NCBI GenBank assembly: GCA_020073545.1
Contig: JAIQEZ010000021.1
Location: 1 to 49,181, forward strand
Origin: Terriglobia bacterium
GTDB taxonomy: Bacteria > Acidobacteriota > Terriglobia > UBA7540
Direction: 5' to 3'
Length of the DNA: 49,181 bases
The stretch's first letter is position 1. Each line of letters begins with the position of its first letter. The position numbers and the translations under genes are program-made. The notes beneath the pieces were generated by a model that worked only from the letters and a program-made list of their open reading frames with translations, was not told the origin of the DNA and made no database searches. Of this stretch, positions 1-49,181 are shown piece after piece.

Positions 1-2
1 AT

Positions 3-617
3 CAGCAGCAAGCCCGCCTCTCACAACAGCGTCAGCAGCAACTTATTAGTGAGCAGCAGCAGCGTCTGACGCAGTACCGGCAAAATCTGGATCGGCAGCA
101 GCGTGTCGGACAGCAGCGTGAAGCAGAGCTTCAGCGACAAGGACGCATGGCGCAGTACCGTTATCAGCAAGAGTATGTAGGGCGCCTACGTGAGCAGCAC
201 ATGCGCCTCCAGAACGACCGCCACGATTACAGCCACGATCCATACTTCTACACAGGTTGGAACTATCGTTACAATCGTGGCGGCCGCTACTACGAGACGA
301 ATCAATACGGCGCCAATTTACTCCGGGAGGCCGTGAATTACGGTTATCAGGAAGGCTTCCGCGCCGGACAGGCAGACCGGCAGGATCACTGGGGTTTCAA
401 CTACGAAAACTGTTATGCCTATCAGGACGCGAACTACGGCTATGGTGGTTATTATGTAGCCCAGGAAGACTACAACTACTACTTTCGCGAGGGTTTCCGT
501 CGCGGCTATGAAGACGGCTACTATAGCCGCTATCAATACGGTCGCTATGTGGACGGTAAGTACACAATCCTTGGCGCCATTTTGGGGTCCATCCTCGACA
601 TGCAGTCGCTTCGCTAA
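3..617 (+). CDS. Gln/Tyr-rich hypothetical protein, 5' end outside the window
   Basis: The frame is open from base 3 to the stop at 615-617, so this is the C-terminal 204 residues of a longer protein; the first internal ATG (147) is probably not the start. The N-terminal ~60 visible residues are a Gln/Arg-rich helical stretch dominated by QQ and QR. The rest is rich in Tyr, Gly, Asn and Arg, with repeated YGY, GYYY and REGFRRGYEDGYY-like elements. Two similar segments, EAVNYGYQEGFRAGQADR and EGFRRGYEDGYY, look like an internal repeat. No family is recognised. A strong hairpin lies 28 bp past the stop. A structural or envelope-associated role is only a guess from composition. Confidence 0.7.
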   Translation, partial: QQQARLSQQRQQQLISEQQQRLTQYRQNLDRQQRVGQQREAELQRQGRMAQYRYQQEYVGRLREQHMRLQNDRHDYSHDPYFYTGWNYRYNRGGRYYETNQYGANLLREAVNYGYQEGFRAGQADRQDHWGFNYENCYAYQDANYGYGGYYVAQEDYNYYFREGFRRGYEDGYYSRYQYGRYVDGKYTILGAILGSILDMQSLR

Positions 618-645
618 GGACTGAGACCTTGGTGTCCAAGACAGG

Positions 646-687
646 CGCCCGGCTCCATTGACCGAGAAGAGTCAGTGGAGTCGGGCG
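646..687 (+). terminator. Strong hairpin after the Gln/Tyr-rich gene
   Basis: Arms 646-662 and 671-687 pair over 17 bp with two G-U wobbles around an 8-nt loop (cgagaaga). There is no T-tract, so it may be a rho-assisted terminator or an mRNA 3'-end stabiliser. It lies between two same-strand genes. Confidence 0.6.
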
Positions 688-811
688 TGTCCCGGTTGAG
701 GGATTGAAGTCTCTGGAAACATCCCATGACAAACAGGCGTACTCGCATTCCCAATTCCCGGGGAGCCGATGTATGAGCGTCTGCCTCCGAAAATAGGGAG
801 GCAATTAGCTC

Positions 812-1000
812 ATGCCTTTAATGCAAATCTTGGTGGCTCTGATCGTGGTGGGTGTTCTTCTCTGGCTCGTCAACAGCTTCATACCGATGGCGGGATCCAT
901 TAAGTCGATCTTGAATGCTGTGGTGGTCATCTTTGTAGTGCTGTGGCTCCTCAACGCCTTTGGATTATTCCATTCCATTTCCAGGATTCACGTAGGGTGA
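812..1000 (+). CDS. Small two-helix membrane protein (Thivi_2564-like)
   Basis: This is a 62-residue protein with two hydrophobic segments (about residues 4-26 and 31-52) joined by a short FIPMAGSIKSI linker. That pattern matches the small Thivi_2564-type membrane proteins found in many Gram-negative bacteria, whose function is unknown. A GGGAGG Shine-Dalgarno sequence about 10 bases upstream supports the ATG at 812. It is probably a genuine inner-membrane peptide; no partner is evident. Confidence 0.7.
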   Translation: MPLMQILVALIVVGVLLWLVNSFIPMAGSIKSILNAVVVIFVVLWLLNAFGLFHSISRIHVG

Positions 1001-1267
1001 CGGTTGTCCTGGTTCAATCCGCGTAGCGCGTAGGCGCCGAGGCTTCACCCGATTCTGTCCTCGCACGGACACCGAGGAATCTCGCTGAGTCTGCGATGCC
1101 AGGGCAATCGCAAATCCTGAGGGTTGGTGTTTCGTGGCTGGCGGGTCCATCGGGTGGCAACTCCGACCGGCCCAACATATTAGCCCCCCATTAACTGGGA
1201 TGAGCGCTTTTGACCAGGGGGGTGAGCAGCCTGGGACTGACACATGAATAGCCCCAGGGTATAAGGA

Positions 1268-1780
1268 ATGTGCCCCGAGCTATCAGCCAGAATCCAGTAT
1301 GCGGGGCATGTCAGGGCGAGGATCAATACGTTCGCACGAGCGGCTTGCATCAAGGTAGAGCCTGGTTGCGAGGTAGAACTTACCAGGATTCTTGAGCAGG
1401 AAGTTATCCCGCGGTTTCGAAGAGAAAAGGATTTTCGGGGACTTCTGGCCTTCAGCCTCCCGGACGGGACGGAAGCGCTCTCCCTGAGCCTTTGGGATCA
1501 AAAGGAGAGATGGGGAGGCATCTGCGGTCGAAGCTTTGGCGCGCTGGGGGCTCTGGTGAGACTTCCCCTGGGGAAACAGCCCGTTCCCGTCTATGCGGTC
1601 TTGAACTCCGCATTCCACACCAGGGGACAAGCAACGGACCCCGGAGAGGTCGTTGAGGCGACTCCCGATCTCAAAATCTATGAGTCGGCGCTTCAGCCTT
1701 TCAAAGTGGCATCCGCACGGGCCGCGCGGGGCCGAGGTTTCCCGCTGATGCGGTGCCTCATCAATTCATTTCATACGTAA
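1268..1780 (+). CDS. ABM-like dimeric alpha/beta barrel protein, possibly degraded
   Basis: Residues ~22-75 (FARAACIKVEPG, then ILEQEVIPRFRREKDFRGLLAF and ALSLSLWDQKE) resemble the first half of a ferredoxin-like antibiotic-biosynthesis-monooxygenase (ABM) domain of the sort common as hypothetical proteins in acidobacteria. The expected second half is disturbed: a ...YAVLNSAFH-like segment is followed by VEATPDLKIYESALQPFKV, as if part had been rearranged. The domain would naturally begin one residue before FARAA, where the codon is ACG rather than ATG, so the annotated upstream ATG may not be the ancestral start. It could be a decaying gene. Function is not assignable beyond the fold. Confidence 0.5.
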   Translation: MCPELSARIQYAGHVRARINTFARAACIKVEPGCEVELTRILEQEVIPRFRREKDFRGLLAFSLPDGTEALSLSLWDQKERWGGICGRSFGALGALVRLPLGKQPVPVYAVLNSAFHTRGQATDPGEVVEATPDLKIYESALQPFKVASARAARGRGFPLMRCLINSFHT

Positions 1781-1840
1781 ATCCAACTCCGTTACGACGG
1801 GGCAGAACCGAACGCCCCTAAAAAGACCGAGGTAAAACCG

Positions 1841-2554
1841 ATGAAAAGTATGAATCGCTTCAAAGTAGTGGGGATGATCTTTTGTTTATCCCTGGTGGCC
1901 CTGGCGATTGCGCCTAGGGCCAAGGCCGACGAGTGGAACAGGAAAACTGTTGTGACATTCGACGCGCCGGTCGAGGTTCCAGGTGTGGGCGCTCAGACCT
2001 TGCCGGCTGGTACGTATGTCTTCAAGATTCTTGATTCCCTCTCCGACCGACACATCGTTCAAATCTTCAACCAAGCTGAAGACCATGTCTATACAACCAT
2101 CCTCGCCATCCCCAATTACCGTTTGAAGCCGACTAGCAAAACGGTGATGACGTTTAAGGAGAGGGCGGAAGGACAGCCGGAAGCCATCCGGGCGTGGTTT
2201 TATCCGGGGCGTGAATGGGGCGAGGAGTTTGTATATCCAAAATTCAGGGCTGTTGAGCTGGCGAAGATAACAAATCAGCCCGTCCTCTCGACGCCTATCG
2301 AACTGGCAGCGGCGCCCATCGAGGCGTTGAAGACGGCGCCGGTTGAGGCCGTTAAACCCAGCGGAGAAGTGGTTCCAGTAGCTGCGGTGGTTGAGCTCCC
2401 GCCAGACGTAGCGAAGCCGGTAGAGGTAGCAGCTGTGACGCAAACCGAGCCCTTGCCCAAAACGGCCAGTTCACTGCCGCTTGTGGGATTATTTGGGATA
2501 CTGTCGTTGAGCGCAGGTGTTGTTCTTCTGGTTGTTTCCAAGCACGCCGCTTGA
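1841..2554 (+). CDS. Secreted protein with LPKTA C-terminal sorting signal, candidate sortase substrate
   Basis: This 237-residue protein begins with a signal peptide (MKSMNRF..., cleavage near APRAKA-DE, ~residue 29). An exported domain of about 110 residues follows (TFDAPVEVPG, TLPAGTYVFKI, VYTTILAIPNYR), of a type seen in many acidobacterial hypothetical proteins. Next comes a Val/Ala/Pro/Glu-rich linker (~150-203). The C-terminus has the three parts of a sortase signal: LPKTA at 205-209, a hydrophobic segment at ~212-232, and a short tail with one Lys and a His (SKHAA). A class D sortase lies 1.5 kb downstream on the same strand, so this is the best local substrate candidate. The LPXTA reading and the pairing are inferred. 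LPxTG-like anchors can also resemble PEP-CTERM-type tails. Confidence 0.75.
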   Translation: MKSMNRFKVVGMIFCLSLVALAIAPRAKADEWNRKTVVTFDAPVEVPGVGAQTLPAGTYVFKILDSLSDRHIVQIFNQAEDHVYTTILAIPNYRLKPTSKTVMTFKERAEGQPEAIRAWFYPGREWGEEFVYPKFRAVELAKITNQPVLSTPIELAAAPIEALKTAPVEAVKPSGEVVPVAAVVELPPDVAKPVEVAAVTQTEPLPKTASSLPLVGLFGILSLSAGVVLLVVSKHAA

Positions 2555-2808
2555 GCCAGGAGCGTGTAAGCCTGCGTTGACCACCCACGTAGGGGGCCGC
2601 CTAAAGAGGACGCGTCGGGCGCCAATTTCCTGGCCCGGGCGAGCTGACCGAGCGGCAGGTTGTGAAGGGGCGGTACGCGAGTATCGCCCTCCCCTTCGTG
2701 GACGGTAGCGTCCAGAAGGGCCCGTGTTGCCGCCGGCCCTCCGGGCTTCCGCTCAGCGAGCACCACAGGACTGGCCCGGTGAGATGACCATCAACAGCGG
2801 TTCAGCCT

Positions 2809-2834
2809 GCAAGACCCGACACTCGGGGTCTTGC
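2809..2834 (+). terminator. Hairpin downstream of the LPKTA protein gene
   Basis: A perfect 9-bp inverted repeat (GCAAGACCC / GGGTCTTGC) with an 8-nt loop lies between the LPKTA gene and the next small gene. No U-tract follows, so termination strength is uncertain. Confidence 0.45.
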
Positions 2835-2878
2835 CCGCCCTGGCGACCGGACCTCCATGACCAGGATTGAGGATTGAA

Positions 2879-3076
2879 ATGTTCATTATCTATGAATATG
2901 CTGCCTGTGTGGGCGTGGCTGCGATCTGTGCGATGCTGCTCTGCGCGGCCTACGTGATGTCCCTCCTGCTCAAGCGCGGAGCCGGTAGCGTCGAACGAAC
3001 CCTACAAGAACTCACCCCGGGCGCCACTGGGCTGGTCGCCAGAAGCGGGATGACGAAGGGGCCTCGCGAGCCATGA
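2879..3076 (+). CDS. Small single-pass membrane protein, sortase locus
   Basis: This is a 65-residue protein with one long hydrophobic segment (~residues 6-30, ending in LLLKRG) and a short polar tail, so N-out/C-in is the likely topology. The ATG at 2879 is preferred over the in-frame TTG at 2867 because GAGG sits just 5' of the ATG. The gene ends 30 bp before the VWFA gene and probably shares its transcript. No family is recognised. Confidence 0.55.
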   Translation: MFIIYEYAACVGVAAICAMLLCAAYVMSLLLKRGAGSVERTLQELTPGATGLVARSGMTKGPREP

Positions 3077-3106
3077 GGACATCGGCCTGTCCAGGGGAGA
3101 TGGAAA

Positions 3107-4135
3107 TTGCACGCCGCGGAATTGTTCAGCCCAGATGTTAAGACCAAGGAAGGGCGCGTCACCACCCGCCGTTGCCTGGTCGGGCTCTTCTTTATGATGA
3201 TCCTGCCGGGCATTGCTCGCCCTCAACAACCAGACTCGCCGGCCGAGCGCCGCCCCTACACGATCGCCGTAAGTGTTGACAATGTTGTCTTGCCCGCGAC
3301 CGTGCAGAACCACAAGGGTATTCTTGTTTCCGGACTCGGCAAAGACGACTTTCAGGTTTACGAGGACGGACTTCTCCAACAAATTACATATTTTAGCCAC
3401 GAGGATATCCCGGTAACCGTCGGCTTGGTCGTCGACAACAGTGGAAGCATGCGACCGAAGCGCGCTGAGGTTATCGCCGCTGCCTTGGCGTTTGCCCGCT
3501 CCAGCAACCCGGCGGACCAGATGTTCGTGGTCAATTTCAACGAGCACGTTTCGTTTGGCCTTCCGCACAACACACCGTTCACCGACAAAGTTACTGAATT
3601 GGAGGTCGCGCTGTCCCACATTAAAGCGGACGGCGAGACGGCACTCTACGACGCTGTGGCGGCTGCACTCGAGCATTTGATGAAGGGTAATCGGGACAAG
3701 AAAGTGCTGATCGCGGTCAGCGATGGGGCCGATAACGCCAGCAAACATACTTTGGCCCAGATCATGGCCATGGCGGGGCGCCCCGACGCAATCATCTACA
3801 CTATAGGTCTCTTTGAGCAGGACGATCCCGACAAGAACCCCGGTGTGCTCAGGCAGCTTGCCAAGGCCACGGGTGGCGAGGCTTTCTTGCCGGAGTCATT
3901 AAAGGACGTTGCCCCTATTTGTGAACGAATCGCCCGTGATATCCGTAACCAGTACACCATCGCCTATGCACCCGCGAATAGAAAGCAAGACGGGACCTAT
4001 CGGCTCATACAAGTGAAGGCTGCGGCGCCGGGTCGTGGACGCTTGTTCGTCCGTACCCGTGCCGGTTACACCGCACCCTTGAAAACTCAACCATCCCCGG
4101 AGGCAAGTGCAACCTACAAGGACGTTCAGGATTAA
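3107..4135 (+). CDS. VWFA-domain protein of the Acidobacterial type (TIGR03436-like)
   Basis: This 342-residue exported protein starts at a TTG with GGGGAG upstream. An internal hydrophobic signal-like segment is at ~23-36. A short N-terminal beta region (VDNVVLPATVQN, DDFQVYEDG) precedes the von Willebrand A domain. The metal-ion-dependent adhesion motif DNSGS is at residues 110-114, with later MIDAS elements DGETALYD and SDGADN. The C-terminal part (RNQYTIAYAP, then a Tyr/Arg-rich strand ending RTRAGY) is the hallmark of the acidobacterial VWFA family. Its end overlaps the sortase gene by 29 bp, which implies translational coupling. It has no LPXTG-like tail, so it is more likely a partner of the sortase than its substrate. 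Confidence 0.9.
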   Translation: MHAAELFSPDVKTKEGRVTTRRCLVGLFFMMILPGIARPQQPDSPAERRPYTIAVSVDNVVLPATVQNHKGILVSGLGKDDFQVYEDGLLQQITYFSHEDIPVTVGLVVDNSGSMRPKRAEVIAAALAFARSSNPADQMFVVNFNEHVSFGLPHNTPFTDKVTELEVALSHIKADGETALYDAVAAALEHLMKGNRDKKVLIAVSDGADNASKHTLAQIMAMAGRPDAIIYTIGLFEQDDPDKNPGVLRQLAKATGGEAFLPESLKDVAPICERIARDIRNQYTIAYAPANRKQDGTYRLIQVKAAAPGRGRLFVRTRAGYTAPLKTQPSPEASATYKDVQD

Positions 4136-4805
4136 ACGCCAGAAGGTGTGGTTCCCACGGACTCCATCGTTGCTCCGTTGGAGCGGCTACCTCTTCTTTA
4201 TCATTGCCATCCTTGCGCTGAGTTACTGCGGCTTCGTGCAGCTCGACACGGGGCTCTATCAGGCGTACCAAACCTGGCGATTTGAACGAGCCTTGAAAGG
4301 TTCGAAGCCGGCTATAGGTAGCGTTGAACAGCTTCACCCGTCGCCCCTTCCAACAACCATGGCGGAAGCGAACCGCGCGAGAGCTGAGAGTCTTGGCACA
4401 GCCGGCCGCGGAGGCTCTCCGTTGGGGCGAATCGAGATCAGCACAATCGGCCTCACGGCGATGATCATGGAAGGCACGGACGGAAGGACTCTGCGACGGG
4501 CGGTTGGGCATATGCCGGGTACCGCGCTGCCGGGTCAGCCAGGGAACGTCGTAATCACGGGACATCGGGACACGTTCTTTAGGGGGCTGCGCAAGGTCGC
4601 TAAAAATGATGAGATTACCTTGACGACGTTAGATGGATCCTACCGCTATCGCGTGGACTCGACCGAAGTGGTCGGGCCCGAGAATACCGAAGTGTTGGAC
4701 AATTCCGATCACGCGGTTCTGACCCTCGTGACCTGTTATCCGTTCTATTTTGTGGGCCCGGCACCTAAGAGATTTATCGTCCGCGCGCACAGGATTCCTG
4801 AATGA
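4107..4805 (+). CDS. Class D sortase
   Basis: This cysteine transpeptidase would cleave an LPXT-type sorting signal and transfer the protein to an envelope acceptor. The 232-residue protein has an N-terminal membrane anchor (~25-45) and a sortase beta-barrel. The catalytic triad is visible: His153 in TGHRDTFFRG, Cys210 in TLVTCYPF and Arg222 in PKRFIVRA. The GHRDTFFRGL and TCYPFYFVGPAP signatures fit class D. Start is GTG 4107 with GGAGG just upstream, inside the end of the VWFA gene. Sortases are uncommon in Gram-negative bacteria, where a lone sortase usually has a single linked substrate; the protein at 1841-2554 is the obvious candidate here. Confidence 0.92.
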   Translation: MQPTRTFRIKRQKVWFPRTPSLLRWSGYLFFIIAILALSYCGFVQLDTGLYQAYQTWRFERALKGSKPAIGSVEQLHPSPLPTTMAEANRARAESLGTAGRGGSPLGRIEISTIGLTAMIMEGTDGRTLRRAVGHMPGTALPGQPGNVVITGHRDTFFRGLRKVAKNDEITLTTLDGSYRYRVDSTEVVGPENTEVLDNSDHAVLTLVTCYPFYFVGPAPKRFIVRAHRIPE

Positions 4806-4896
4806 AACAGGACTTGCACGACTTGTTTAGGCCTCAAATGCTCGCCTGAAGATGTCCTGTTGACCTTGGAAGGCAACCTAGTGTGAGATAGAAGTA

Positions 4897-5436
4897 TTGA
4901 CCACGTCCGAAAAGAACGCGGCTGTCACAAGCGCGCACCATACAGTGAGCGTAACCGCGTGCCTGCGGAAAGGCAACGAGCCGGGAGAATTTTCCATCAC
5001 GGGGGAAGACGGCAGGACCTGGGGACTCCGAAGCCGTAGTCTCATGCTTGCCGTGAACGTCGGCCACAGGGCGATCGTGACCGGTTTCCCCGCCCGCGAA
5101 TTGAACACGGAAGAAAAAAGAGTAGAAAAGATGGAGAAGAAAGAAAAGAAAGAAACTAGTGAAAAGGAGTACGCCGACCTGCGCGTCACCAGCCTGAAGA
5201 TAATCAGCGAGATATATAGCAAGCAAAGTAAGTCCTACCCTGCAATGCAGAAAGTTGAGGCTCGCGGTTCATGCGACGCGCGCCGGTCGGTCGCACACAC
5301 CATTTTGATAACCCTGTGCATTAAACTTGCTTTTTTTAAAAAGCGGATACCGGCCACTGTAGCGATGCCCCGATGGGGCGCCCGAGACGACCCACCGATT
5401 CCCTTGATGAGGCCGGCGGGGTCTCGGTCAGTCTGA
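4897..5436 (+). CDS. Hypothetical protein with small beta (OB-like) domain and Lys/Glu-rich linker
   Basis: The first ~105 residues look like a small beta-barrel domain: VTACLRKGNEPGEFSITGEDG and GLRSRSLMLAVNVGHRAIVTG, then a Lys/Glu-rich charged stretch (~residues 71-90), then EYADLRVTSLKIISE. Similar domains occur in many short acidobacterial proteins and usually end soon after the LKIISE strand. Here the frame continues ~65 residues in unrelated sequence, so the original stop may have been lost. The proposed TTG start at 4897 has only a weak ribosome-binding site and no signal peptide. Function is unknown. Confidence 0.5.
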   Translation: MTTSEKNAAVTSAHHTVSVTACLRKGNEPGEFSITGEDGRTWGLRSRSLMLAVNVGHRAIVTGFPARELNTEEKRVEKMEKKEKKETSEKEYADLRVTSLKIISEIYSKQSKSYPAMQKVEARGSCDARRSVAHTILITLCIKLAFFKKRIPATVAMPRWGARDDPPIPLMRPAGSRSV

Positions 5437-5492
5437 TCTTCTCGTGGCGCCACCTTTCCCCCGAAAAGGTTTTGTATTGCCGTAGATATGCT

Positions 5493-6833
5493 CTAATGGG
5501 CCTTCGTTTGGATGGAAAACTTGGGGTTTTCTATCGTTCCGCCGACCTGGAAGGGGAAGGACAACTTGCCGTTTTTTAGCGTGGCTCCGTACAGCTTGGC
5601 CAGGGTGTTGGTGAAGAAGCCCTGCTTGGCGAGAATCTCCGCCACGCCCTGAAAGTCCAGGCTGTCGGCGCCCGTCACGCTAAGACTTCCCGAGCCTTGA
5701 GCATTGACACCGTAGCCGACGATATTGATCTCGCGGCTGGATATCCGTTGATTGGCCAGCGCCAGGTCGGCGGAGATGGAGGAGAACGAGTCGGGATTTT
5801 GGGCGGCGGGGCCGAGGTCGTTGAAGCGCGCCAGCTTCATCACGTTCTCGTTGAGCTTGAGGCTAGGCGCTTGACCGTTGCGCACCGTCACGTGCCCGGC
5901 TCCATGGATCCCCGCCAGCGGGTCATGCGAGTGCTCGATTTCTCCTGCCAGCTTCAGGTTTCCTTCCATTTTCCCCGTCATCTTTCCGCGGCCGTGGGGG
6001 AACGCGGTAAGAAGATGGGCCACGTCAAGGCCGCTCATTTGCGCGTTTGCGCTGAAGCTGGCGTTCCGTCCCGCCATGCTAAAAGAGAGGTCGCCGGTGC
6101 CACATCCGCCATAAGCTTCCAGACTGGCGTCAGTGAAGAAAACCTGCATCGCCCTCAGCCGGAGCTTGGACTTTACGCTCGTCGCCTGGACCGAGCCGAA
6201 GCGCAGGGAATCTGCCCTCACGTCGCCCTGGGCGGCTACGGAGGAAGAAGCACGATTGGCGAACGCGCCGAGGTCCACCTGCTCCAGTTTACTTGAAACG
6301 TTGTGGGCTTCGAAAAAGATCGGACCGGCCGTATCGGAAGGGTCGATAAGGTTCGACACCAACAATTGCCCTCCTCTAAGTTCCACTCTGGAAATAACTC
6401 CCACAGAGAAGGCGGCCCCCAAAGCCCTTGATTGAGCAGGATTCTCGAAGTTCCATGGGCCATCAGGGTGCGAAACCAGATTGATGACTGGGTCGTCCAG
6501 CACCAGCGACTTGATGACGAATTGCCGGTGGAGTAGCGCCCCAAAGTCCAATGTGGCATCAATGCGCCGCGCCTTGATAACATAGCCGGCAGGAAATATC
6601 GCGGGGTTTTTCAGTCCGAAGTCGTCGATTCGAATTGAGACGGTGGGAAACAGAGTTAGGGCGGCTACGTGCCCGATTTAGATCTGCTTTCCAGTCTCGG
6701 CTTGCAGAAATGAGATAACCTCGGGCCGGTAGCGATCCAGGTTAAAGAGGACCGGTATAAGGAAAAGCAATGCGACCAGGAGAGCGGCAGCGATTATAAC
6801 CAGGCTGAGACCGGTCCTGCGACGGATGGCCAT
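5493..6833 (-). pseudogene. AsmA-family gene interrupted by one in-frame stop codon
   Basis: AsmA-like proteins are inner-membrane-anchored periplasmic proteins linked to outer-membrane lipid homeostasis. Reading from ATG 6833 gives MAIRRRTGLSL, a transmembrane helix (~10-30), the AsmA opening NLDRYRPEVISFLQAETGKQI, then TAA (6680-6678), then IGHVAALTLFPTVSIRIDDF in the same frame. It continues without interruption to the 352-residue ORF that ends at 5493. Residues such as FGLKNPAIFPAG and PFQVGGTIENPKFSI are typical of the family. A full product would be ~446 residues; the stop replaces codon 52, where GAA (Glu) would fit. The 3' 352 codons alone lack the membrane anchor. It could be a recent nonsense mutation or a sequencing error. 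Confidence 0.85.
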
Positions 6834-6893
6834 GGCAGGTTCAGGACTCCATCCAGGATTTCCGTCGTTGCATTCGCGGGTAGCTGGAATTAT

Positions 6894-7035
6894 CCAGGAT
6901 TTCCATTTTGCCTTCCAGGGTGGCTGACAGTTTGCCCAGAGTTTCCAGTCTGGACCCCCAATGTCGCGAGTGTAAACAAATTCTCGCCACCGTGTCTGTT
7001 CAATATTGCTCCCTTTGGCGCGAAATCACCTCAGG
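6894..7035. repeat. 142-bp direct repeat, copy 1
   Basis: It starts at ccaggatttccattttg and ends at gaaatcacctcagg. It matches 8779-8920 over the same length with no net indel, at about four-fifths identity by eye. On the minus strand both copies contain a phrase reading LSATLE(G/T)KMEIL, so the repeat may be a duplicated gene 5' end. Nothing else is recognised in 6834-7287. Confidence 0.75.
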
Positions 7036-7287
7036 CAGCATTTCCTTGAACCACTCAATGCAGGCGTCCTTCTTTAGATTGATATCCTTGTGCATCTGTT
7101 CCCCAAAACCACCACAAGGACTGTGGACAATCATCTCGCGGACATTCTTGTTGTCTCCTTCGGTCCAGTTGGGAATCTCGACACCTGTGGGTGTGGTGGG
7201 AGGCTAGTTGTACGACGATGAGTTACAAAGGGGTTAAATAGGAAATGAATTATAGATGCTGCTGTGTTGCGATCCTAGAGAGCAGAT

Positions 7288-8103
7288 TTAGGGGTCCTGC
7301 TCACGGCGTCCTAACCCTGAGCCTGAGGCGCGCGAGCTCGCCGGAATTGCGACGAAATCTTGCGTGACGTAGAGGCTACCATTTGGTCCTTGCACGATCC
7401 CGATTCCCACGTCGGCGTATTTCGCGTTCAAGATGTTGGCCCGATGATTCTTCTGGAAAGGAAGCTCGTTCATAAATGCGGCTTCCGCGCCCGAGACGGC
7501 CCCGTTGATGGCAATATTCTCTCCCAAAGCCCGCCAAGGAATTCCGGCCGCGTTTATTCGGGCCGAAGGGCCTCTGCCCTCCGGGTCAACGTGGTCAAAA
7601 AACCGTTGCTCGAGCATGTCGCGGGAATGCGCCCGCGCGACGGCAGCCAGTTCCTCGTTCCACCTGAGGGGTTGCGCTCGGCCACCCGTCTCGGCGGAGG
7701 TCTCGGGATCCATGCGGTCGCGGTTGACCAGCTCCCACATCTGCCTTTCCAAATTGGCCATGCGGTCCGGGCCGAAGTTTTGGCGGGGAGGAGTTTCACC
7801 GGGACCAACCTTCGGCGTACCGGGGTTCGGACCAAAGCGGCGCCAGACGCCCGGTTGACTTTGCCCTGCCACGGAGGCCTTATCGCTCTCGCCGAAGTGA
7901 TGCCAAACAACCGATTTGGCGGGCTCCTTCTTCGGCCTGTTTTGCGTTACATGGACGTCAATCTGCGGGGTCGTAGCAGCGTCCGGCTGCGTGGATGTTT
8001 GAGACTGGGCTGGACCCGCGCAGGCTAGGGTTGCACCCCACAAGAACCCAACAACCACGACGGTCGACCAGCAAAGAGGAATGGTTTTCAATCGTCTTTT
8101 CAT
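7288..8103 (-). CDS. Secreted CAP/SCP-domain protein (YkwD-like)
   Basis: This protein of ~271 residues starts at ATG 8103 (MKRRLKTIP...), which gives a clean signal peptide ending near ACAGPAQSQ. An upstream in-frame start (8127) adds only 8 residues. A low-complexity Pro/Lys/Gln linker follows, with two WHHFGES / WRRFGPN-like elements. The C-terminal CAP domain shows the family markers: NLERQMWELVNRDR, LRWNEELAAVARAHSRDM, FDHVDPEGRGPSAR, ALGENIA, and NHRANILNAKYADVGIGI. His and Glu residues of the CAP cavity are present. CAP proteins are extracellular and of varied or unknown activity. The gene looks intact although its neighbours are decayed. Confidence 0.88.
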   Translation of the reverse strand: MKRRLKTIPLCWSTVVVVGFLWGATLACAGPAQSQTSTQPDAATTPQIDVHVTQNRPKKEPAKSVVWHHFGESDKASVAGQSQPGVWRRFGPNPGTPKVGPGETPPRQNFGPDRMANLERQMWELVNRDRMDPETSAETGGRAQPLRWNEELAAVARAHSRDMLEQRFFDHVDPEGRGPSARINAAGIPWRALGENIAINGAVSGAEAAFMNELPFQKNHRANILNAKYADVGIGIVQGPNGSLYVTQDFVAIPASSRASGSGLGRREQDP

Positions 8104-8328
8104 GGCACACAGCCGTGCTTCGAACACCTGATTCCAACATGGTAGGGTGCAAGCGCGTTGCCAATCAGGGCTCCCAGCCAGAAATCTATCACCTGTGTTT
8201 TATGGGGGTTAGCGCTGATGAACTTTTCTTGCCGCAGGCCAGGAACGGCCCCTGGCTGGTTTTAGCCAGCCGTGGGCCAATCTTGGGCAGTCTGGCGCCA
8301 GCCGTGTCCCCTGCCATCCACTCGTACT

Positions 8329-8847
8329 CTATTCGCCGCTGGTCCGAATGATAATGAACTTTCTGGGAAAGATGCTGTGGATACGGAAGCTGCGGACCCC
8401 CGCCTCTCCCGCGAACCGACCGATTTCCTCGTCCGCATAGCTGCGAAGCACCGACAAAGGGCCGTCCTGCCGGTGCATCGCGTCGACCCCTGTCAATGAG
8501 AACCTGAAACCGTTCTTCTCCAGGCGGGAGGCGAGGTACGTTAGCACGTCGCCCCCGCCGCATCCGACATGCAGAAGCGAATTGTTCCCTTCTCGATTGA
8601 GGAATTTCTTTAGGAAGTCGTAAATGAGCCGGCGGTTTAAGAAGATAGCGTTGGGGATTTTGAAGTAAGCGAAAAAATCGCTGCTCGCACTGCGTAAATC
8701 GGACCATTCTTTCTCTTTTGAGCGCAGCAGCAGGGAACGAAGGTTACCCGTGCCCTCAGGATAGCGTTTGGAGTTTGACCAGGATTTCCATTTTGGTTTC
8801 CAGGGTGGCTGACAGTTCACCCAAGAGCTTCCAGTCTGAAATCCCAA
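8329..8847 (-). pseudogene. Class I SAM methyltransferase with apparent internal deletion
   Basis: The minus-strand frame carries an N-terminal region (FFAYFKIPNAIFLNRRLIYDFLKK), the SAM-binding motif I LLHVGCGGGDVLTYLA, and a post-I acidic position in SLTGVDAMH. It then runs directly into RQDGPLSVLRSYADEEIGRFAGEAG and RSFRIHSIFPRKFIII. The last part looks like the C-terminus of UbiE-like methyltransferases. The expected ~90 residues between motif I/II and this C-terminus are missing, which suggests an in-frame deletion. The first ~30 codons fall in the 142-bp repeat and read nonsense in this frame, so no natural start is seen. It is probably non-functional. Confidence 0.6.
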
Positions 8848-8920
8848 TCGAGCAAGGGTAAAAAACTTCTCGGGTCGTGTCTGCTCAATATTGTTCCCAT
8901 TGGCGGGAAATCACCTCAGG
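8779..8920. repeat. 142-bp direct repeat, copy 2
   Basis: This is the second copy of the element at 6894-7035. Homology with copy 1 stops at the cctcagg end in both places. In this copy about 90 bp separate that end from the IS1380-type remnant. The two copies bracket the CAP gene and the methyltransferase remnant. Confidence 0.75.
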
Positions 8921-9012
8921 AACGAAACCTGCCGTTCGTGCAACCGATTTTTCAGACACGTCTCTGTCCCGGGTCTCCTACCTGACCGATTCGTTTGGTA
9001 CCACAACCTCGG

Positions 9013-9455
9013 CTAGCCCGCAGGCACCGGCAGCGTCGCGATCCTCCCTGGAATCGCCCGAACATCCGCCTAGTCAGATGGCCTTCTGCCAGCAGCAAGC
9101 CAGTAGTGCCGCGCATGTTTCACCAGCCGCCCGCCGGCCTTCGCCAACGATTGCTGCAAAGTGATCAGCGACCAATCGTCGATCCTCTTCGATAGCACCA
9201 GCCGTCGCCCTGGCAATCAACTCGCGGTTGATCCTCGACAGACCACCCAGGTTTTCTTCTCGCGCCCGGACTCCCTTCTTGAACCGATGCAATCGCGATA
9301 TCAGCGCCGTGGCGTGTTCCCAGATTTTTTCCGAACTGATGAGCCGGAACCTCGGGTCTCGGGAGAGCGCTCTGCATCGTTCACGTCTTCGTAACCGGGC
9401 AGGCGGCTGTACACGGACTGGCGCAGGTGGTCGGCCATCAGGAGGCGGGTGTTCT
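9013..9455 (-). pseudogene. IS1380-type transposase remnant (both ends joined, core deleted)
   Basis: Reading the minus strand from ~9455, one frame gives KNTRLLMADHLRQSVYSRLPG then YEDVNDAER, the typical N-terminal region of one IS1380 subgroup. A frameshift near 9365 moves to LSRDPRFRLISSEKIWE, ALISRLH and GLSRINRELIARA. Directly afterwards (~9190) a third frame reads DDWSLITLQQSLAKAGGRLV and KHARHYWL, then with another shift LLAEGHLTRRMF and RIATLPVPAG-stop at 9013, which is the family's C-terminus. The central ~300 residues, including the DDE catalytic core, are gone. The element cannot transpose by itself; IS ends were not identified. Confidence 0.85.
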
Positions 9456-9686
9456 TTCAGGTTCATAGGTAGAGTTCAAATCGAAAATCTGGAACTGTAT
9501 TCCTTTCTCTGGAATGTCGCCTAACGACGCGCGGCGGTTTTTGCAGCGTGTTGTAAGGCGTATGTTTACCGCTCGCGTCTTCTCGTCTTGTGCTTCCTAC
9601 AGTCGGCTGTTTTCTGAAAGGCATGACTAGACGCGTTCTTATTGTGCCTACCAGAGGCGCCACATCTGCCGCTGCAGGGTAGGCTG

Positions 9687-10382
9687 TCACGAAATTGCTC
9701 GCGCTATCATGAATGCTGCTGCTGCAGCTAGCCCGCCAATGCCCACCGTTTGGATCGCACTACGGAACGGTGGCGCGCCCGTAAACCGGCCCTTGACGTA
9801 GCCAAAAACAGCTAGCGCGATAAGAGTGATGATTACCGATACGATAAGCGCCGTCCTGGCCGTGGGGAGACCAATGTACGGACTGAGCGGGATGAAGCCG
9901 CCTGCGATATAAGCTCCTGCAATCGTTCCCGCACTGATAACCGCTCGCTTCGGATCGGGTTTCTCAAGACCGAGCTCAAATCGCATCATGAAGTCCACCC
10001 AGGCCTGTGGCCGCTTTCTTAGCGCATCCACGATCGGCTTGCTTTCTTCGGCTGTCAGACCATAGGTCTGGAACACATCAGCAACTTCGCCCGCTTCAAT
10101 GTCGGGCTTCTCGCTGACTTCCGATTCTTCTCTTGCCCTCTCGCTGAAGTAGTGTTCCGCGTCACTCTTAGCGGCCATATAACCGCCCAGTCCCATGGCG
10201 ATTGAACCTGCGGCGATTTCTGCCAGGCCCGCGGTCACAATGATACTCGTTGTATTAATTGCGCCCGACAGGCCCGCTGCTAGTGCAAACGGAACTGTCA
10301 ATCCATCTGACATTCCAATCACAACGTCTCGAACTGTTTCGGATCCAGTGAAATGTCGCTCGATGTGTGGTGTTTGTGGCAT
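9687..10382 (-). CDS. VIT1/CCC1-family membrane transporter
   Basis: This 231-residue protein of the vacuolar-iron-transporter family exports or sequesters Fe2+/Mn2+. It starts ERHFTGSETVRDVVIGMSDG, with the family's N-terminal helix and first transmembrane segment. It continues with EIAAGSIAMGLGGYMAAKS (second segment), then a cytoplasmic metal-binding loop rich in Glu and His (AEHYFSERAREESEV, EAGEVADVF). Three further membrane helices end in AAAAFMIARAIS. Length and domain order match bacterial members. It is flanked by decayed genes but appears intact; no metal-regulatory site is recognised upstream. Confidence 0.92.
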   Translation of the reverse strand: MPQTPHIERHFTGSETVRDVVIGMSDGLTVPFALAAGLSGAINTTSIIVTAGLAEIAAGSIAMGLGGYMAAKSDAEHYFSERAREESEVSEKPDIEAGEVADVFQTYGLTAEESKPIVDALRKRPQAWVDFMMRFELGLEKPDPKRAVISAGTIAGAYIAGGFIPLSPYIGLPTARTALIVSVIITLIALAVFGYVKGRFTGAPPFRSAIQTVGIGGLAAAAAFMIARAIS

Positions 10383-11066
10383 GAGAGTTTCTCCGGGAAT
10401 GTGGATTTAAGGAATACATTATTCACAAGTCTTGTGTCCAGCTATTGATGGTGCGACATGGCGGTCAACTATATGGTGCCCGCAATTACGTCTATCCTAC
10501 CGATTTCGGACGCTACGCGCGATTTTGTTGCGGGTATTGGAACATTGCGGGTCAGACGGCGCGGAATAGGTTGACATGTTCAATCACGGCAGATAAATCG
10601 CCGGTCGAGGAGGTCTCCCAACCTGTACCGCACATGCGTAGCACTCAGTATGGCACGCATTCAAAGTGCCGTGAGCTCCTGCGCTCAACTTGCCTCTACG
10701 ACTGGTCCTTCGCCATAACTCAATCCATCGCAACGCCATTCCTTCCGAGAAGCTATGCAGCATGGTTATTCGACTTCGGACGGAAGGAGATCTGTTCCGT
10801 GAATGGTCTGCAACGCCAGCAACTTGGAAGAAGACAGGGTTCTGGCGAAGGACGTCAACTCCCCTCAACCACTGGGACTGCCTTGTCCCTGGACGCAGCT
10901 AATCAGAAGCCAAGCGCGCTGTGCCACCACAATAAGTGGATTTGCACGAAAACTGTGTGTGCAGCTGGCGACGCTTTGTGCCACCGATTCATGACCTGCG
11001 GTTGAGCACCTCATCTGTTCAACTACGTCCTGGTGCTGTCTTCCCTGCGGTTTTCGCCGAAGGTAC
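10383..11066. other. 684-bp stretch without a recognisable gene
   Basis: Open frames here are short or have no family-like sequence on either strand. The region lies between the VIT1-type gene and the permease fragment, in the decayed part of the window, so it may contain gene debris that is too diverged to identify. Confidence 0.5.
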
Positions 11067-11876
11067 TCAGATACGGAAATCGTGCCTGTTGCCATCGGGT
11101 TCGATGATACGGAAGCAGACCTGATGCTTGGGTTTATCGCGCAACTTCTCCCAGGCTTTTCGGAAACGCTTCGCCTGCCCTTCGGGCGGCAGCACAGGTG
11201 ATGGGCCGTCGATGACTTCCGCCGAACCGAGTTGCGCAGCCGTGAGGGCGATGGCGTCGATAATATTGGAAGATGGCACGACGAGCAGGTGCACGGGCTT
11301 GCCTTCCTTTTCCGCAGGCGCGACCACATGAGTGAACAACAATTGCTTGTAGCTCGTGAAAAGCCGGTCCTCGGCAATGCCTTTGTACCCGGTGTCGGGT
11401 CCTTTTAGAATCTGCACGGTCATCACCACCAAGTCTCTTTTACCCGTGTCCGTCAGTTCCAGAGCTTTGCGGACGTAATCGAGCCTGTGGTAATCACCAA
11501 CGAAACAGAGCGTGTTGCCGGGGCGGACGCCGAGGCTCTCGGTTGTCACGTTCTCTTGCGGGTGGGTCGGGAATTGATCCATCTCGACGTGACCTGCCAC
11601 GCCCTCTTTTCGTTCGTTGATACGCTCCGAGATTACAGAGATGAGACAAAACACGAGCGTGAAGGCCACCCCACTGGTCGTCGCCACCTCTTTGGTGACG
11701 AAGTTTATTCCGGCGACCGAGAACAGCGACGTGGCGATCACACCGAGCCCAATCGAAATCTCGTTGCTGCCCAGGTTGATATTGAAGGGAACCCGCCATT
11801 CGCACGGCGATTTGTCTTTGAAGCGAAGCAAACCGTCGCACGCTTTCGACCTCGCCTGGCGATCTCTCTTGAGCAC
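11067..11876 (-). pseudogene. C-terminal fragment of an APC-family amino acid permease
   Basis: The 269-codon frame begins inside a membrane protein: DRQARSKACDGLLRFKDKSP, then EWRVPFNINLGSNEISIGLG, two hydrophobic helices (VIATSLFSVAGINFV and SGVAFTLVFCLISVISE). A C-terminal soluble domain follows (NTLCFVGDYHRLDYVRKALEL, DLVVMTVQILKG, VHLLVVPSSNIIDAIALTAA). This is the usual end of acidobacterial APC permeases with an appended Usp-like cytoplasmic domain. The ten or so upstream helices are absent; the frame upstream reads unrelated sequence up to a stop. It is probably a 5'-truncated pseudogene, although the soluble domain could still be expressed from the GTG at 11876. Confidence 0.75.
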
Positions 11877-12144
11877 ACTCCTACCGATGCGGAAGAAATT
11901 CCTGCCCTGATCTGGAGCTTGTGGCCCAAAATAATGAAGACTCGACGCTCACCGTGCGTCTGGGTGAAAACCCAGTTCGTCAGTCGCCTGCAACCGGAAG
12001 TGGTCTTTGCCGGACCGTGAGCGCACTCTGCGCCGGTGGCGGGCAAGGAAGGCGGGGGCCGGGGCCGAGTACAGAACCCTGGACTTCCACGCTTCACACC
12101 AAGCCGGACTGCTGACCCTCCGGACGTCTAAGGAAAGAAGAGAT

Positions 12145-12221
12145 TGGTCGGGGCGCCCAGATTTGAACTGGGGACCTCTTGGTCCCGAACCAAGCGCGCT
12201 ACCAGGCTACGCTACGCCCCG
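12145..12221 (-). tRNA. tRNA-Pro (anticodon CGG)
   Basis: This is a 77-nt cloverleaf with a CGGGGCG acceptor arm pairing with CGCCCCG, then ACCA with the CCA encoded. The anticodon stem CTTGG/CCAAG closes a 7-nt loop TTCGGGA, so the anticodon is CGG (reads CCG). The T-loop contains GTTCAAATC. Confidence 0.96.
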
Positions 12222-12230
12222 GAAAAGCCG

Positions 12231-12312
12231 GTGTTAGGTACTAGGTGTTAGGTGCTGGGGATGAACAAACGGGCTTGTCCCTAACCCCTAGTACCTAGAA
12301 CCTGGCACCTGA
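12231..12312. repeat. 82-bp palindromic spacer repeat between tRNA genes, copy 1
   Basis: The left arm is built from tandem (C/T)TAGGTGTTAGGTGCT-like units and the right arm is its near-complement (CCCTAACCCCTAGTACCTAG, then AACCTGGCACCTGA). The element can fold into a long hairpin. It resembles 12398-12479, which sits in the same position relative to the other tRNA. Confidence 0.7.
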
Positions 12313-12316
12313 ATTT

Positions 12317-12393
12317 TGGTCGGGACGGCCAGATTTGAACTGGCGACCCCTTGCACCCCAAGCAAGTGCGCTACCAGGCTGCGCCACGTCCCG
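12317..12393 (-). tRNA. tRNA-Pro (anticodon GGG)
   Basis: This is a 77-nt cloverleaf with acceptor CGGGACG/CGTCCCG followed by ACCA. The anticodon stem CTTGC/GCAAG encloses TTGGGGT, giving anticodon GGG (reads CCC and CCU). The T-loop contains GTTCAAATC. It lies 95 bp from the tRNA-Pro(CGG) on the same strand, probably in one transcript with the MerR gene upstream. Confidence 0.96.
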
Positions 12394-12397
12394 GAAA

Positions 12398-12479
12398 GTC
12401 AGGTTCCAGATTTCAGGTGTTAGGTGTCAGGAACAATCCGGTTCCTTTGTCCCTCACACCTAAGACCTGGCACCTGACA
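12398..12479. repeat. 82-bp palindromic spacer repeat, copy 2
   Basis: The ends GTCAGGTTCCAG and CTGGCACCTGAC are inverted (one mismatch). The interior has AGGTGTTAGGTGTCAGGAAC facing GGTTCCTTTGTCCCTCACACC. It shares the motif family and exact length of the repeat at 12231-12312. Confidence 0.7.
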
Positions 12480-12493
12480 TCTGCTTTCTCACG

Positions 12494-12904
12494 CTAGCAT
12501 TTCCGCGAAAGCATTGTCAATACGGTCTGCAGCTCGCGTCGGATGGCTTTCAGCTCCGCCACATCCAGAGGCGATTGAAACAAGTTTGTCTGCTCCGCGG
12601 CATTCTTCTCATTGCTTGCCAGATGTTTGCGCGCCCCTGCGATGGTGAATCCCTTCCCGTACAGGAGCCGGCGGATCTCGAAGATAAGTTCCACATCCTT
12701 GCGGCGGTAAAGCCGATGCCCTGACTTGCTCTTAACGGGCCGCAGCGTGGGGAATTCCGTCTCCCAGTAGCGCAACACGTAGGCCTTCGTCTGGGTCAGC
12801 TCGCTGACTTCGCCGATTCGGTAATAGAGCTTGTCCGGAATCGCCGCCTCCCTGGGAGAGTCCTGGATCAAGCGTGCGGCGCGTGCGGCGCGACCTCGGG
12901 GCAT
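12494..12904 (-). CDS. MerR-family transcriptional regulator
   Basis: This is a 136-residue regulator. The start at ATG 12904 is chosen because GAGG lies ~7 bases upstream; the in-frame TTG at 12916 overlaps that site. The winged helix-turn-helix is clear: [21 protein letters not shown], then [21 protein letters not shown] and [20 protein letters not shown] (~residues 25-90). A short C-terminal coiled region ([16 protein letters not shown]) would serve for dimerisation. There is no effector-binding domain and no metal-binding cysteine pair. A MerR gene beside tRNA-Pro recalls the pheT-ihfA-merR-tRNA-Pro order known in other bacteria, but pheT and ihfA are not here. Confidence 0.93.
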
Positions 12905-13151
12905 GGAGAGCCTCAACCTGCGGCTTGCTGACTCCCAGTCATCTTAGAGAACGGACTGCGGCGCGTCAAGCGCGCCAGCCCATTCTCCGCGGCCCCGCCC
13001 ACGCTTGGCTTCTCGGGCAAGCGGTGGTTCATGGAAACTACCCCACCCTTAACGGCCCGTTACCAGAAATCGCGGACGTTGCGCTATACTCTGGCTCCGG
13101 GACGCGCGTCCCCGAGGATTTGACATTATTTCTGGTCTCGAAGGGTGCACC

Positions 13152-14354
13152 ATGCCAGAACGACCCGCTGCCTTGCTTTGGGTAATTTTTCTCGCCTATT
13201 TCACCTTTGGGATGATCACCAACATCTTGGGTGTGGTGATCCCGGAAGTAATCAAACAGTATCAACTGAGTCTCTTCGCGGCGGGCTTCTTGGCGTTCGC
13301 CTTCTTCCTGGCCTACGGCCTCTGCTCGATTCCCACCGGATTGCTGATGGACCGCTTCGGCGCAAGGCCTCTGGTCCTGCTGGGAGTTTTCCTGATGGGT
13401 CTGGGCTGCCTGGTGGTTTCGCGGGCGGGTGACTATCTGCTCATTGTGGGCATGATTTTCGCCGTTGGCGTGGGCGTCACGATCATCCAGACCGCCGGGA
13501 ACCCGCTCATCCGGCATCTCGACCGGCTGGAGAACTACCACCGCAACCTGACGCTCACCATCGGCTTCTGCGGCATTGGCGCCTTCCTCGGCCCCTTTAT
13601 CCTGGCGTTCATTCGTGGGATGGGTCGAAGCTGGCAGGTGCTCTACCTGGTTTTTGCGGCGATTTCGCTGGTGCTGCTGTTGCTTTTGGCCACCTCGCGC
13701 TTCCCGGCACGCGCCACCGTCGCGGGTGAGCGCATTCGCCTCGATCAGGTGCGAAAACTGCTCCTCAATCCCATCGTCATCGCTTACTGCCTGGGCATTT
13801 TCTTCTATGTGGGAGCCGAGGTCGGCACCGCTTCGTGGATCGTCAAATTTTTCGAGCGCGTCCACGCTTTGCCCAGTGAGGTCGCGAACACGGGCGCGCA
13901 GAGTTTCTTCCGCAAGGTATTCCCCGCGCTGCCGGCTCTGATCGTGGCTCTCTTCTGGGGATTGCAGGGCGCCGGCCGGCTGGTGAGCGGCGCGGTGCTC
14001 AACCAATTCGGCAGCCGCAGGATTCTACGTCTCTACTCCTTCCTGGCACTGGCCTGCCTGCTGGTGGCCGTCTTCGGGACAACGCACGTCACCGCCCTCG
14101 GCTTCGCGGCTTGCGGGTTTTTCACCTCCGTGCTGTTTACGCTGGTTTTCAGCGGAACCATCAATAGCTTCGCGGAGAATCATGGAACGATTTCGGGCCT
14201 GCTCTGCACGGCCTGCTTGGGCGGCGCGCTCATCCCCCCGATGGTGGGCTGGGTGGGCGATCACTTCGATATGCGCGTGGCCATGCTGGTTCCCGCGCTT
14301 TGCTTTGCCTATGTTTTTGGGCTTGCCATGATCGGCCGGGCGAAATATGAATAG
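13152..14354 (+). CDS. Major facilitator superfamily transporter, sugar (FucP-like) type
   Basis: This is a 400-residue integral membrane protein with 12 predicted helices. It opens LLWVIFLAYFTFGMITNILG and carries the MFS loop 2-3 signature GLLMDRFGARPLVLLG (residues ~64-80). The TAGNPLIRHL segment and overall arrangement fit the FHS/FucP-like sugar:H+ symporters. A ROK sugar kinase begins 27 bp downstream, so the pair probably imports and phosphorylates a sugar or amino sugar. The substrate cannot be read from the sequence. Confidence 0.9.
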   Translation: MPERPAALLWVIFLAYFTFGMITNILGVVIPEVIKQYQLSLFAAGFLAFAFFLAYGLCSIPTGLLMDRFGARPLVLLGVFLMGLGCLVVSRAGDYLLIVGMIFAVGVGVTIIQTAGNPLIRHLDRLENYHRNLTLTIGFCGIGAFLGPFILAFIRGMGRSWQVLYLVFAAISLVLLLLLATSRFPARATVAGERIRLDQVRKLLLNPIVIAYCLGIFFYVGAEVGTASWIVKFFERVHALPSEVANTGAQSFFRKVFPALPALIVALFWGLQGAGRLVSGAVLNQFGSRRILRLYSFLALACLLVAVFGTTHVTALGFAACGFFTSVLFTLVFSGTINSFAENHGTISGLLCTACLGGALIPPMVGWVGDHFDMRVAMLVPALCFAYVFGLAMIGRAKYE

Positions 14355-14381
14355 CGGATGGGGGAAGGGAGACAACAGTTT

Positions 14382-15371
14382 ATGGGGCAGTTGATTATCG
14401 GCATCGATGTGGGTGGAACGAAGGTTGCGGGAGGGCTCGTCACGCTGAAGGGGCGGCTGGTGGAATCCCGGATCGTTCCCACGCACGCTGACCAGGGGTT
14501 TGCCCAGAGCTACATCCAGATCGTTCACTTGATCGAGCGCCTGATTCGCGCGGCGGGAGGCAAACACAACCTGCGCGGCATCGGCATCTGTGCGCCAGGG
14601 CCGCTCAATCCCAAGACGGGCGTGGTGATCAATCCCCCTAATCTCCCCGGCTGGCGGAATATCGAACTGGCCAAGATGGTCGAGAGGCAATTCGGCCTTC
14701 CCGCCAAGGTTGAAAACGACGCCAACGCCGCGGGACTGGCCGAAGTCCTGTTTGGCGCCGCGGTGGGCTTCAAGGACGTTTTCTATGTGACCGTGAGCAC
14801 CGGTATCGGAACCGGCATCATCATCAATCGGAAGATTTATCACGGGCAGAACGGCGTGGCCGGCGAAGGCGGCCATGTTTCCATCGACTACCGCAGCCCC
14901 TATCGCTGCGGATGTGGGACGCTCGGCTGCATTGAAGCGCTGGCGGCCGGCCCGGCCATGGCCAGACGGGCCCGCGTGAGGCTCGAGCAGGAACACAATA
15001 TGCCCAGCGCCCTACGCGAGATGACCCATGGCCACCTGGAGCAGATTTCGCCGCTGATGATTCAGAAGGCGGCGCGGCAGGGCGACCGCGTTGCCAAAGC
15101 GATCATCGACGAAACGGGTTTTTACCTGGGCGTGTGGCTCGCCGGCATGATCACGCTATTCGATCCCGAAGCCATCGTGATTGGCGGCGGCGTTTCACGA
15201 ATCGGTAGACCGCTTCTTGACAAGGTCAAGAACACTATCCCGCAATACACGATCAACCGCTTCGCGGTTAACACTCCTTTGTTGCCCGCCAAACTGGAGA
15301 AAAATGTCGGCGTTTACGGCGCGGCCGCGGTCTTCCTGCCCTCCGGAGAAGAAGCTGAAACCGGCGCGTGA
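14382..15371 (+). CDS. ROK-family sugar kinase (glucokinase-like)
   Basis: This ATP-dependent hexose or amino-sugar kinase is ~329 residues from ATG 14382, which has GGGAG ~8 bases upstream; ATG 14358 is the alternative. The N-terminal phosphate loop is IIGIDVGGTKVAGG, the ROK motif is VENDANAAGLAE, and a second glycine-rich loop is VSTGIGTGIIIN. The sugar-binding GEGGHVSID is followed by the zinc site CGCGTLGCIE, and the C-terminus has EAIVIGGGVSRIG. All catalytic elements are present, including Asp in ENDANA. There is no N-terminal helix-turn-helix, so it is an enzyme rather than a NagC-type repressor. It is co-directional with the MFS transporter. Confidence 0.93.
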   Translation: MGQLIIGIDVGGTKVAGGLVTLKGRLVESRIVPTHADQGFAQSYIQIVHLIERLIRAAGGKHNLRGIGICAPGPLNPKTGVVINPPNLPGWRNIELAKMVERQFGLPAKVENDANAAGLAEVLFGAAVGFKDVFYVTVSTGIGTGIIINRKIYHGQNGVAGEGGHVSIDYRSPYRCGCGTLGCIEALAAGPAMARRARVRLEQEHNMPSALREMTHGHLEQISPLMIQKAARQGDRVAKAIIDETGFYLGVWLAGMITLFDPEAIVIGGGVSRIGRPLLDKVKNTIPQYTINRFAVNTPLLPAKLEKNVGVYGAAAVFLPSGEEAETGA

Positions 15372-15560
15372 AGGTTTGTGCGCTTTCCTGTGACCGGGGA
15401 ATTTCGCGTGGGGCTCGAAGGGTGGGGGCAACACCTCCGTCCCACCGAGTGCCTAGTACTTGGGCCTGCGCCGCCCGCAAAGCTCCAAGTGTGTTCTTCA
15501 CGCCGGATTCAGGATGAAATATAGAGCGGGAGGGACGAGTCGGCTAGGGAAGGGAAGGAA

Positions 15561-15595
15561 CCGCACGCTCGCGCTGCCCGGGCGCGAGCGTGCGG
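15561..15595. terminator. Bidirectional hairpin between ROK kinase and Oar-like receptor
   Basis: A perfect 14-bp inverted repeat (CCGCACGCTCGCGC / GCGCGAGCGTGCGG) with a 7-nt loop lies 15 bp beyond the stop of the minus-strand receptor gene and ~190 bp after the ROK stop. No U-tract is present. It is the likely shared transcription end. Confidence 0.75.
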
Positions 15596-15610
15596 TCGGG
15601 CTGGATCCTG

Positions 15611-18600
15611 CTAGAACGTAAGCTTCAGCGCAAACTGGATGATGCGCGGATCATACGTGCTCGAGATCTGACCGAAACTGGGATCCGTGATATTCAGCGT
15701 AGGGAGCTGAAACTCCGCTTGGTTGAGCATATTGAAGAACTCCGCGCGGAATTCCAGATTCAGTCGCTCTCCGGCAAGGGCGGTCTTCTTCGCCACCGCG
15801 AAATCGAAATTGGCACGATGCGGGCCCCGGAGGCGGTTCCTGGGGTACGTGCCGTAAGTCAACACAGCAGGATCGTAGTCGGTATTGAATCCCGTGGGGT
15901 CAAACCAGAACGAGCCCGTAGCTCCATTGAAGGTGTTTGTCTGGTGCGGATCGAAGATGGGAACATTCGATGTGGTCAGGTTCGCCCGCACGAGACTTGC
16001 ATCGCCAGCGCCTGAGGGCCCAGGATCCGTTCTTGTGGTGGGAATTTGTGCGGAGATGTCCATGGGGAACCCGGTGCGCCAAGTCACGATGGGATACAAA
16101 CTCCATCCCTTGGTCAGGCGCTTGGGGCCGGAGCCCCAGAGCTGATCGAAGGGAAGGTCCCAGCCGCCGCTGAAGGCAATCCGGTGGGCGATGTCGTAGT
16201 CGGAAACGGCACGGAACAGGTCGTGGTTGTAATAGGGCACCCTATCGTTGACGTTGCGGAACCCGGAGGCGTCATCGATCGACTTTCCCCAGGTGTAGGC
16301 CAGGGTGAAATAGCTGTGGCCGAGCCAGCGGTTGTCCGCAAGGTGCTTGGTAAGGCTGGCCTCCAGGCTGTTGTAATTGCTGTTGACGATGTTGCCGAAG
16401 GTCAGCAGGTAGCTGAACCCGTTCGACCCGTCGGGCAGGGTCCCGGGCTGGGTGTTCAGCAGACGCGTGTCGGTGCCGAGGATGTACGGGTTCTGGTCGA
16501 CCAGCGCGGTTTGCTTGTGGGTAGCGCTGCCCACATAGTTAGTCTCCAGGACCAAACCCCGGGTCAGATCCCGCTCTATGCCGAAGTTGAATTGATAGGT
16601 GTAGGGGGTGCGCAAGTGCGGGTCGACGAAGTACACACCGCCTCCGCCAAAGGGCAGGAAGCCAGTGGCCCCAAAGTCGATATTCGCGGCCGGCGGCTTG
16701 GAGGGGAACGGGTTGGTAGCGTCTGCCGCCACGAAGGGTTGCGTCAAGTAACCGGGGTCGGAGGTGGGGTTTCCCGCTAACGACGGGAAATACATGTCCA
16801 CGAACCCGAAAAACGGCGCTTGGCCGTTGAACTGCAGGTTGTCCTCGCCTTTCAGGATGTCATAGAACACCCCGAAGCCGCCGCGAATGCTAGTCTTACC
16901 GTCGTTGAACGGATCCCAGGCGAAACCGAAGCGCGGGGCGAAGTTGTTCCGGTCCGGGAAATTGGCGCCCTTGGGGGCCCCCGCGTCACCGGGGAACAGC
17001 AGGCCAACGGGAGCATTTGCGAACCGCGTTGACTGCTGCCCGGGAACCATTGAGAAAGAGCGTCCCTGGGTGTCGAACTTGGGGGAGTTGTACTCGTACC
17101 GCAAGCCGTAGGTGATGGTGAAGTTCTTGCGTAAGTGCCACTCGTCCTGTGCAAACGCGTAGTACGATCTGCTCCGGATGTTCGAGGGCGCGGCGCCGAA
17201 CTGGTAGTACTCATCGGGCAGGCCCATCAGGAAATCCGCAAAACTGTTGCCCGACCCAACGCTGGTCGCGCTGTCATAGAAGTCAAATTCGCCATTCACG
17301 TAGAAATCGTAGTGGGTGTTATTCTGGTACGGCGAGAAAAGGAAGCCGAATTTCGTGGTGTGCTTCGACTTCACCCAGGTGAGCGTGTCCGAAATGCCAA
17401 AGGTGTTGTTGATTTCGGTGGTGGGCCCCTGCGGGCTGAAGCCGAGGGTCAGGCCGCGATAGAAGCCAATGATGGTCGGTCCTGTAGACTGGTCGGGTGT
17501 GATTCCTATCCCCAATTGGCTTGGCGTGGGCAAACTCGTGGCGGGAATGGCTTGGGCAATGTTAATACGTTGCGCCGTGAACCGCGCCTCGTTCAGCAGG
17601 GTGGCTGAGAAACTCCGACTCCAGGCCAAATTGAGAAACTCCCGGTGATGGTCACCAATGCTGCCGTATCCATAGGCATCGGCGGGGAGGGAGCCAAAGG
17701 CGAAGCTGAACGGATTGAGCACCGGATTCCGCGACCAACCCATGGTAGCCGAGAGCTTGTCCTCGGAACTGAGTTGGGCATCCAGCTTGATCGAGAGTTG
17801 GTCGGAATCGTTTTTGCTACCCGCCTGCGCGATCTTCGTGCCCGTCGCGGAAGTCGGGATGAGGTTGGCCTGAATGTAGTTCGTCGCCACAGGGCTGAAC
17901 TTTGTGGGGTCGATGATCCCCTGCGCCGAGTTGCCCGCAAAGTAGGGGTAGGCTTGGAGGAACGCCACGACTTGCGGGTCCGGAATCCGATTGCCGGTTG
18001 CTGGATCAGTGCCAGACTGGGAAAAATCTCCCTGGAGCTCCGCCGGGGTGTAGACGGGAAGCGAAGTGGTGTTTATGGCTTGGATCTGGCGCTGGCCGGA
18101 GTAACTGGCGAACCAGAAGAACTTGTCCTTCCCGTGCACTACGTGCGGAATGACCACCGGCCCGCCGACGGCAACGCCGAACTGGTTCCGCTTGAGCACT
18201 TGCTTGGGCACTCCGTCGCGATTATTGAAATAGCTATTGGCATCAAGGGCCTCATTGCGCAAGAAATCATAAACACTCCCGTGGACGTCGTTGGTGCCGG
18301 ACTTGGTGACGACGCTCACGACGCCACCGGCGTTGCGCCCGTATTCCGCCGCGTAGTTGCTGGTCAGAATGCGAAACTCGGCGATGGCGTCCGGGACCGG
18401 GTTGTAGACGACTTCGTTCCCCAGCAGGTCGTTGTTGATGCCCCCATCCAGCAGGTAGGTGACGGAATCAGACTTGCCGCCGGCGATCCCGAAGGCGCCG
18501 GTCTGGCCCCCGTCCGCGGCGCCGGGGTTCACTTCCGTGACGCCGGGCTGGAGAAGAGCGAGATCCAGAACGTTACGGCCGTTGAGCGGCAGGTCCACGG

Positions 18601-19054
18601 CCGGTCGGCTGGTGACGGATTGCCCCAAGGTGGGGTTCACGGTTTCCACGCTGACCGCCGACCCTTCCACCGTAACTGTCTCGGTGCGGGCGCCTACCTC
18701 CATGCGCAAATCCACGCGCAGCACCTGGTTGATTTCCAGCGGCGGAGCGTCCGTGATCAGCGTCCTAAAACCGTCGCGCGCCGCGGTGACGCGGTAGTCG
18801 CCGATGGGAAGGTTGAGGATCTGGTAGTACCCTTCTTTGTCGGTGACACTCGTGGCGCTGATCTGCGTTGCCTTGTTGGTGGCCGTCACCTTCACCCCCG
18901 GCATCACGCCGCTTTGGGCATCGGTGACCGTGCCCACGATTTTGCCGGCCGCTTGCTGTGCAAACCCTGAAGCCGGAATTAACAGTGCCACTAGGATTGC
19001 CAATACAAGCCTCTGCCAACCCGCACAAGCGGGCTTTTTGCTGTGGAGGCTCAT
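15611..19054 (-). CDS. Oar-like TonB-dependent outer-membrane receptor with carboxypeptidase-regulatory domain
   Basis: This is a 1,147-residue outer-membrane beta-barrel. The start ATG 19054 has AGGAGG 8 bases upstream. A signal peptide ending ASGFAQ is followed by a carboxypeptidase-D regulatory-like beta-sandwich (GKIVGTVTDAQSGVMPGVKV to LRMEVGARTETVTVEG, ~residues 34-130). Then come a plug (VDLPLNGRNVLDLALLQPGV, YLLDGGINNDLL, EYGRNAGGVVSVVTKSGTN) and a barrel ending in the aromatic terminal residue Phe (LKLTF). Acidobacteria carry many such receptors, presumed to bind large or polymeric substrates; the ligand is unknown. It is one of two unlinked-in-sequence copies in tandem. Confidence 0.93.
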   Translation of the reverse strand: MSLHSKKPACAGWQRLVLAILVALLIPASGFAQQAAGKIVGTVTDAQSGVMPGVKVTATNKATQISATSVTDKEGYYQILNLPIGDYRVTAARDGFRTLITDAPPLEINQVLRVDLRMEVGARTETVTVEGSAVSVETVNPTLGQSVTSRPAVDLPLNGRNVLDLALLQPGVTEVNPGAADGGQTGAFGIAGGKSDSVTYLLDGGINNDLLGNEVVYNPVPDAIAEFRILTSNYAAEYGRNAGGVVSVVTKSGTNDVHGSVYDFLRNEALDANSYFNNRDGVPKQVLKRNQFGVAVGGPVVIPHVVHGKDKFFWFASYSGQRQIQAINTTSLPVYTPAELQGDFSQSGTDPATGNRIPDPQVVAFLQAYPYFAGNSAQGIIDPTKFSPVATNYIQANLIPTSATGTKIAQAGSKNDSDQLSIKLDAQLSSEDKLSATMGWSRNPVLNPFSFAFGSLPADAYGYGSIGDHHREFLNLAWSRSFSATLLNEARFTAQRINIAQAIPATSLPTPSQLGIGITPDQSTGPTIIGFYRGLTLGFSPQGPTTEINNTFGISDTLTWVKSKHTTKFGFLFSPYQNNTHYDFYVNGEFDFYDSATSVGSGNSFADFLMGLPDEYYQFGAAPSNIRSRSYYAFAQDEWHLRKNFTITYGLRYEYNSPKFDTQGRSFSMVPGQQSTRFANAPVGLLFPGDAGAPKGANFPDRNNFAPRFGFAWDPFNDGKTSIRGGFGVFYDILKGEDNLQFNGQAPFFGFVDMYFPSLAGNPTSDPGYLTQPFVAADATNPFPSKPPAANIDFGATGFLPFGGGGVYFVDPHLRTPYTYQFNFGIERDLTRGLVLETNYVGSATHKQTALVDQNPYILGTDTRLLNTQPGTLPDGSNGFSYLLTFGNIVNSNYNSLEASLTKHLADNRWLGHSYFTLAYTWGKSIDDASGFRNVNDRVPYYNHDLFRAVSDYDIAHRIAFSGGWDLPFDQLWGSGPKRLTKGWSLYPIVTWRTGFPMDISAQIPTTRTDPGPSGAGDASLVRANLTTSNVPIFDPHQTNTFNGATGSFWFDPTGFNTDYDPAVLTYGTYPRNRLRGPHRANFDFAVAKKTALAGERLNLEFRAEFFNMLNQAEFQLPTLNITDPSFGQISSTYDPRIIQFALKLTF

Positions 19055-20126
19055 CGATGTACCCTCCTGTTCGCCAAGCGTGCGGGCCGAATGCCCTCTT
19101 GTCTGGCGCATGTTTTATGACGAAAGCTGTAATGTACACCTGACCTATCAAACACACAATTGTCTTCGCGTGGGACCGACGAACATTCCAGCCGATGTTT
19201 CCGTTGTGGTCTCCAGACGGCGGCGAGTATACACCCGTTTGGCTGATGGTGTGCCTTTACTGGGCTTCTTTTTTCTCTTGGAGACTCCGGCCCGGTCTGT
19301 ACGGAGGCCGATTTACTCGCCACCGCGAGTCCACCTCTTCAGTATTGGGTACCGCCGCTGAAACTGGATCTCATCTCTTCATGCATTCACAGGAACATGA
19401 GTAGAACCTGCCCCAGAGGCATCCATCACTACCGCCCGTGGCAACAACGGCGCAACAAGCACTCCCATGAAACCCTCTGGGCGCAGGGTCCCTCTCGATG
19501 CGGATCCCAAAGCCCCCGTGGGACCGCGATTGCCCACTTGTTCCTAAACCCCGGCCGGACGGAAGTCCAATCGATTCTGTTTATGTGAATCATCAAGCAA
19601 TCCGGACGGCAGCGTGTCCTAGAGGTCCTCACTTTTTGATAACTGATCCTGCGGGAAAACGCCCGGGTGATGGCTGCGGCTTCCAGTCCTGCCTCTGGAT
19701 GAACACTCATCCTCTTCCCTGTCTTAGAAGGTTGGGGGATTTTCTGACTATCGTCAAATCCCGACGAAGCGAGCGAAAGATATAGAACCTCACCGTTGGT
19801 CGTCGGGCAAAATTTTGGCCATTGCTCCCACGAATGTTCGAGGTTTATTTGATTGCAAACAAACTTGTTAGAACGTTCGGGACGCTGAGACATCCCACTC
19901 CTACAAAATGTCATATACACAAATCTGTAATCGAGACAGCTGAACGGCCCGCTTAGAGCTGTTCCCAAGATGTCCTCCTGCCTGCCCCGGTTCCCCGGCC
20001 TGTTCGCGGCCCGAGGGCTGGGGCGGGCCCCCAGCCGGGAATGGGCCGAGGAGTTTTTCGGGTGACACAAAGCAGGAGTCAGGAAATAGAAGTCAGGAAC
20101 TTACCCTTCGCCCGCCACGGCGGAAG
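19055..20126. other. About 1.07-kb non-coding spacer upstream of the first Oar-like receptor
   Basis: No family-like open frame was found on either strand. The segment must contain the promoter of the minus-strand receptor at 15611-19054, but no convincing -35/-10 pair stands out. Composition is mixed and drops in GC around 19800-19930. Confidence 0.5.
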
Positions 20127-20275
20127 GTCGCCTGATCTTAACGCGGATTCCTCACCACACGATGCCTTTTTCCCGACGGTCGGGCGGCTGGGGCGAAACT
20201 TGTCCCGACGGCCCTTGTCGGGAGCCCCGCCCTCCCTCGTCGTGGTGAGAAACTCGGGTTAATGGCGGGCGGCCT
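20127..20275. repeat. MITE-like imperfect palindrome with internal TTAA in both arms
   Basis: The left arm (20127-20164: GGTCGCC, TTAAC-CG, CTCACCACACGA) is the imperfect complement of the right arm (20236-20275: TCGTCGTGGTGAG, CGGGTTAA, GGGCGGCC). They enclose ~70 bp of GC-rich sequence with smaller TCCCGAC/GTCGGGA hairpins. No coding capacity is seen. It could be a miniature inverted-repeat element or a long 3'-UTR structure. Confidence 0.6.
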
Positions 20276-20327
20276 CAGGGTGAGAAACCAGTTGCCCGCG
20301 CCACGGGTCCCCGTAATGCCGCAGGGC

Positions 20328-20363
20328 ACAAAAAGCAAGGGCGCCTGCCGGAGCAGACGCCCT
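20328..20363 (-). terminator. Rho-independent terminator of the second Oar-like receptor
   Basis: On the minus strand AGGGCGTCTGC-TCCG-GCAGGCGCCCT forms a ~10-11-bp stem with one U-G pair and a 4-nt loop, followed by TGCTTTTTG. It lies ~30 bp after the stop of the gene at 20393-23848. Confidence 0.85.
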
Positions 20364-20392
20364 GATGCTCTTCGAGACTTGCGCGCGACGAG

Positions 20393-23300
20393 CTAGAAGT
20401 AGAACTTCGCCGCGAGCTGAATCAACCGCGGATCGCGGGCAGCCAGGATGCGGCCGAAGTTGCTCGAGTTGATGTTGGTGCTGACCCCGGACGAATTGAA
20501 CTGGGTGTGGTTGAACAGGTTATAGAACTCGAAACGAAGTTCCAGCCGGGTGGACTCGGTGATGTGTGTGTCCTTGAAGAGGGCCCAATCGAAGTTGGCG
20601 ATTCCGGGCCCCCGCAAGGGGTTGCGCCCGGCATTGCCCTGCACGCCGATAGGCGCCCGGGCGAACGTGTTGGGGTCAAACAGGTAGTGATCCTTCGCAC
20701 TGAGGGCCGCGCCCTGGACGGTGTTGGTAAATGAAGAGCTGCGCGGATCGGCGTACTGCGGCGCCGACCCCACGTCGGGAACATCCCAGCACGCGGTCCA
20801 GGTATACGCCCAGCAGGTGAGCGAACGGAAGCTGCTGTCCACCACATCCAGCGGGAAGCCGGACTGGAAGATGGTGGCGCCACTCATCCGCCACCCCTCC
20901 AAGAAGCGCTTGGCCGCCCAGTTGTCCGAATGATGGATGGGCGGGAAGAGGTAGGTGTAGCTGACCACAAATCGGTGGGTCGCGTCGTACTCGGACGACC
21001 CGTAGTTGTACAGTGTCTGATTGAAGGGATTGGTGGCGCGGAGGCTGCCGTATCCGCCGAAGCCTCCGCCGCCGAACCCGGAGTTCTCAAACCCCGACCC
21101 GTCGTCCATAGCGTGAGCCCAGGTGTAATGGGTGTTGAGTTCCAGCCCGTGCGACATGTGGTGGTTGAAGACGACCTGCAAGGCGTTGTAATTCGAGATG
21201 GCGGTCGTCTGGTTGTTCCCGATTCCTATGAAGGTGAAGGGATCATACTGGAAATTCTCAGGAAACACTAACCCTTGGAAGGTGCGGTTGGCCACGCAAT
21301 CGGGGTCGGCTGCGCACCCCGAAGGGTTCAGCCCCGGGTTGAGCTCGCGGAGAATCACATTCTTGCGTCCCAGGGCCCCGACGTAGGCGGCTGAAAGGAT
21401 CGTGTTTTCCGAGAGCTGGCGCTCGACAGTTAGGTTGAAGTTCTGCGAGTACGGAACGGCGGTGTTCGGGTCCACCGCATACAACCACATCGGCAGGTAC
21501 GGACTGAAGTTCACGTCCGACGAAGGGCTTGAAGGAACGGGAAACGGGTTGGGACACTGGGCGCCGCTCGCAATGTCCGCAAAGGGATTGGCAAAGCCCG
21601 GGCTTCCGCCGCACGCCGCGGCGCCCGTCGAACTAAGAGAGAAGGGCGGCGAAGAGAGGAACTGCAAGGTCACCTCTTCCAGGATCCTGTTGAAGTAAAT
21701 GCCGTAGCCGCCGCGGATGGCCCACTTGCCCGAACTGCCGGGGCTCCAGGCAAACCCGAGGCGAGGCCCGAAATGCCCGTATTTCGTCGTGCCCGTGGCA
21801 TTCACTCCCGCATCGCCCTGGAACACGTAACCCGTGGGGGCGTTCGAGAAGACCGTGGACTGCTGGCCCGGCCGGAAGGCCGTCATGGCATGATTGTCGT
21901 GATAGATATCTATAGTCGGCGTGTCCACCTGCCAGCCCGTGCCGTAAGTGATCGTCAAGTTCTTCCGGAGCTTGAACTGATCCTGGAAGTACAGATAGTA
22001 CTCCCGGCCCCTGGCGTTGATGATGTCTCCCCCCCCTTGATTGTAGCTGTCCGGAATGCCTAGGAGGAAATCCGCAGCCGGATCTCCGGTCGAATAACCC
22101 CCCGTCCCTCCAAAGGTGTAATGCCCGCTGAGCGAATTGGCGAAGGGGTTATAAACCTGGAAGCGGCGCGTGTCGAAACCCACCTTGAGAGTGTGGCGTC
22201 CAGAGATTATGCTGAAGTTGTCGTCCACCTGGTAAGTCTGGTCAATGCGCGGCTGGGGGCCGTTGGTCGAGAACCCCAGGCTGAAGTATCCCGTGACATC
22301 GATGACGGGCCAACTGCTCTTGGTCGGATCCTGCACCGTAATGCCCGTGAATCCCACGGACTTCGGGTCTACGACGTCGACCGGCAGCACCGCGCCATAG
22401 TTGAAGCGCGTGTACCCGATTCGTGCCTCGTTGAGCGTGTTCGCGCCAAAGGTGTGGTTCCAGGTCAGCGAATAGTTCTGGATATGGCGCTGGTCCACCT
22501 CCAGGAATCCCGGCAGGGTGGCGCCCGTGAAGGGCAAGGCATTGAGGGTGGGGTCCCGCTGCCACAGCCAGGAGCCCCACAGCGCGTCCTTGGAACTGAT
22601 GTTCTCGTCGATGCGCGCCAAGTACTGATCGGTCACTCGCGTGAGGGCGGGATTGAAGTCGTATTCGGTCCCGGAGTTGGGCAAGGGAACAAACTTGTTC
22701 AGCAGGCTGGCGGAAAGGGAATCGAAGTTGGCGGAGGGAATGGTGCCCGTGGGGAAGAGCGTGGAATAGGGCGTGCCCGCCGGATAAGGGTTTCCATCTT
22801 CTCCGACCATCTCATGGGGCGAAAGGCAAGCCAGTTCGTTGGCCGAGCACTGTGCGGTGCCCGCCTCGCCCCCGATGTCGGGGAAGCTCCCATCGCGCTG
22901 GTCCTGCGTAAAGACCGTCGTCGTCCCTCCCGCCTGGGGACTGCGGTTTCGCGTCCCTTGATAGGAGAAGAAGAAAAACGCGTGATGGCGCCAAATGGGT
23001 CCGCCGATCGTGCCGCCGAATTGGTGCTGGTGGAAAATAATGGAGGTCGGCTGGAAGAAATTCCGCGCGTTCAAGCCGGTGTCGCGGAAGAAGTCGAAGC
23101 CGCTGCCGTGAAACTGGTTGGTTCCCGACTTGGTGACCGCATTCATGATGGCCCCGGAATTTCGCCCATATTCAGGATTGATGGTGTTAGTCACCATTTG
23201 GACTTCCGCGATGGCGTCCGGGCTGGGAATCACCAGCGGCGTGTTCAGCGGCAGGTCGTTGCTGTCAATGCCGTTGATCAAGTAGCTGTTCTGGTCGGGC

Positions 23301-23848
23301 TGGCTGCCGTTGGTGGCGTAATTGCCGCGCCCGTCGGCGGCCGCCACTACGCCCGGCAGGGTCTGCTGGAGCTGAACCCAATTCCGGCCATTCAGCGGTA
23401 AGTCCACGATCTGCGTTCCGGTCAGGGTCGCCCCCAGTTGCATGCTGGTCTTTTCAACTTGCACGGGGGTAGCTTCGATCGTCACCCGCTGGGTAAGAGC
23501 ACCGACCTCCAACTGGACGTTGAGCACGTAAATCTGCCCGACGTGTAGTGGAATGCCCGATGCCTGGAATTCCTTGAAACCGGTCACCACGACGACCACC
23601 TGATAGGTGCCGGGCGCCACTAGCTGTGGGGCCTCGTAGGAGCCGTCGGCGCCGGATGGGACTGTCGTGGACACGCCCGTGGCCACGTTGGTCACGGTAA
23701 CGGTCGCACCGGCGATTACTGCGCCCGAAGGGTCTGTCACGACCCCGCGGATTCGCCCGTAAAGCTCTATTCCTTTCGCGGGGGTGGCAGTGAGAAAACC
23801 GAGAAGCATAGCAAAGATAAAAAGCTTAGAAGCTAAATTCAGCCGCAT
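20393..23848 (-). CDS. Second Oar-like TonB-dependent receptor with carboxypeptidase-regulatory domain
   Basis: This is a 1,151-residue outer-membrane receptor. The start ATG 23848 follows AGGAGG by 5 bases; an upstream in-frame start (23974) would put the signal peptide internally. The signal peptide is MRLNLASKLFIFAMLLGFLT, followed by a carboxypeptidase-regulatory domain (GRIRGVVTDPSGAVIAGATV to LEVGALTQRVTIEATP). The plug contains VDLPLNGRNWVQLQQTLPGV, NSYLINGIDSNDLP and EYGRNSGAIMNAVTKSGTN. The barrel ends AAKFYF with an aromatic C-terminus. It is related in architecture to the receptor at 15611-19054 but clearly diverged, so not a recent duplicate. Ligand unknown. Confidence 0.93.
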   Translation of the reverse strand: MRLNLASKLFIFAMLLGFLTATPAKGIELYGRIRGVVTDPSGAVIAGATVTVTNVATGVSTTVPSGADGSYEAPQLVAPGTYQVVVVVTGFKEFQASGIPLHVGQIYVLNVQLEVGALTQRVTIEATPVQVEKTSMQLGATLTGTQIVDLPLNGRNWVQLQQTLPGVVAAADGRGNYATNGSQPDQNSYLINGIDSNDLPLNTPLVIPSPDAIAEVQMVTNTINPEYGRNSGAIMNAVTKSGTNQFHGSGFDFFRDTGLNARNFFQPTSIIFHQHQFGGTIGGPIWRHHAFFFFSYQGTRNRSPQAGGTTTVFTQDQRDGSFPDIGGEAGTAQCSANELACLSPHEMVGEDGNPYPAGTPYSTLFPTGTIPSANFDSLSASLLNKFVPLPNSGTEYDFNPALTRVTDQYLARIDENISSKDALWGSWLWQRDPTLNALPFTGATLPGFLEVDQRHIQNYSLTWNHTFGANTLNEARIGYTRFNYGAVLPVDVVDPKSVGFTGITVQDPTKSSWPVIDVTGYFSLGFSTNGPQPRIDQTYQVDDNFSIISGRHTLKVGFDTRRFQVYNPFANSLSGHYTFGGTGGYSTGDPAADFLLGIPDSYNQGGGDIINARGREYYLYFQDQFKLRKNLTITYGTGWQVDTPTIDIYHDNHAMTAFRPGQQSTVFSNAPTGYVFQGDAGVNATGTTKYGHFGPRLGFAWSPGSSGKWAIRGGYGIYFNRILEEVTLQFLSSPPFSLSSTGAAACGGSPGFANPFADIASGAQCPNPFPVPSSPSSDVNFSPYLPMWLYAVDPNTAVPYSQNFNLTVERQLSENTILSAAYVGALGRKNVILRELNPGLNPSGCAADPDCVANRTFQGLVFPENFQYDPFTFIGIGNNQTTAISNYNALQVVFNHHMSHGLELNTHYTWAHAMDDGSGFENSGFGGGGFGGYGSLRATNPFNQTLYNYGSSEYDATHRFVVSYTYLFPPIHHSDNWAAKRFLEGWRMSGATIFQSGFPLDVVDSSFRSLTCWAYTWTACWDVPDVGSAPQYADPRSSSFTNTVQGAALSAKDHYLFDPNTFARAPIGVQGNAGRNPLRGPGIANFDWALFKDTHITESTRLELRFEFYNLFNHTQFNSSGVSTNINSSNFGRILAARDPRLIQLAAKFYF

Positions 23849-24938
23849 ACTGCCTCCTGACCAAAAGAGATTATCAGGCCTCCTCAGATCTGATCGAAAA
23901 GGCCCTACGAATCCGTAAGACCTTGCGGAAGCTGTCTTTCCTAGGATTGGTGAAAAGTGCAGGTTAATTGCCAATAGCTTGCTTCACCTCAGAACCGTCG
24001 CGTTCAGTACCGACTGAACATTTCTCTCTACTCGCAAACACGCAGCCAAACTCGAGACGATTGTAAATCATTGAAATTAAAGGATAAACATCAACTTTAA
24101 ATATTTGTCATACCATCGCAATATGAAATACCGTAACAAACCTCCCTTTATTCGTAGAAACTGTAAATGACGGACTGCCCCTGCGAATAGAGTCGTTAGG
24201 TCCAGTACTCCCCTGGTGTCGCACCCAAGCTAACGCCAGGCTGCGGGAAAAACCACAATGGCCGTAAGTTTGTGCACACTGGCCAATGGTTTCATCCCCC
24301 CAACAGGACTGAACCGCCCAAGCCCCTGACGACGAACTCGCAGAAACCGCGGGCATGAGATCTTCCCAGCCGGGTAACCCGAGCAGTGGGCACCCAATTA
24401 CTCTAGAGGGACTCTGATCACCCGATTATGCACAAACCCTGCTGGGCCCTGGCCGGTCAGCGGGTCCGGCGGGAACGGATCGAGGGGAAGGTGTTGGTCA
24501 GCTATCGGCATATGTACCTTCGCGAGATCGACCCCGCGCGCGGCTGGACGCGGCCCCTGTGGTGGGACACCAAGAGGGGGCTGCGGCCGCTCGGTCGTGG
24601 GCCTCTCCGGTCGCCCTCCCCGTCCCACGGCCCCAGAAAGGAGACTGAAGTGTAGAGGACGTCCTGGCGCCCCCCTGTAAAGCACGTCTTGGGAACAAAC
24701 ACGTTACGTCAGCCAAAGCGAGGAGAAGGTGGCAATCAACCGTGTGGTCGAGCACCTTAAAGTCGGCATGGACCTCCCATTTTATGAAGACGCTTCCGAT
24801 CCGTCGACCAAGAACTCCACCCGCCGTAAACCGCCCATAAAAGCGGGAACCCAAGGGCTAATCGACAAGTCCGCCCCACAACGTCCCGATCCTTGAGCCA
24901 ACCCCAGCGACGGACCCCGGACCCCGGACTCCTTCCCT
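23849..24938. other. 1.1-kb spacer, possible mobile-element debris
   Basis: The first ~250 bp are AT-richer than the surroundings and should hold the receptor's promoter. Around 24428-24655 (+ strand) a 75-codon frame reads GQRVRRERIEGKVLVSYRHM, which looks protein-like but is not recognised; an IS fragment is one possibility. The rest shows nothing identifiable. Confidence 0.4.
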
Positions 24939-25637
24939 CTACTCCTTTCCTAACCTTGAGAACGATCGGTCGATGGTGAATGACAAGCTGGCGCGCGCGT
25001 TCTCCACGTAATTCGCCAGCGCTTCGCGATAAAACGCCAGGCTGCGTTCGCGCACCGCTTCTTCCGGCGCCTGAGGCGAGGCCATGTGGTGAGTCTCGTG
25101 CAACAGGATGCTCAGCAGGCGGAAGCGCAACCGCTGTTCATGGAATTCTCTGAGGCGGCTTCCGGCGATGAACTGCGTATCGAGCGCCGTGTCCATCAGT
25201 GGCAAGGCCAGCCAGCCCTCGACCCGGTCGAAGGCGATGTCCATCTCGCCCACGACGGCGCCGCCGAAAGCGTCGTGAGGCTCGGCGAAGGGCGCCTCTT
25301 TCACTACCACGTGCCGATGGCCCAGGCACCCGCACACGTTCCTGCGCCGCAACTGGACGACGATCAGTCCCGGCGCCCGCGCCAGGATTTCTTCGTACGA
25401 CTCGCGACAGCGCGACGGCGCTTGCGCCCAATCCCGCGCGATAGCGCGCGCCACCTGCGCCGCTCTCGCCGGGTCGCGGTAGCGATACGCGACGACCACC
25501 ACGGGCGCCGGACGGTCCGGAAAGACCGCCAAGCGATAGCGGCGCCCCGCGAGCCATTCCACCCAGCGCGTCACGCGTGGCCGCGACGCAAGATAGCTCC
25601 CGACAGCCTGTGCGAGAGGTGAAGCTTCCAGGCCCAT
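24939..25637 (-). CDS. Hypothetical protein with HExxH motif (putative metal-dependent hydrolase)
   Basis: This is a 232-residue soluble protein with no signal peptide or membrane segment. Residues ~181-185 read HETHH inside LLSILLHETHHMAS, a zinc-metalloprotease-like HExxH signature. A Glu further downstream (REALANYVENARAS) could be the third ligand. The middle holds a Cys-containing VCGCLGHRHVVVKE segment and GGAVVGEMDIAFDRVE. The family is not recognised. A HExxH motif alone is not proof of peptidase activity. It is divergently oriented from the HAD gene at 25808, with a ~170-bp shared upstream region. Confidence 0.75.
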   Translation of the reverse strand: MGLEASPLAQAVGSYLASRPRVTRWVEWLAGRRYRLAVFPDRPAPVVVVAYRYRDPARAAQVARAIARDWAQAPSRCRESYEEILARAPGLIVVQLRRRNVCGCLGHRHVVVKEAPFAEPHDAFGGAVVGEMDIAFDRVEGWLALPLMDTALDTQFIAGSRLREFHEQRLRFRLLSILLHETHHMASPQAPEEAVRERSLAFYREALANYVENARASLSFTIDRSFSRLGKE

Positions 25638-25807
25638 GGCTTTCTATTCTAACCCCGATCCCGAAGGCGGAAGCCGAGTTAAGACCTTGAGCCTGGCGTC
25701 TCTAGAAAGACCTGAGCGCGTCACGCAGAACCATTTCAACTTCGGGATCGGGGCTAATCCGGCCACCCCCTTGCGCGGGCGCGGGAACAATGCCAGATTG
25801 TTGGGCC

Positions 25808-26518
25808 ATGAACGCGGTATCCCAGCACCTCATCATCGACGCTGACGACACGCTCTGGGAAGACGCCCTCTACTTCGAGCAGGCCATCGAGGAATTCCTC
25901 ACCTTCCTCGATCACGGCTCGCTCTCGCGCCAGCAGGTGCGGTCGATTCTGGATGAAATCGAACTTGCCAATAGCGGTCTGCATCCTTTCGGCTCGCGCA
26001 CCTTCGCGGAAAACCTCGGCGAATGCTATCGCCGCCTGACGGAGCCTGCCTGCGCGGGCAGGGGCACGATCGACCCCGAAAAGCTCGCGCACGCCAAGCA
26101 GTTCGGCAACCGCCTGCTGCACCAACCGCGGCAGCTCATCCCAGGCGTGTCCGAGACGCTCCCATACCTCGCGCCGCGACATCGTTTGATTCTTTACACC
26201 AAGGGCCATCCGGCGGAGCAGAGCCTGAAGGTGAAGTCTTCGGGCCTGGCGATTTTCTTCCGCCACATCGAGATCGCCCGCGAGAAGAATGTCCGCACTT
26301 ACTCCGAGCTTGCCGCCCGACTCGGCCTGGACCGGGCGCGGACCTGGATGATCGGCAATTCTCCCAAGTCCGACATCAACCCGGCGCTCGAGGCAGGACT
26401 GAACGTGGTCTACATTCCGCACGCGCAAACTTGGCGCCTGGAGCAAGAGGAAATCGCGCCCGGCCCCGGCCGTCTGCTCGTGCTCGAGCGGTTCAGCGAG
26501 CTCCGGCAGCACTTTTGA
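25808..26518 (+). CDS. HAD-superfamily hydrolase
   Basis: This is a phosphatase-type HAD protein of 236 residues from ATG 25808 (ATG 25790 adds 6). Motif I is LIIDADDTLWED, with Asp nucleophile and acid in DADDT. Motif II is LILYTKGH (Thr). The motif III lysine lies in REKNVRTY, and the terminal acidic motif is MIGNSPKSDINPALEAG. A helical cap occupies ~25-120 (EQAIEEFLTFLDHGSL, FAENLGECYRRLTE). The substrate cannot be inferred; this cap type occurs in many small-molecule phosphatases. A palindromic spacer ends the gene, facing the convergent phosphodiesterase gene. Confidence 0.88.
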   Translation: MNAVSQHLIIDADDTLWEDALYFEQAIEEFLTFLDHGSLSRQQVRSILDEIELANSGLHPFGSRTFAENLGECYRRLTEPACAGRGTIDPEKLAHAKQFGNRLLHQPRQLIPGVSETLPYLAPRHRLILYTKGHPAEQSLKVKSSGLAIFFRHIEIAREKNVRTYSELAARLGLDRARTWMIGNSPKSDINPALEAGLNVVYIPHAQTWRLEQEEIAPGPGRLLVLERFSELRQHF

Positions 26519-26523
26519 AGAAC

Positions 26524-26602
26524 AGTTGAAGAGTCGAAGAGTTGAAAAGTTGAAAGAAAGGGGTTCTCCCTTTCTCAACTCTCAACCTTCAACTTTCGAC
26601 CG
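26524..26602. terminator. Palindromic A/G-rich hairpin between convergent genes
   Basis: Repeats of GTTGAAGAGT-type units (left) face CAACTCTCAACCTTCAAC (right) with an inner AAAGGG-gttct-CCCTTT hairpin. The element fills almost the entire gap between two convergent genes. It probably serves as a bidirectional terminator. Confidence 0.65.
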
Positions 26603-26605
26603 CGC

Positions 26606-27889
26606 TCACACGAGCGCGAGGGGCTTCTCTTCCGGGGCCAGGATATCGGCGGGCAATCCCATCAGGCGTGCCAGGGTGGGACAAATCTGCTTCAACGAAA
26701 TGCGCCCGAGATTTTTCCCCGCGGCAATTTCTCGCCCCACGGCGATGAACATTGCTTCCAGCCCCGCGCGCGTGGGCAGGTGGCCGTGCGTCCCGCGATC
26801 CTTCACCGAATCGCGGACTGGCGGGCCATCCGTACGGTCGGAGAAGTAGAATCCCGGCGCGGCCTCAAGCATCAGTTCCGCGTCCGGGTCAGCCTGGAGC
26901 GCGGCGAGTTTTTGCCGATCCACAACTTCCAGCACAGCGCCTGTCGCGCACAGTCGCTCCACGGCTTTTTCGAGCCGCCGCCGGTCGTCGCCCGAAGGCT
27001 CTTCCAGCCAGTAAAGGGCGAAGGATCCGCCCGCGTGCACCGCGCCCAAACGCCGCAGTGCCAGCGAACCGTCGGCGCCGCGCGCGAAGAGGCCCTGGTC
27101 AGCAAAAGCCGTGAGCGGCGCCGCTTCCTTTTCCACCGGCACGAAGCCGTGATCGGAAAGCACCACCAGCGTCGTCGCTTGGTCGTTCGACATGGCGTCG
27201 CGTATCCGCCCGATCTCGCGGTCCGCCGATTCCAACGCCGCCAGCGCCTGCGCCGACACCGGCCCGAAGGCGTGTGCCTGCTGATCGTAGTAAACAAAAT
27301 GCACCAGCAGCAGGTCCGGCCGGTAGCGTTTCCATAGGTAGAGCGCTGCTTCGCCGCGCATCTGGTCGGGATCAGCCTTGCCGAGCATCGGCATCAGGAT
27401 CTTCGCCACTTCGGGGAATAGCCCCGGAGTTGCCTGTTGCGCGGACGTTTCGAAATCGCGGTGCGGGTCGGGCAGAGCGGGATCCCAGATTTCCGGAATG
27501 TTGTGGTCGATGGCCGCGCCAGCGCTCACCGGCCAACTGACCGCGGCGCTCCGCCGGCCGCACACGCGCGCCACGTCCCACAGCGTCGGCGCCCGCAGCG
27601 CGCGCGCAAACCAGCACCACGGCCGCGCCTTCTCCGTGGGATCGAGCGAAGCAAGATGACCGTAAATGCCGTGGGCGCGGGGCGGAAGGCCCGTCACCAT
27701 CGTCGCGTGGGCAGGATAGGTCGTGGTGGGATAGATGCTTTCCACGGCCTCCGCGCTCGCGCCGGCTTTTTCGAGCGCGTTGAGATTCGGGAAGCGGCGG
27801 CGGGACTCGGGCCCGCGATAAAGACCCGGCCGCAGGCCGTCCACGGAGAGCAGCACCAGTCGTGCGGGTCGAGACGTCTTATGGGTCAC
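26606..27889 (-). CDS. Alkaline-phosphatase-superfamily phosphodiesterase / nucleotide pyrophosphatase
   Basis: This is a 427-residue enzyme of the type I phosphodiesterase/nucleotide pyrophosphatase family, which hydrolyses phosphodiester or phosphonate bonds with two metals. The first metal Asp is in LVLLSVDGLRPG (~residues 12-23). The nucleophile Thr lies in SIYPTTTYPAHATMVTG. Further metal ligands are in YYDQQAHAFGP, VVLSDHGFVPV and DRGTHGHLP, where the typical D-x-x-x-H and DHG patterns are visible. There is no signal peptide, so it is probably cytoplasmic. It is preceded on the same strand by a small secreted protein gene. Confidence 0.92.
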   Translation of the reverse strand: MTHKTSRPARLVLLSVDGLRPGLYRGPESRRRFPNLNALEKAGASAEAVESIYPTTTYPAHATMVTGLPPRAHGIYGHLASLDPTEKARPWCWFARALRAPTLWDVARVCGRRSAAVSWPVSAGAAIDHNIPEIWDPALPDPHRDFETSAQQATPGLFPEVAKILMPMLGKADPDQMRGEAALYLWKRYRPDLLLVHFVYYDQQAHAFGPVSAQALAALESADREIGRIRDAMSNDQATTLVVLSDHGFVPVEKEAAPLTAFADQGLFARGADGSLALRRLGAVHAGGSFALYWLEEPSGDDRRRLEKAVERLCATGAVLEVVDRQKLAALQADPDAELMLEAAPGFYFSDRTDGPPVRDSVKDRGTHGHLPTRAGLEAMFIAVGREIAAGKNLGRISLKQICPTLARLMGLPADILAPEEKPLALV

Positions 27890-27956
27890 TGGACTGCGCC
27901 TTTGTTGGCCTTATCACACCAGAAGGAGATCTTCAGCCTCACGCGCCCAATCCTGT

Positions 27957-28496
27957 TCAGCGCATCTCCTTCCGGTGGGCCACGCCTTCCACGTGAGTCA
28001 CGAACGCCTCCGGCTTGCCAGGTGGCGCAATCTCGAACTTCACCTTCAGCGTTCCGCTCTCGGCCTGGTAGTAGGTAAGCCGTTGGCGGGGAGTCTGCGG
28101 GCTCGCCTCGCTAAGGAACGTGAGCACCTTTCCTTGCTCGCTGAAGGTCGCCGCATAGTGAATGACGTGCCCTTCGCTATCGAAATAGATGGCCCGATTG
28201 GGGGTTGTGCCAGATTCCGGATAGATGATCATCAGGTCTTCGTGCGCGAATGCCGCGTGGTCTGGCGTAGCGGGAAAATCGAGCCGACTTCTCCGCACCA
28301 GGATTTTCCCCTGCAGTTCGAGCGCGAAGGAGAACGTGCCCTTTCCCTCGCCGGGCTCTCCGCTACCCGCCGCAGCCCACCTGCCAAGCAGGAATTGCCA
28401 GGGCGCCCAGACATCAGGCTCTTTGGTTTGTTGCGCTCCGGCGAATACCGGCACCAGCAAAAAGCCCAGGTAGAGTAACGTTCGTCGTCTCATCAT
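27957..28496 (-). CDS. Small secreted beta-rich hypothetical protein
   Basis: This is a 179-residue exported protein with signal peptide MMRRRTLLYLGFLLVPVFAG-AQQ. The mature part starts DVWAPWQFLLGRWAAAGSGEP, a motif common in DUF1579-like lipocalin-type beta barrels (the FLLGRW core). The rest is strand-rich (TFSFALELQGKILVRRS, IYFDSEGHVIHYAATFS, VLTFLSEAS, LKVKFEIAPPG). A small-molecule or lipid-binding role is possible but not shown. Confidence 0.75.
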   Translation of the reverse strand: MMRRRTLLYLGFLLVPVFAGAQQTKEPDVWAPWQFLLGRWAAAGSGEPGEGKGTFSFALELQGKILVRRSRLDFPATPDHAAFAHEDLMIIYPESGTTPNRAIYFDSEGHVIHYAATFSEQGKVLTFLSEASPQTPRQRLTYYQAESGTLKVKFEIAPPGKPEAFVTHVEGVAHRKEMR

Positions 28497-28741
28497 CTCA
28501 CCTCCCTGGGTTGGACCCCGATCCCGAGATCAAAATTGTTCTGCGTGACCGCCTGGAATCGTCGTAGAAACGCTCAGCCTAAGACCCCAACCCGCGTTCC
28601 CGCTTCGGAATCGGGGTGAACCGAGACCGCTCCAGACTGTTTACCACGTTTCGAGGCGTCCGGCCACTGCAAGGCAAAATACAGGCCCGCAGGGTTCCTG
28701 CGTCGCCTGTCCAGGTGTTCCGTAGGAAGGGCGCGAAGTGT

Positions 28742-28747
28742 TATAAT
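28742..28747 (+). promoter_or_regulatory. -10 element of the fluoride-riboswitch transcript
   Basis: TATAAT lies 13 bases before the riboswitch begins, at the right distance for a leader that starts near 28753. The -35 region (around 28719) is weak. Confidence 0.55.
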
Positions 28748-28756
28748 CATTTCATC

Positions 28757-28808
28757 CCAGGCGATGGAGTTCGCCTACAACCGTCCTTGTGCTGGACTGA
28801 TAACTCCT
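28757..28808 (+). promoter_or_regulatory. Fluoride riboswitch (crcB motif)
   Basis: The conserved core is visible: GGCGATGGAGTTCGCC (P1/P2 with the invariant GGCGAUGG), an ACAACCG segment, and the closing GCTGATAACTCC-like 3' strand (here GGACTGATAACTCC). It precedes crcB and a DUF190 gene, the usual regulon. Binding of fluoride should sequester the 3' strand so that the overlapping terminator does not form. Confidence 0.93.
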
Positions 28809-28837
28809 GGCCGCTACGGCGCGTCCAGGAGTTTTTT
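28802..28837 (+). terminator. Intrinsic terminator overlapping the riboswitch 3' strand (expression platform)
   Basis: AACTCCTGG (28802-28810) pairs with CCAGGAGTT (28825-28833), followed by TTTTTT (28832-28837). The left arm shares CTCC with the aptamer, giving mutually exclusive structures. The right arm AGGAG can also serve as the Shine-Dalgarno sequence for crcB. Confidence 0.88.
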
Positions 28838-28838
28838 G

Positions 28839-29243
28839 TTGGCGCCGAAGCGTGCAGAAAGCGACACAAGGTTGCGTATCCTTCTTCTCATTGTGTTCGG
28901 ATCGGCCGGAACGCTCGCGCGGTATGGTCTGCAGGGGCTCATCCAATACCGCTCCGAGTCCTCCCTCCCCGTCGGCACGCTGGCGGTGAATCTGGTGGGC
29001 TGCTTCCTGCTGGGAGGCATCGGCCAGTTCGGTCTCGACCACCTTGCCTTCCCACCGGAGTGGCGCGTTGCCATCACCGTGGGTTTCTTCGGCGCCTTCA
29101 CCACCTTCTCGAGTTTCAGTTGGGAAACGGTTCACCTGCTCGAAGATGGGGAGTGGGTGCAAGCTGGAGTCTACGTTATCGTCAGCGTGTTGGGCGGACT
29201 CTTCCTGGTTCGCACCGGCATGCGGCTGGCAAGCTGGTTCTGA
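28839..29243 (+). CDS. crcB: CrcB/Fluc fluoride channel
   Basis: This exports fluoride through a dimeric membrane channel. Four hydrophobic segments are present: LLLIVFGSAGTLARYGLQGL, SLPVGTLAVNLVGCFLLGGI, ITVGFFGAFTTFSSFSWETV and AGVYVIVSVLGGLFLVRTG. The polar FTTFSSF track and the GTLAVNLVGCFLLG Asn are CrcB hallmarks. The start must lie after the riboswitch terminator: TTG 28839 has AGGAG 7 bases upstream, and TTG 28872 (MRILLLIVFG) gives a more standard N-terminus but has no clear site. An ATG at 28764 lies within the aptamer and is rejected. DUF190 follows 12 bp downstream. Confidence 0.92.
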   Translation: MAPKRAESDTRLRILLLIVFGSAGTLARYGLQGLIQYRSESSLPVGTLAVNLVGCFLLGGIGQFGLDHLAFPPEWRVAITVGFFGAFTTFSSFSWETVHLLEDGEWVQAGVYVIVSVLGGLFLVRTGMRLASWF

Positions 29244-29254
29244 GCGGAGGCGTC

Positions 29255-29599
29255 ATGGAACACGAGCGGTTTGAAGGCGAACGCACCCTGATGCGGATTC
29301 ACATCGGCGAATCGGATCGGTGGCAGGGCTCGCCCCTCTACGAAGCCTTGGTCCACCTCTTTCGCCAGGAAGGGCTCAGCGGGGTAACTGTGCTGCGGGG
29401 CGTGGGCGGCTACGGCTCCGCCAGCCGTTATCACACCGACAAGATACTCCGCCTCTCGCAGGACCTGCCCATTATCCTCGAGGTGGTGGAGTGTTCGGAG
29501 CGAATCGAAAAGATCCTTCCCCAGCTCGACGAAATGGTCGGAGGCGGGCTCGTCACGCTCGAGAAAGTTCGCGTCATCCTCTATCGGCCCAAGAAATAG
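29255..29599 (+). CDS. DUF190 family protein, fluoride operon
   Basis: This is a 114-residue soluble protein of the PII-like DUF190 family, often encoded beside crcB and under fluoride riboswitches. The core is visible: RTLMRIHIGESDRWQGSPLY, EALVHLFRQEGLSGVTVLRG, VGGYGSASRYHTDKILRLS, LPIILEVVECSERIEKILPQ. The ATG at 29255 with GGAGG nearby is the start; a longer in-frame reading upstream is unsupported. A ligand or regulatory role on the fluoride exporter is inferred from neighbours only. Confidence 0.92.
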   Translation: MEHERFEGERTLMRIHIGESDRWQGSPLYEALVHLFRQEGLSGVTVLRGVGGYGSASRYHTDKILRLSQDLPIILEVVECSERIEKILPQLDEMVGGGLVTLEKVRVILYRPKK

Positions 29600-29700
29600 G
29601 GCCCCTCATTCATCGCGGCCCGAAGCTTGAACTGGGCGGAGGCCGGGGAGAAGTCCAAACCTCCACCCGCCGGGGGCCATGGCAACGTACAGAGGGACAT

Positions 29701-30129
29701 ATGCCTTTGGATGAACTTCACGCGAGACGGCTCGCGACAGTCGGGAAGATGTTTGACGCTGCCTTGGACCGGATGGAGCTAATTCTACGTTCAGCCGAAG
29801 AGAGCAGCGACGGTAGCGAATCCTCCCGGATCACGGCGGAACAGGCCCGAGCCGGTCGGGACAAGATGGCGACGATTCGAAGCCGCCTCCAGGAAGGCCT
29901 ACGCCACTTCTCCGTCCAGCTTCAGAGACCCGAGCCCAAACAAATGCTGGCGGCAGAACTATCCACGCTCTGGGTCATCCTGGAAAACGCTCGCCCGGAA
30001 CGAATGAAAGGGTACGGACGGGAGTTTGCACCTCAGGACAGGGCTGAATGGGAGAATCTGATCCGAGCCCTTATGCATGAAATCGAGCAGATTCGTGGCA
30101 TTGTCCTAAAAGGAAAAGTGAAGGTTTGA
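29701..30129 (+). CDS. Hypothetical helical protein beside a dynamin-like GTPase
   Basis: This is a 142-residue soluble protein, almost entirely alpha-helical by composition (ARRLATVGKMFDAALDRME, EQARAGRDKMATIRSRLQEG, ENLIRALMHEIEQIRGIV). The start ATG 29701 has AGAGGG just upstream. No family is recognised. It precedes the dynamin-like gene by ~150 bp on the same strand, so a shared role is possible, though no stronger evidence exists. Confidence 0.7.
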   Translation: MPLDELHARRLATVGKMFDAALDRMELILRSAEESSDGSESSRITAEQARAGRDKMATIRSRLQEGLRHFSVQLQRPEPKQMLAAELSTLWVILENARPERMKGYGREFAPQDRAEWENLIRALMHEIEQIRGIVLKGKVKV

Positions 30130-30283
30130 CTCTGCCTGGCTCGTGCCGGTCCAACTTTTCTCGGCTAAATTGCGTCCGCTCTCCGTCTCTCACAACTGAG
30201 CAAGAAGTAGGCGTAGTGCATAGGCAAATCAACTTGGAACGGCACTAGCTATCACGGCAGGTGAAAACCACAGATCAATAACA

Positions 30284-32026
30284 GTGAGCACGATATCGGG
30301 AAACCAAAATCTGGTACCACTCCCAGATACGAGTGACGTCGATGGTGCTGGCCGACTCCTTCGGCTGGCAACCTTGGGGGAGGAACTCGGCGCGAATCGG
30401 GTCGTTGATGAAAGTCGCGAACTCGCCGCCCGCGTGTCGGAAGGTCGCTTTTACCTTGCGTGCATCGGCCAGTTCAAGCGCGGCAAGTCAACGCTGATTA
30501 ACGCCTTGATCGGTGAGCCCGTTCTCCCGGTGGGCTTCATTCCTGTGACGGCGGTGCCCACTGTGATCCGATACGGCGCGCACAAGAAGGCACGCATACA
30601 GTTCCGTGACGGCGCATGGCAGGAGGTCGACGCTTCAGATCTTGAGCAGTACGTTTCAGAAGAACACAACCCGGAAAATGCGAAGGGGGTGGGAGGCGCG
30701 GAGGTATTTGTGCCGAGCGCATTACTCTCCACCGGGATGTGCCTTGTTGATACCCCGGGCTTAGGGTCGGTGTTCACGGGCAATACGGCCGCTACGCAGG
30801 CTTTCATACCTCACATCGACGCCGCCTTGGTCGTGGTGGGCGCGGATCCTCCGCTGGCGGGCGAGGAACTAGCGCTGGTTGAGGCCGTAGGGCGGCAGGT
30901 TCAGAATCTCATCCTGGTCCTAAACAAGGCCGACCGGGCCACAGAGGCGGAGAAAGCGGCGGCCGTCCGTTTCACCCAACAGGTGCTGGCGAAACGCTTG
31001 CGCCGTTCCGTGGGACCGGCCTTCGAAGTCAGTGCTGCGGAACGCCTCGAAAACCGGGGGCCGGAGCGCGATTGGGGAAAACTCCTAGGGGCGCTTGAGC
31101 AGCTCGTTCAAGGCTCCGGCCGTCAGCTCATCCAAGCCGCTTGCGAACGTGGTGTGCAGCGCCTGAGCGAGCAACTGATGGCCATTATCAACGAGGAGCG
31201 TGAGGCGCTCGAGCGACCCATCGAGGAATCCGAACGGCGAATCGCCGCGATGAAGGAGACCATCGGCGAGGCGGAACGCTCGATGCGCGAACTCGAGTTT
31301 CTCTGGATGGCCGAGCAGCGGCATCTCTCTGACCTATTTGTCGACCGGCACAAAAAGTTCCTCGGTTCCGTGCTGCCTCAGGCGAATGAGGAATTCGAGC
31401 GAGCCTTGCGCTCCACGCCGCGCAGGATGGGCCCATCGTATCGACGCGCCATCATGCGCGAGGCCCAGGGAATTGCGCAGCGGCGCGTTCTGCCGTGGCT
31501 CGAGACTGAGCAAGAGGAAGGGGAAAAGGAATATCGACGGGTCGCCGGCCGTTTTGTGCAGATGGCGAACGACTTTCTAAAGAAACTTGCCGACGCGGGC
31601 ATTCGCGAACTGGCGCGTGTGCCGCACGCTCTTGACCCGGAGACGGGATTTCGGACCCGATCGGAGTTTCTGTTTCGGGACATGATCGAGATCGCACAGC
31701 CAGCATCACCCCTGCGCGGGCTGGCCGATTTGGTACTGGGGCTCGTGGGGGCCCGTGGCGTGATCGAGGAGGAGGGGCGGGAATTTCTGGGCCGCCTACT
31801 CGAAGTCAATTGCTCCCGGGTGCAGAATGACGTCCTCAACCGCGTGCAAGAAAGTCGCGGCCGGTTGGAAGTAGAGATCCGGAAGCTACTGCACGAAATC
31901 AGCCGCATCGCGGTAGAGGCTTTGACGCATGCGCGTGAAGCACGCGCCGCAGGGGCTGCGGCTGTGGAAGCCGCAGTTGCGAGGCTCGATCGCCGGGAAC
32001 GTGAGATCGCCGATTTGTCGGCATAG
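30284..32026 (+). CDS. Bacterial dynamin-like GTPase
   Basis: This is a 580-residue dynamin-family GTPase, presumably acting at membranes. The G1 P-loop is ACIGQFKRGKSTLINALIG (~residues 62-80), a switch I Thr is in IPVTAVPTVIRYG, G3 is VDTPGLGSVFTGN and G4 is LVLNKADRATEAE. The C-terminal half is long helical coiled coil (~residues 295-420 and 500-580) typical of the stalk region, with an embedded less charged stretch (LADLVLGLVGARGVIE) that may be the membrane paddle. Start is GTG 30284. Single-gene dynamin homologues of this size usually need a partner; the only candidate beside it is the helical protein at 29701. Confidence 0.9.
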   Translation: MSTISGNQNLVPLPDTSDVDGAGRLLRLATLGEELGANRVVDESRELAARVSEGRFYLACIGQFKRGKSTLINALIGEPVLPVGFIPVTAVPTVIRYGAHKKARIQFRDGAWQEVDASDLEQYVSEEHNPENAKGVGGAEVFVPSALLSTGMCLVDTPGLGSVFTGNTAATQAFIPHIDAALVVVGADPPLAGEELALVEAVGRQVQNLILVLNKADRATEAEKAAAVRFTQQVLAKRLRRSVGPAFEVSAAERLENRGPERDWGKLLGALEQLVQGSGRQLIQAACERGVQRLSEQLMAIINEEREALERPIEESERRIAAMKETIGEAERSMRELEFLWMAEQRHLSDLFVDRHKKFLGSVLPQANEEFERALRSTPRRMGPSYRRAIMREAQGIAQRRVLPWLETEQEEGEKEYRRVAGRFVQMANDFLKKLADAGIRELARVPHALDPETGFRTRSEFLFRDMIEIAQPASPLRGLADLVLGLVGARGVIEEEGREFLGRLLEVNCSRVQNDVLNRVQESRGRLEVEIRKLLHEISRIAVEALTHAREARAAGAAAVEAAVARLDRREREIADLSA

Positions 32027-32273
32027 CGGGTAGGATTTGCACACGGAGGAGGAAGGCTTGGCTCTTGTTGGCCAGCACCCTTCGGACGAGCCAATCGGAC
32101 GCTGGCCGTTCTGAGAATGGGACGCGTTGATTGCGCAGGTGCCCTGCGCAAGTGCGGAGTCCGCTTGCCCGCAATTCGGCGTACAATCAGTGCCAGTAAG
32201 CTGGCCGGGATACCTATATACGCGTGAGAAGTCCGCTTCGTCCCGATGTGCGGCGCGTTTACAGGGAGATAGG

Positions 32274-33497
32274 ATGTCTGAACTCGCGACCATAGGCGCT
32301 TACTCAGTGTTTATCGGAAGCTACATCGTTTTCGCACTGGGAAAATTTCCGGGAATGAAGATTGATCGCCCCGGCGCGGCCATCATCGGCGCGGTTCTAA
32401 TGTTCACGATGGGCGCCGTGCGCGTGAACGACGCGCTGCACTTCATTCACTTCGGCACGGTCGTGCTACTCTTCTCGATGATGTTGCTGGTCGCCTACCT
32501 ACACTTGGCAGGCTTCTTCGATTGGATCACCGAGCTGGTCGTGACCCGGCTGAAACCGCATCACCTGCTGCCCACGGTGATCTTCCTCAGCGGGTTACTC
32601 TCCGCGTTTTTCGTCAACGATATCATCTGCCTGGTGATGGTCCCCTTCGTACTCAAAGCCACGCGGCGCATGGGGGTTAAGCCGGTTCCGTATCTTCTGG
32701 CCGCGGCAACGGCGTCAAACATCGGGAGCACCGCGACGATTACCGGCAACCCACAGAACATCCTGATTGGTTCTTTTTCCGGCATTCACTACCGAGATTT
32801 CCTGTGGCACCTGGGTCCGGTCGCACTGGTGGGGTTGTTCCTGGATTGGCTGGTCCTCTGGTGGCTGCATTTTCGGGCGGGATTCCACGATGTTCGAACC
32901 GAAATTGCAGCCGAGCCACTGAACATTGAGCATGCAGCGCTTGTCAAGGCTGGTCTTGTGGCCGCCCTGGTTCTGATCGGGTTCTTGGCGGGTTTCCCTC
33001 CTCCCCTGGTCGCGGCCGTGGGTGCGGCCATCATGCTGGTTACGCGCACACGCGATCCTCATCTGGTTTACGAGGAAGTGGACTGGGGCCTGCTCGTCTT
33101 TTTCATTGGGCTTTTTCTAATCGTCGGTGGCGCAGAGAACGCCGGCCTGACCGAGCGCTTGCTGGGCTTCGGCCAGCGCTTGAATCTCCAGCGTCTCAGT
33201 GTCTTTACGATAGTGACGGCGATCTTGTCCAACTTGGTGAGCAACGTTCCGGCGGTGATGCTGCTGAAGTCGCTCGTGTCTCGCTTTTCAAACCCGCACG
33301 TGCTCTGGCTCACACTGGCAATGGCAAGCACGCTTGCCGGAAACCTAACGATTACGGGTTCCGTCGCCAACATTATTGTGGTGGAAGGAGCTCGCAAAGA
33401 AGCGGAGATCACCTTTTCAGATTACTTTCGAATCGGCCTGCCCGTCACAGTTCTAACTCTAACGGTCGGGTGGCTCTGGCTTTCCTGGATTCAGTGA
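32274..33497 (+). CDS. CitM/ArsB-superfamily ion transporter (SLC13-like)
   Basis: This is a 407-residue protein with ~11 transmembrane helices of the ion-transporter superfamily that includes ArsB, NhaD and SLC13 carriers. ATG 32274 with GGGAGATAGG upstream is the start; the longer upstream frame is not coding-like. Family markers are ASNIGSTATITGNPQNILIG (re-entrant loop with Asn) and the symmetric second copy TLAGNLTITGSVANIIVVEG near the C-terminus. LLSAFFVNDIICLVMVP is also typical. The cargo could be a carboxylate, arsenite or Na+/H+ and cannot be told from sequence alone. No ars genes are next to it. Confidence 0.88.
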   Translation: MSELATIGAYSVFIGSYIVFALGKFPGMKIDRPGAAIIGAVLMFTMGAVRVNDALHFIHFGTVVLLFSMMLLVAYLHLAGFFDWITELVVTRLKPHHLLPTVIFLSGLLSAFFVNDIICLVMVPFVLKATRRMGVKPVPYLLAAATASNIGSTATITGNPQNILIGSFSGIHYRDFLWHLGPVALVGLFLDWLVLWWLHFRAGFHDVRTEIAAEPLNIEHAALVKAGLVAALVLIGFLAGFPPPLVAAVGAAIMLVTRTRDPHLVYEEVDWGLLVFFIGLFLIVGGAENAGLTERLLGFGQRLNLQRLSVFTIVTAILSNLVSNVPAVMLLKSLVSRFSNPHVLWLTLAMASTLAGNLTITGSVANIIVVEGARKEAEITFSDYFRIGLPVTVLTLTVGWLWLSWIQ

Positions 33498-33679
33498 GTG
33501 GTCGGTCCCTCGAGACTATTTCAAAACCCCGGGGCATGGAGTGCATGGTCCCGCATGTGATAAAACTAGGTGTCCGATGGCGACGAGGTTCGCCGAGGGA
33601 ACCACCCGCGAAGCGCGGGTTCATAACCCTTGTCATGACTCCGGGTCGTGGCACGGGTTTTTGTCTTTGCCTCGCCAGC

Positions 33680-34522
33680 TCACAACGGCCGGATGCGGAT
33701 GTCGCCGCCGGTGGTGTGAAGGCGCAGCAATTCTCCTCCCTTGCCGAGGGTTCCGCGCAGGTTGGATTCCGAGACCTTGCCGGTGATGGTCAAAGGCAAG
33801 TCCGAGTTGATATCTCCACCCCCGGCGGAAGCCTCCAGATCCAAATTCACCGCAGGGTCGAGCGCCACGCGAATCTCCCCTCCGGAGGTCTCGACCTCGC
33901 CGCCCTGCGCGTTGCCCCGCAGCAAGCTCACCTCGACATCTCCTCCCGAGGTGTGAACGTCCACGCGCCCGCCAATGCCCTCGACCCGGATATCCCCGCC
34001 GGAGGTATGCAGCACCAGGTTTCCGCTTAACTGCCGGACTCGCATGTCGCCGCCGGAAGTCTCCCCGTCCAGGTTTCCCTTCACGCCGGAGACATCCACG
34101 TCCCCGCCGGAAGTTTTCAGGCGAAAGGTTCCTTCCAGATCTGCAACGCGCACGTCGCCCCCACCCGTCTTGAGCTCCAGGCTGGTTTGCCGAGGCACCT
34201 TAATCTCGAACTTCAGGGTGAAATGACTTGGCCACGTCGCACCGCTCCGGCGATGGGCTAAAATCCGGACGGCGTGCGGTTCCTCGTCAAACCGCAGGTC
34301 GAAGGTGCTTTCCAGGTCGGGGAGATTCGTCGCGACGACCACGCGCGCCCCAGCCTCGGACGTACCCGTGACGATGATGTCCCCTCCGCCCGCATCCAAA
34401 TAGAGGGTGCCGCCCGACTCGAGTTTCAGGTTTTTCTCGATCCGGGTGCCGGCCTGCGCGGCTACCGCTAAGCTCAGTAAGAAACCCAAAGTGCAAAACG
34501 CGGTAAGGTGTCTTCGTTTCAT
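33680..34522 (-). CDS. DUF4097-type surface beta-repeat protein (TSGGD repeats)
   Basis: This is a 280-residue exported protein with signal peptide MKRRHLTAFCTLGFLLSLAV-AAQA, from ATG 34522 with GGAAGGAGC upstream. The mature protein has a repeated unit of about 17-20 residues with core (H/K/E)TSGG(D/E)xxV: KTSGGDVDV, ETSGGDMRV, HTSGGDIRV, HTSGGDVEV, ETSGGEIRV, HTTGGDIRI. Such repeats form a right-handed beta-helix typical of DUF4097 proteins. No cargo or enzymatic residue is evident. A close paralogue lies directly upstream. Surface or periplasmic adhesin-like role is inferred. Confidence 0.85.
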   Translation of the reverse strand: MKRRHLTAFCTLGFLLSLAVAAQAGTRIEKNLKLESGGTLYLDAGGGDIIVTGTSEAGARVVVATNLPDLESTFDLRFDEEPHAVRILAHRRSGATWPSHFTLKFEIKVPRQTSLELKTGGGDVRVADLEGTFRLKTSGGDVDVSGVKGNLDGETSGGDMRVRQLSGNLVLHTSGGDIRVEGIGGRVDVHTSGGDVEVSLLRGNAQGGEVETSGGEIRVALDPAVNLDLEASAGGGDINSDLPLTITGKVSESNLRGTLGKGGELLRLHTTGGDIRIRPL

Positions 34523-34548
34523 GCCGGTTGCTCCTTCCAGTTTGTCAC

Positions 34549-34720
34549 CCCCGCCCCGACCGGGGCGGGGCAAGCTCCAGCGGGGGGTCCACTGCGACCC
34601 GCCTGGATTCCCGCGTTCGCGGGAATGACGCCGCCTTCGACTGTCCTTCCAGATTGTCACCCCCGCGAAAGCGCGGATCCGGTTCGACCCACTTGGACTC
34701 CCGCCTCCGCGGGATGACGC
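34549..34720. repeat. Tandem GC-rich palindromes between DUF4097 paralogues
   Basis: CCCCGCCCC-gacc-GGGGCGGGG (34549-34570), ATTCCCGCG-tt-CGCGGGAAT (34607-34626) and CCCGC-CTCC-GCGGG (~34690-34715) are stacked palindromes. The phrase CTTCCAG(A/T)TTGTCACCCCCGC occurs twice (~34533 and ~34645). These are REP-like units typical of the ATTCCCGC/GCGGGAAT intergenic type. Confidence 0.75.
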
Positions 34721-34762
34721 GGACGGGGTCGGTGCGCCTGTCCGGATCGCCAGGCCGGCCCA

Positions 34763-35662
34763 TCACAGCGCGTGGATGCGAATCGACCCGCCGCTGGTAT
34801 GCAGGCGCAGGGTTTCTCCGCCGGAACCAATCGACCCGTGCATGCTGGAAGTTGAGATCGTACCCACCACGCGCACGGGCAAGTCGCTCGAAACCGCGCC
34901 GCCGGAAGTTGAGGCGTCGACATTCAAATTGGCGGAAGGGTCAATCGCCACCTCGATCGAACCGCCGGAAGTCTCCAGCTCTCCGCCGTGCGCATTGCCG
35001 CGGCTGTAACTGGCTCGAATCGGCCCGCCGGAAGTCTTGGCCTCCAGGTAGCCCGTAACGCGACCGACGCGGATCCCTCCACCGCTGGTGTGGGCCCGCA
35101 GGCTGCCTTCGACCGCCTCCACGTCGATCCCACCCCCGGAGGTTTCCACGTGCGCGTCGCCCGTCACCTCGCGGATATGAATCGAACCTCCGGAAGTATG
35201 CGCCTGCAGGGGTCCGTTCAACCCCGTGACTTCGATGGAGCCTCCCGAGGTTTTCAGACTGGATTCGCCGCGCAGGCCGAAGAGTTTGATACCCCCGCCG
35301 CCGGTGCGAATCTCCGTGCGCGTTTCCGCCGGCACCTCGACTTCAAAGTGCAAGGAGACGTTGTGCGCCCAACCGAACTCGTGTTTGTGCCGAGCCGTCA
35401 CGCGTGCCAGCCCCGCGCCGGCTGCGAAGTTGAAATCAAACTCGCTGTTCAGATCGTTCCGGTTCGAAGTGATGACCAGGTGCGCGCCCGAGTGCGAAGT
35501 GCCCGTCACGGAAACGCTTCCCGCATCCGAATCCAGAATAAACTGGCCCTTGGGCTGGAGCTCCAGAGTCTTCTCGATGCGAGACTCCGCCGTAGCCGGG
35601 ATCGCCGCGAACGCTAGAGACAGCGCCGCGACCATCAGGCCCAGGACCCGATGATTTCTCAT
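34763..35662 (-). CDS. DUF4097-type surface beta-repeat protein (TSGGS repeats)
   Basis: This is a 299-residue exported protein (signal peptide MRNHRVLGLMVAALSLAFA-AIPATA). ATG 35662 has GGAGGAGAAC upstream. It carries seven repeats of about 20 residues: KTSGGSIEV, HTSGGSIHI, ETSGGGIDV, HTSGGGIRV, KTSGGPIRA, ETSGGSIEV and HTSGGSIRI, so Ser or Gly replaces the Asp seen in the neighbour's repeats. The N-terminal ~110 residues (LDSDAGSVSVTGTSHSGAHL, FNFAAGAGLARVTARHKHEF) match the neighbour's layout. The pair is an ancient tandem duplication. A beta-helical surface protein is likely. Confidence 0.85.
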   Translation of the reverse strand: MRNHRVLGLMVAALSLAFAAIPATAESRIEKTLELQPKGQFILDSDAGSVSVTGTSHSGAHLVITSNRNDLNSEFDFNFAAGAGLARVTARHKHEFGWAHNVSLHFEVEVPAETRTEIRTGGGGIKLFGLRGESSLKTSGGSIEVTGLNGPLQAHTSGGSIHIREVTGDAHVETSGGGIDVEAVEGSLRAHTSGGGIRVGRVTGYLEAKTSGGPIRASYSRGNAHGGELETSGGSIEVAIDPSANLNVDASTSGGAVSSDLPVRVVGTISTSSMHGSIGSGGETLRLHTSGGSIRIHAL

Positions 35663-36110
35663 GTTCTCCTCCTGCTGAAGACCTGCAGCCGGTCAGTGGG
35701 CTTCGTCCGGCGGTCCGAGTTTGCGAGCCCAGTGTGGAACCGACGGGCGGGCGCTCGGGGGGCGCCACTCTTCGAAACTGACCCTCTCCAGAAAGCCTTC
35801 ATGATTTGTTACGTTAGACGGGCGTCCCGAGTTCCGGATAGCAGGGGTTCGGCGTGAAAGTGGGGCCGTCCCTTGGGGCGGAAGATCTCAGGCCCGCCCC
35901 CCGGCGGAATCGCGAGTGGCGCCGACAGCGCTCTCTATGTCGGCGACCGTTGGGAACCCACCCAGGCCTCCCCAGTTTCCAGGCCACAGCATCGTTAACC
36001 GGCGCATACATCCAAGGCAAGGCAATGTATGCGCCACTCGCGATGAGCTTGAGGACGGTTGACCAGTGAGCGGACTCTTTGCTGTGAGGACGTCCCGCGC
36101 CGCGCGGTCT
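35663..36110. other. About 450 bp without a recognised gene
   Basis: This lies between the second and third DUF4097-like genes. Short open frames on both strands lack codon or family support. It should contain the promoter for the 34763-35662 gene. Nothing structural was identified. Confidence 0.5.
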
Positions 36111-36800
36111 TCAATAGACGCTGCTGTAAACGTACACCCCACCCATGCGAACCCGTACGCTGATATCCTGGTCACCGTCGGAATTCCAGAACACAATCTT
36201 CCGCCCGAAGCCGGCGCTGTCTTCCCCGTGCAGGTCGCTTTGCACGTAACCCAGAAACGACCGTGCATTGAGGGAGCGCAGGCGATAGATCGAGGGTACG
36301 TTGATTTCCACGTCGCCGTAGTTGACGTGAATGTCCTGCTTGCCTACCAGGCCGCTCGTGCGCACATCGCCGTCCACACATTTCAAAACCAGGTTGGCGT
36401 CGTAAGGCATGTGGATGCGAAAGTTCACGGAGAGCTTCGACTCGCCGCGAAACGGCCGCCACAATCGGCGCGGAGGATAGAGGGTGCGCAGCGAAACTCG
36501 TTTGTCCTTTCCCTCCAGCGCCACTTGCACCCGGTCGTAAAGCGCCTGGGCTTTTTGCGCATCCTTGGCCTGCACGACCTTCTCGGCCTTGATTTCCAGG
36601 CGGGGCTCTTCCCAGCCTTCCACCCAGAGGTCGCCCACGCGCGCGTCGATCACGAGGGTGCCGAAGGAAAACATCCGCACGGAATAATGGAGGGTTTTGT
36701 TGAACTCGTCGGCGTGCAACGAGACCGGGACGAGGAGCAGCAACACGCAGAGCGGGCAGAGAAGCAGGGCGAGAAATAGAAATTTCCCCTGACCTTTCAC
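36111..36800 (-). CDS. DUF4097-like exported beta-rich protein
   Basis: This is a 229-residue exported protein. The N-terminus has a long hydrophobic signal segment (FLFLALLLCPLCVLLLLVPV, ending SLHA). The mature part has the strand pattern of the DUF4097 group: FGTLVIDARVGDLWVEGWEE, RLEIKAEKVVQAKDAQ, DKRVSLRTLYPP, FRIHMPYDANLVLKCVDGDV, then KQDIHVNYGDVEIN and IVFWNSDGDQDISVRVRMGG. It lacks the regular TSGG repeat of the two neighbours but shares the DGDVRTSG-type turn once. It is the third gene of a surface-protein cluster on the same strand. Function unknown. Confidence 0.75.
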   Translation of the reverse strand: MKGQGKFLFLALLLCPLCVLLLLVPVSLHADEFNKTLHYSVRMFSFGTLVIDARVGDLWVEGWEEPRLEIKAEKVVQAKDAQKAQALYDRVQVALEGKDKRVSLRTLYPPRRLWRPFRGESKLSVNFRIHMPYDANLVLKCVDGDVRTSGLVGKQDIHVNYGDVEINVPSIYRLRSLNARSFLGYVQSDLHGEDSAGFGRKIVFWNSDGDQDISVRVRMGGVYVYSSVY

Positions 36801-37061
36801 ACCACGATGTTACGTCCGGGAAAAAGATGGCGTCAACCCAGAATGGAATCCCCAGGGGGTTTATCACCCACTGGGTTCTGACCTCCGGAGGGTCTTCAGC
36901 GCGTTGGAAGCCGCTATAAGTAATGGCCTTGGAGAATCTGAGGCTATTGGGAAGGTCCCAAAACGCGCGTCCGGGCTCAGGCTAATTCGCTGTTCGGCCG
37001 ATTAAAGTCAGAGAGTCAGTATGAATGGAACCGTAGAGGGTGGAGGTTGCCCGGGCGCGAA

Positions 37062-39071
37062 ATGAAAAAAATCTTAGGGTGCTTCTGCGCATTCCTCGTA
37101 CTCGGAATGTCCACGCAGAGCTGGGCGCAGACCGACCTTTCCCAAGCCAGCCTCGAGCAACTGATGAATATCGAGGTGACGAGTGTTTCCAAGAAGGAAC
37201 AGAAGTTAACTCGGGTGGCAGCGGCGATTTCTGTAATCACCCAGGAGGACATCCGCCGGTCGGGGGCCAGGAATATCCCGGACCTTCTCCGCATGGTGCC
37301 GGGCATGGACGTGGCGCAGGCGGATGCGAACACCTGGGCGATCAGTGCCCGGGGGTTCAACGACACCTATGCCAACAAACTGCTGGTGATGATCGATGGC
37401 CGCAGTGTCTACGATCCCGCCATCGGAGGTGTCCTCTGGGACTTGCAGGACGTGCCGCTCGAAGACATCGATCGCATCGAGGTGATTCGCGGTCCGGGCG
37501 CCACGGTCTGGGGCGCCAACGCGGTGAATGGTGTCATCAATATCATCCTGAAGAGCGCCAAGTCTACTCAAGGCAGCCTGCTTAAGGCAGGAAGCGGGTC
37601 CAGCACCACCGCTCAGGGGCTCGTCCAATACGGCGGCAAGCTTCGTGGCCACGGTTTCTTTCGGCTCTTTGGGCAGTATTCCAACAACAGCAGCTCCACT
37701 TTCCCCTCCGGCGAACGTGCCGCGGATGGATGGCACATATCGCACGGGGGCTTCCGATCTGATTGGGACTTGACGAGGAAAGACTCTCTTATGGTGGAAG
37801 GAGACTTCTACAACAGTGACGAAGGCGAAACTCTAAACACGTTCCTGTCACTTACCCCTCCCTTCATGGCAACTTTCAACAGTCGCATTTTTGCCCGGGG
37901 CGGGAACATTCTGGGGCGTTGGGACCATAGGTTCTCAGACCGGTCCGAGACGTCGGTCCAGATGTATTACGACGGCGGGCGCCGTCAGCAGTACGGCCTT
38001 CACGAGGATCGTGAAACTCTGGATATCGACTTCAAACATCATGTAGCCATGGGGCCCCGCCAGGACCTGGTGTGGGGATTCGGCTACCGAGTCAATTCCT
38101 TCGATGTGCGACCAGGCTACGCGATCTCAATGATCCCTCCAGCCAGCGCCGATAAGCTCCTCAGCTCCTTTGTCCAGGACGAAGTCCGCCTCTCGGACTC
38201 CCTCTGGCTGACGCTCGGTTCGAAGTTTGAGCACAATGCTTACACGGGCTTCGAGTATGAACCCGGCGCACGCCTACTGTGGTCCCCCAGCAACCGCCAG
38301 GCCGCCTGGGCGGCGATCTCACGTGCCATCCGGCAACCTACTCTCGAGGATGTCGCAGTCCGTTACAACGCGGCGGCGTTTCCTGGCCCCGACGGCCTTG
38401 TCTCCCTCCTGAGTGTGTTCGGCAATCCCCGCTTCAAATCCGAAGAGCTTCTGGCTTATGAGGCAGGATATCGGGCCCAGGCCAGCCGCCGCATTTCCGC
38501 GGACGTCTCGGCCTTTTATAACATCTATGATCACCTCCGGACACATGAGCCTGTTGAACCCTTCCTCGAATCGAGTCCCTCTCCCCTGCACCTGGTAATT
38601 CCCAACGCGACCATGAACAAGATGCACGGCAATGCTTATGGCGTGGAACTCAGCTCAACCTTGAGAGTGTCGAGTTGGTGGAAGGTGAGTCCTGGATATG
38701 CGTGGCTCAAGATGAACCTACACGCTGACCGGGGGAGCCTGGATGCAGATTCCCTGCTGGATGTGGGCAATTCCCCACGACATCAATTTCAAATCCGCTC
38801 CAGCATTGATCTGCCCCGGCATTTTGAGTTTGACAGCGGTCTCTATTACGCCGGGCGCCTCAGCGCTCTGGGTGTTTCAAACCACGCGCGCGTCGATGCA
38901 CGCCTTGGCTGGCGACCTGCCCGCTCCTGGGAGCTGAGTGTTGTTGGCCAAAACCTCCTCGAGCCTCGGCACCTGGAGTTTGTCTACTACGCCAACACCG
39001 TCCAGTCCACTCAGATTCAGCGGAGCGTCTTTGGAGAGATTCGTTGGTGGTTCAACCCGCACTCGCAATGA
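37062..39071 (+). CDS. TonB-dependent receptor, first of the YfiR/kinase cluster
   Basis: This is an outer-membrane receptor of ~669 residues. The signal peptide (MKKILGCFCAFLVLGMSTQSWA) starts at ATG 37062; a TTG at 37047 is an alternative with GAGGG ahead of it. The N-terminal DLSQASLEQLMNIEVTSVSK segment is followed by the plug (IPDLLRMVPGMDVAQADANT, ISARGFNDTYANKLLVMIDG, RIEVIRGPGATVWGANAVNG). The barrel runs to a C-terminus near RWWFNPHSQ. Plug motifs of this type occur in siderophore and vitamin receptors as well as poorly defined ones. No carboxypeptidase-regulatory domain is present, unlike the large receptors. It is transcribed with three downstream genes. Confidence 0.92.
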   Translation: MKKILGCFCAFLVLGMSTQSWAQTDLSQASLEQLMNIEVTSVSKKEQKLTRVAAAISVITQEDIRRSGARNIPDLLRMVPGMDVAQADANTWAISARGFNDTYANKLLVMIDGRSVYDPAIGGVLWDLQDVPLEDIDRIEVIRGPGATVWGANAVNGVINIILKSAKSTQGSLLKAGSGSSTTAQGLVQYGGKLRGHGFFRLFGQYSNNSSSTFPSGERAADGWHISHGGFRSDWDLTRKDSLMVEGDFYNSDEGETLNTFLSLTPPFMATFNSRIFARGGNILGRWDHRFSDRSETSVQMYYDGGRRQQYGLHEDRETLDIDFKHHVAMGPRQDLVWGFGYRVNSFDVRPGYAISMIPPASADKLLSSFVQDEVRLSDSLWLTLGSKFEHNAYTGFEYEPGARLLWSPSNRQAAWAAISRAIRQPTLEDVAVRYNAAAFPGPDGLVSLLSVFGNPRFKSEELLAYEAGYRAQASRRISADVSAFYNIYDHLRTHEPVEPFLESSPSPLHLVIPNATMNKMHGNAYGVELSSTLRVSSWWKVSPGYAWLKMNLHADRGSLDADSLLDVGNSPRHQFQIRSSIDLPRHFEFDSGLYYAGRLSALGVSNHARVDARLGWRPARSWELSVVGQNLLEPRHLEFVYYANTVQSTQIQRSVFGEIRWWFNPHSQ

Positions 39072-39124
39072 AGAAGGTTAGGTTGTAGAAGGAAGCGCGC
39101 CGTTCGTCTGGGTGGCAAGGTCCT

Positions 39125-41176
39125 ATGGGAATACTAGGAGGCTGCAAAATCCGACGCGGAGGCGGTATCTTGGGCCCGCTCCTGCTGACTCTGGCCACGT
39201 CTGCCTTCGGCCAAACCCCGCCCAAGGATCTCGCGGAAGCCAGTCTGGAAGACCTGATGAGTATTAAGATCGAGACCGTCTATGGCGCCTCAAAACATCT
39301 GCAAAAGGTGACTCAGGCGCCGGCTTCCGTCACGATCGTGACGGCGGACGAGGTCCGTCGCTACGGCTACCGGACGCTAGGCGACGTCTTGAGAAGCGTA
39401 CCGGGCTTCTACGTAACTTATGACCGTAATTACGCCTATGCGGCGGTGAGGGGGGTCGGGCGCACAGGCGACTATAACTCCCGTATCCTCCTGCTGGTTG
39501 ATGGCCACCGGATGAATGACGATATCTATGAGACCGCCTCCCTGGGGACCGAGTTCCCAATCGATATTGACTTAGTTGAACGCATCGAGATAATCCGCGG
39601 CCCAAGCTCTTCCATCTATGGAAGTAGCGCGTTCTTCGCGGTCGTGAACATCATCACCAAGCGAGGCAGTCTCGCCCAAGGTCTTCAGGTTGCTGCGGCT
39701 GCTGCGGGCTACAACACGGGTTATACACGGGTCACTTACGGAGGGAAGTTCGGGCGGGGGTGGGAGGTCCTACTCTCGGGCAGCTTTTATGACAGCCACG
39801 GCCAAAAGAGGCTGTACTTTAAGGAGTTTGATACGCCGGAGACCAATCACGGCATCGCCCAGGACTGCGATCACGATAAGTTCGTCCAGGCTTTTGCCAA
39901 CCTATCTTACAGAGACCTGAGCCTGCGGGCGGTCTATGGGTTGCGGGACAAGGGAGTCCCAACAGCTTCCTACGACACGGTGTTCAACAATTCACGTTTG
40001 CAGACGACAGACGCGGCCGGATATGTTGACGTGGGCTATGCACATAAGTTCCCGAAGCAATTCGACCTCATTGCTCACGCCTACTTCGATAACTACACGT
40101 ATAGCGGAACGTATCCTTACAACAACCCTTCGGCCGCCGATTCTCAGGTGAATTTGAATAAGGACTACGGCAACGGCGCCTGGTGGGGTGAAGAAGTCAA
40201 ACTCTCCAAGCCGCTCTTCAGCAAGCACAGGCTGACTCTGGGTAATGAGTACCGAGACAACTTCCGGGAAACCCAGGAAAACTTCGACGCCGACCCATAT
40301 CATGTCTATCTTAACGACCATCGAGGTTCGGAGGTATGGGCCCTTTATGCTCAAGATGAATACTCCATTCGCAAGAATCTGCTCTTGAACGCGGGAGTCC
40401 GCTACGACCATTACAGCACCTTCGGCGGCACCGCGAATCCCCGCGCTGGGCTCATTTACAGTCCGCGCCAAGAAACCGCGCTGAAGTTTCTCTACGGCAC
40501 GGCCTTCCGAGCACCAAACGCCTTCGAGACGTTTTACCAATCTGGAGACTCGATGGCACCGAATCCCGATCTCCAGCCAGAGACCATTCGGACCGCGGAG
40601 TTTGTTGTTGAGCAGTATTTGGGCGACCACTATCGATTGAGTGGCAGCATCTTCCAGAACCGAATCGGCCATTTAATAGATCAGGTCACACTGCCCAGCG
40701 GCCTTCTACAGTTCCAAAATGTCAACTCGGTGCGGGCCGAAGGAACGGAACTGATTCTCGAACGTAAGTGGGCATCGGGGCTGGACGCGCAAGCCAGTTA
40801 CACCTACCAGCGCAGTGTGGACCAGCACACAAACCGGGTTCTGAATAACGTGCCCGCGCATCTGGTGAACGTCAACCTGCTGGTCCCTTTGATTCCCAAG
40901 AGGCCCACGGCACTAACGGCCGGCCTGGATTTTCACTACATTAGTTCGCGCCGCACGCTGGCCGGGAACACCGCCCCCGGCTTTGTCTTCACGAATCTAA
41001 CTTTGTTCAGCGAACGACTATTCAAACGGTTCGAACTTTCCGGAAGCATTTACAACCTGCTGGATTCGCGTTACGGATACCCAGGCGGCGGCGAGCATCT
41101 CGAGGATGTCATTTATCAGGACGGAAGAAACGTGCGTTTGAAGCTGGCCTACACGTTTGGCGGCCACGAAAAGTAG
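39125..41176 (+). CDS. TonB-dependent receptor, second of the YfiR/kinase cluster
   Basis: This is a 683-residue outer-membrane receptor with signal peptide ending ATSAFGQ. The opening DLAEASLEDLMSIKIETVYG matches the start of the preceding receptor (DLSQASLEQLMNIEVTSVSK), so the two are related. Plug: RTLGDVLRSVPGFYVTYDRN, AYAAVRGVGRTGDYNSRILL and RIEIIRGPSSSIYGSSAFFA. The barrel ends LRLKLAYTFGGHEK-like with strand-typical alternation. It is 53 bp from the previous gene. Ligand is unknown; the neighbours suggest it feeds a signalling pathway rather than simple uptake. Confidence 0.92.
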   Translation: MGILGGCKIRRGGGILGPLLLTLATSAFGQTPPKDLAEASLEDLMSIKIETVYGASKHLQKVTQAPASVTIVTADEVRRYGYRTLGDVLRSVPGFYVTYDRNYAYAAVRGVGRTGDYNSRILLLVDGHRMNDDIYETASLGTEFPIDIDLVERIEIIRGPSSSIYGSSAFFAVVNIITKRGSLAQGLQVAAAAAGYNTGYTRVTYGGKFGRGWEVLLSGSFYDSHGQKRLYFKEFDTPETNHGIAQDCDHDKFVQAFANLSYRDLSLRAVYGLRDKGVPTASYDTVFNNSRLQTTDAAGYVDVGYAHKFPKQFDLIAHAYFDNYTYSGTYPYNNPSAADSQVNLNKDYGNGAWWGEEVKLSKPLFSKHRLTLGNEYRDNFRETQENFDADPYHVYLNDHRGSEVWALYAQDEYSIRKNLLLNAGVRYDHYSTFGGTANPRAGLIYSPRQETALKFLYGTAFRAPNAFETFYQSGDSMAPNPDLQPETIRTAEFVVEQYLGDHYRLSGSIFQNRIGHLIDQVTLPSGLLQFQNVNSVRAEGTELILERKWASGLDAQASYTYQRSVDQHTNRVLNNVPAHLVNVNLLVPLIPKRPTALTAGLDFHYISSRRTLAGNTAPGFVFTNLTLFSERLFKRFELSGSIYNLLDSRYGYPGGGEHLEDVIYQDGRNVRLKLAYTFGGHEK

Positions 41177-41344
41177 GTCTCATGATTCAACGACCAAAAT
41201 CGGCGTACGGCAACGATACGGCAGCCACCACTCCGGAGTGCCCGTTGCACGATTTGTGGAGGTTCGCCCCCAGGCAATTCAGGATTGAAGGCGGGGAACA
41301 GGTACTTCACGGCCGGCCGGACCCCGCGTTCAGGCGATAATTCG

Positions 41345-41992
41345 ATGGCAGCATCAGGCCACAACGCTCCTTCAGCCCGCGCGAAAGTCGCGTTCCAGCG
41401 CAGCGTTGATGAACAGCTTTGCCACGACCGGCGTGTCTGGGTTCGTGACCGTTTCCTGGCTGGTGGTTTCCTACTTTTGGGCCTGGCCGGCATAGGCATT
41501 TTGGGTGCTGTCTCGGCGAGTGCCCAGGGTCCCAGCGAGTACCAGGTCAAGGCCGCATTTCTGTACAACTTCACGAAATTCATCGAGTGGCCCGCTGGAA
41601 CTTCCAGAGGTAACGGAGACCCCCTGAGGGTGTGTGTGATGGGCGAGGATCCTTTCGACCACGCTCTCGAGGAGGTGGTGAAAGGGAAGGACCTTAATGG
41701 CAAGACGTTTGAGGTTCGCCACGTCTCGAACGTTCAAGAGGCAAGGAGTTGCCAGGTCCTTTTTGTTGGTTCGTCGGAACGAAGCAAGGTGCGTTCCATC
41801 CTGGAGGGTTTGAAAGGCGCCAGCGTGCTCACCGTGGGCGACACCCCGGGTGATGCCAAACAGGGATGCATCATCGATTTTCTCATCGAAGACAGCAAGG
41901 TGCGGTTTGAGATCAATGTGGGCGCGGCCAATCTGGCAAGTCTGAAGGTCAGCTCGAAACTCCTGAGTCTGGCGAAGGTTGTGTGGAAGTGA
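41345..41992 (+). CDS. YfiR-family periplasmic protein
   Basis: This is a ~215-residue exported protein of the YfiR family (DUF4154). YfiR in Pseudomonas is the periplasmic repressor of the diguanylate cyclase YfiN. A hydrophobic segment (LAGGFLLLGLAGIGILGAVS) near residue 40 precedes SASAQ. The family core then follows: YQVKAAFLYNFTKFIEWP, LRVCVMGEDPFDHALEEVVKG, CQVLFVGSSERSK, LTVGDTPGDAKQGCIIDFLIE, INVGAANLASLKVSSKLLSLAK. ATG 41345 is taken as the start; a TTG at 41285 or a GTG nearer the signal segment are alternatives. The next gene encodes a CHASE8-like sensor kinase, the logical target. Confidence 0.9.
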   Translation: MAASGHNAPSARAKVAFQRSVDEQLCHDRRVWVRDRFLAGGFLLLGLAGIGILGAVSASAQGPSEYQVKAAFLYNFTKFIEWPAGTSRGNGDPLRVCVMGEDPFDHALEEVVKGKDLNGKTFEVRHVSNVQEARSCQVLFVGSSERSKVRSILEGLKGASVLTVGDTPGDAKQGCIIDFLIEDSKVRFEINVGAANLASLKVSSKLLSLAKVVWK

Positions 41993-42216
41993 TGCAGCGC
42001 GGTATGAATCATTTATTGACGAAGTGGCACGACCGGTCGGTGTGGCTGAAAAGGCTAGGCTCGAACATCTCGACCCGGATTTCAGGGCTCCTAAACGAGG
42101 CTCGCGATGTTGGCAGCGACAGGCGTGACCCCAAGGTTTCGCGGGGATCTAAGGGGAGGCCCAAAAGCGGTCGCTCGCTCAATGTGGGAAGGCCGACGGC
42201 AGGCTGCAAATAAGCG

Positions 42217-42864
42217 ATGTTCAAGAAGTTGCATTCTTCCCTCCAGCGCAAACTGCAAGTCATCATCATGGTGACGGTCGGGGCCGCATTGATTCTGGCC
42301 TGCGCGGCATTCCTCGCGTATGACCTTATCGTCTTCGGAGGCTCGATGCGGCGGGACCTTGAAACTCTCGCGGAGATCCTCGGGTCGAACAGCAATGCGG
42401 CGCTGACCTTCGGAGATCAGAAGGCGGCCAGGGAGCTCCTCTCAGGATTAAAGGCCAAGCAGCACATCCTGACCGCTTGCATCTATTCGTCCGACGGCAA
42501 GCCCTTCGCCATCTATCGACGGGCCGGCCTGAGCCAGGAATTTGTGGTGCCCCCGCCCGAACCCGGCGGGAGCAGGTTGACCTCTGACCGGCTGATCCTC
42601 TTTCATCGCATTATGCTCTACGATCAGCTCGTCGGAACCGTTTACTTTGAATCGGACTTGGAGGAAATCCGAGCGCGCCTCACCCGATTTGCTGGCATTG
42701 TGGCGATCGTTCTGCTTGGCACCTCACTGTTCGCATTCCTGCTCTCCTCCAAACTGCAGGGGGTGATCTCCAAGCCCATCTTGGAGCTTGCCCAGACCGC
42801 GCGGATGGTCTCAGCCGAAAAGGACATAGCGTCCGTGTCGTCAAGCGGAGCGACGACGAAGTAG
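42217..42864 (+). CDS. Sensor half of a CHASE8-like hybrid histidine kinase (5' part of a frameshifted gene)
   Basis: The frame encodes a first transmembrane helix ([20 protein letters not shown]), a periplasmic CHASE8-like domain ([50 protein letters not shown], then [20 protein letters not shown]), a second helix ([20 protein letters not shown]) and the beginning of HAMP ([19 protein letters not shown]). After codon 203 (GAC, 42823-42825) the frame drifts into [10 protein letters not shown]-stop. The next frame continues the HAMP domain without a gap, so one base appears missing. CHASE8 is the same sensor type used by YfiN, which fits the upstream YfiR gene. Confidence 0.85.
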
Positions 42865-42869
42865 GGCGG

Positions 42870-44666
42870 TTGATCGACGGATTCAATGAAATGCTGGATC
42901 AGATCCAGGGGCGAGATCAGGAGCTCCAGAGACACCGGGAGAATCTGGAAGAACAGGTTATGGCGCGCACCGCCGAGCTGACTCAAATAAACGTCCAATT
43001 GGTCGACGCCAGAGATAGGGCGGAGGCTGCCAACCGCGCCAAAAGCGAGTTCTTGGCCAACATGAGCCACGAGATCCGGACTCCCATGAATGGAGTGATC
43101 GGCATGACGGAACTCGCCCTGGACACCGAGCTCACTCCTGAGCAGAGCGAGTACCTCAATTGGGTCAAGGTTTCCGCCGAATCGTTGATGGTGGTCATTA
43201 ACGATATTCTCGACTTTTCCAAGATCGAAGCCAGGAAACTCGATCTGGACCAGATCGTCTTCAACATAGAAAACTGTCTGGATGACACTCTCAAGTCTCT
43301 CGCGGTGCGGGCGCACCAGAAAGGACTGGAGCTGGTCAGCCACATCCTACCAGGCATCCCCGTCTATGTGACGGGGGACCCCACCCGCCTGCGGCAAATC
43401 ATCGTCAATTTAATCGGCAACGCTATCAAGTTCACTGACCATGGGGAGGTGCTGGCCAGCGTGGGGGAGGAGTCCCGTGAGGAAACCAGTGTGACGTTGC
43501 ACTTCGTTGTCACGGATACGGGCGTTGGGGTCCCTAAGGATAAGCAAGCCCTCATTTTCGAAGCCTTCACTCAGGCGGACGGTTCAGCCACGCGTAGGTT
43601 CGGGGGGACAGGCCTGGGCCTCACCATCTCATCACAATTAGTCAAGATGATGGGTGGTCGTATCTGGGTGGAAAGCGAAGAGGGCAAAGGCAGCGAGTTC
43701 CACTTCACCGCGCGATTCGGTTTGGCAAAAAGCCTCAAGGCAGAGTTGCCCTTGCCGCCTGCCGCCTGCCTGCAAGACCTCCGCGTGCTTGTGGTCGACG
43801 ATAATGTTACGAACCGGCTGATTCTCGCGGGACGGCTGAGCCGGTGGGGCTGCAACCCGACATCTGCGGAGAGCGGCGAAGCCGCTTTGGCGGCGCTGAA
43901 GCGGGCGGCGGAAGCCGGAGAGCCATTCTCTCTTATTTTGACTGACGCACAGATGCCGGGTATGGATGGCTTCGCTTTGGTGGAGCACATCCAGCACCAT
44001 CCGGAATTTTCCCGTCCGACGATCATGATGCTGACCTCGACGGGTCAGCATCTGGACGTCACTCGCTGCCGGGAATTAGGTGTCGCGGCCTACCTCGTCA
44101 AGCCCATCCGGGCGCACGAACTGCGCGATGCCTTGCTGGCCGTGATCAGTTTGAAGGTCCAGGAGGCCCCCCCGCAGGAGCTGGCGCGGCGTCAGAGTCC
44201 GGGCGAGGATCCACGGCCACAAAAAGGGCTTTGCATCCTGCTTGCAGAAGACAACGCGGTCAACCAATACTTTGCCCTACGGCTGCTTCAGAAGCAGGGC
44301 TATGAGGTTGTTTTGGCGGGCAGTGGACGCGAGGTGTTGGCCGCGCTCGAAAAGCGTACCTTCGACCTGATTCTGATGGATGTTCAGATGCCCGAAACGG
44401 ACGGGTTTGAGGCCACCGCAGCAATCCGGGAAAAGGAAAAAGCCACCGGCACGCATGTGCCCATCATTGCTATGACTGCCCATGCTATGGCCGGTGACCG
44501 GGAACGTTGCTTGGGCGCCGGCATGGACGACTACGTGTCGAAGCCCATCAGAAGCCAGGAGTTGTTCGCGGCCATTGCGGTGTTCGCCCCGGCGCCAGGC
44601 TCGCTTGGCGCGGAAAATCGGATCGACAAGAAAGAAAACGGCGTTGTTGACGAATCGGTTCCGTAG
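42870..44666 (+). CDS. Kinase half of the hybrid histidine kinase: HisKA, HATPase, two receiver domains
   Basis: This continues the split gene; homologous sequence actually starts at 42828 with [20 protein letters not shown] (end of HAMP). From TTG 42870: a coiled segment ([20 protein letters not shown]), HisKA with phospho-His67 in [19 protein letters not shown], and HATPase with the N-box [17 protein letters not shown]1 DTGVGVP and [10 protein letters not shown]. Receiver 1 ([14 protein letters not shown], phosphorylatable Asp in [13 protein letters not shown]) is followed by receiver 2 ([14 protein letters not shown], Asp in [13 protein letters not shown]). No output domain follows, so it is a phosphorelay hybrid kinase that needs a phosphotransfer partner elsewhere. 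Confidence 0.92.
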
Positions 44667-44868
44667 ACCCAGGCTGATGGCGAGACGGAACGCCTGAAAA
44701 AGCTCGTCAATTAATTCTTCGAGATCACCCCCGCACGGATGTAGAAGCGAGGTGGCGCAAACTTAGTCCTTAATTCTGCGGCTTTTTCTCTGGGGTGATA
44801 CCAGGAGCCGCCAACCTTATAGATGCGGCTCTTCGTTTTGGTTATTGTCTGGACTCAGAATCGAGATC

Positions 44869-47220
44869 CTACTTCCCCAAGCCGATGCGGCATTCGTGCT
44901 GCTCGCGCGTCAGGCGTTCCTGCTCCAAGTAGGCGCGGGTACGGCGGGTCAACTCGTCGAAGTCAACTTTGTGGGCGTCGAATTCCGGGCCGTCCACGCA
45001 AGCGAAACGCACCCTATCGCCCACCGTGACGCGGCAACCGCCACACATGCCGGTGCCGTCCACCATGATGGGATTCAGGCTGGCCAGGGTGGGCACGCCC
45101 CACTGGCGCGTGAGTTCCGCCGCGGCGCGCATCATGGGAATGGGACCAATCACGTGGGCGGCGCCCACGGGGGAGGACTGCGCGGCCTTCCACGCGCGCA
45201 TCAGGTCCACGACCGTGCCGTGCAATCCCGCCGTCCCGTCGTCGGTCGCCCACTGAACCTCATCCGCTGCGGCATGGAGTTCCGCGTCCAGGATGATCTG
45301 CGCTGCCGAACGCGCTCCGCACAAGGCGGTGACCCGATTGCCGGCGCGGCGGAAGGCGCGTGCCACGGGCAGCAACTCCGCCACGCCCACGCCTCCAGCC
45401 ACGCACACGACGTGTCCGACGTTCTCGATCGAGGCCGCCTGCCCCAGCGGGCCGAGCAGATCTTCGACCACCTCACCAGGCTTGAGCGCCACCGTCACGC
45501 GGCTGGTCTTCCCCACCGCCTGGACCACCAGAATGATGCTCCCCTTCTTAGCGTCGCCGTCCACGATGGTCAGCGGGATGCGCTCGCTGTCCCGGCGGGG
45601 ACGGACAATCACGAATTGGCCGGCCCGCCAGTGCCGAGCGATTCCGGTCGCCTGAACCTCGAACCAGGCAATTTCCGGGGTGATCAGCCGTTTCGCCAGG
45701 ATGCGATTTTCTACCGCGGGCGGTGTGGCGGCGCGCGGAGCCTCGACAGAAGCCGCGCCCCCCGCCGTCGCTGGCTGATGATCCCGCAAGGCGCTGTCAA
45801 TCGCCGCCGCGGCGGCGCGCCCGTCGCGCATGGCCAGAATCACGGTCGAGCCGCCGCGCACCACATCCCCGCCGGCAAAGACTCGGGCGAGGCTCGTCTG
45901 CCCCGCGGTGTCCACCACGATCTTGCCGCGATTCGTCAGCAATTGCGGGGTCGAGCGCTGCACCGTCGGGTTGGGACTCTGCCCGATCGCCATGACTACG
46001 GTATCCACCGGCACACGATACTCCGAGCCCGGCATGGGAACGGGCGAGGGGCGACCGGATTCATCGGGCTCGCCCAGCTTCATGCGGATGCACTCCATCT
46101 CGCGCAGTGTTCCCTTTTCGTCGCCGAACAGGCGGACCGGCGCCGCCAGGAATTCAAAGTGCACGCCTTCTTCTTCGGCGTGCTCGACCTCTTCCAGGCG
46201 AGCGCGTAGCTCGGCGCGCCCACGACGAAACATGATCGTGGGCTCACTGCCCATGCGTCGCGCCCAACGTGCGGCGTCCATGGCGGAGTTCCCGCCGCCC
46301 ACCACCACGGTTCGCGCCCCCACGCGCACCGGAGTGTCGGACTCCGGAAAGCGAAAAGCTTCCATCAGGTTCAGCCGCGTAAGGAATTCATTCGCGGTGT
46401 AAACCCCGATCAGGTTTTCACCCGGAATGTTCATCAAGTGCGGAAGCCCGGCGCCGGTGCCGAGGAATATCGCCTGGTAACCTTCTGCGAACAATTCTTC
46501 GACGGACCAGGTCTTCCCCACGATGACGTCTTTCCGGAACTCCACGCCCATCGTCCGCAGCCGGTCGATTTCCTCTCGGATGATTTCCCGCGGCAAGCGA
46601 AAATTCGGAATGCCGTAAGCCAGCACGCCTCCCAATTGGTGCAGGGCTTCGAAGACCGTTACGCGATAGCCCTTCCTCACCAAGTCATACGCCGCAATCA
46701 GAGAAGCCGGACCGCTGCCAATCAACGCGACGCGCGTACCATTGGGTGAGGGCGCCGAAGGCAAGGCGGGAGATTCCATCTGCGCGTGGCAATCCGCCGC
46801 GAAGCGCTCGAGCGAACCAATCGCCACGGGTTGGAGCTTCTTCCCGAGCAGGCAAACCTTTTCACAGTACAACTCGTGCTGGCAAACCCGGCCGCAGATG
46901 CCCGGGAAAGGACTCTCCTCGCCGATCTTCTGGAACGCAGCCTCGAAATCTCCTTGCGCCATCAAACCGATGAAGCTCTTGACGTCGATGTGCAGCGGGC
47001 AGGCTTGCACGCAAACAGGATCTTTGCACTGCAAACAACGCACCGCCTCAACCCGGACTTGTTCCAACGTGAAGCCTAGAGAGACCTCTTTACAACCCTT
47101 CACACGCTCTTCGGGTGAAAGCAAAGGCAGTGCTTGGCGAGGCGCCTTGGGATTCGGGCGCGGCTTGGCCTTGACTTCCCCTGGGCGTGCATCAGCCTGC
47201 TTCGGAGTCTGTGAACCCAC
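44869..47220 (-). CDS. NfnAB-type fusion: glutamate-synthase-like subunit plus FAD/NAD(P) reductase
   Basis: This is a 783-residue flavoprotein. GTG 47220 with AGGGGG ~6 bases upstream is preferred to TTG 47316. The N-terminal half is the GltD/NfnB type: Fe-S cysteines CLQCKDPVCVQACPLHID and CGRVCQHELYCEKVC, FAD site VALIGSGPASLIAAYDLVRK, and NADPH site TVVVGGGNSAMDAARWARR. The C-terminal half (~530-783) is a ferredoxin-NADP-reductase-like NfnA module with flavin motif IPLTIVDGDAKKGS and NAD region CVAGGVGVAELLPVARAFRR. It closes with a 2Fe-2S site MCGGCRVTVGDRVRFACVDG. NfnAB bifurcates electrons between NADH, ferredoxin and NADPH; here both subunits are fused in reverse order (B then A). Confidence 0.93.
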   Translation of the reverse strand: MGSQTPKQADARPGEVKAKPRPNPKAPRQALPLLSPEERVKGCKEVSLGFTLEQVRVEAVRCLQCKDPVCVQACPLHIDVKSFIGLMAQGDFEAAFQKIGEESPFPGICGRVCQHELYCEKVCLLGKKLQPVAIGSLERFAADCHAQMESPALPSAPSPNGTRVALIGSGPASLIAAYDLVRKGYRVTVFEALHQLGGVLAYGIPNFRLPREIIREEIDRLRTMGVEFRKDVIVGKTWSVEELFAEGYQAIFLGTGAGLPHLMNIPGENLIGVYTANEFLTRLNLMEAFRFPESDTPVRVGARTVVVGGGNSAMDAARWARRMGSEPTIMFRRGRAELRARLEEVEHAEEEGVHFEFLAAPVRLFGDEKGTLREMECIRMKLGEPDESGRPSPVPMPGSEYRVPVDTVVMAIGQSPNPTVQRSTPQLLTNRGKIVVDTAGQTSLARVFAGGDVVRGGSTVILAMRDGRAAAAAIDSALRDHQPATAGGAASVEAPRAATPPAVENRILAKRLITPEIAWFEVQATGIARHWRAGQFVIVRPRRDSERIPLTIVDGDAKKGSIILVVQAVGKTSRVTVALKPGEVVEDLLGPLGQAASIENVGHVVCVAGGVGVAELLPVARAFRRAGNRVTALCGARSAAQIILDAELHAAADEVQWATDDGTAGLHGTVVDLMRAWKAAQSSPVGAAHVIGPIPMMRAAAELTRQWGVPTLASLNPIMVDGTGMCGGCRVTVGDRVRFACVDGPEFDAHKVDFDELTRRTRAYLEQERLTREQHECRIGLGK

Positions 47221-47472
47221 CGGTTCCCCCCTGGGACAGCTTACGCGTTGCGCGCTTATACCCAGCAAGCGCGTTGCCCGGGCCTGGAACGCATTCGCGG
47301 ACGGCAACCTCCGCAACTGTCGTGGCCCAGCGCTTTATGGGAGCAATTCATTTGCCAGCGAACAGTCAGCAGACGCCCGCCTCCAATTCGACAAAGTTGT
47401 ATTTTTGAACACTTAATGTGCACAATGTGATGTATCGGACGTTTTGTCCTAGGTAATCAGTCGCTGTTGTGT

Positions 47473-47487
47473 TGGCTCCCGACTTGC
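47473..47487 (+). promoter_or_regulatory. Candidate sigma-54 (-24/-12) promoter upstream of gdh
   Basis: TGGCTC-CCGAC-TTGC matches the TGGCAC-N5-TTGC consensus with one mismatch and the exact GG-to-GC 12-bp distance. It is ~54 bases before the ATG of the glutamate dehydrogenase, a nitrogen-metabolism gene. No activator site was identified. Confidence 0.4.
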
Positions 47488-47540
47488 GCCATACTCCGCC
47501 TGGACTTCGGAGTGTTCCTCGCAAATAGGGGGTGTTCGAA

Positions 47541-48170
47541 ATGGCAGTCTCAAATCAAACGGTCAAATCTGCGTATGACTCCGCCATGGAGAATTTTGAT
47601 CTCGCGGCGGATGCTCTGGAATTGGACGGCAACGTTCGGAATATGATCAAGTACCCAGAGCGGATCTTGGAGGTAAATCTCCCGGTTCGGATGGACGATG
47701 GTCATATCGAGCGGTTCGAAGGATACCGGGTTCAGCACAGCACGGCGCGGGGTCCGGGCAAAGGAGGAATCCGTTATCATCCCGGGGTTACGCTCGATGA
47801 AGTCAAAGCCCTCGCCACTTGGATGACCTGGAAATGTGCGGTGGTCAACATTCCATTCGGCGGAGCCAAAGGGGGCGTAACCTGCAATCCCAAAGAGATG
47901 TCCCAGAACGAACTCGAGCGGATGACGCGTCGGTATGCGAGTGCGATCCTGCCGCTCATTGGCCCTGACCAAGACATCCCTGCTCCAGATGTCTATACCA
48001 ACTCACAGGTCATGGCCTGGATCATGGACACCTACAGCATGACCAAGGGCTTCCCCATCCCCATGAGCGGGATGGGGCTGTCGATCGTCTCGACATCCCA
48101 GGGTCTCATGAGCGGGAAGGCGGCCCGCCAGCGGTCTCTGGGGGGCGAGATCTTGTGTTACGTCTGGTAA
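47541..48170 (+). CDS. Chimeric frame: N-terminal glutamate dehydrogenase joined to the C-terminus of ribosomal protein S8
   Basis: ATG 47541 has GGGGG ~9 bases upstream. Residues 1 to ~174 are Glu/Leu/Phe/Val dehydrogenase: [40 protein letters not shown] (substrate lysines in PGKGG and GGAKGG) and [20 protein letters not shown]. After FPIP (48051-48062) the expected PGVVTGKP and Rossmann domain are absent. Instead [15 protein letters not shown] and [15 protein letters not shown]-stop is the classic C-terminus of ribosomal protein S8. rplF follows directly, as in the spc operon. A real fusion of this type would inactivate both genes, so it is probably an assembly misjoin near 48060. Confidence 0.88.
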
Positions 48171-48248
48171 GAGCCTGGCACGCCGACCGCCCGGGCTCGG
48201 TGGCGAGCGGCTGGCGGCCTCCGGCGGCGGCCGCGGAGCGGTGAGGAC

Positions 48249-48788
48249 ATGTCACGCATCGGCAGGCTTCCGATCACGATCCCGGACAAAGTTGAGGTGG
48301 AGGTGCACGACCGCACGGTCACGGTGAAAGGGCCGAAGGGCACGCTCGCCATGGCGGCGCATCCCGTCATCGACGTCCAGGTGAAGGATGGGCAGGTCCT
48401 GTGCGGGCGCCCGTCGGATGAGAAATTCCACAAGGCCCTCCACGGCCTGACGCGCAGCCTCATCGCCAACATGGTGGAAGGAGTGACCAAGGGATTCCAG
48501 CGCAAGCTGGAACTGGTCGGCGTCGGGTACCGGGCGTCGCTCTTGGGCCAGAACCTGAGCATCGCCCTCGGGTACTCGCACCCCATCATTTTCCCCGTGC
48601 CCGCGGGCATCAAGATCGACGTCAAGGATCAGACGCAGCTCACGGTGAGCGGCATGGACAAGCAACTGGTGGGCGCCGTGGCCGCCAAGATTCGGAGCTT
48701 CCGGCGGCCCGAGCCCTACAAGGGCAAGGGCGTGAAGTACGCCGAGGAGCGGATCCGGCGCAAGGCCGGGAAGACCGGAGCCAAGTAA
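48249..48788 (+). CDS. rplF: 50S ribosomal protein L6
   Basis: This is a complete 179-residue L6. The start ATG 48249 has GTGAGGAC upstream. The two-domain alpha/beta pattern is intact: [98 protein letters not shown], and the C-terminal signature [20 protein letters not shown]. It is the spc operon neighbour of the S8 end just upstream. GC is clearly higher than in the acidobacterial genes to the left, which supports a different source genome. Confidence 0.96.
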
Positions 48789-48849
48789 CACAACGAGGGG
48801 CGATCCCCGGCGGCTCACGCCTGCGCCCGGGGCCAGGAGAGGATCCAGC

Positions 48850-49181
48850 GTGGCATCGGCGTCGGAGAAACGAGAAGCGCGGCAACGGCGGCACCGCCGG
48901 GTTCGGCGCGTGGTGCGGGGAACGGCCGAACGCCCCCGCCTGTGCGTCTTCAAGAGCACACGCCACATCTATGCCCAGGTCATCAACGACGAGGACGGCC
49001 GCACGTTGGTGGCCGCCTCGACGCTCTCCAAGGACTTGCCAAAGTCGAGTGACCGGGTCAAGAAGGCCGAGGCAGCCAAGACCGTAGGGACCTTGGTGGC
49101 GGAGAAGGCGCTGGCCAGCGGGATCCAGGCGGTGGTGTTCGACCGGGGCGGCTACCCGTTCCACGGGCGGATCAAGGCCCT
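48850..49181 (+). CDS. rplR: 50S ribosomal protein L18, 3' end outside the window
   Basis: The GTG at 48850, preceded by CCAGGAGAGGATCCAGC, opens a frame that runs to the window edge (110 codons). It reads [20 protein letters not shown], then [51 protein letters not shown] and [17 protein letters not shown]. This is nearly all of L18, which binds 5S rRNA. It follows rplF by ~60 bp in the normal spc order. Only the last few residues are missing. Confidence 0.95.

Follow-up and report, generated by a model that had tools for sequence, protein, structure and literature searches.

The window analysed here is one whole contig (C248) of 49,181 nucleotides, from a Terriglobia genome of 5.28 Mb in 261 contigs with an estimated completeness of 95.5%. 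On its forward strand lie, in this order, a gene for a protein with an LPKTA tail (1841–2554), a VWFA gene (3107–4135) and a sortase gene (4107–4805). We propose, with a probability of roughly 0.78, that they form a dedicated sorting cassette of diderm Acidobacteriota, in which the tagged protein would be exported by Sec, cleaved by the sortase and covalently linked to peptidoglycan. The proposal builds on what is directly seen: the gene content, the motif, the catalytic triad, the phylum-wide pairing of enzyme and tail and the presence of the tail on unrelated cargo.

The cassette and its proteins

The features of the locus are as follows.

1268..1780, + strand: upstream gene, kept beside the cassette in near relatives only
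1841..2554, + strand: LPKTA substrate gene, 237 amino acids, recognised from its reading frame, sequence features and orthologues
2453..2551, + strand: C-terminal sorting signal, LPKTA followed by SSLPLVGLFGILSLSAGVVLLVVSKHAA, profile E-value 3.8e-18 in its own genome
2879..3076, + strand: small open reading frame for a predicted 65-residue membrane protein between the substrate and VWFA genes, in near relatives only
3107..4135, + strand: VWFA protein (TIGR03436) with a signal-peptide-like start and a DNSGS MIDAS motif at 3434–3448
4107..4805, + strand: class-D-like sortase with one N-terminal hydrophobic segment (about 4170–4238) and the triad H153/C210/R222

Purine-rich stretches resembling ribosome-binding sites precede the starts of the LPKTA, VWFA and sortase genes. 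The sortase reading frame begins with GTG behind CGGAGG and overlaps the VWFA gene by 29 nucleotides; its start lies about 1.55 kb from the stop of the LPKTA gene. The initial annotation had described just such an arrangement, with an intact His-Cys-Arg triad in a sortase overlapping a VWFA gene and, 1.5 kb upstream, a secreted protein ending in LPKTA, a hydrophobic segment and a basic end, and each of these elements is present. The 65-residue frame has counterparts with 37–63% identity in three related loci (tblastn), two of these being duplicated in the set. The gene at 1268–1780, for which a few related loci have counterparts 53–67% identical over the aligned part, is probably outside the mechanism. 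Towards the start of the window, positions 147–617 encode a Gly/Tyr-rich repeat protein (GYxxGFxxG); L011, L030 and L095 each have a counterpart close to their cassette, and L161, from another genome, encodes a GYDQGY-type repeat protein that itself ends in an LPRTA tail.

The LPKTA protein starts with a Sec-type signal peptide (amino acids 1–29, cleavage end AKA-DE), followed by a beta-rich domain of 119 residues (30–148) and a linker of 56 residues with a high content of Pro, Ala, Val and Glu. The LPKTA motif occupies residues 205–209 (nucleotides 2453–2467) and leads into a 28-residue hydrophobic segment ending in SKHAA, within which the predicted structure model places a helix at residues 212–236. 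All three parts of an LPXTG-type sorting signal (motif, hydrophobic helix and C-terminal basic end) can be recognised, the basic end being weak, with one Lys and one His; among relatives, some comparable tails score above the TIGR01167 or PF00746 cut-offs. A Pfam search with the LPKTA protein gave no family match. With its AlphaFold model (mean pLDDT 84, pTM 0.71) as query, all Foldseek matches stayed above an E-value of 0.001 (best 0.39) and all VIA-align 2 matches under a Z of 5 (best 3.6); such absent matches of a predicted model are no evidence of a new fold.

A tail profile was built from six tails, both tails of this genome among them. Searching the whole genome with it returned two proteins, with E-values of 1.9e-19 and 3.8e-18, and none beyond these, the next match being at 0.74; a profile run across other genomes behaves in the same way, and the window tail is far beyond chance. 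The tail consensus is LPxTASxLPLIxLxGLLSLG. Across orthologues, the Pro and Thr of LPxTA are invariant and Ala-Ser is kept in 90% or more; in an alignment of 44 substrates, only these two residues and one Gly of the tail are invariant. The motif, on whose conservation the initial annotation depended, is thus well preserved.

The sortase scores 112.8 bits with the Pfam Sortase model (PF04203, cut-off 26.6), which places it in the superfamily. Its triad consists of His153 (nucleotides 4563–4565), kept by all 110 acidobacterial relatives compared, and of Cys210 (4734–4736) and Arg222 (4770–4772), each kept by 109 of them. Class D models score highest: the LPxTATN-specific NF058671 is passed (142.4 bits, cut-off 140), but the general NF033746 is missed (131.4 bits, cut-off 165). 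Scores are lower for class GN (TIGR03784, 97.7 bits, cut-off 158.25), class C (89.9 bits, cut-off 160), class E (85.2) and class F (29.5). The class D label given at the outset therefore stands as the best match in sequence comparison and not as cut-off-level membership. The closest solved sequences are 2LN7 and 4D70; the best match is 2LN7, an LPXTG-site transpeptidase, with which the window sortase has the block TLxTCYPFxxxGxAPxR in common. Filing the signal as LPxTATN was ruled out by the cut-off of the LPxTATN C-terminal domain model (NF058670), with which the window partner, reading LPKTASS, scores 14.8 bits against 32.

The VWFA protein belongs to TIGR03436 (213 bits, cut-off 81) and contains a DxSxS motif (DNSGS). 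No sorting tail was found in it, and it scores 32.3 bits with TIGR03788, the model for VIT/VWA targets, far under the cut-off of 551.65.

Pairing of tail and sortase across Acidobacteriota

The second tail protein of the genome is a 43%-identical paralogue on contig C197, which carries the sole other PF04203 match of the genome; a VWFA gene again lies ahead of that sortase and overlaps it. The genome thus encodes two sortases and two tail proteins, one pair per locus on different contigs, and the cassette is therefore present twice. A list of the same-tail proteins in this genome, first suggested as a check, comes to exactly these two, each paired with a sortase. The second sortase (L010, 3476–4645) has a Pro/Ser-rich C-terminal extension of roughly 120 residues after the catalytic domain.

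Among 40 genomes of the order, six have the sortase and four the LPKTA protein, all four within the six and at the same locus. In one further sortase genome (G019, L013), an unrelated 161-residue reading frame with the same tail, ending in MPKTASPLPLIALLGLTSLGAGAAAHRLSKRYC, precedes the enzyme; the sixth (G016) has its sortase close to a contig end. A wider set of 80 sortase loci was collected from one-genome-per-species contigs of named genomes, every one of which bears a label such as Acidobacteria, Terriglobia, Bryobacterales or Solibacter. Only sortase patterns were used in the scan, which is therefore unbiased towards the substrate. A tail-bearing reading frame lies upstream on the same strand in 74 of the 80, and a VWFA homologue directly ahead of the sortase in 62. 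Five of the six loci lacking a tail-bearing frame (L056, L062, L074, L097 and L099) have less than 1 kb upstream of the match, while the substrate homologue of L051 has no tail and a long end rich in Cys and Pro. In L048, L066 and L071, no VWFA gene lies between the two, and the stop of the substrate gene overlaps the start of the sortase gene; this arrangement makes the substrate, not the VWFA gene, the more constant partner of the enzyme.

Across 396 genomes of the phylum, mostly metagenome assemblies, the sortase is present in 81 and the tail (E<1e-5) in 55. All 55 genomes with a strong tail have a sortase (Fisher p about 1e-47, a value that overstates the significance, since related species do not count as independent trials). 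More weight lies in the occurrence of the pairing in many families and with unrelated cargos. The co-occurrence in other acidobacterial genomes that the initial annotation had proposed to check is thereby confirmed, and a strong tail was never seen in a sortase-free genome, so the tail is not widespread without the enzyme. Some named loci and genomes come from the same organisms (L011 and L024 share sequence), and the 80-locus and 396-genome sets are thus not fully independent. Weak tail matches in seven sortase-free genomes (G079, G207, G232, G261, G334, G395 and G429) were judged to be chance; they have E-values of 3e-4 to 0.01, cover part of the profile and lie in open frames of 453–3114 residues. 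Of 71 tail loci, 58 lie within 5 kb of a sortase, and tail and sortase also co-occur when unlinked. The gene order is reversed in L140, L146 and L150, where the pair persists.

The tail and the cargo domain come apart. The domain (profile A5) is found in 48 of the 396 genomes, seven of them sortase-free; a tail match accompanies it at 42 of 58 loci in sortase genomes versus none of nine in sortase-free genomes, five of these nine having been read directly. Conversely, 39 of 81 tail loci (E<1e-3) have no A5 match. Unrelated cargos in the fetched loci include a DUF4142 protein, a PG_binding_1 protein, a PEGA-like protein and a GYxxGY-repeat protein, as well as repeats weakly like CusF/DUF5666 and very short Ser/Thr-rich proteins. 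Sorting systems have been defined by a tag that moves from protein to protein irrespective of their kinship but never occurs apart from one enzyme (PMC3237569); an LPxTA tail on unrelated cargo, absent where there is no sortase, fits that signature. Several observations count against a dedicated sorting role: the tail-less homologue beside the sortase in L051, a second one directly ahead of the enzyme in L172 (1861–3060; genome G415, which has the tagged protein on another contig), the 40 of 108 PF04203 loci in the phylum that have no A6-type tail within 5 kb, and the weak basic end of the window tail. One genome (G301) has five sortases (on C65, C110, C117, C157 and C197; loci L134, L138 and L156), four of them each beside their own tail protein and the fifth at a contig end, making it a good case for specificity studies.

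A second sortase system and related machineries

Twenty of the sortase loci with no A6-type tail nearby were inspected. In nine of them the partner is a TIGR03788-like VIT/VWA protein, which passes the curated cut-off in six cases; at several others there are tail-like ends of another kind, and at some no partner could be seen. In some of the TIGR03788-like partners an LPxTA or LPxTG tail is recognisable, and the three sortases tested from such loci all exceed the class GN cut-off. In a FastTree phylogeny of 129 sortase domains, the nine VIT/VWA-partner sortases and that of L197, the partner of which was not identified, form one clade (support 0.996) away from the window sortase. The tree, together with the curated cut-off, rules out filing the latter as class GN. 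The initial annotation had noted that the VWFA protein, unlike proteobacterial VIT/VWA targets, has no sorting signal; the clade shows that it was right to keep the two types apart, true VIT/VWA targets going with a different acidobacterial sortase. Two sortase systems are thus separated within one diderm phylum.

The window cassette resembles the "marine proteobacterial" two-gene system of class GN sortase and VIT/VWA target in having a dedicated sortase beside a single target, a diderm host and a VWA protein ahead of the sortase, but there the VWA protein itself has the LPXTG-type tail, whereas here the TIGR03436 protein is tail-less and a separate gene is tagged. Class D enzymes (Bacillus anthracis SrtC and Clostridium perfringens SrtD; NF033746 and NF058671) provide the best-scoring models, the closest structures and an LPxTA motif; the window sortase differs from them in its diderm host, a signal of the form LPxTAS(x)LPLIxL instead of LPxTATN, a score below the general cut-off and the VWFA gene in the cassette. 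The PEP-CTERM/exosortase and GlyGly-CTERM/rhombosortase systems share the tripartite C-terminal signal, co-distribution with one enzyme and adjacency where there is a single target (PMC3237569), but their enzymes are unrelated and the window has a true sortase. In a sister genome, L015 (515–1432) encodes a protein with a PEP-CTERM-like end (VPEPGTLSLLALGFSGIAFLRSKGRR), which hints that an exosortase system is present there in addition to the sortase. The attachment of Braun's lipoprotein and porins by L,D-transpeptidases (PMC8263019) leads to the outcome presumed here, covalent binding of a protein to diderm peptidoglycan, but uses another enzyme and joins a Lys side chain or an N-terminus, not a C-terminal Thr freed by loss of the tail. 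Six genes of Solibacter usitatus have been reported under "Sortase" (PMC3174227). Our search of open-access papers for acidobacterial sortases and for LPxTATN yielded no account of the system, a scope that leaves its novelty unproven.

Proposed mechanism and its alternatives

From the observations above, we infer a cleavage site, a transpeptidation step, an acceptor, a location and a role for the VWFA protein. The substrate would be exported by Sec via its signal peptide and held in the inner membrane by the hydrophobic tail, with LPKTA on the periplasmic side. There, the membrane-anchored sortase of the same locus would cleave between Thr208 and Ala209, forming an acyl-enzyme with Cys210. This site is the default expectation, given the sortase family and triad, the match to 2LN7 and a report that the class D sortase of B. 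anthracis (SrtC) cleaves LPNTA peptides (PMC3208642). The carboxyl group of Thr208 would then be transferred to an amine, for which meso-diaminopimelate on lipid II, with its free amino group, is the likeliest candidate. The MurE of this genome has a DNPR motif, the signature of meso-diaminopimelate ligases, so the meso-diaminopimelate amine of lipid II would be the natural nucleophile; judging from this one motif and from the way sortases generally act, meso-diaminopimelate peptidoglycan is the most likely acceptor. The result would be a beta-rich domain of about 120 residues, covalently tethered to peptidoglycan via a flexible linker of 56 residues. The VWFA protein may be a secreted accessory of the Terriglobia version of the cassette, probably binding the anchored protein or the sortase.

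The genome encodes LptD, consistent with an LPS-type outer membrane, and in such a diderm organism anchoring to peptidoglycan alone would not expose the protein at the surface. Of the original suggestion of a dedicated sortase for a surface protein, the dedicated pairing holds up, but "surface" goes further than the evidence, a peptidoglycan-linked periplasmic product being at least as likely. The same consideration lends some weight to a different fate, in which the sortase cleaves the tail and the product is either released or joined to an acceptor that is not peptidoglycan (a lipid of the outer membrane, say, or a polysaccharide or second protein), to be surface-exposed or extracellular; the unrelated exosortase and rhombosortase systems, with look-alike C-terminal signals and other fates in diderms (PMC3237569), offer precedents. 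We consider this unlikely, given a class-D-like enzyme with a normal triad, a meso-diaminopimelate nucleophile at hand and two scanned tail cargos (L158 and L163) with a peptidoglycan-binding domain, which fit a peptidoglycan address but do not prove it.

Polymerisation of the substrate into a covalent filament, with Lys134 of an FVYPK sequence as acceptor as in Gram-positive pilins, appears very improbable. FVYPK resembles the pilin motif VYPK and is found, exactly or as a close variant, in most tail-bearing orthologues (YPK there in 57 of 76), but it is absent from the second substrate of the same genome, is not common to other cargos with the same tail and is retained by the tail-less homologue in L172, while the sortase is far under the class C cut-off (89.9 versus 160 bits). 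The reading to which we give least credence is that the tail serves as membrane anchor only and the sortase is nearby through operon hitchhiking, without catalysis. Processing is here a prediction from the genes, and two substrate homologues beside sortases lack the tail; against this, tail and sortase occur together even when unlinked and with unrelated cargos, the pair survives changes of gene order, and the motif never varies in its Pro and Thr, a constraint that catalysis would impose and mere hydrophobicity would not. Cleavage followed by linkage to peptidoglycan remains our preferred reading. A more far-reaching version of it, possible but rather doubtful, is that the cassette builds a diderm envelope tether, a periplasmic beta-rich domain joined covalently by its flexible linker to meso-diaminopimelate peptidoglycan and touching the outer membrane or the VWFA protein; it would be the sortase counterpart of Braun's lipoprotein and would have spread through the Acidobacteriota while exchanging its cargo.

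Textbooks treat anchoring by sortases as a trait of Gram-positive bacteria. Here, enzyme and tag are found together across much of a diderm phylum, and in these soil Acidobacteria with an outer membrane the enzyme very probably cuts its tagged neighbour and attaches it covalently. The pairing is clean, occurs in about one in seven of the sampled Acidobacteriota genomes and combines exchangeable cargo with a defined consensus. It makes the question of the sortase acceptor in outer-membrane bacteria directly testable, in a phylum that has cultured members, and the consensus tail provides a motif for annotating uncharacterised secreted proteins.
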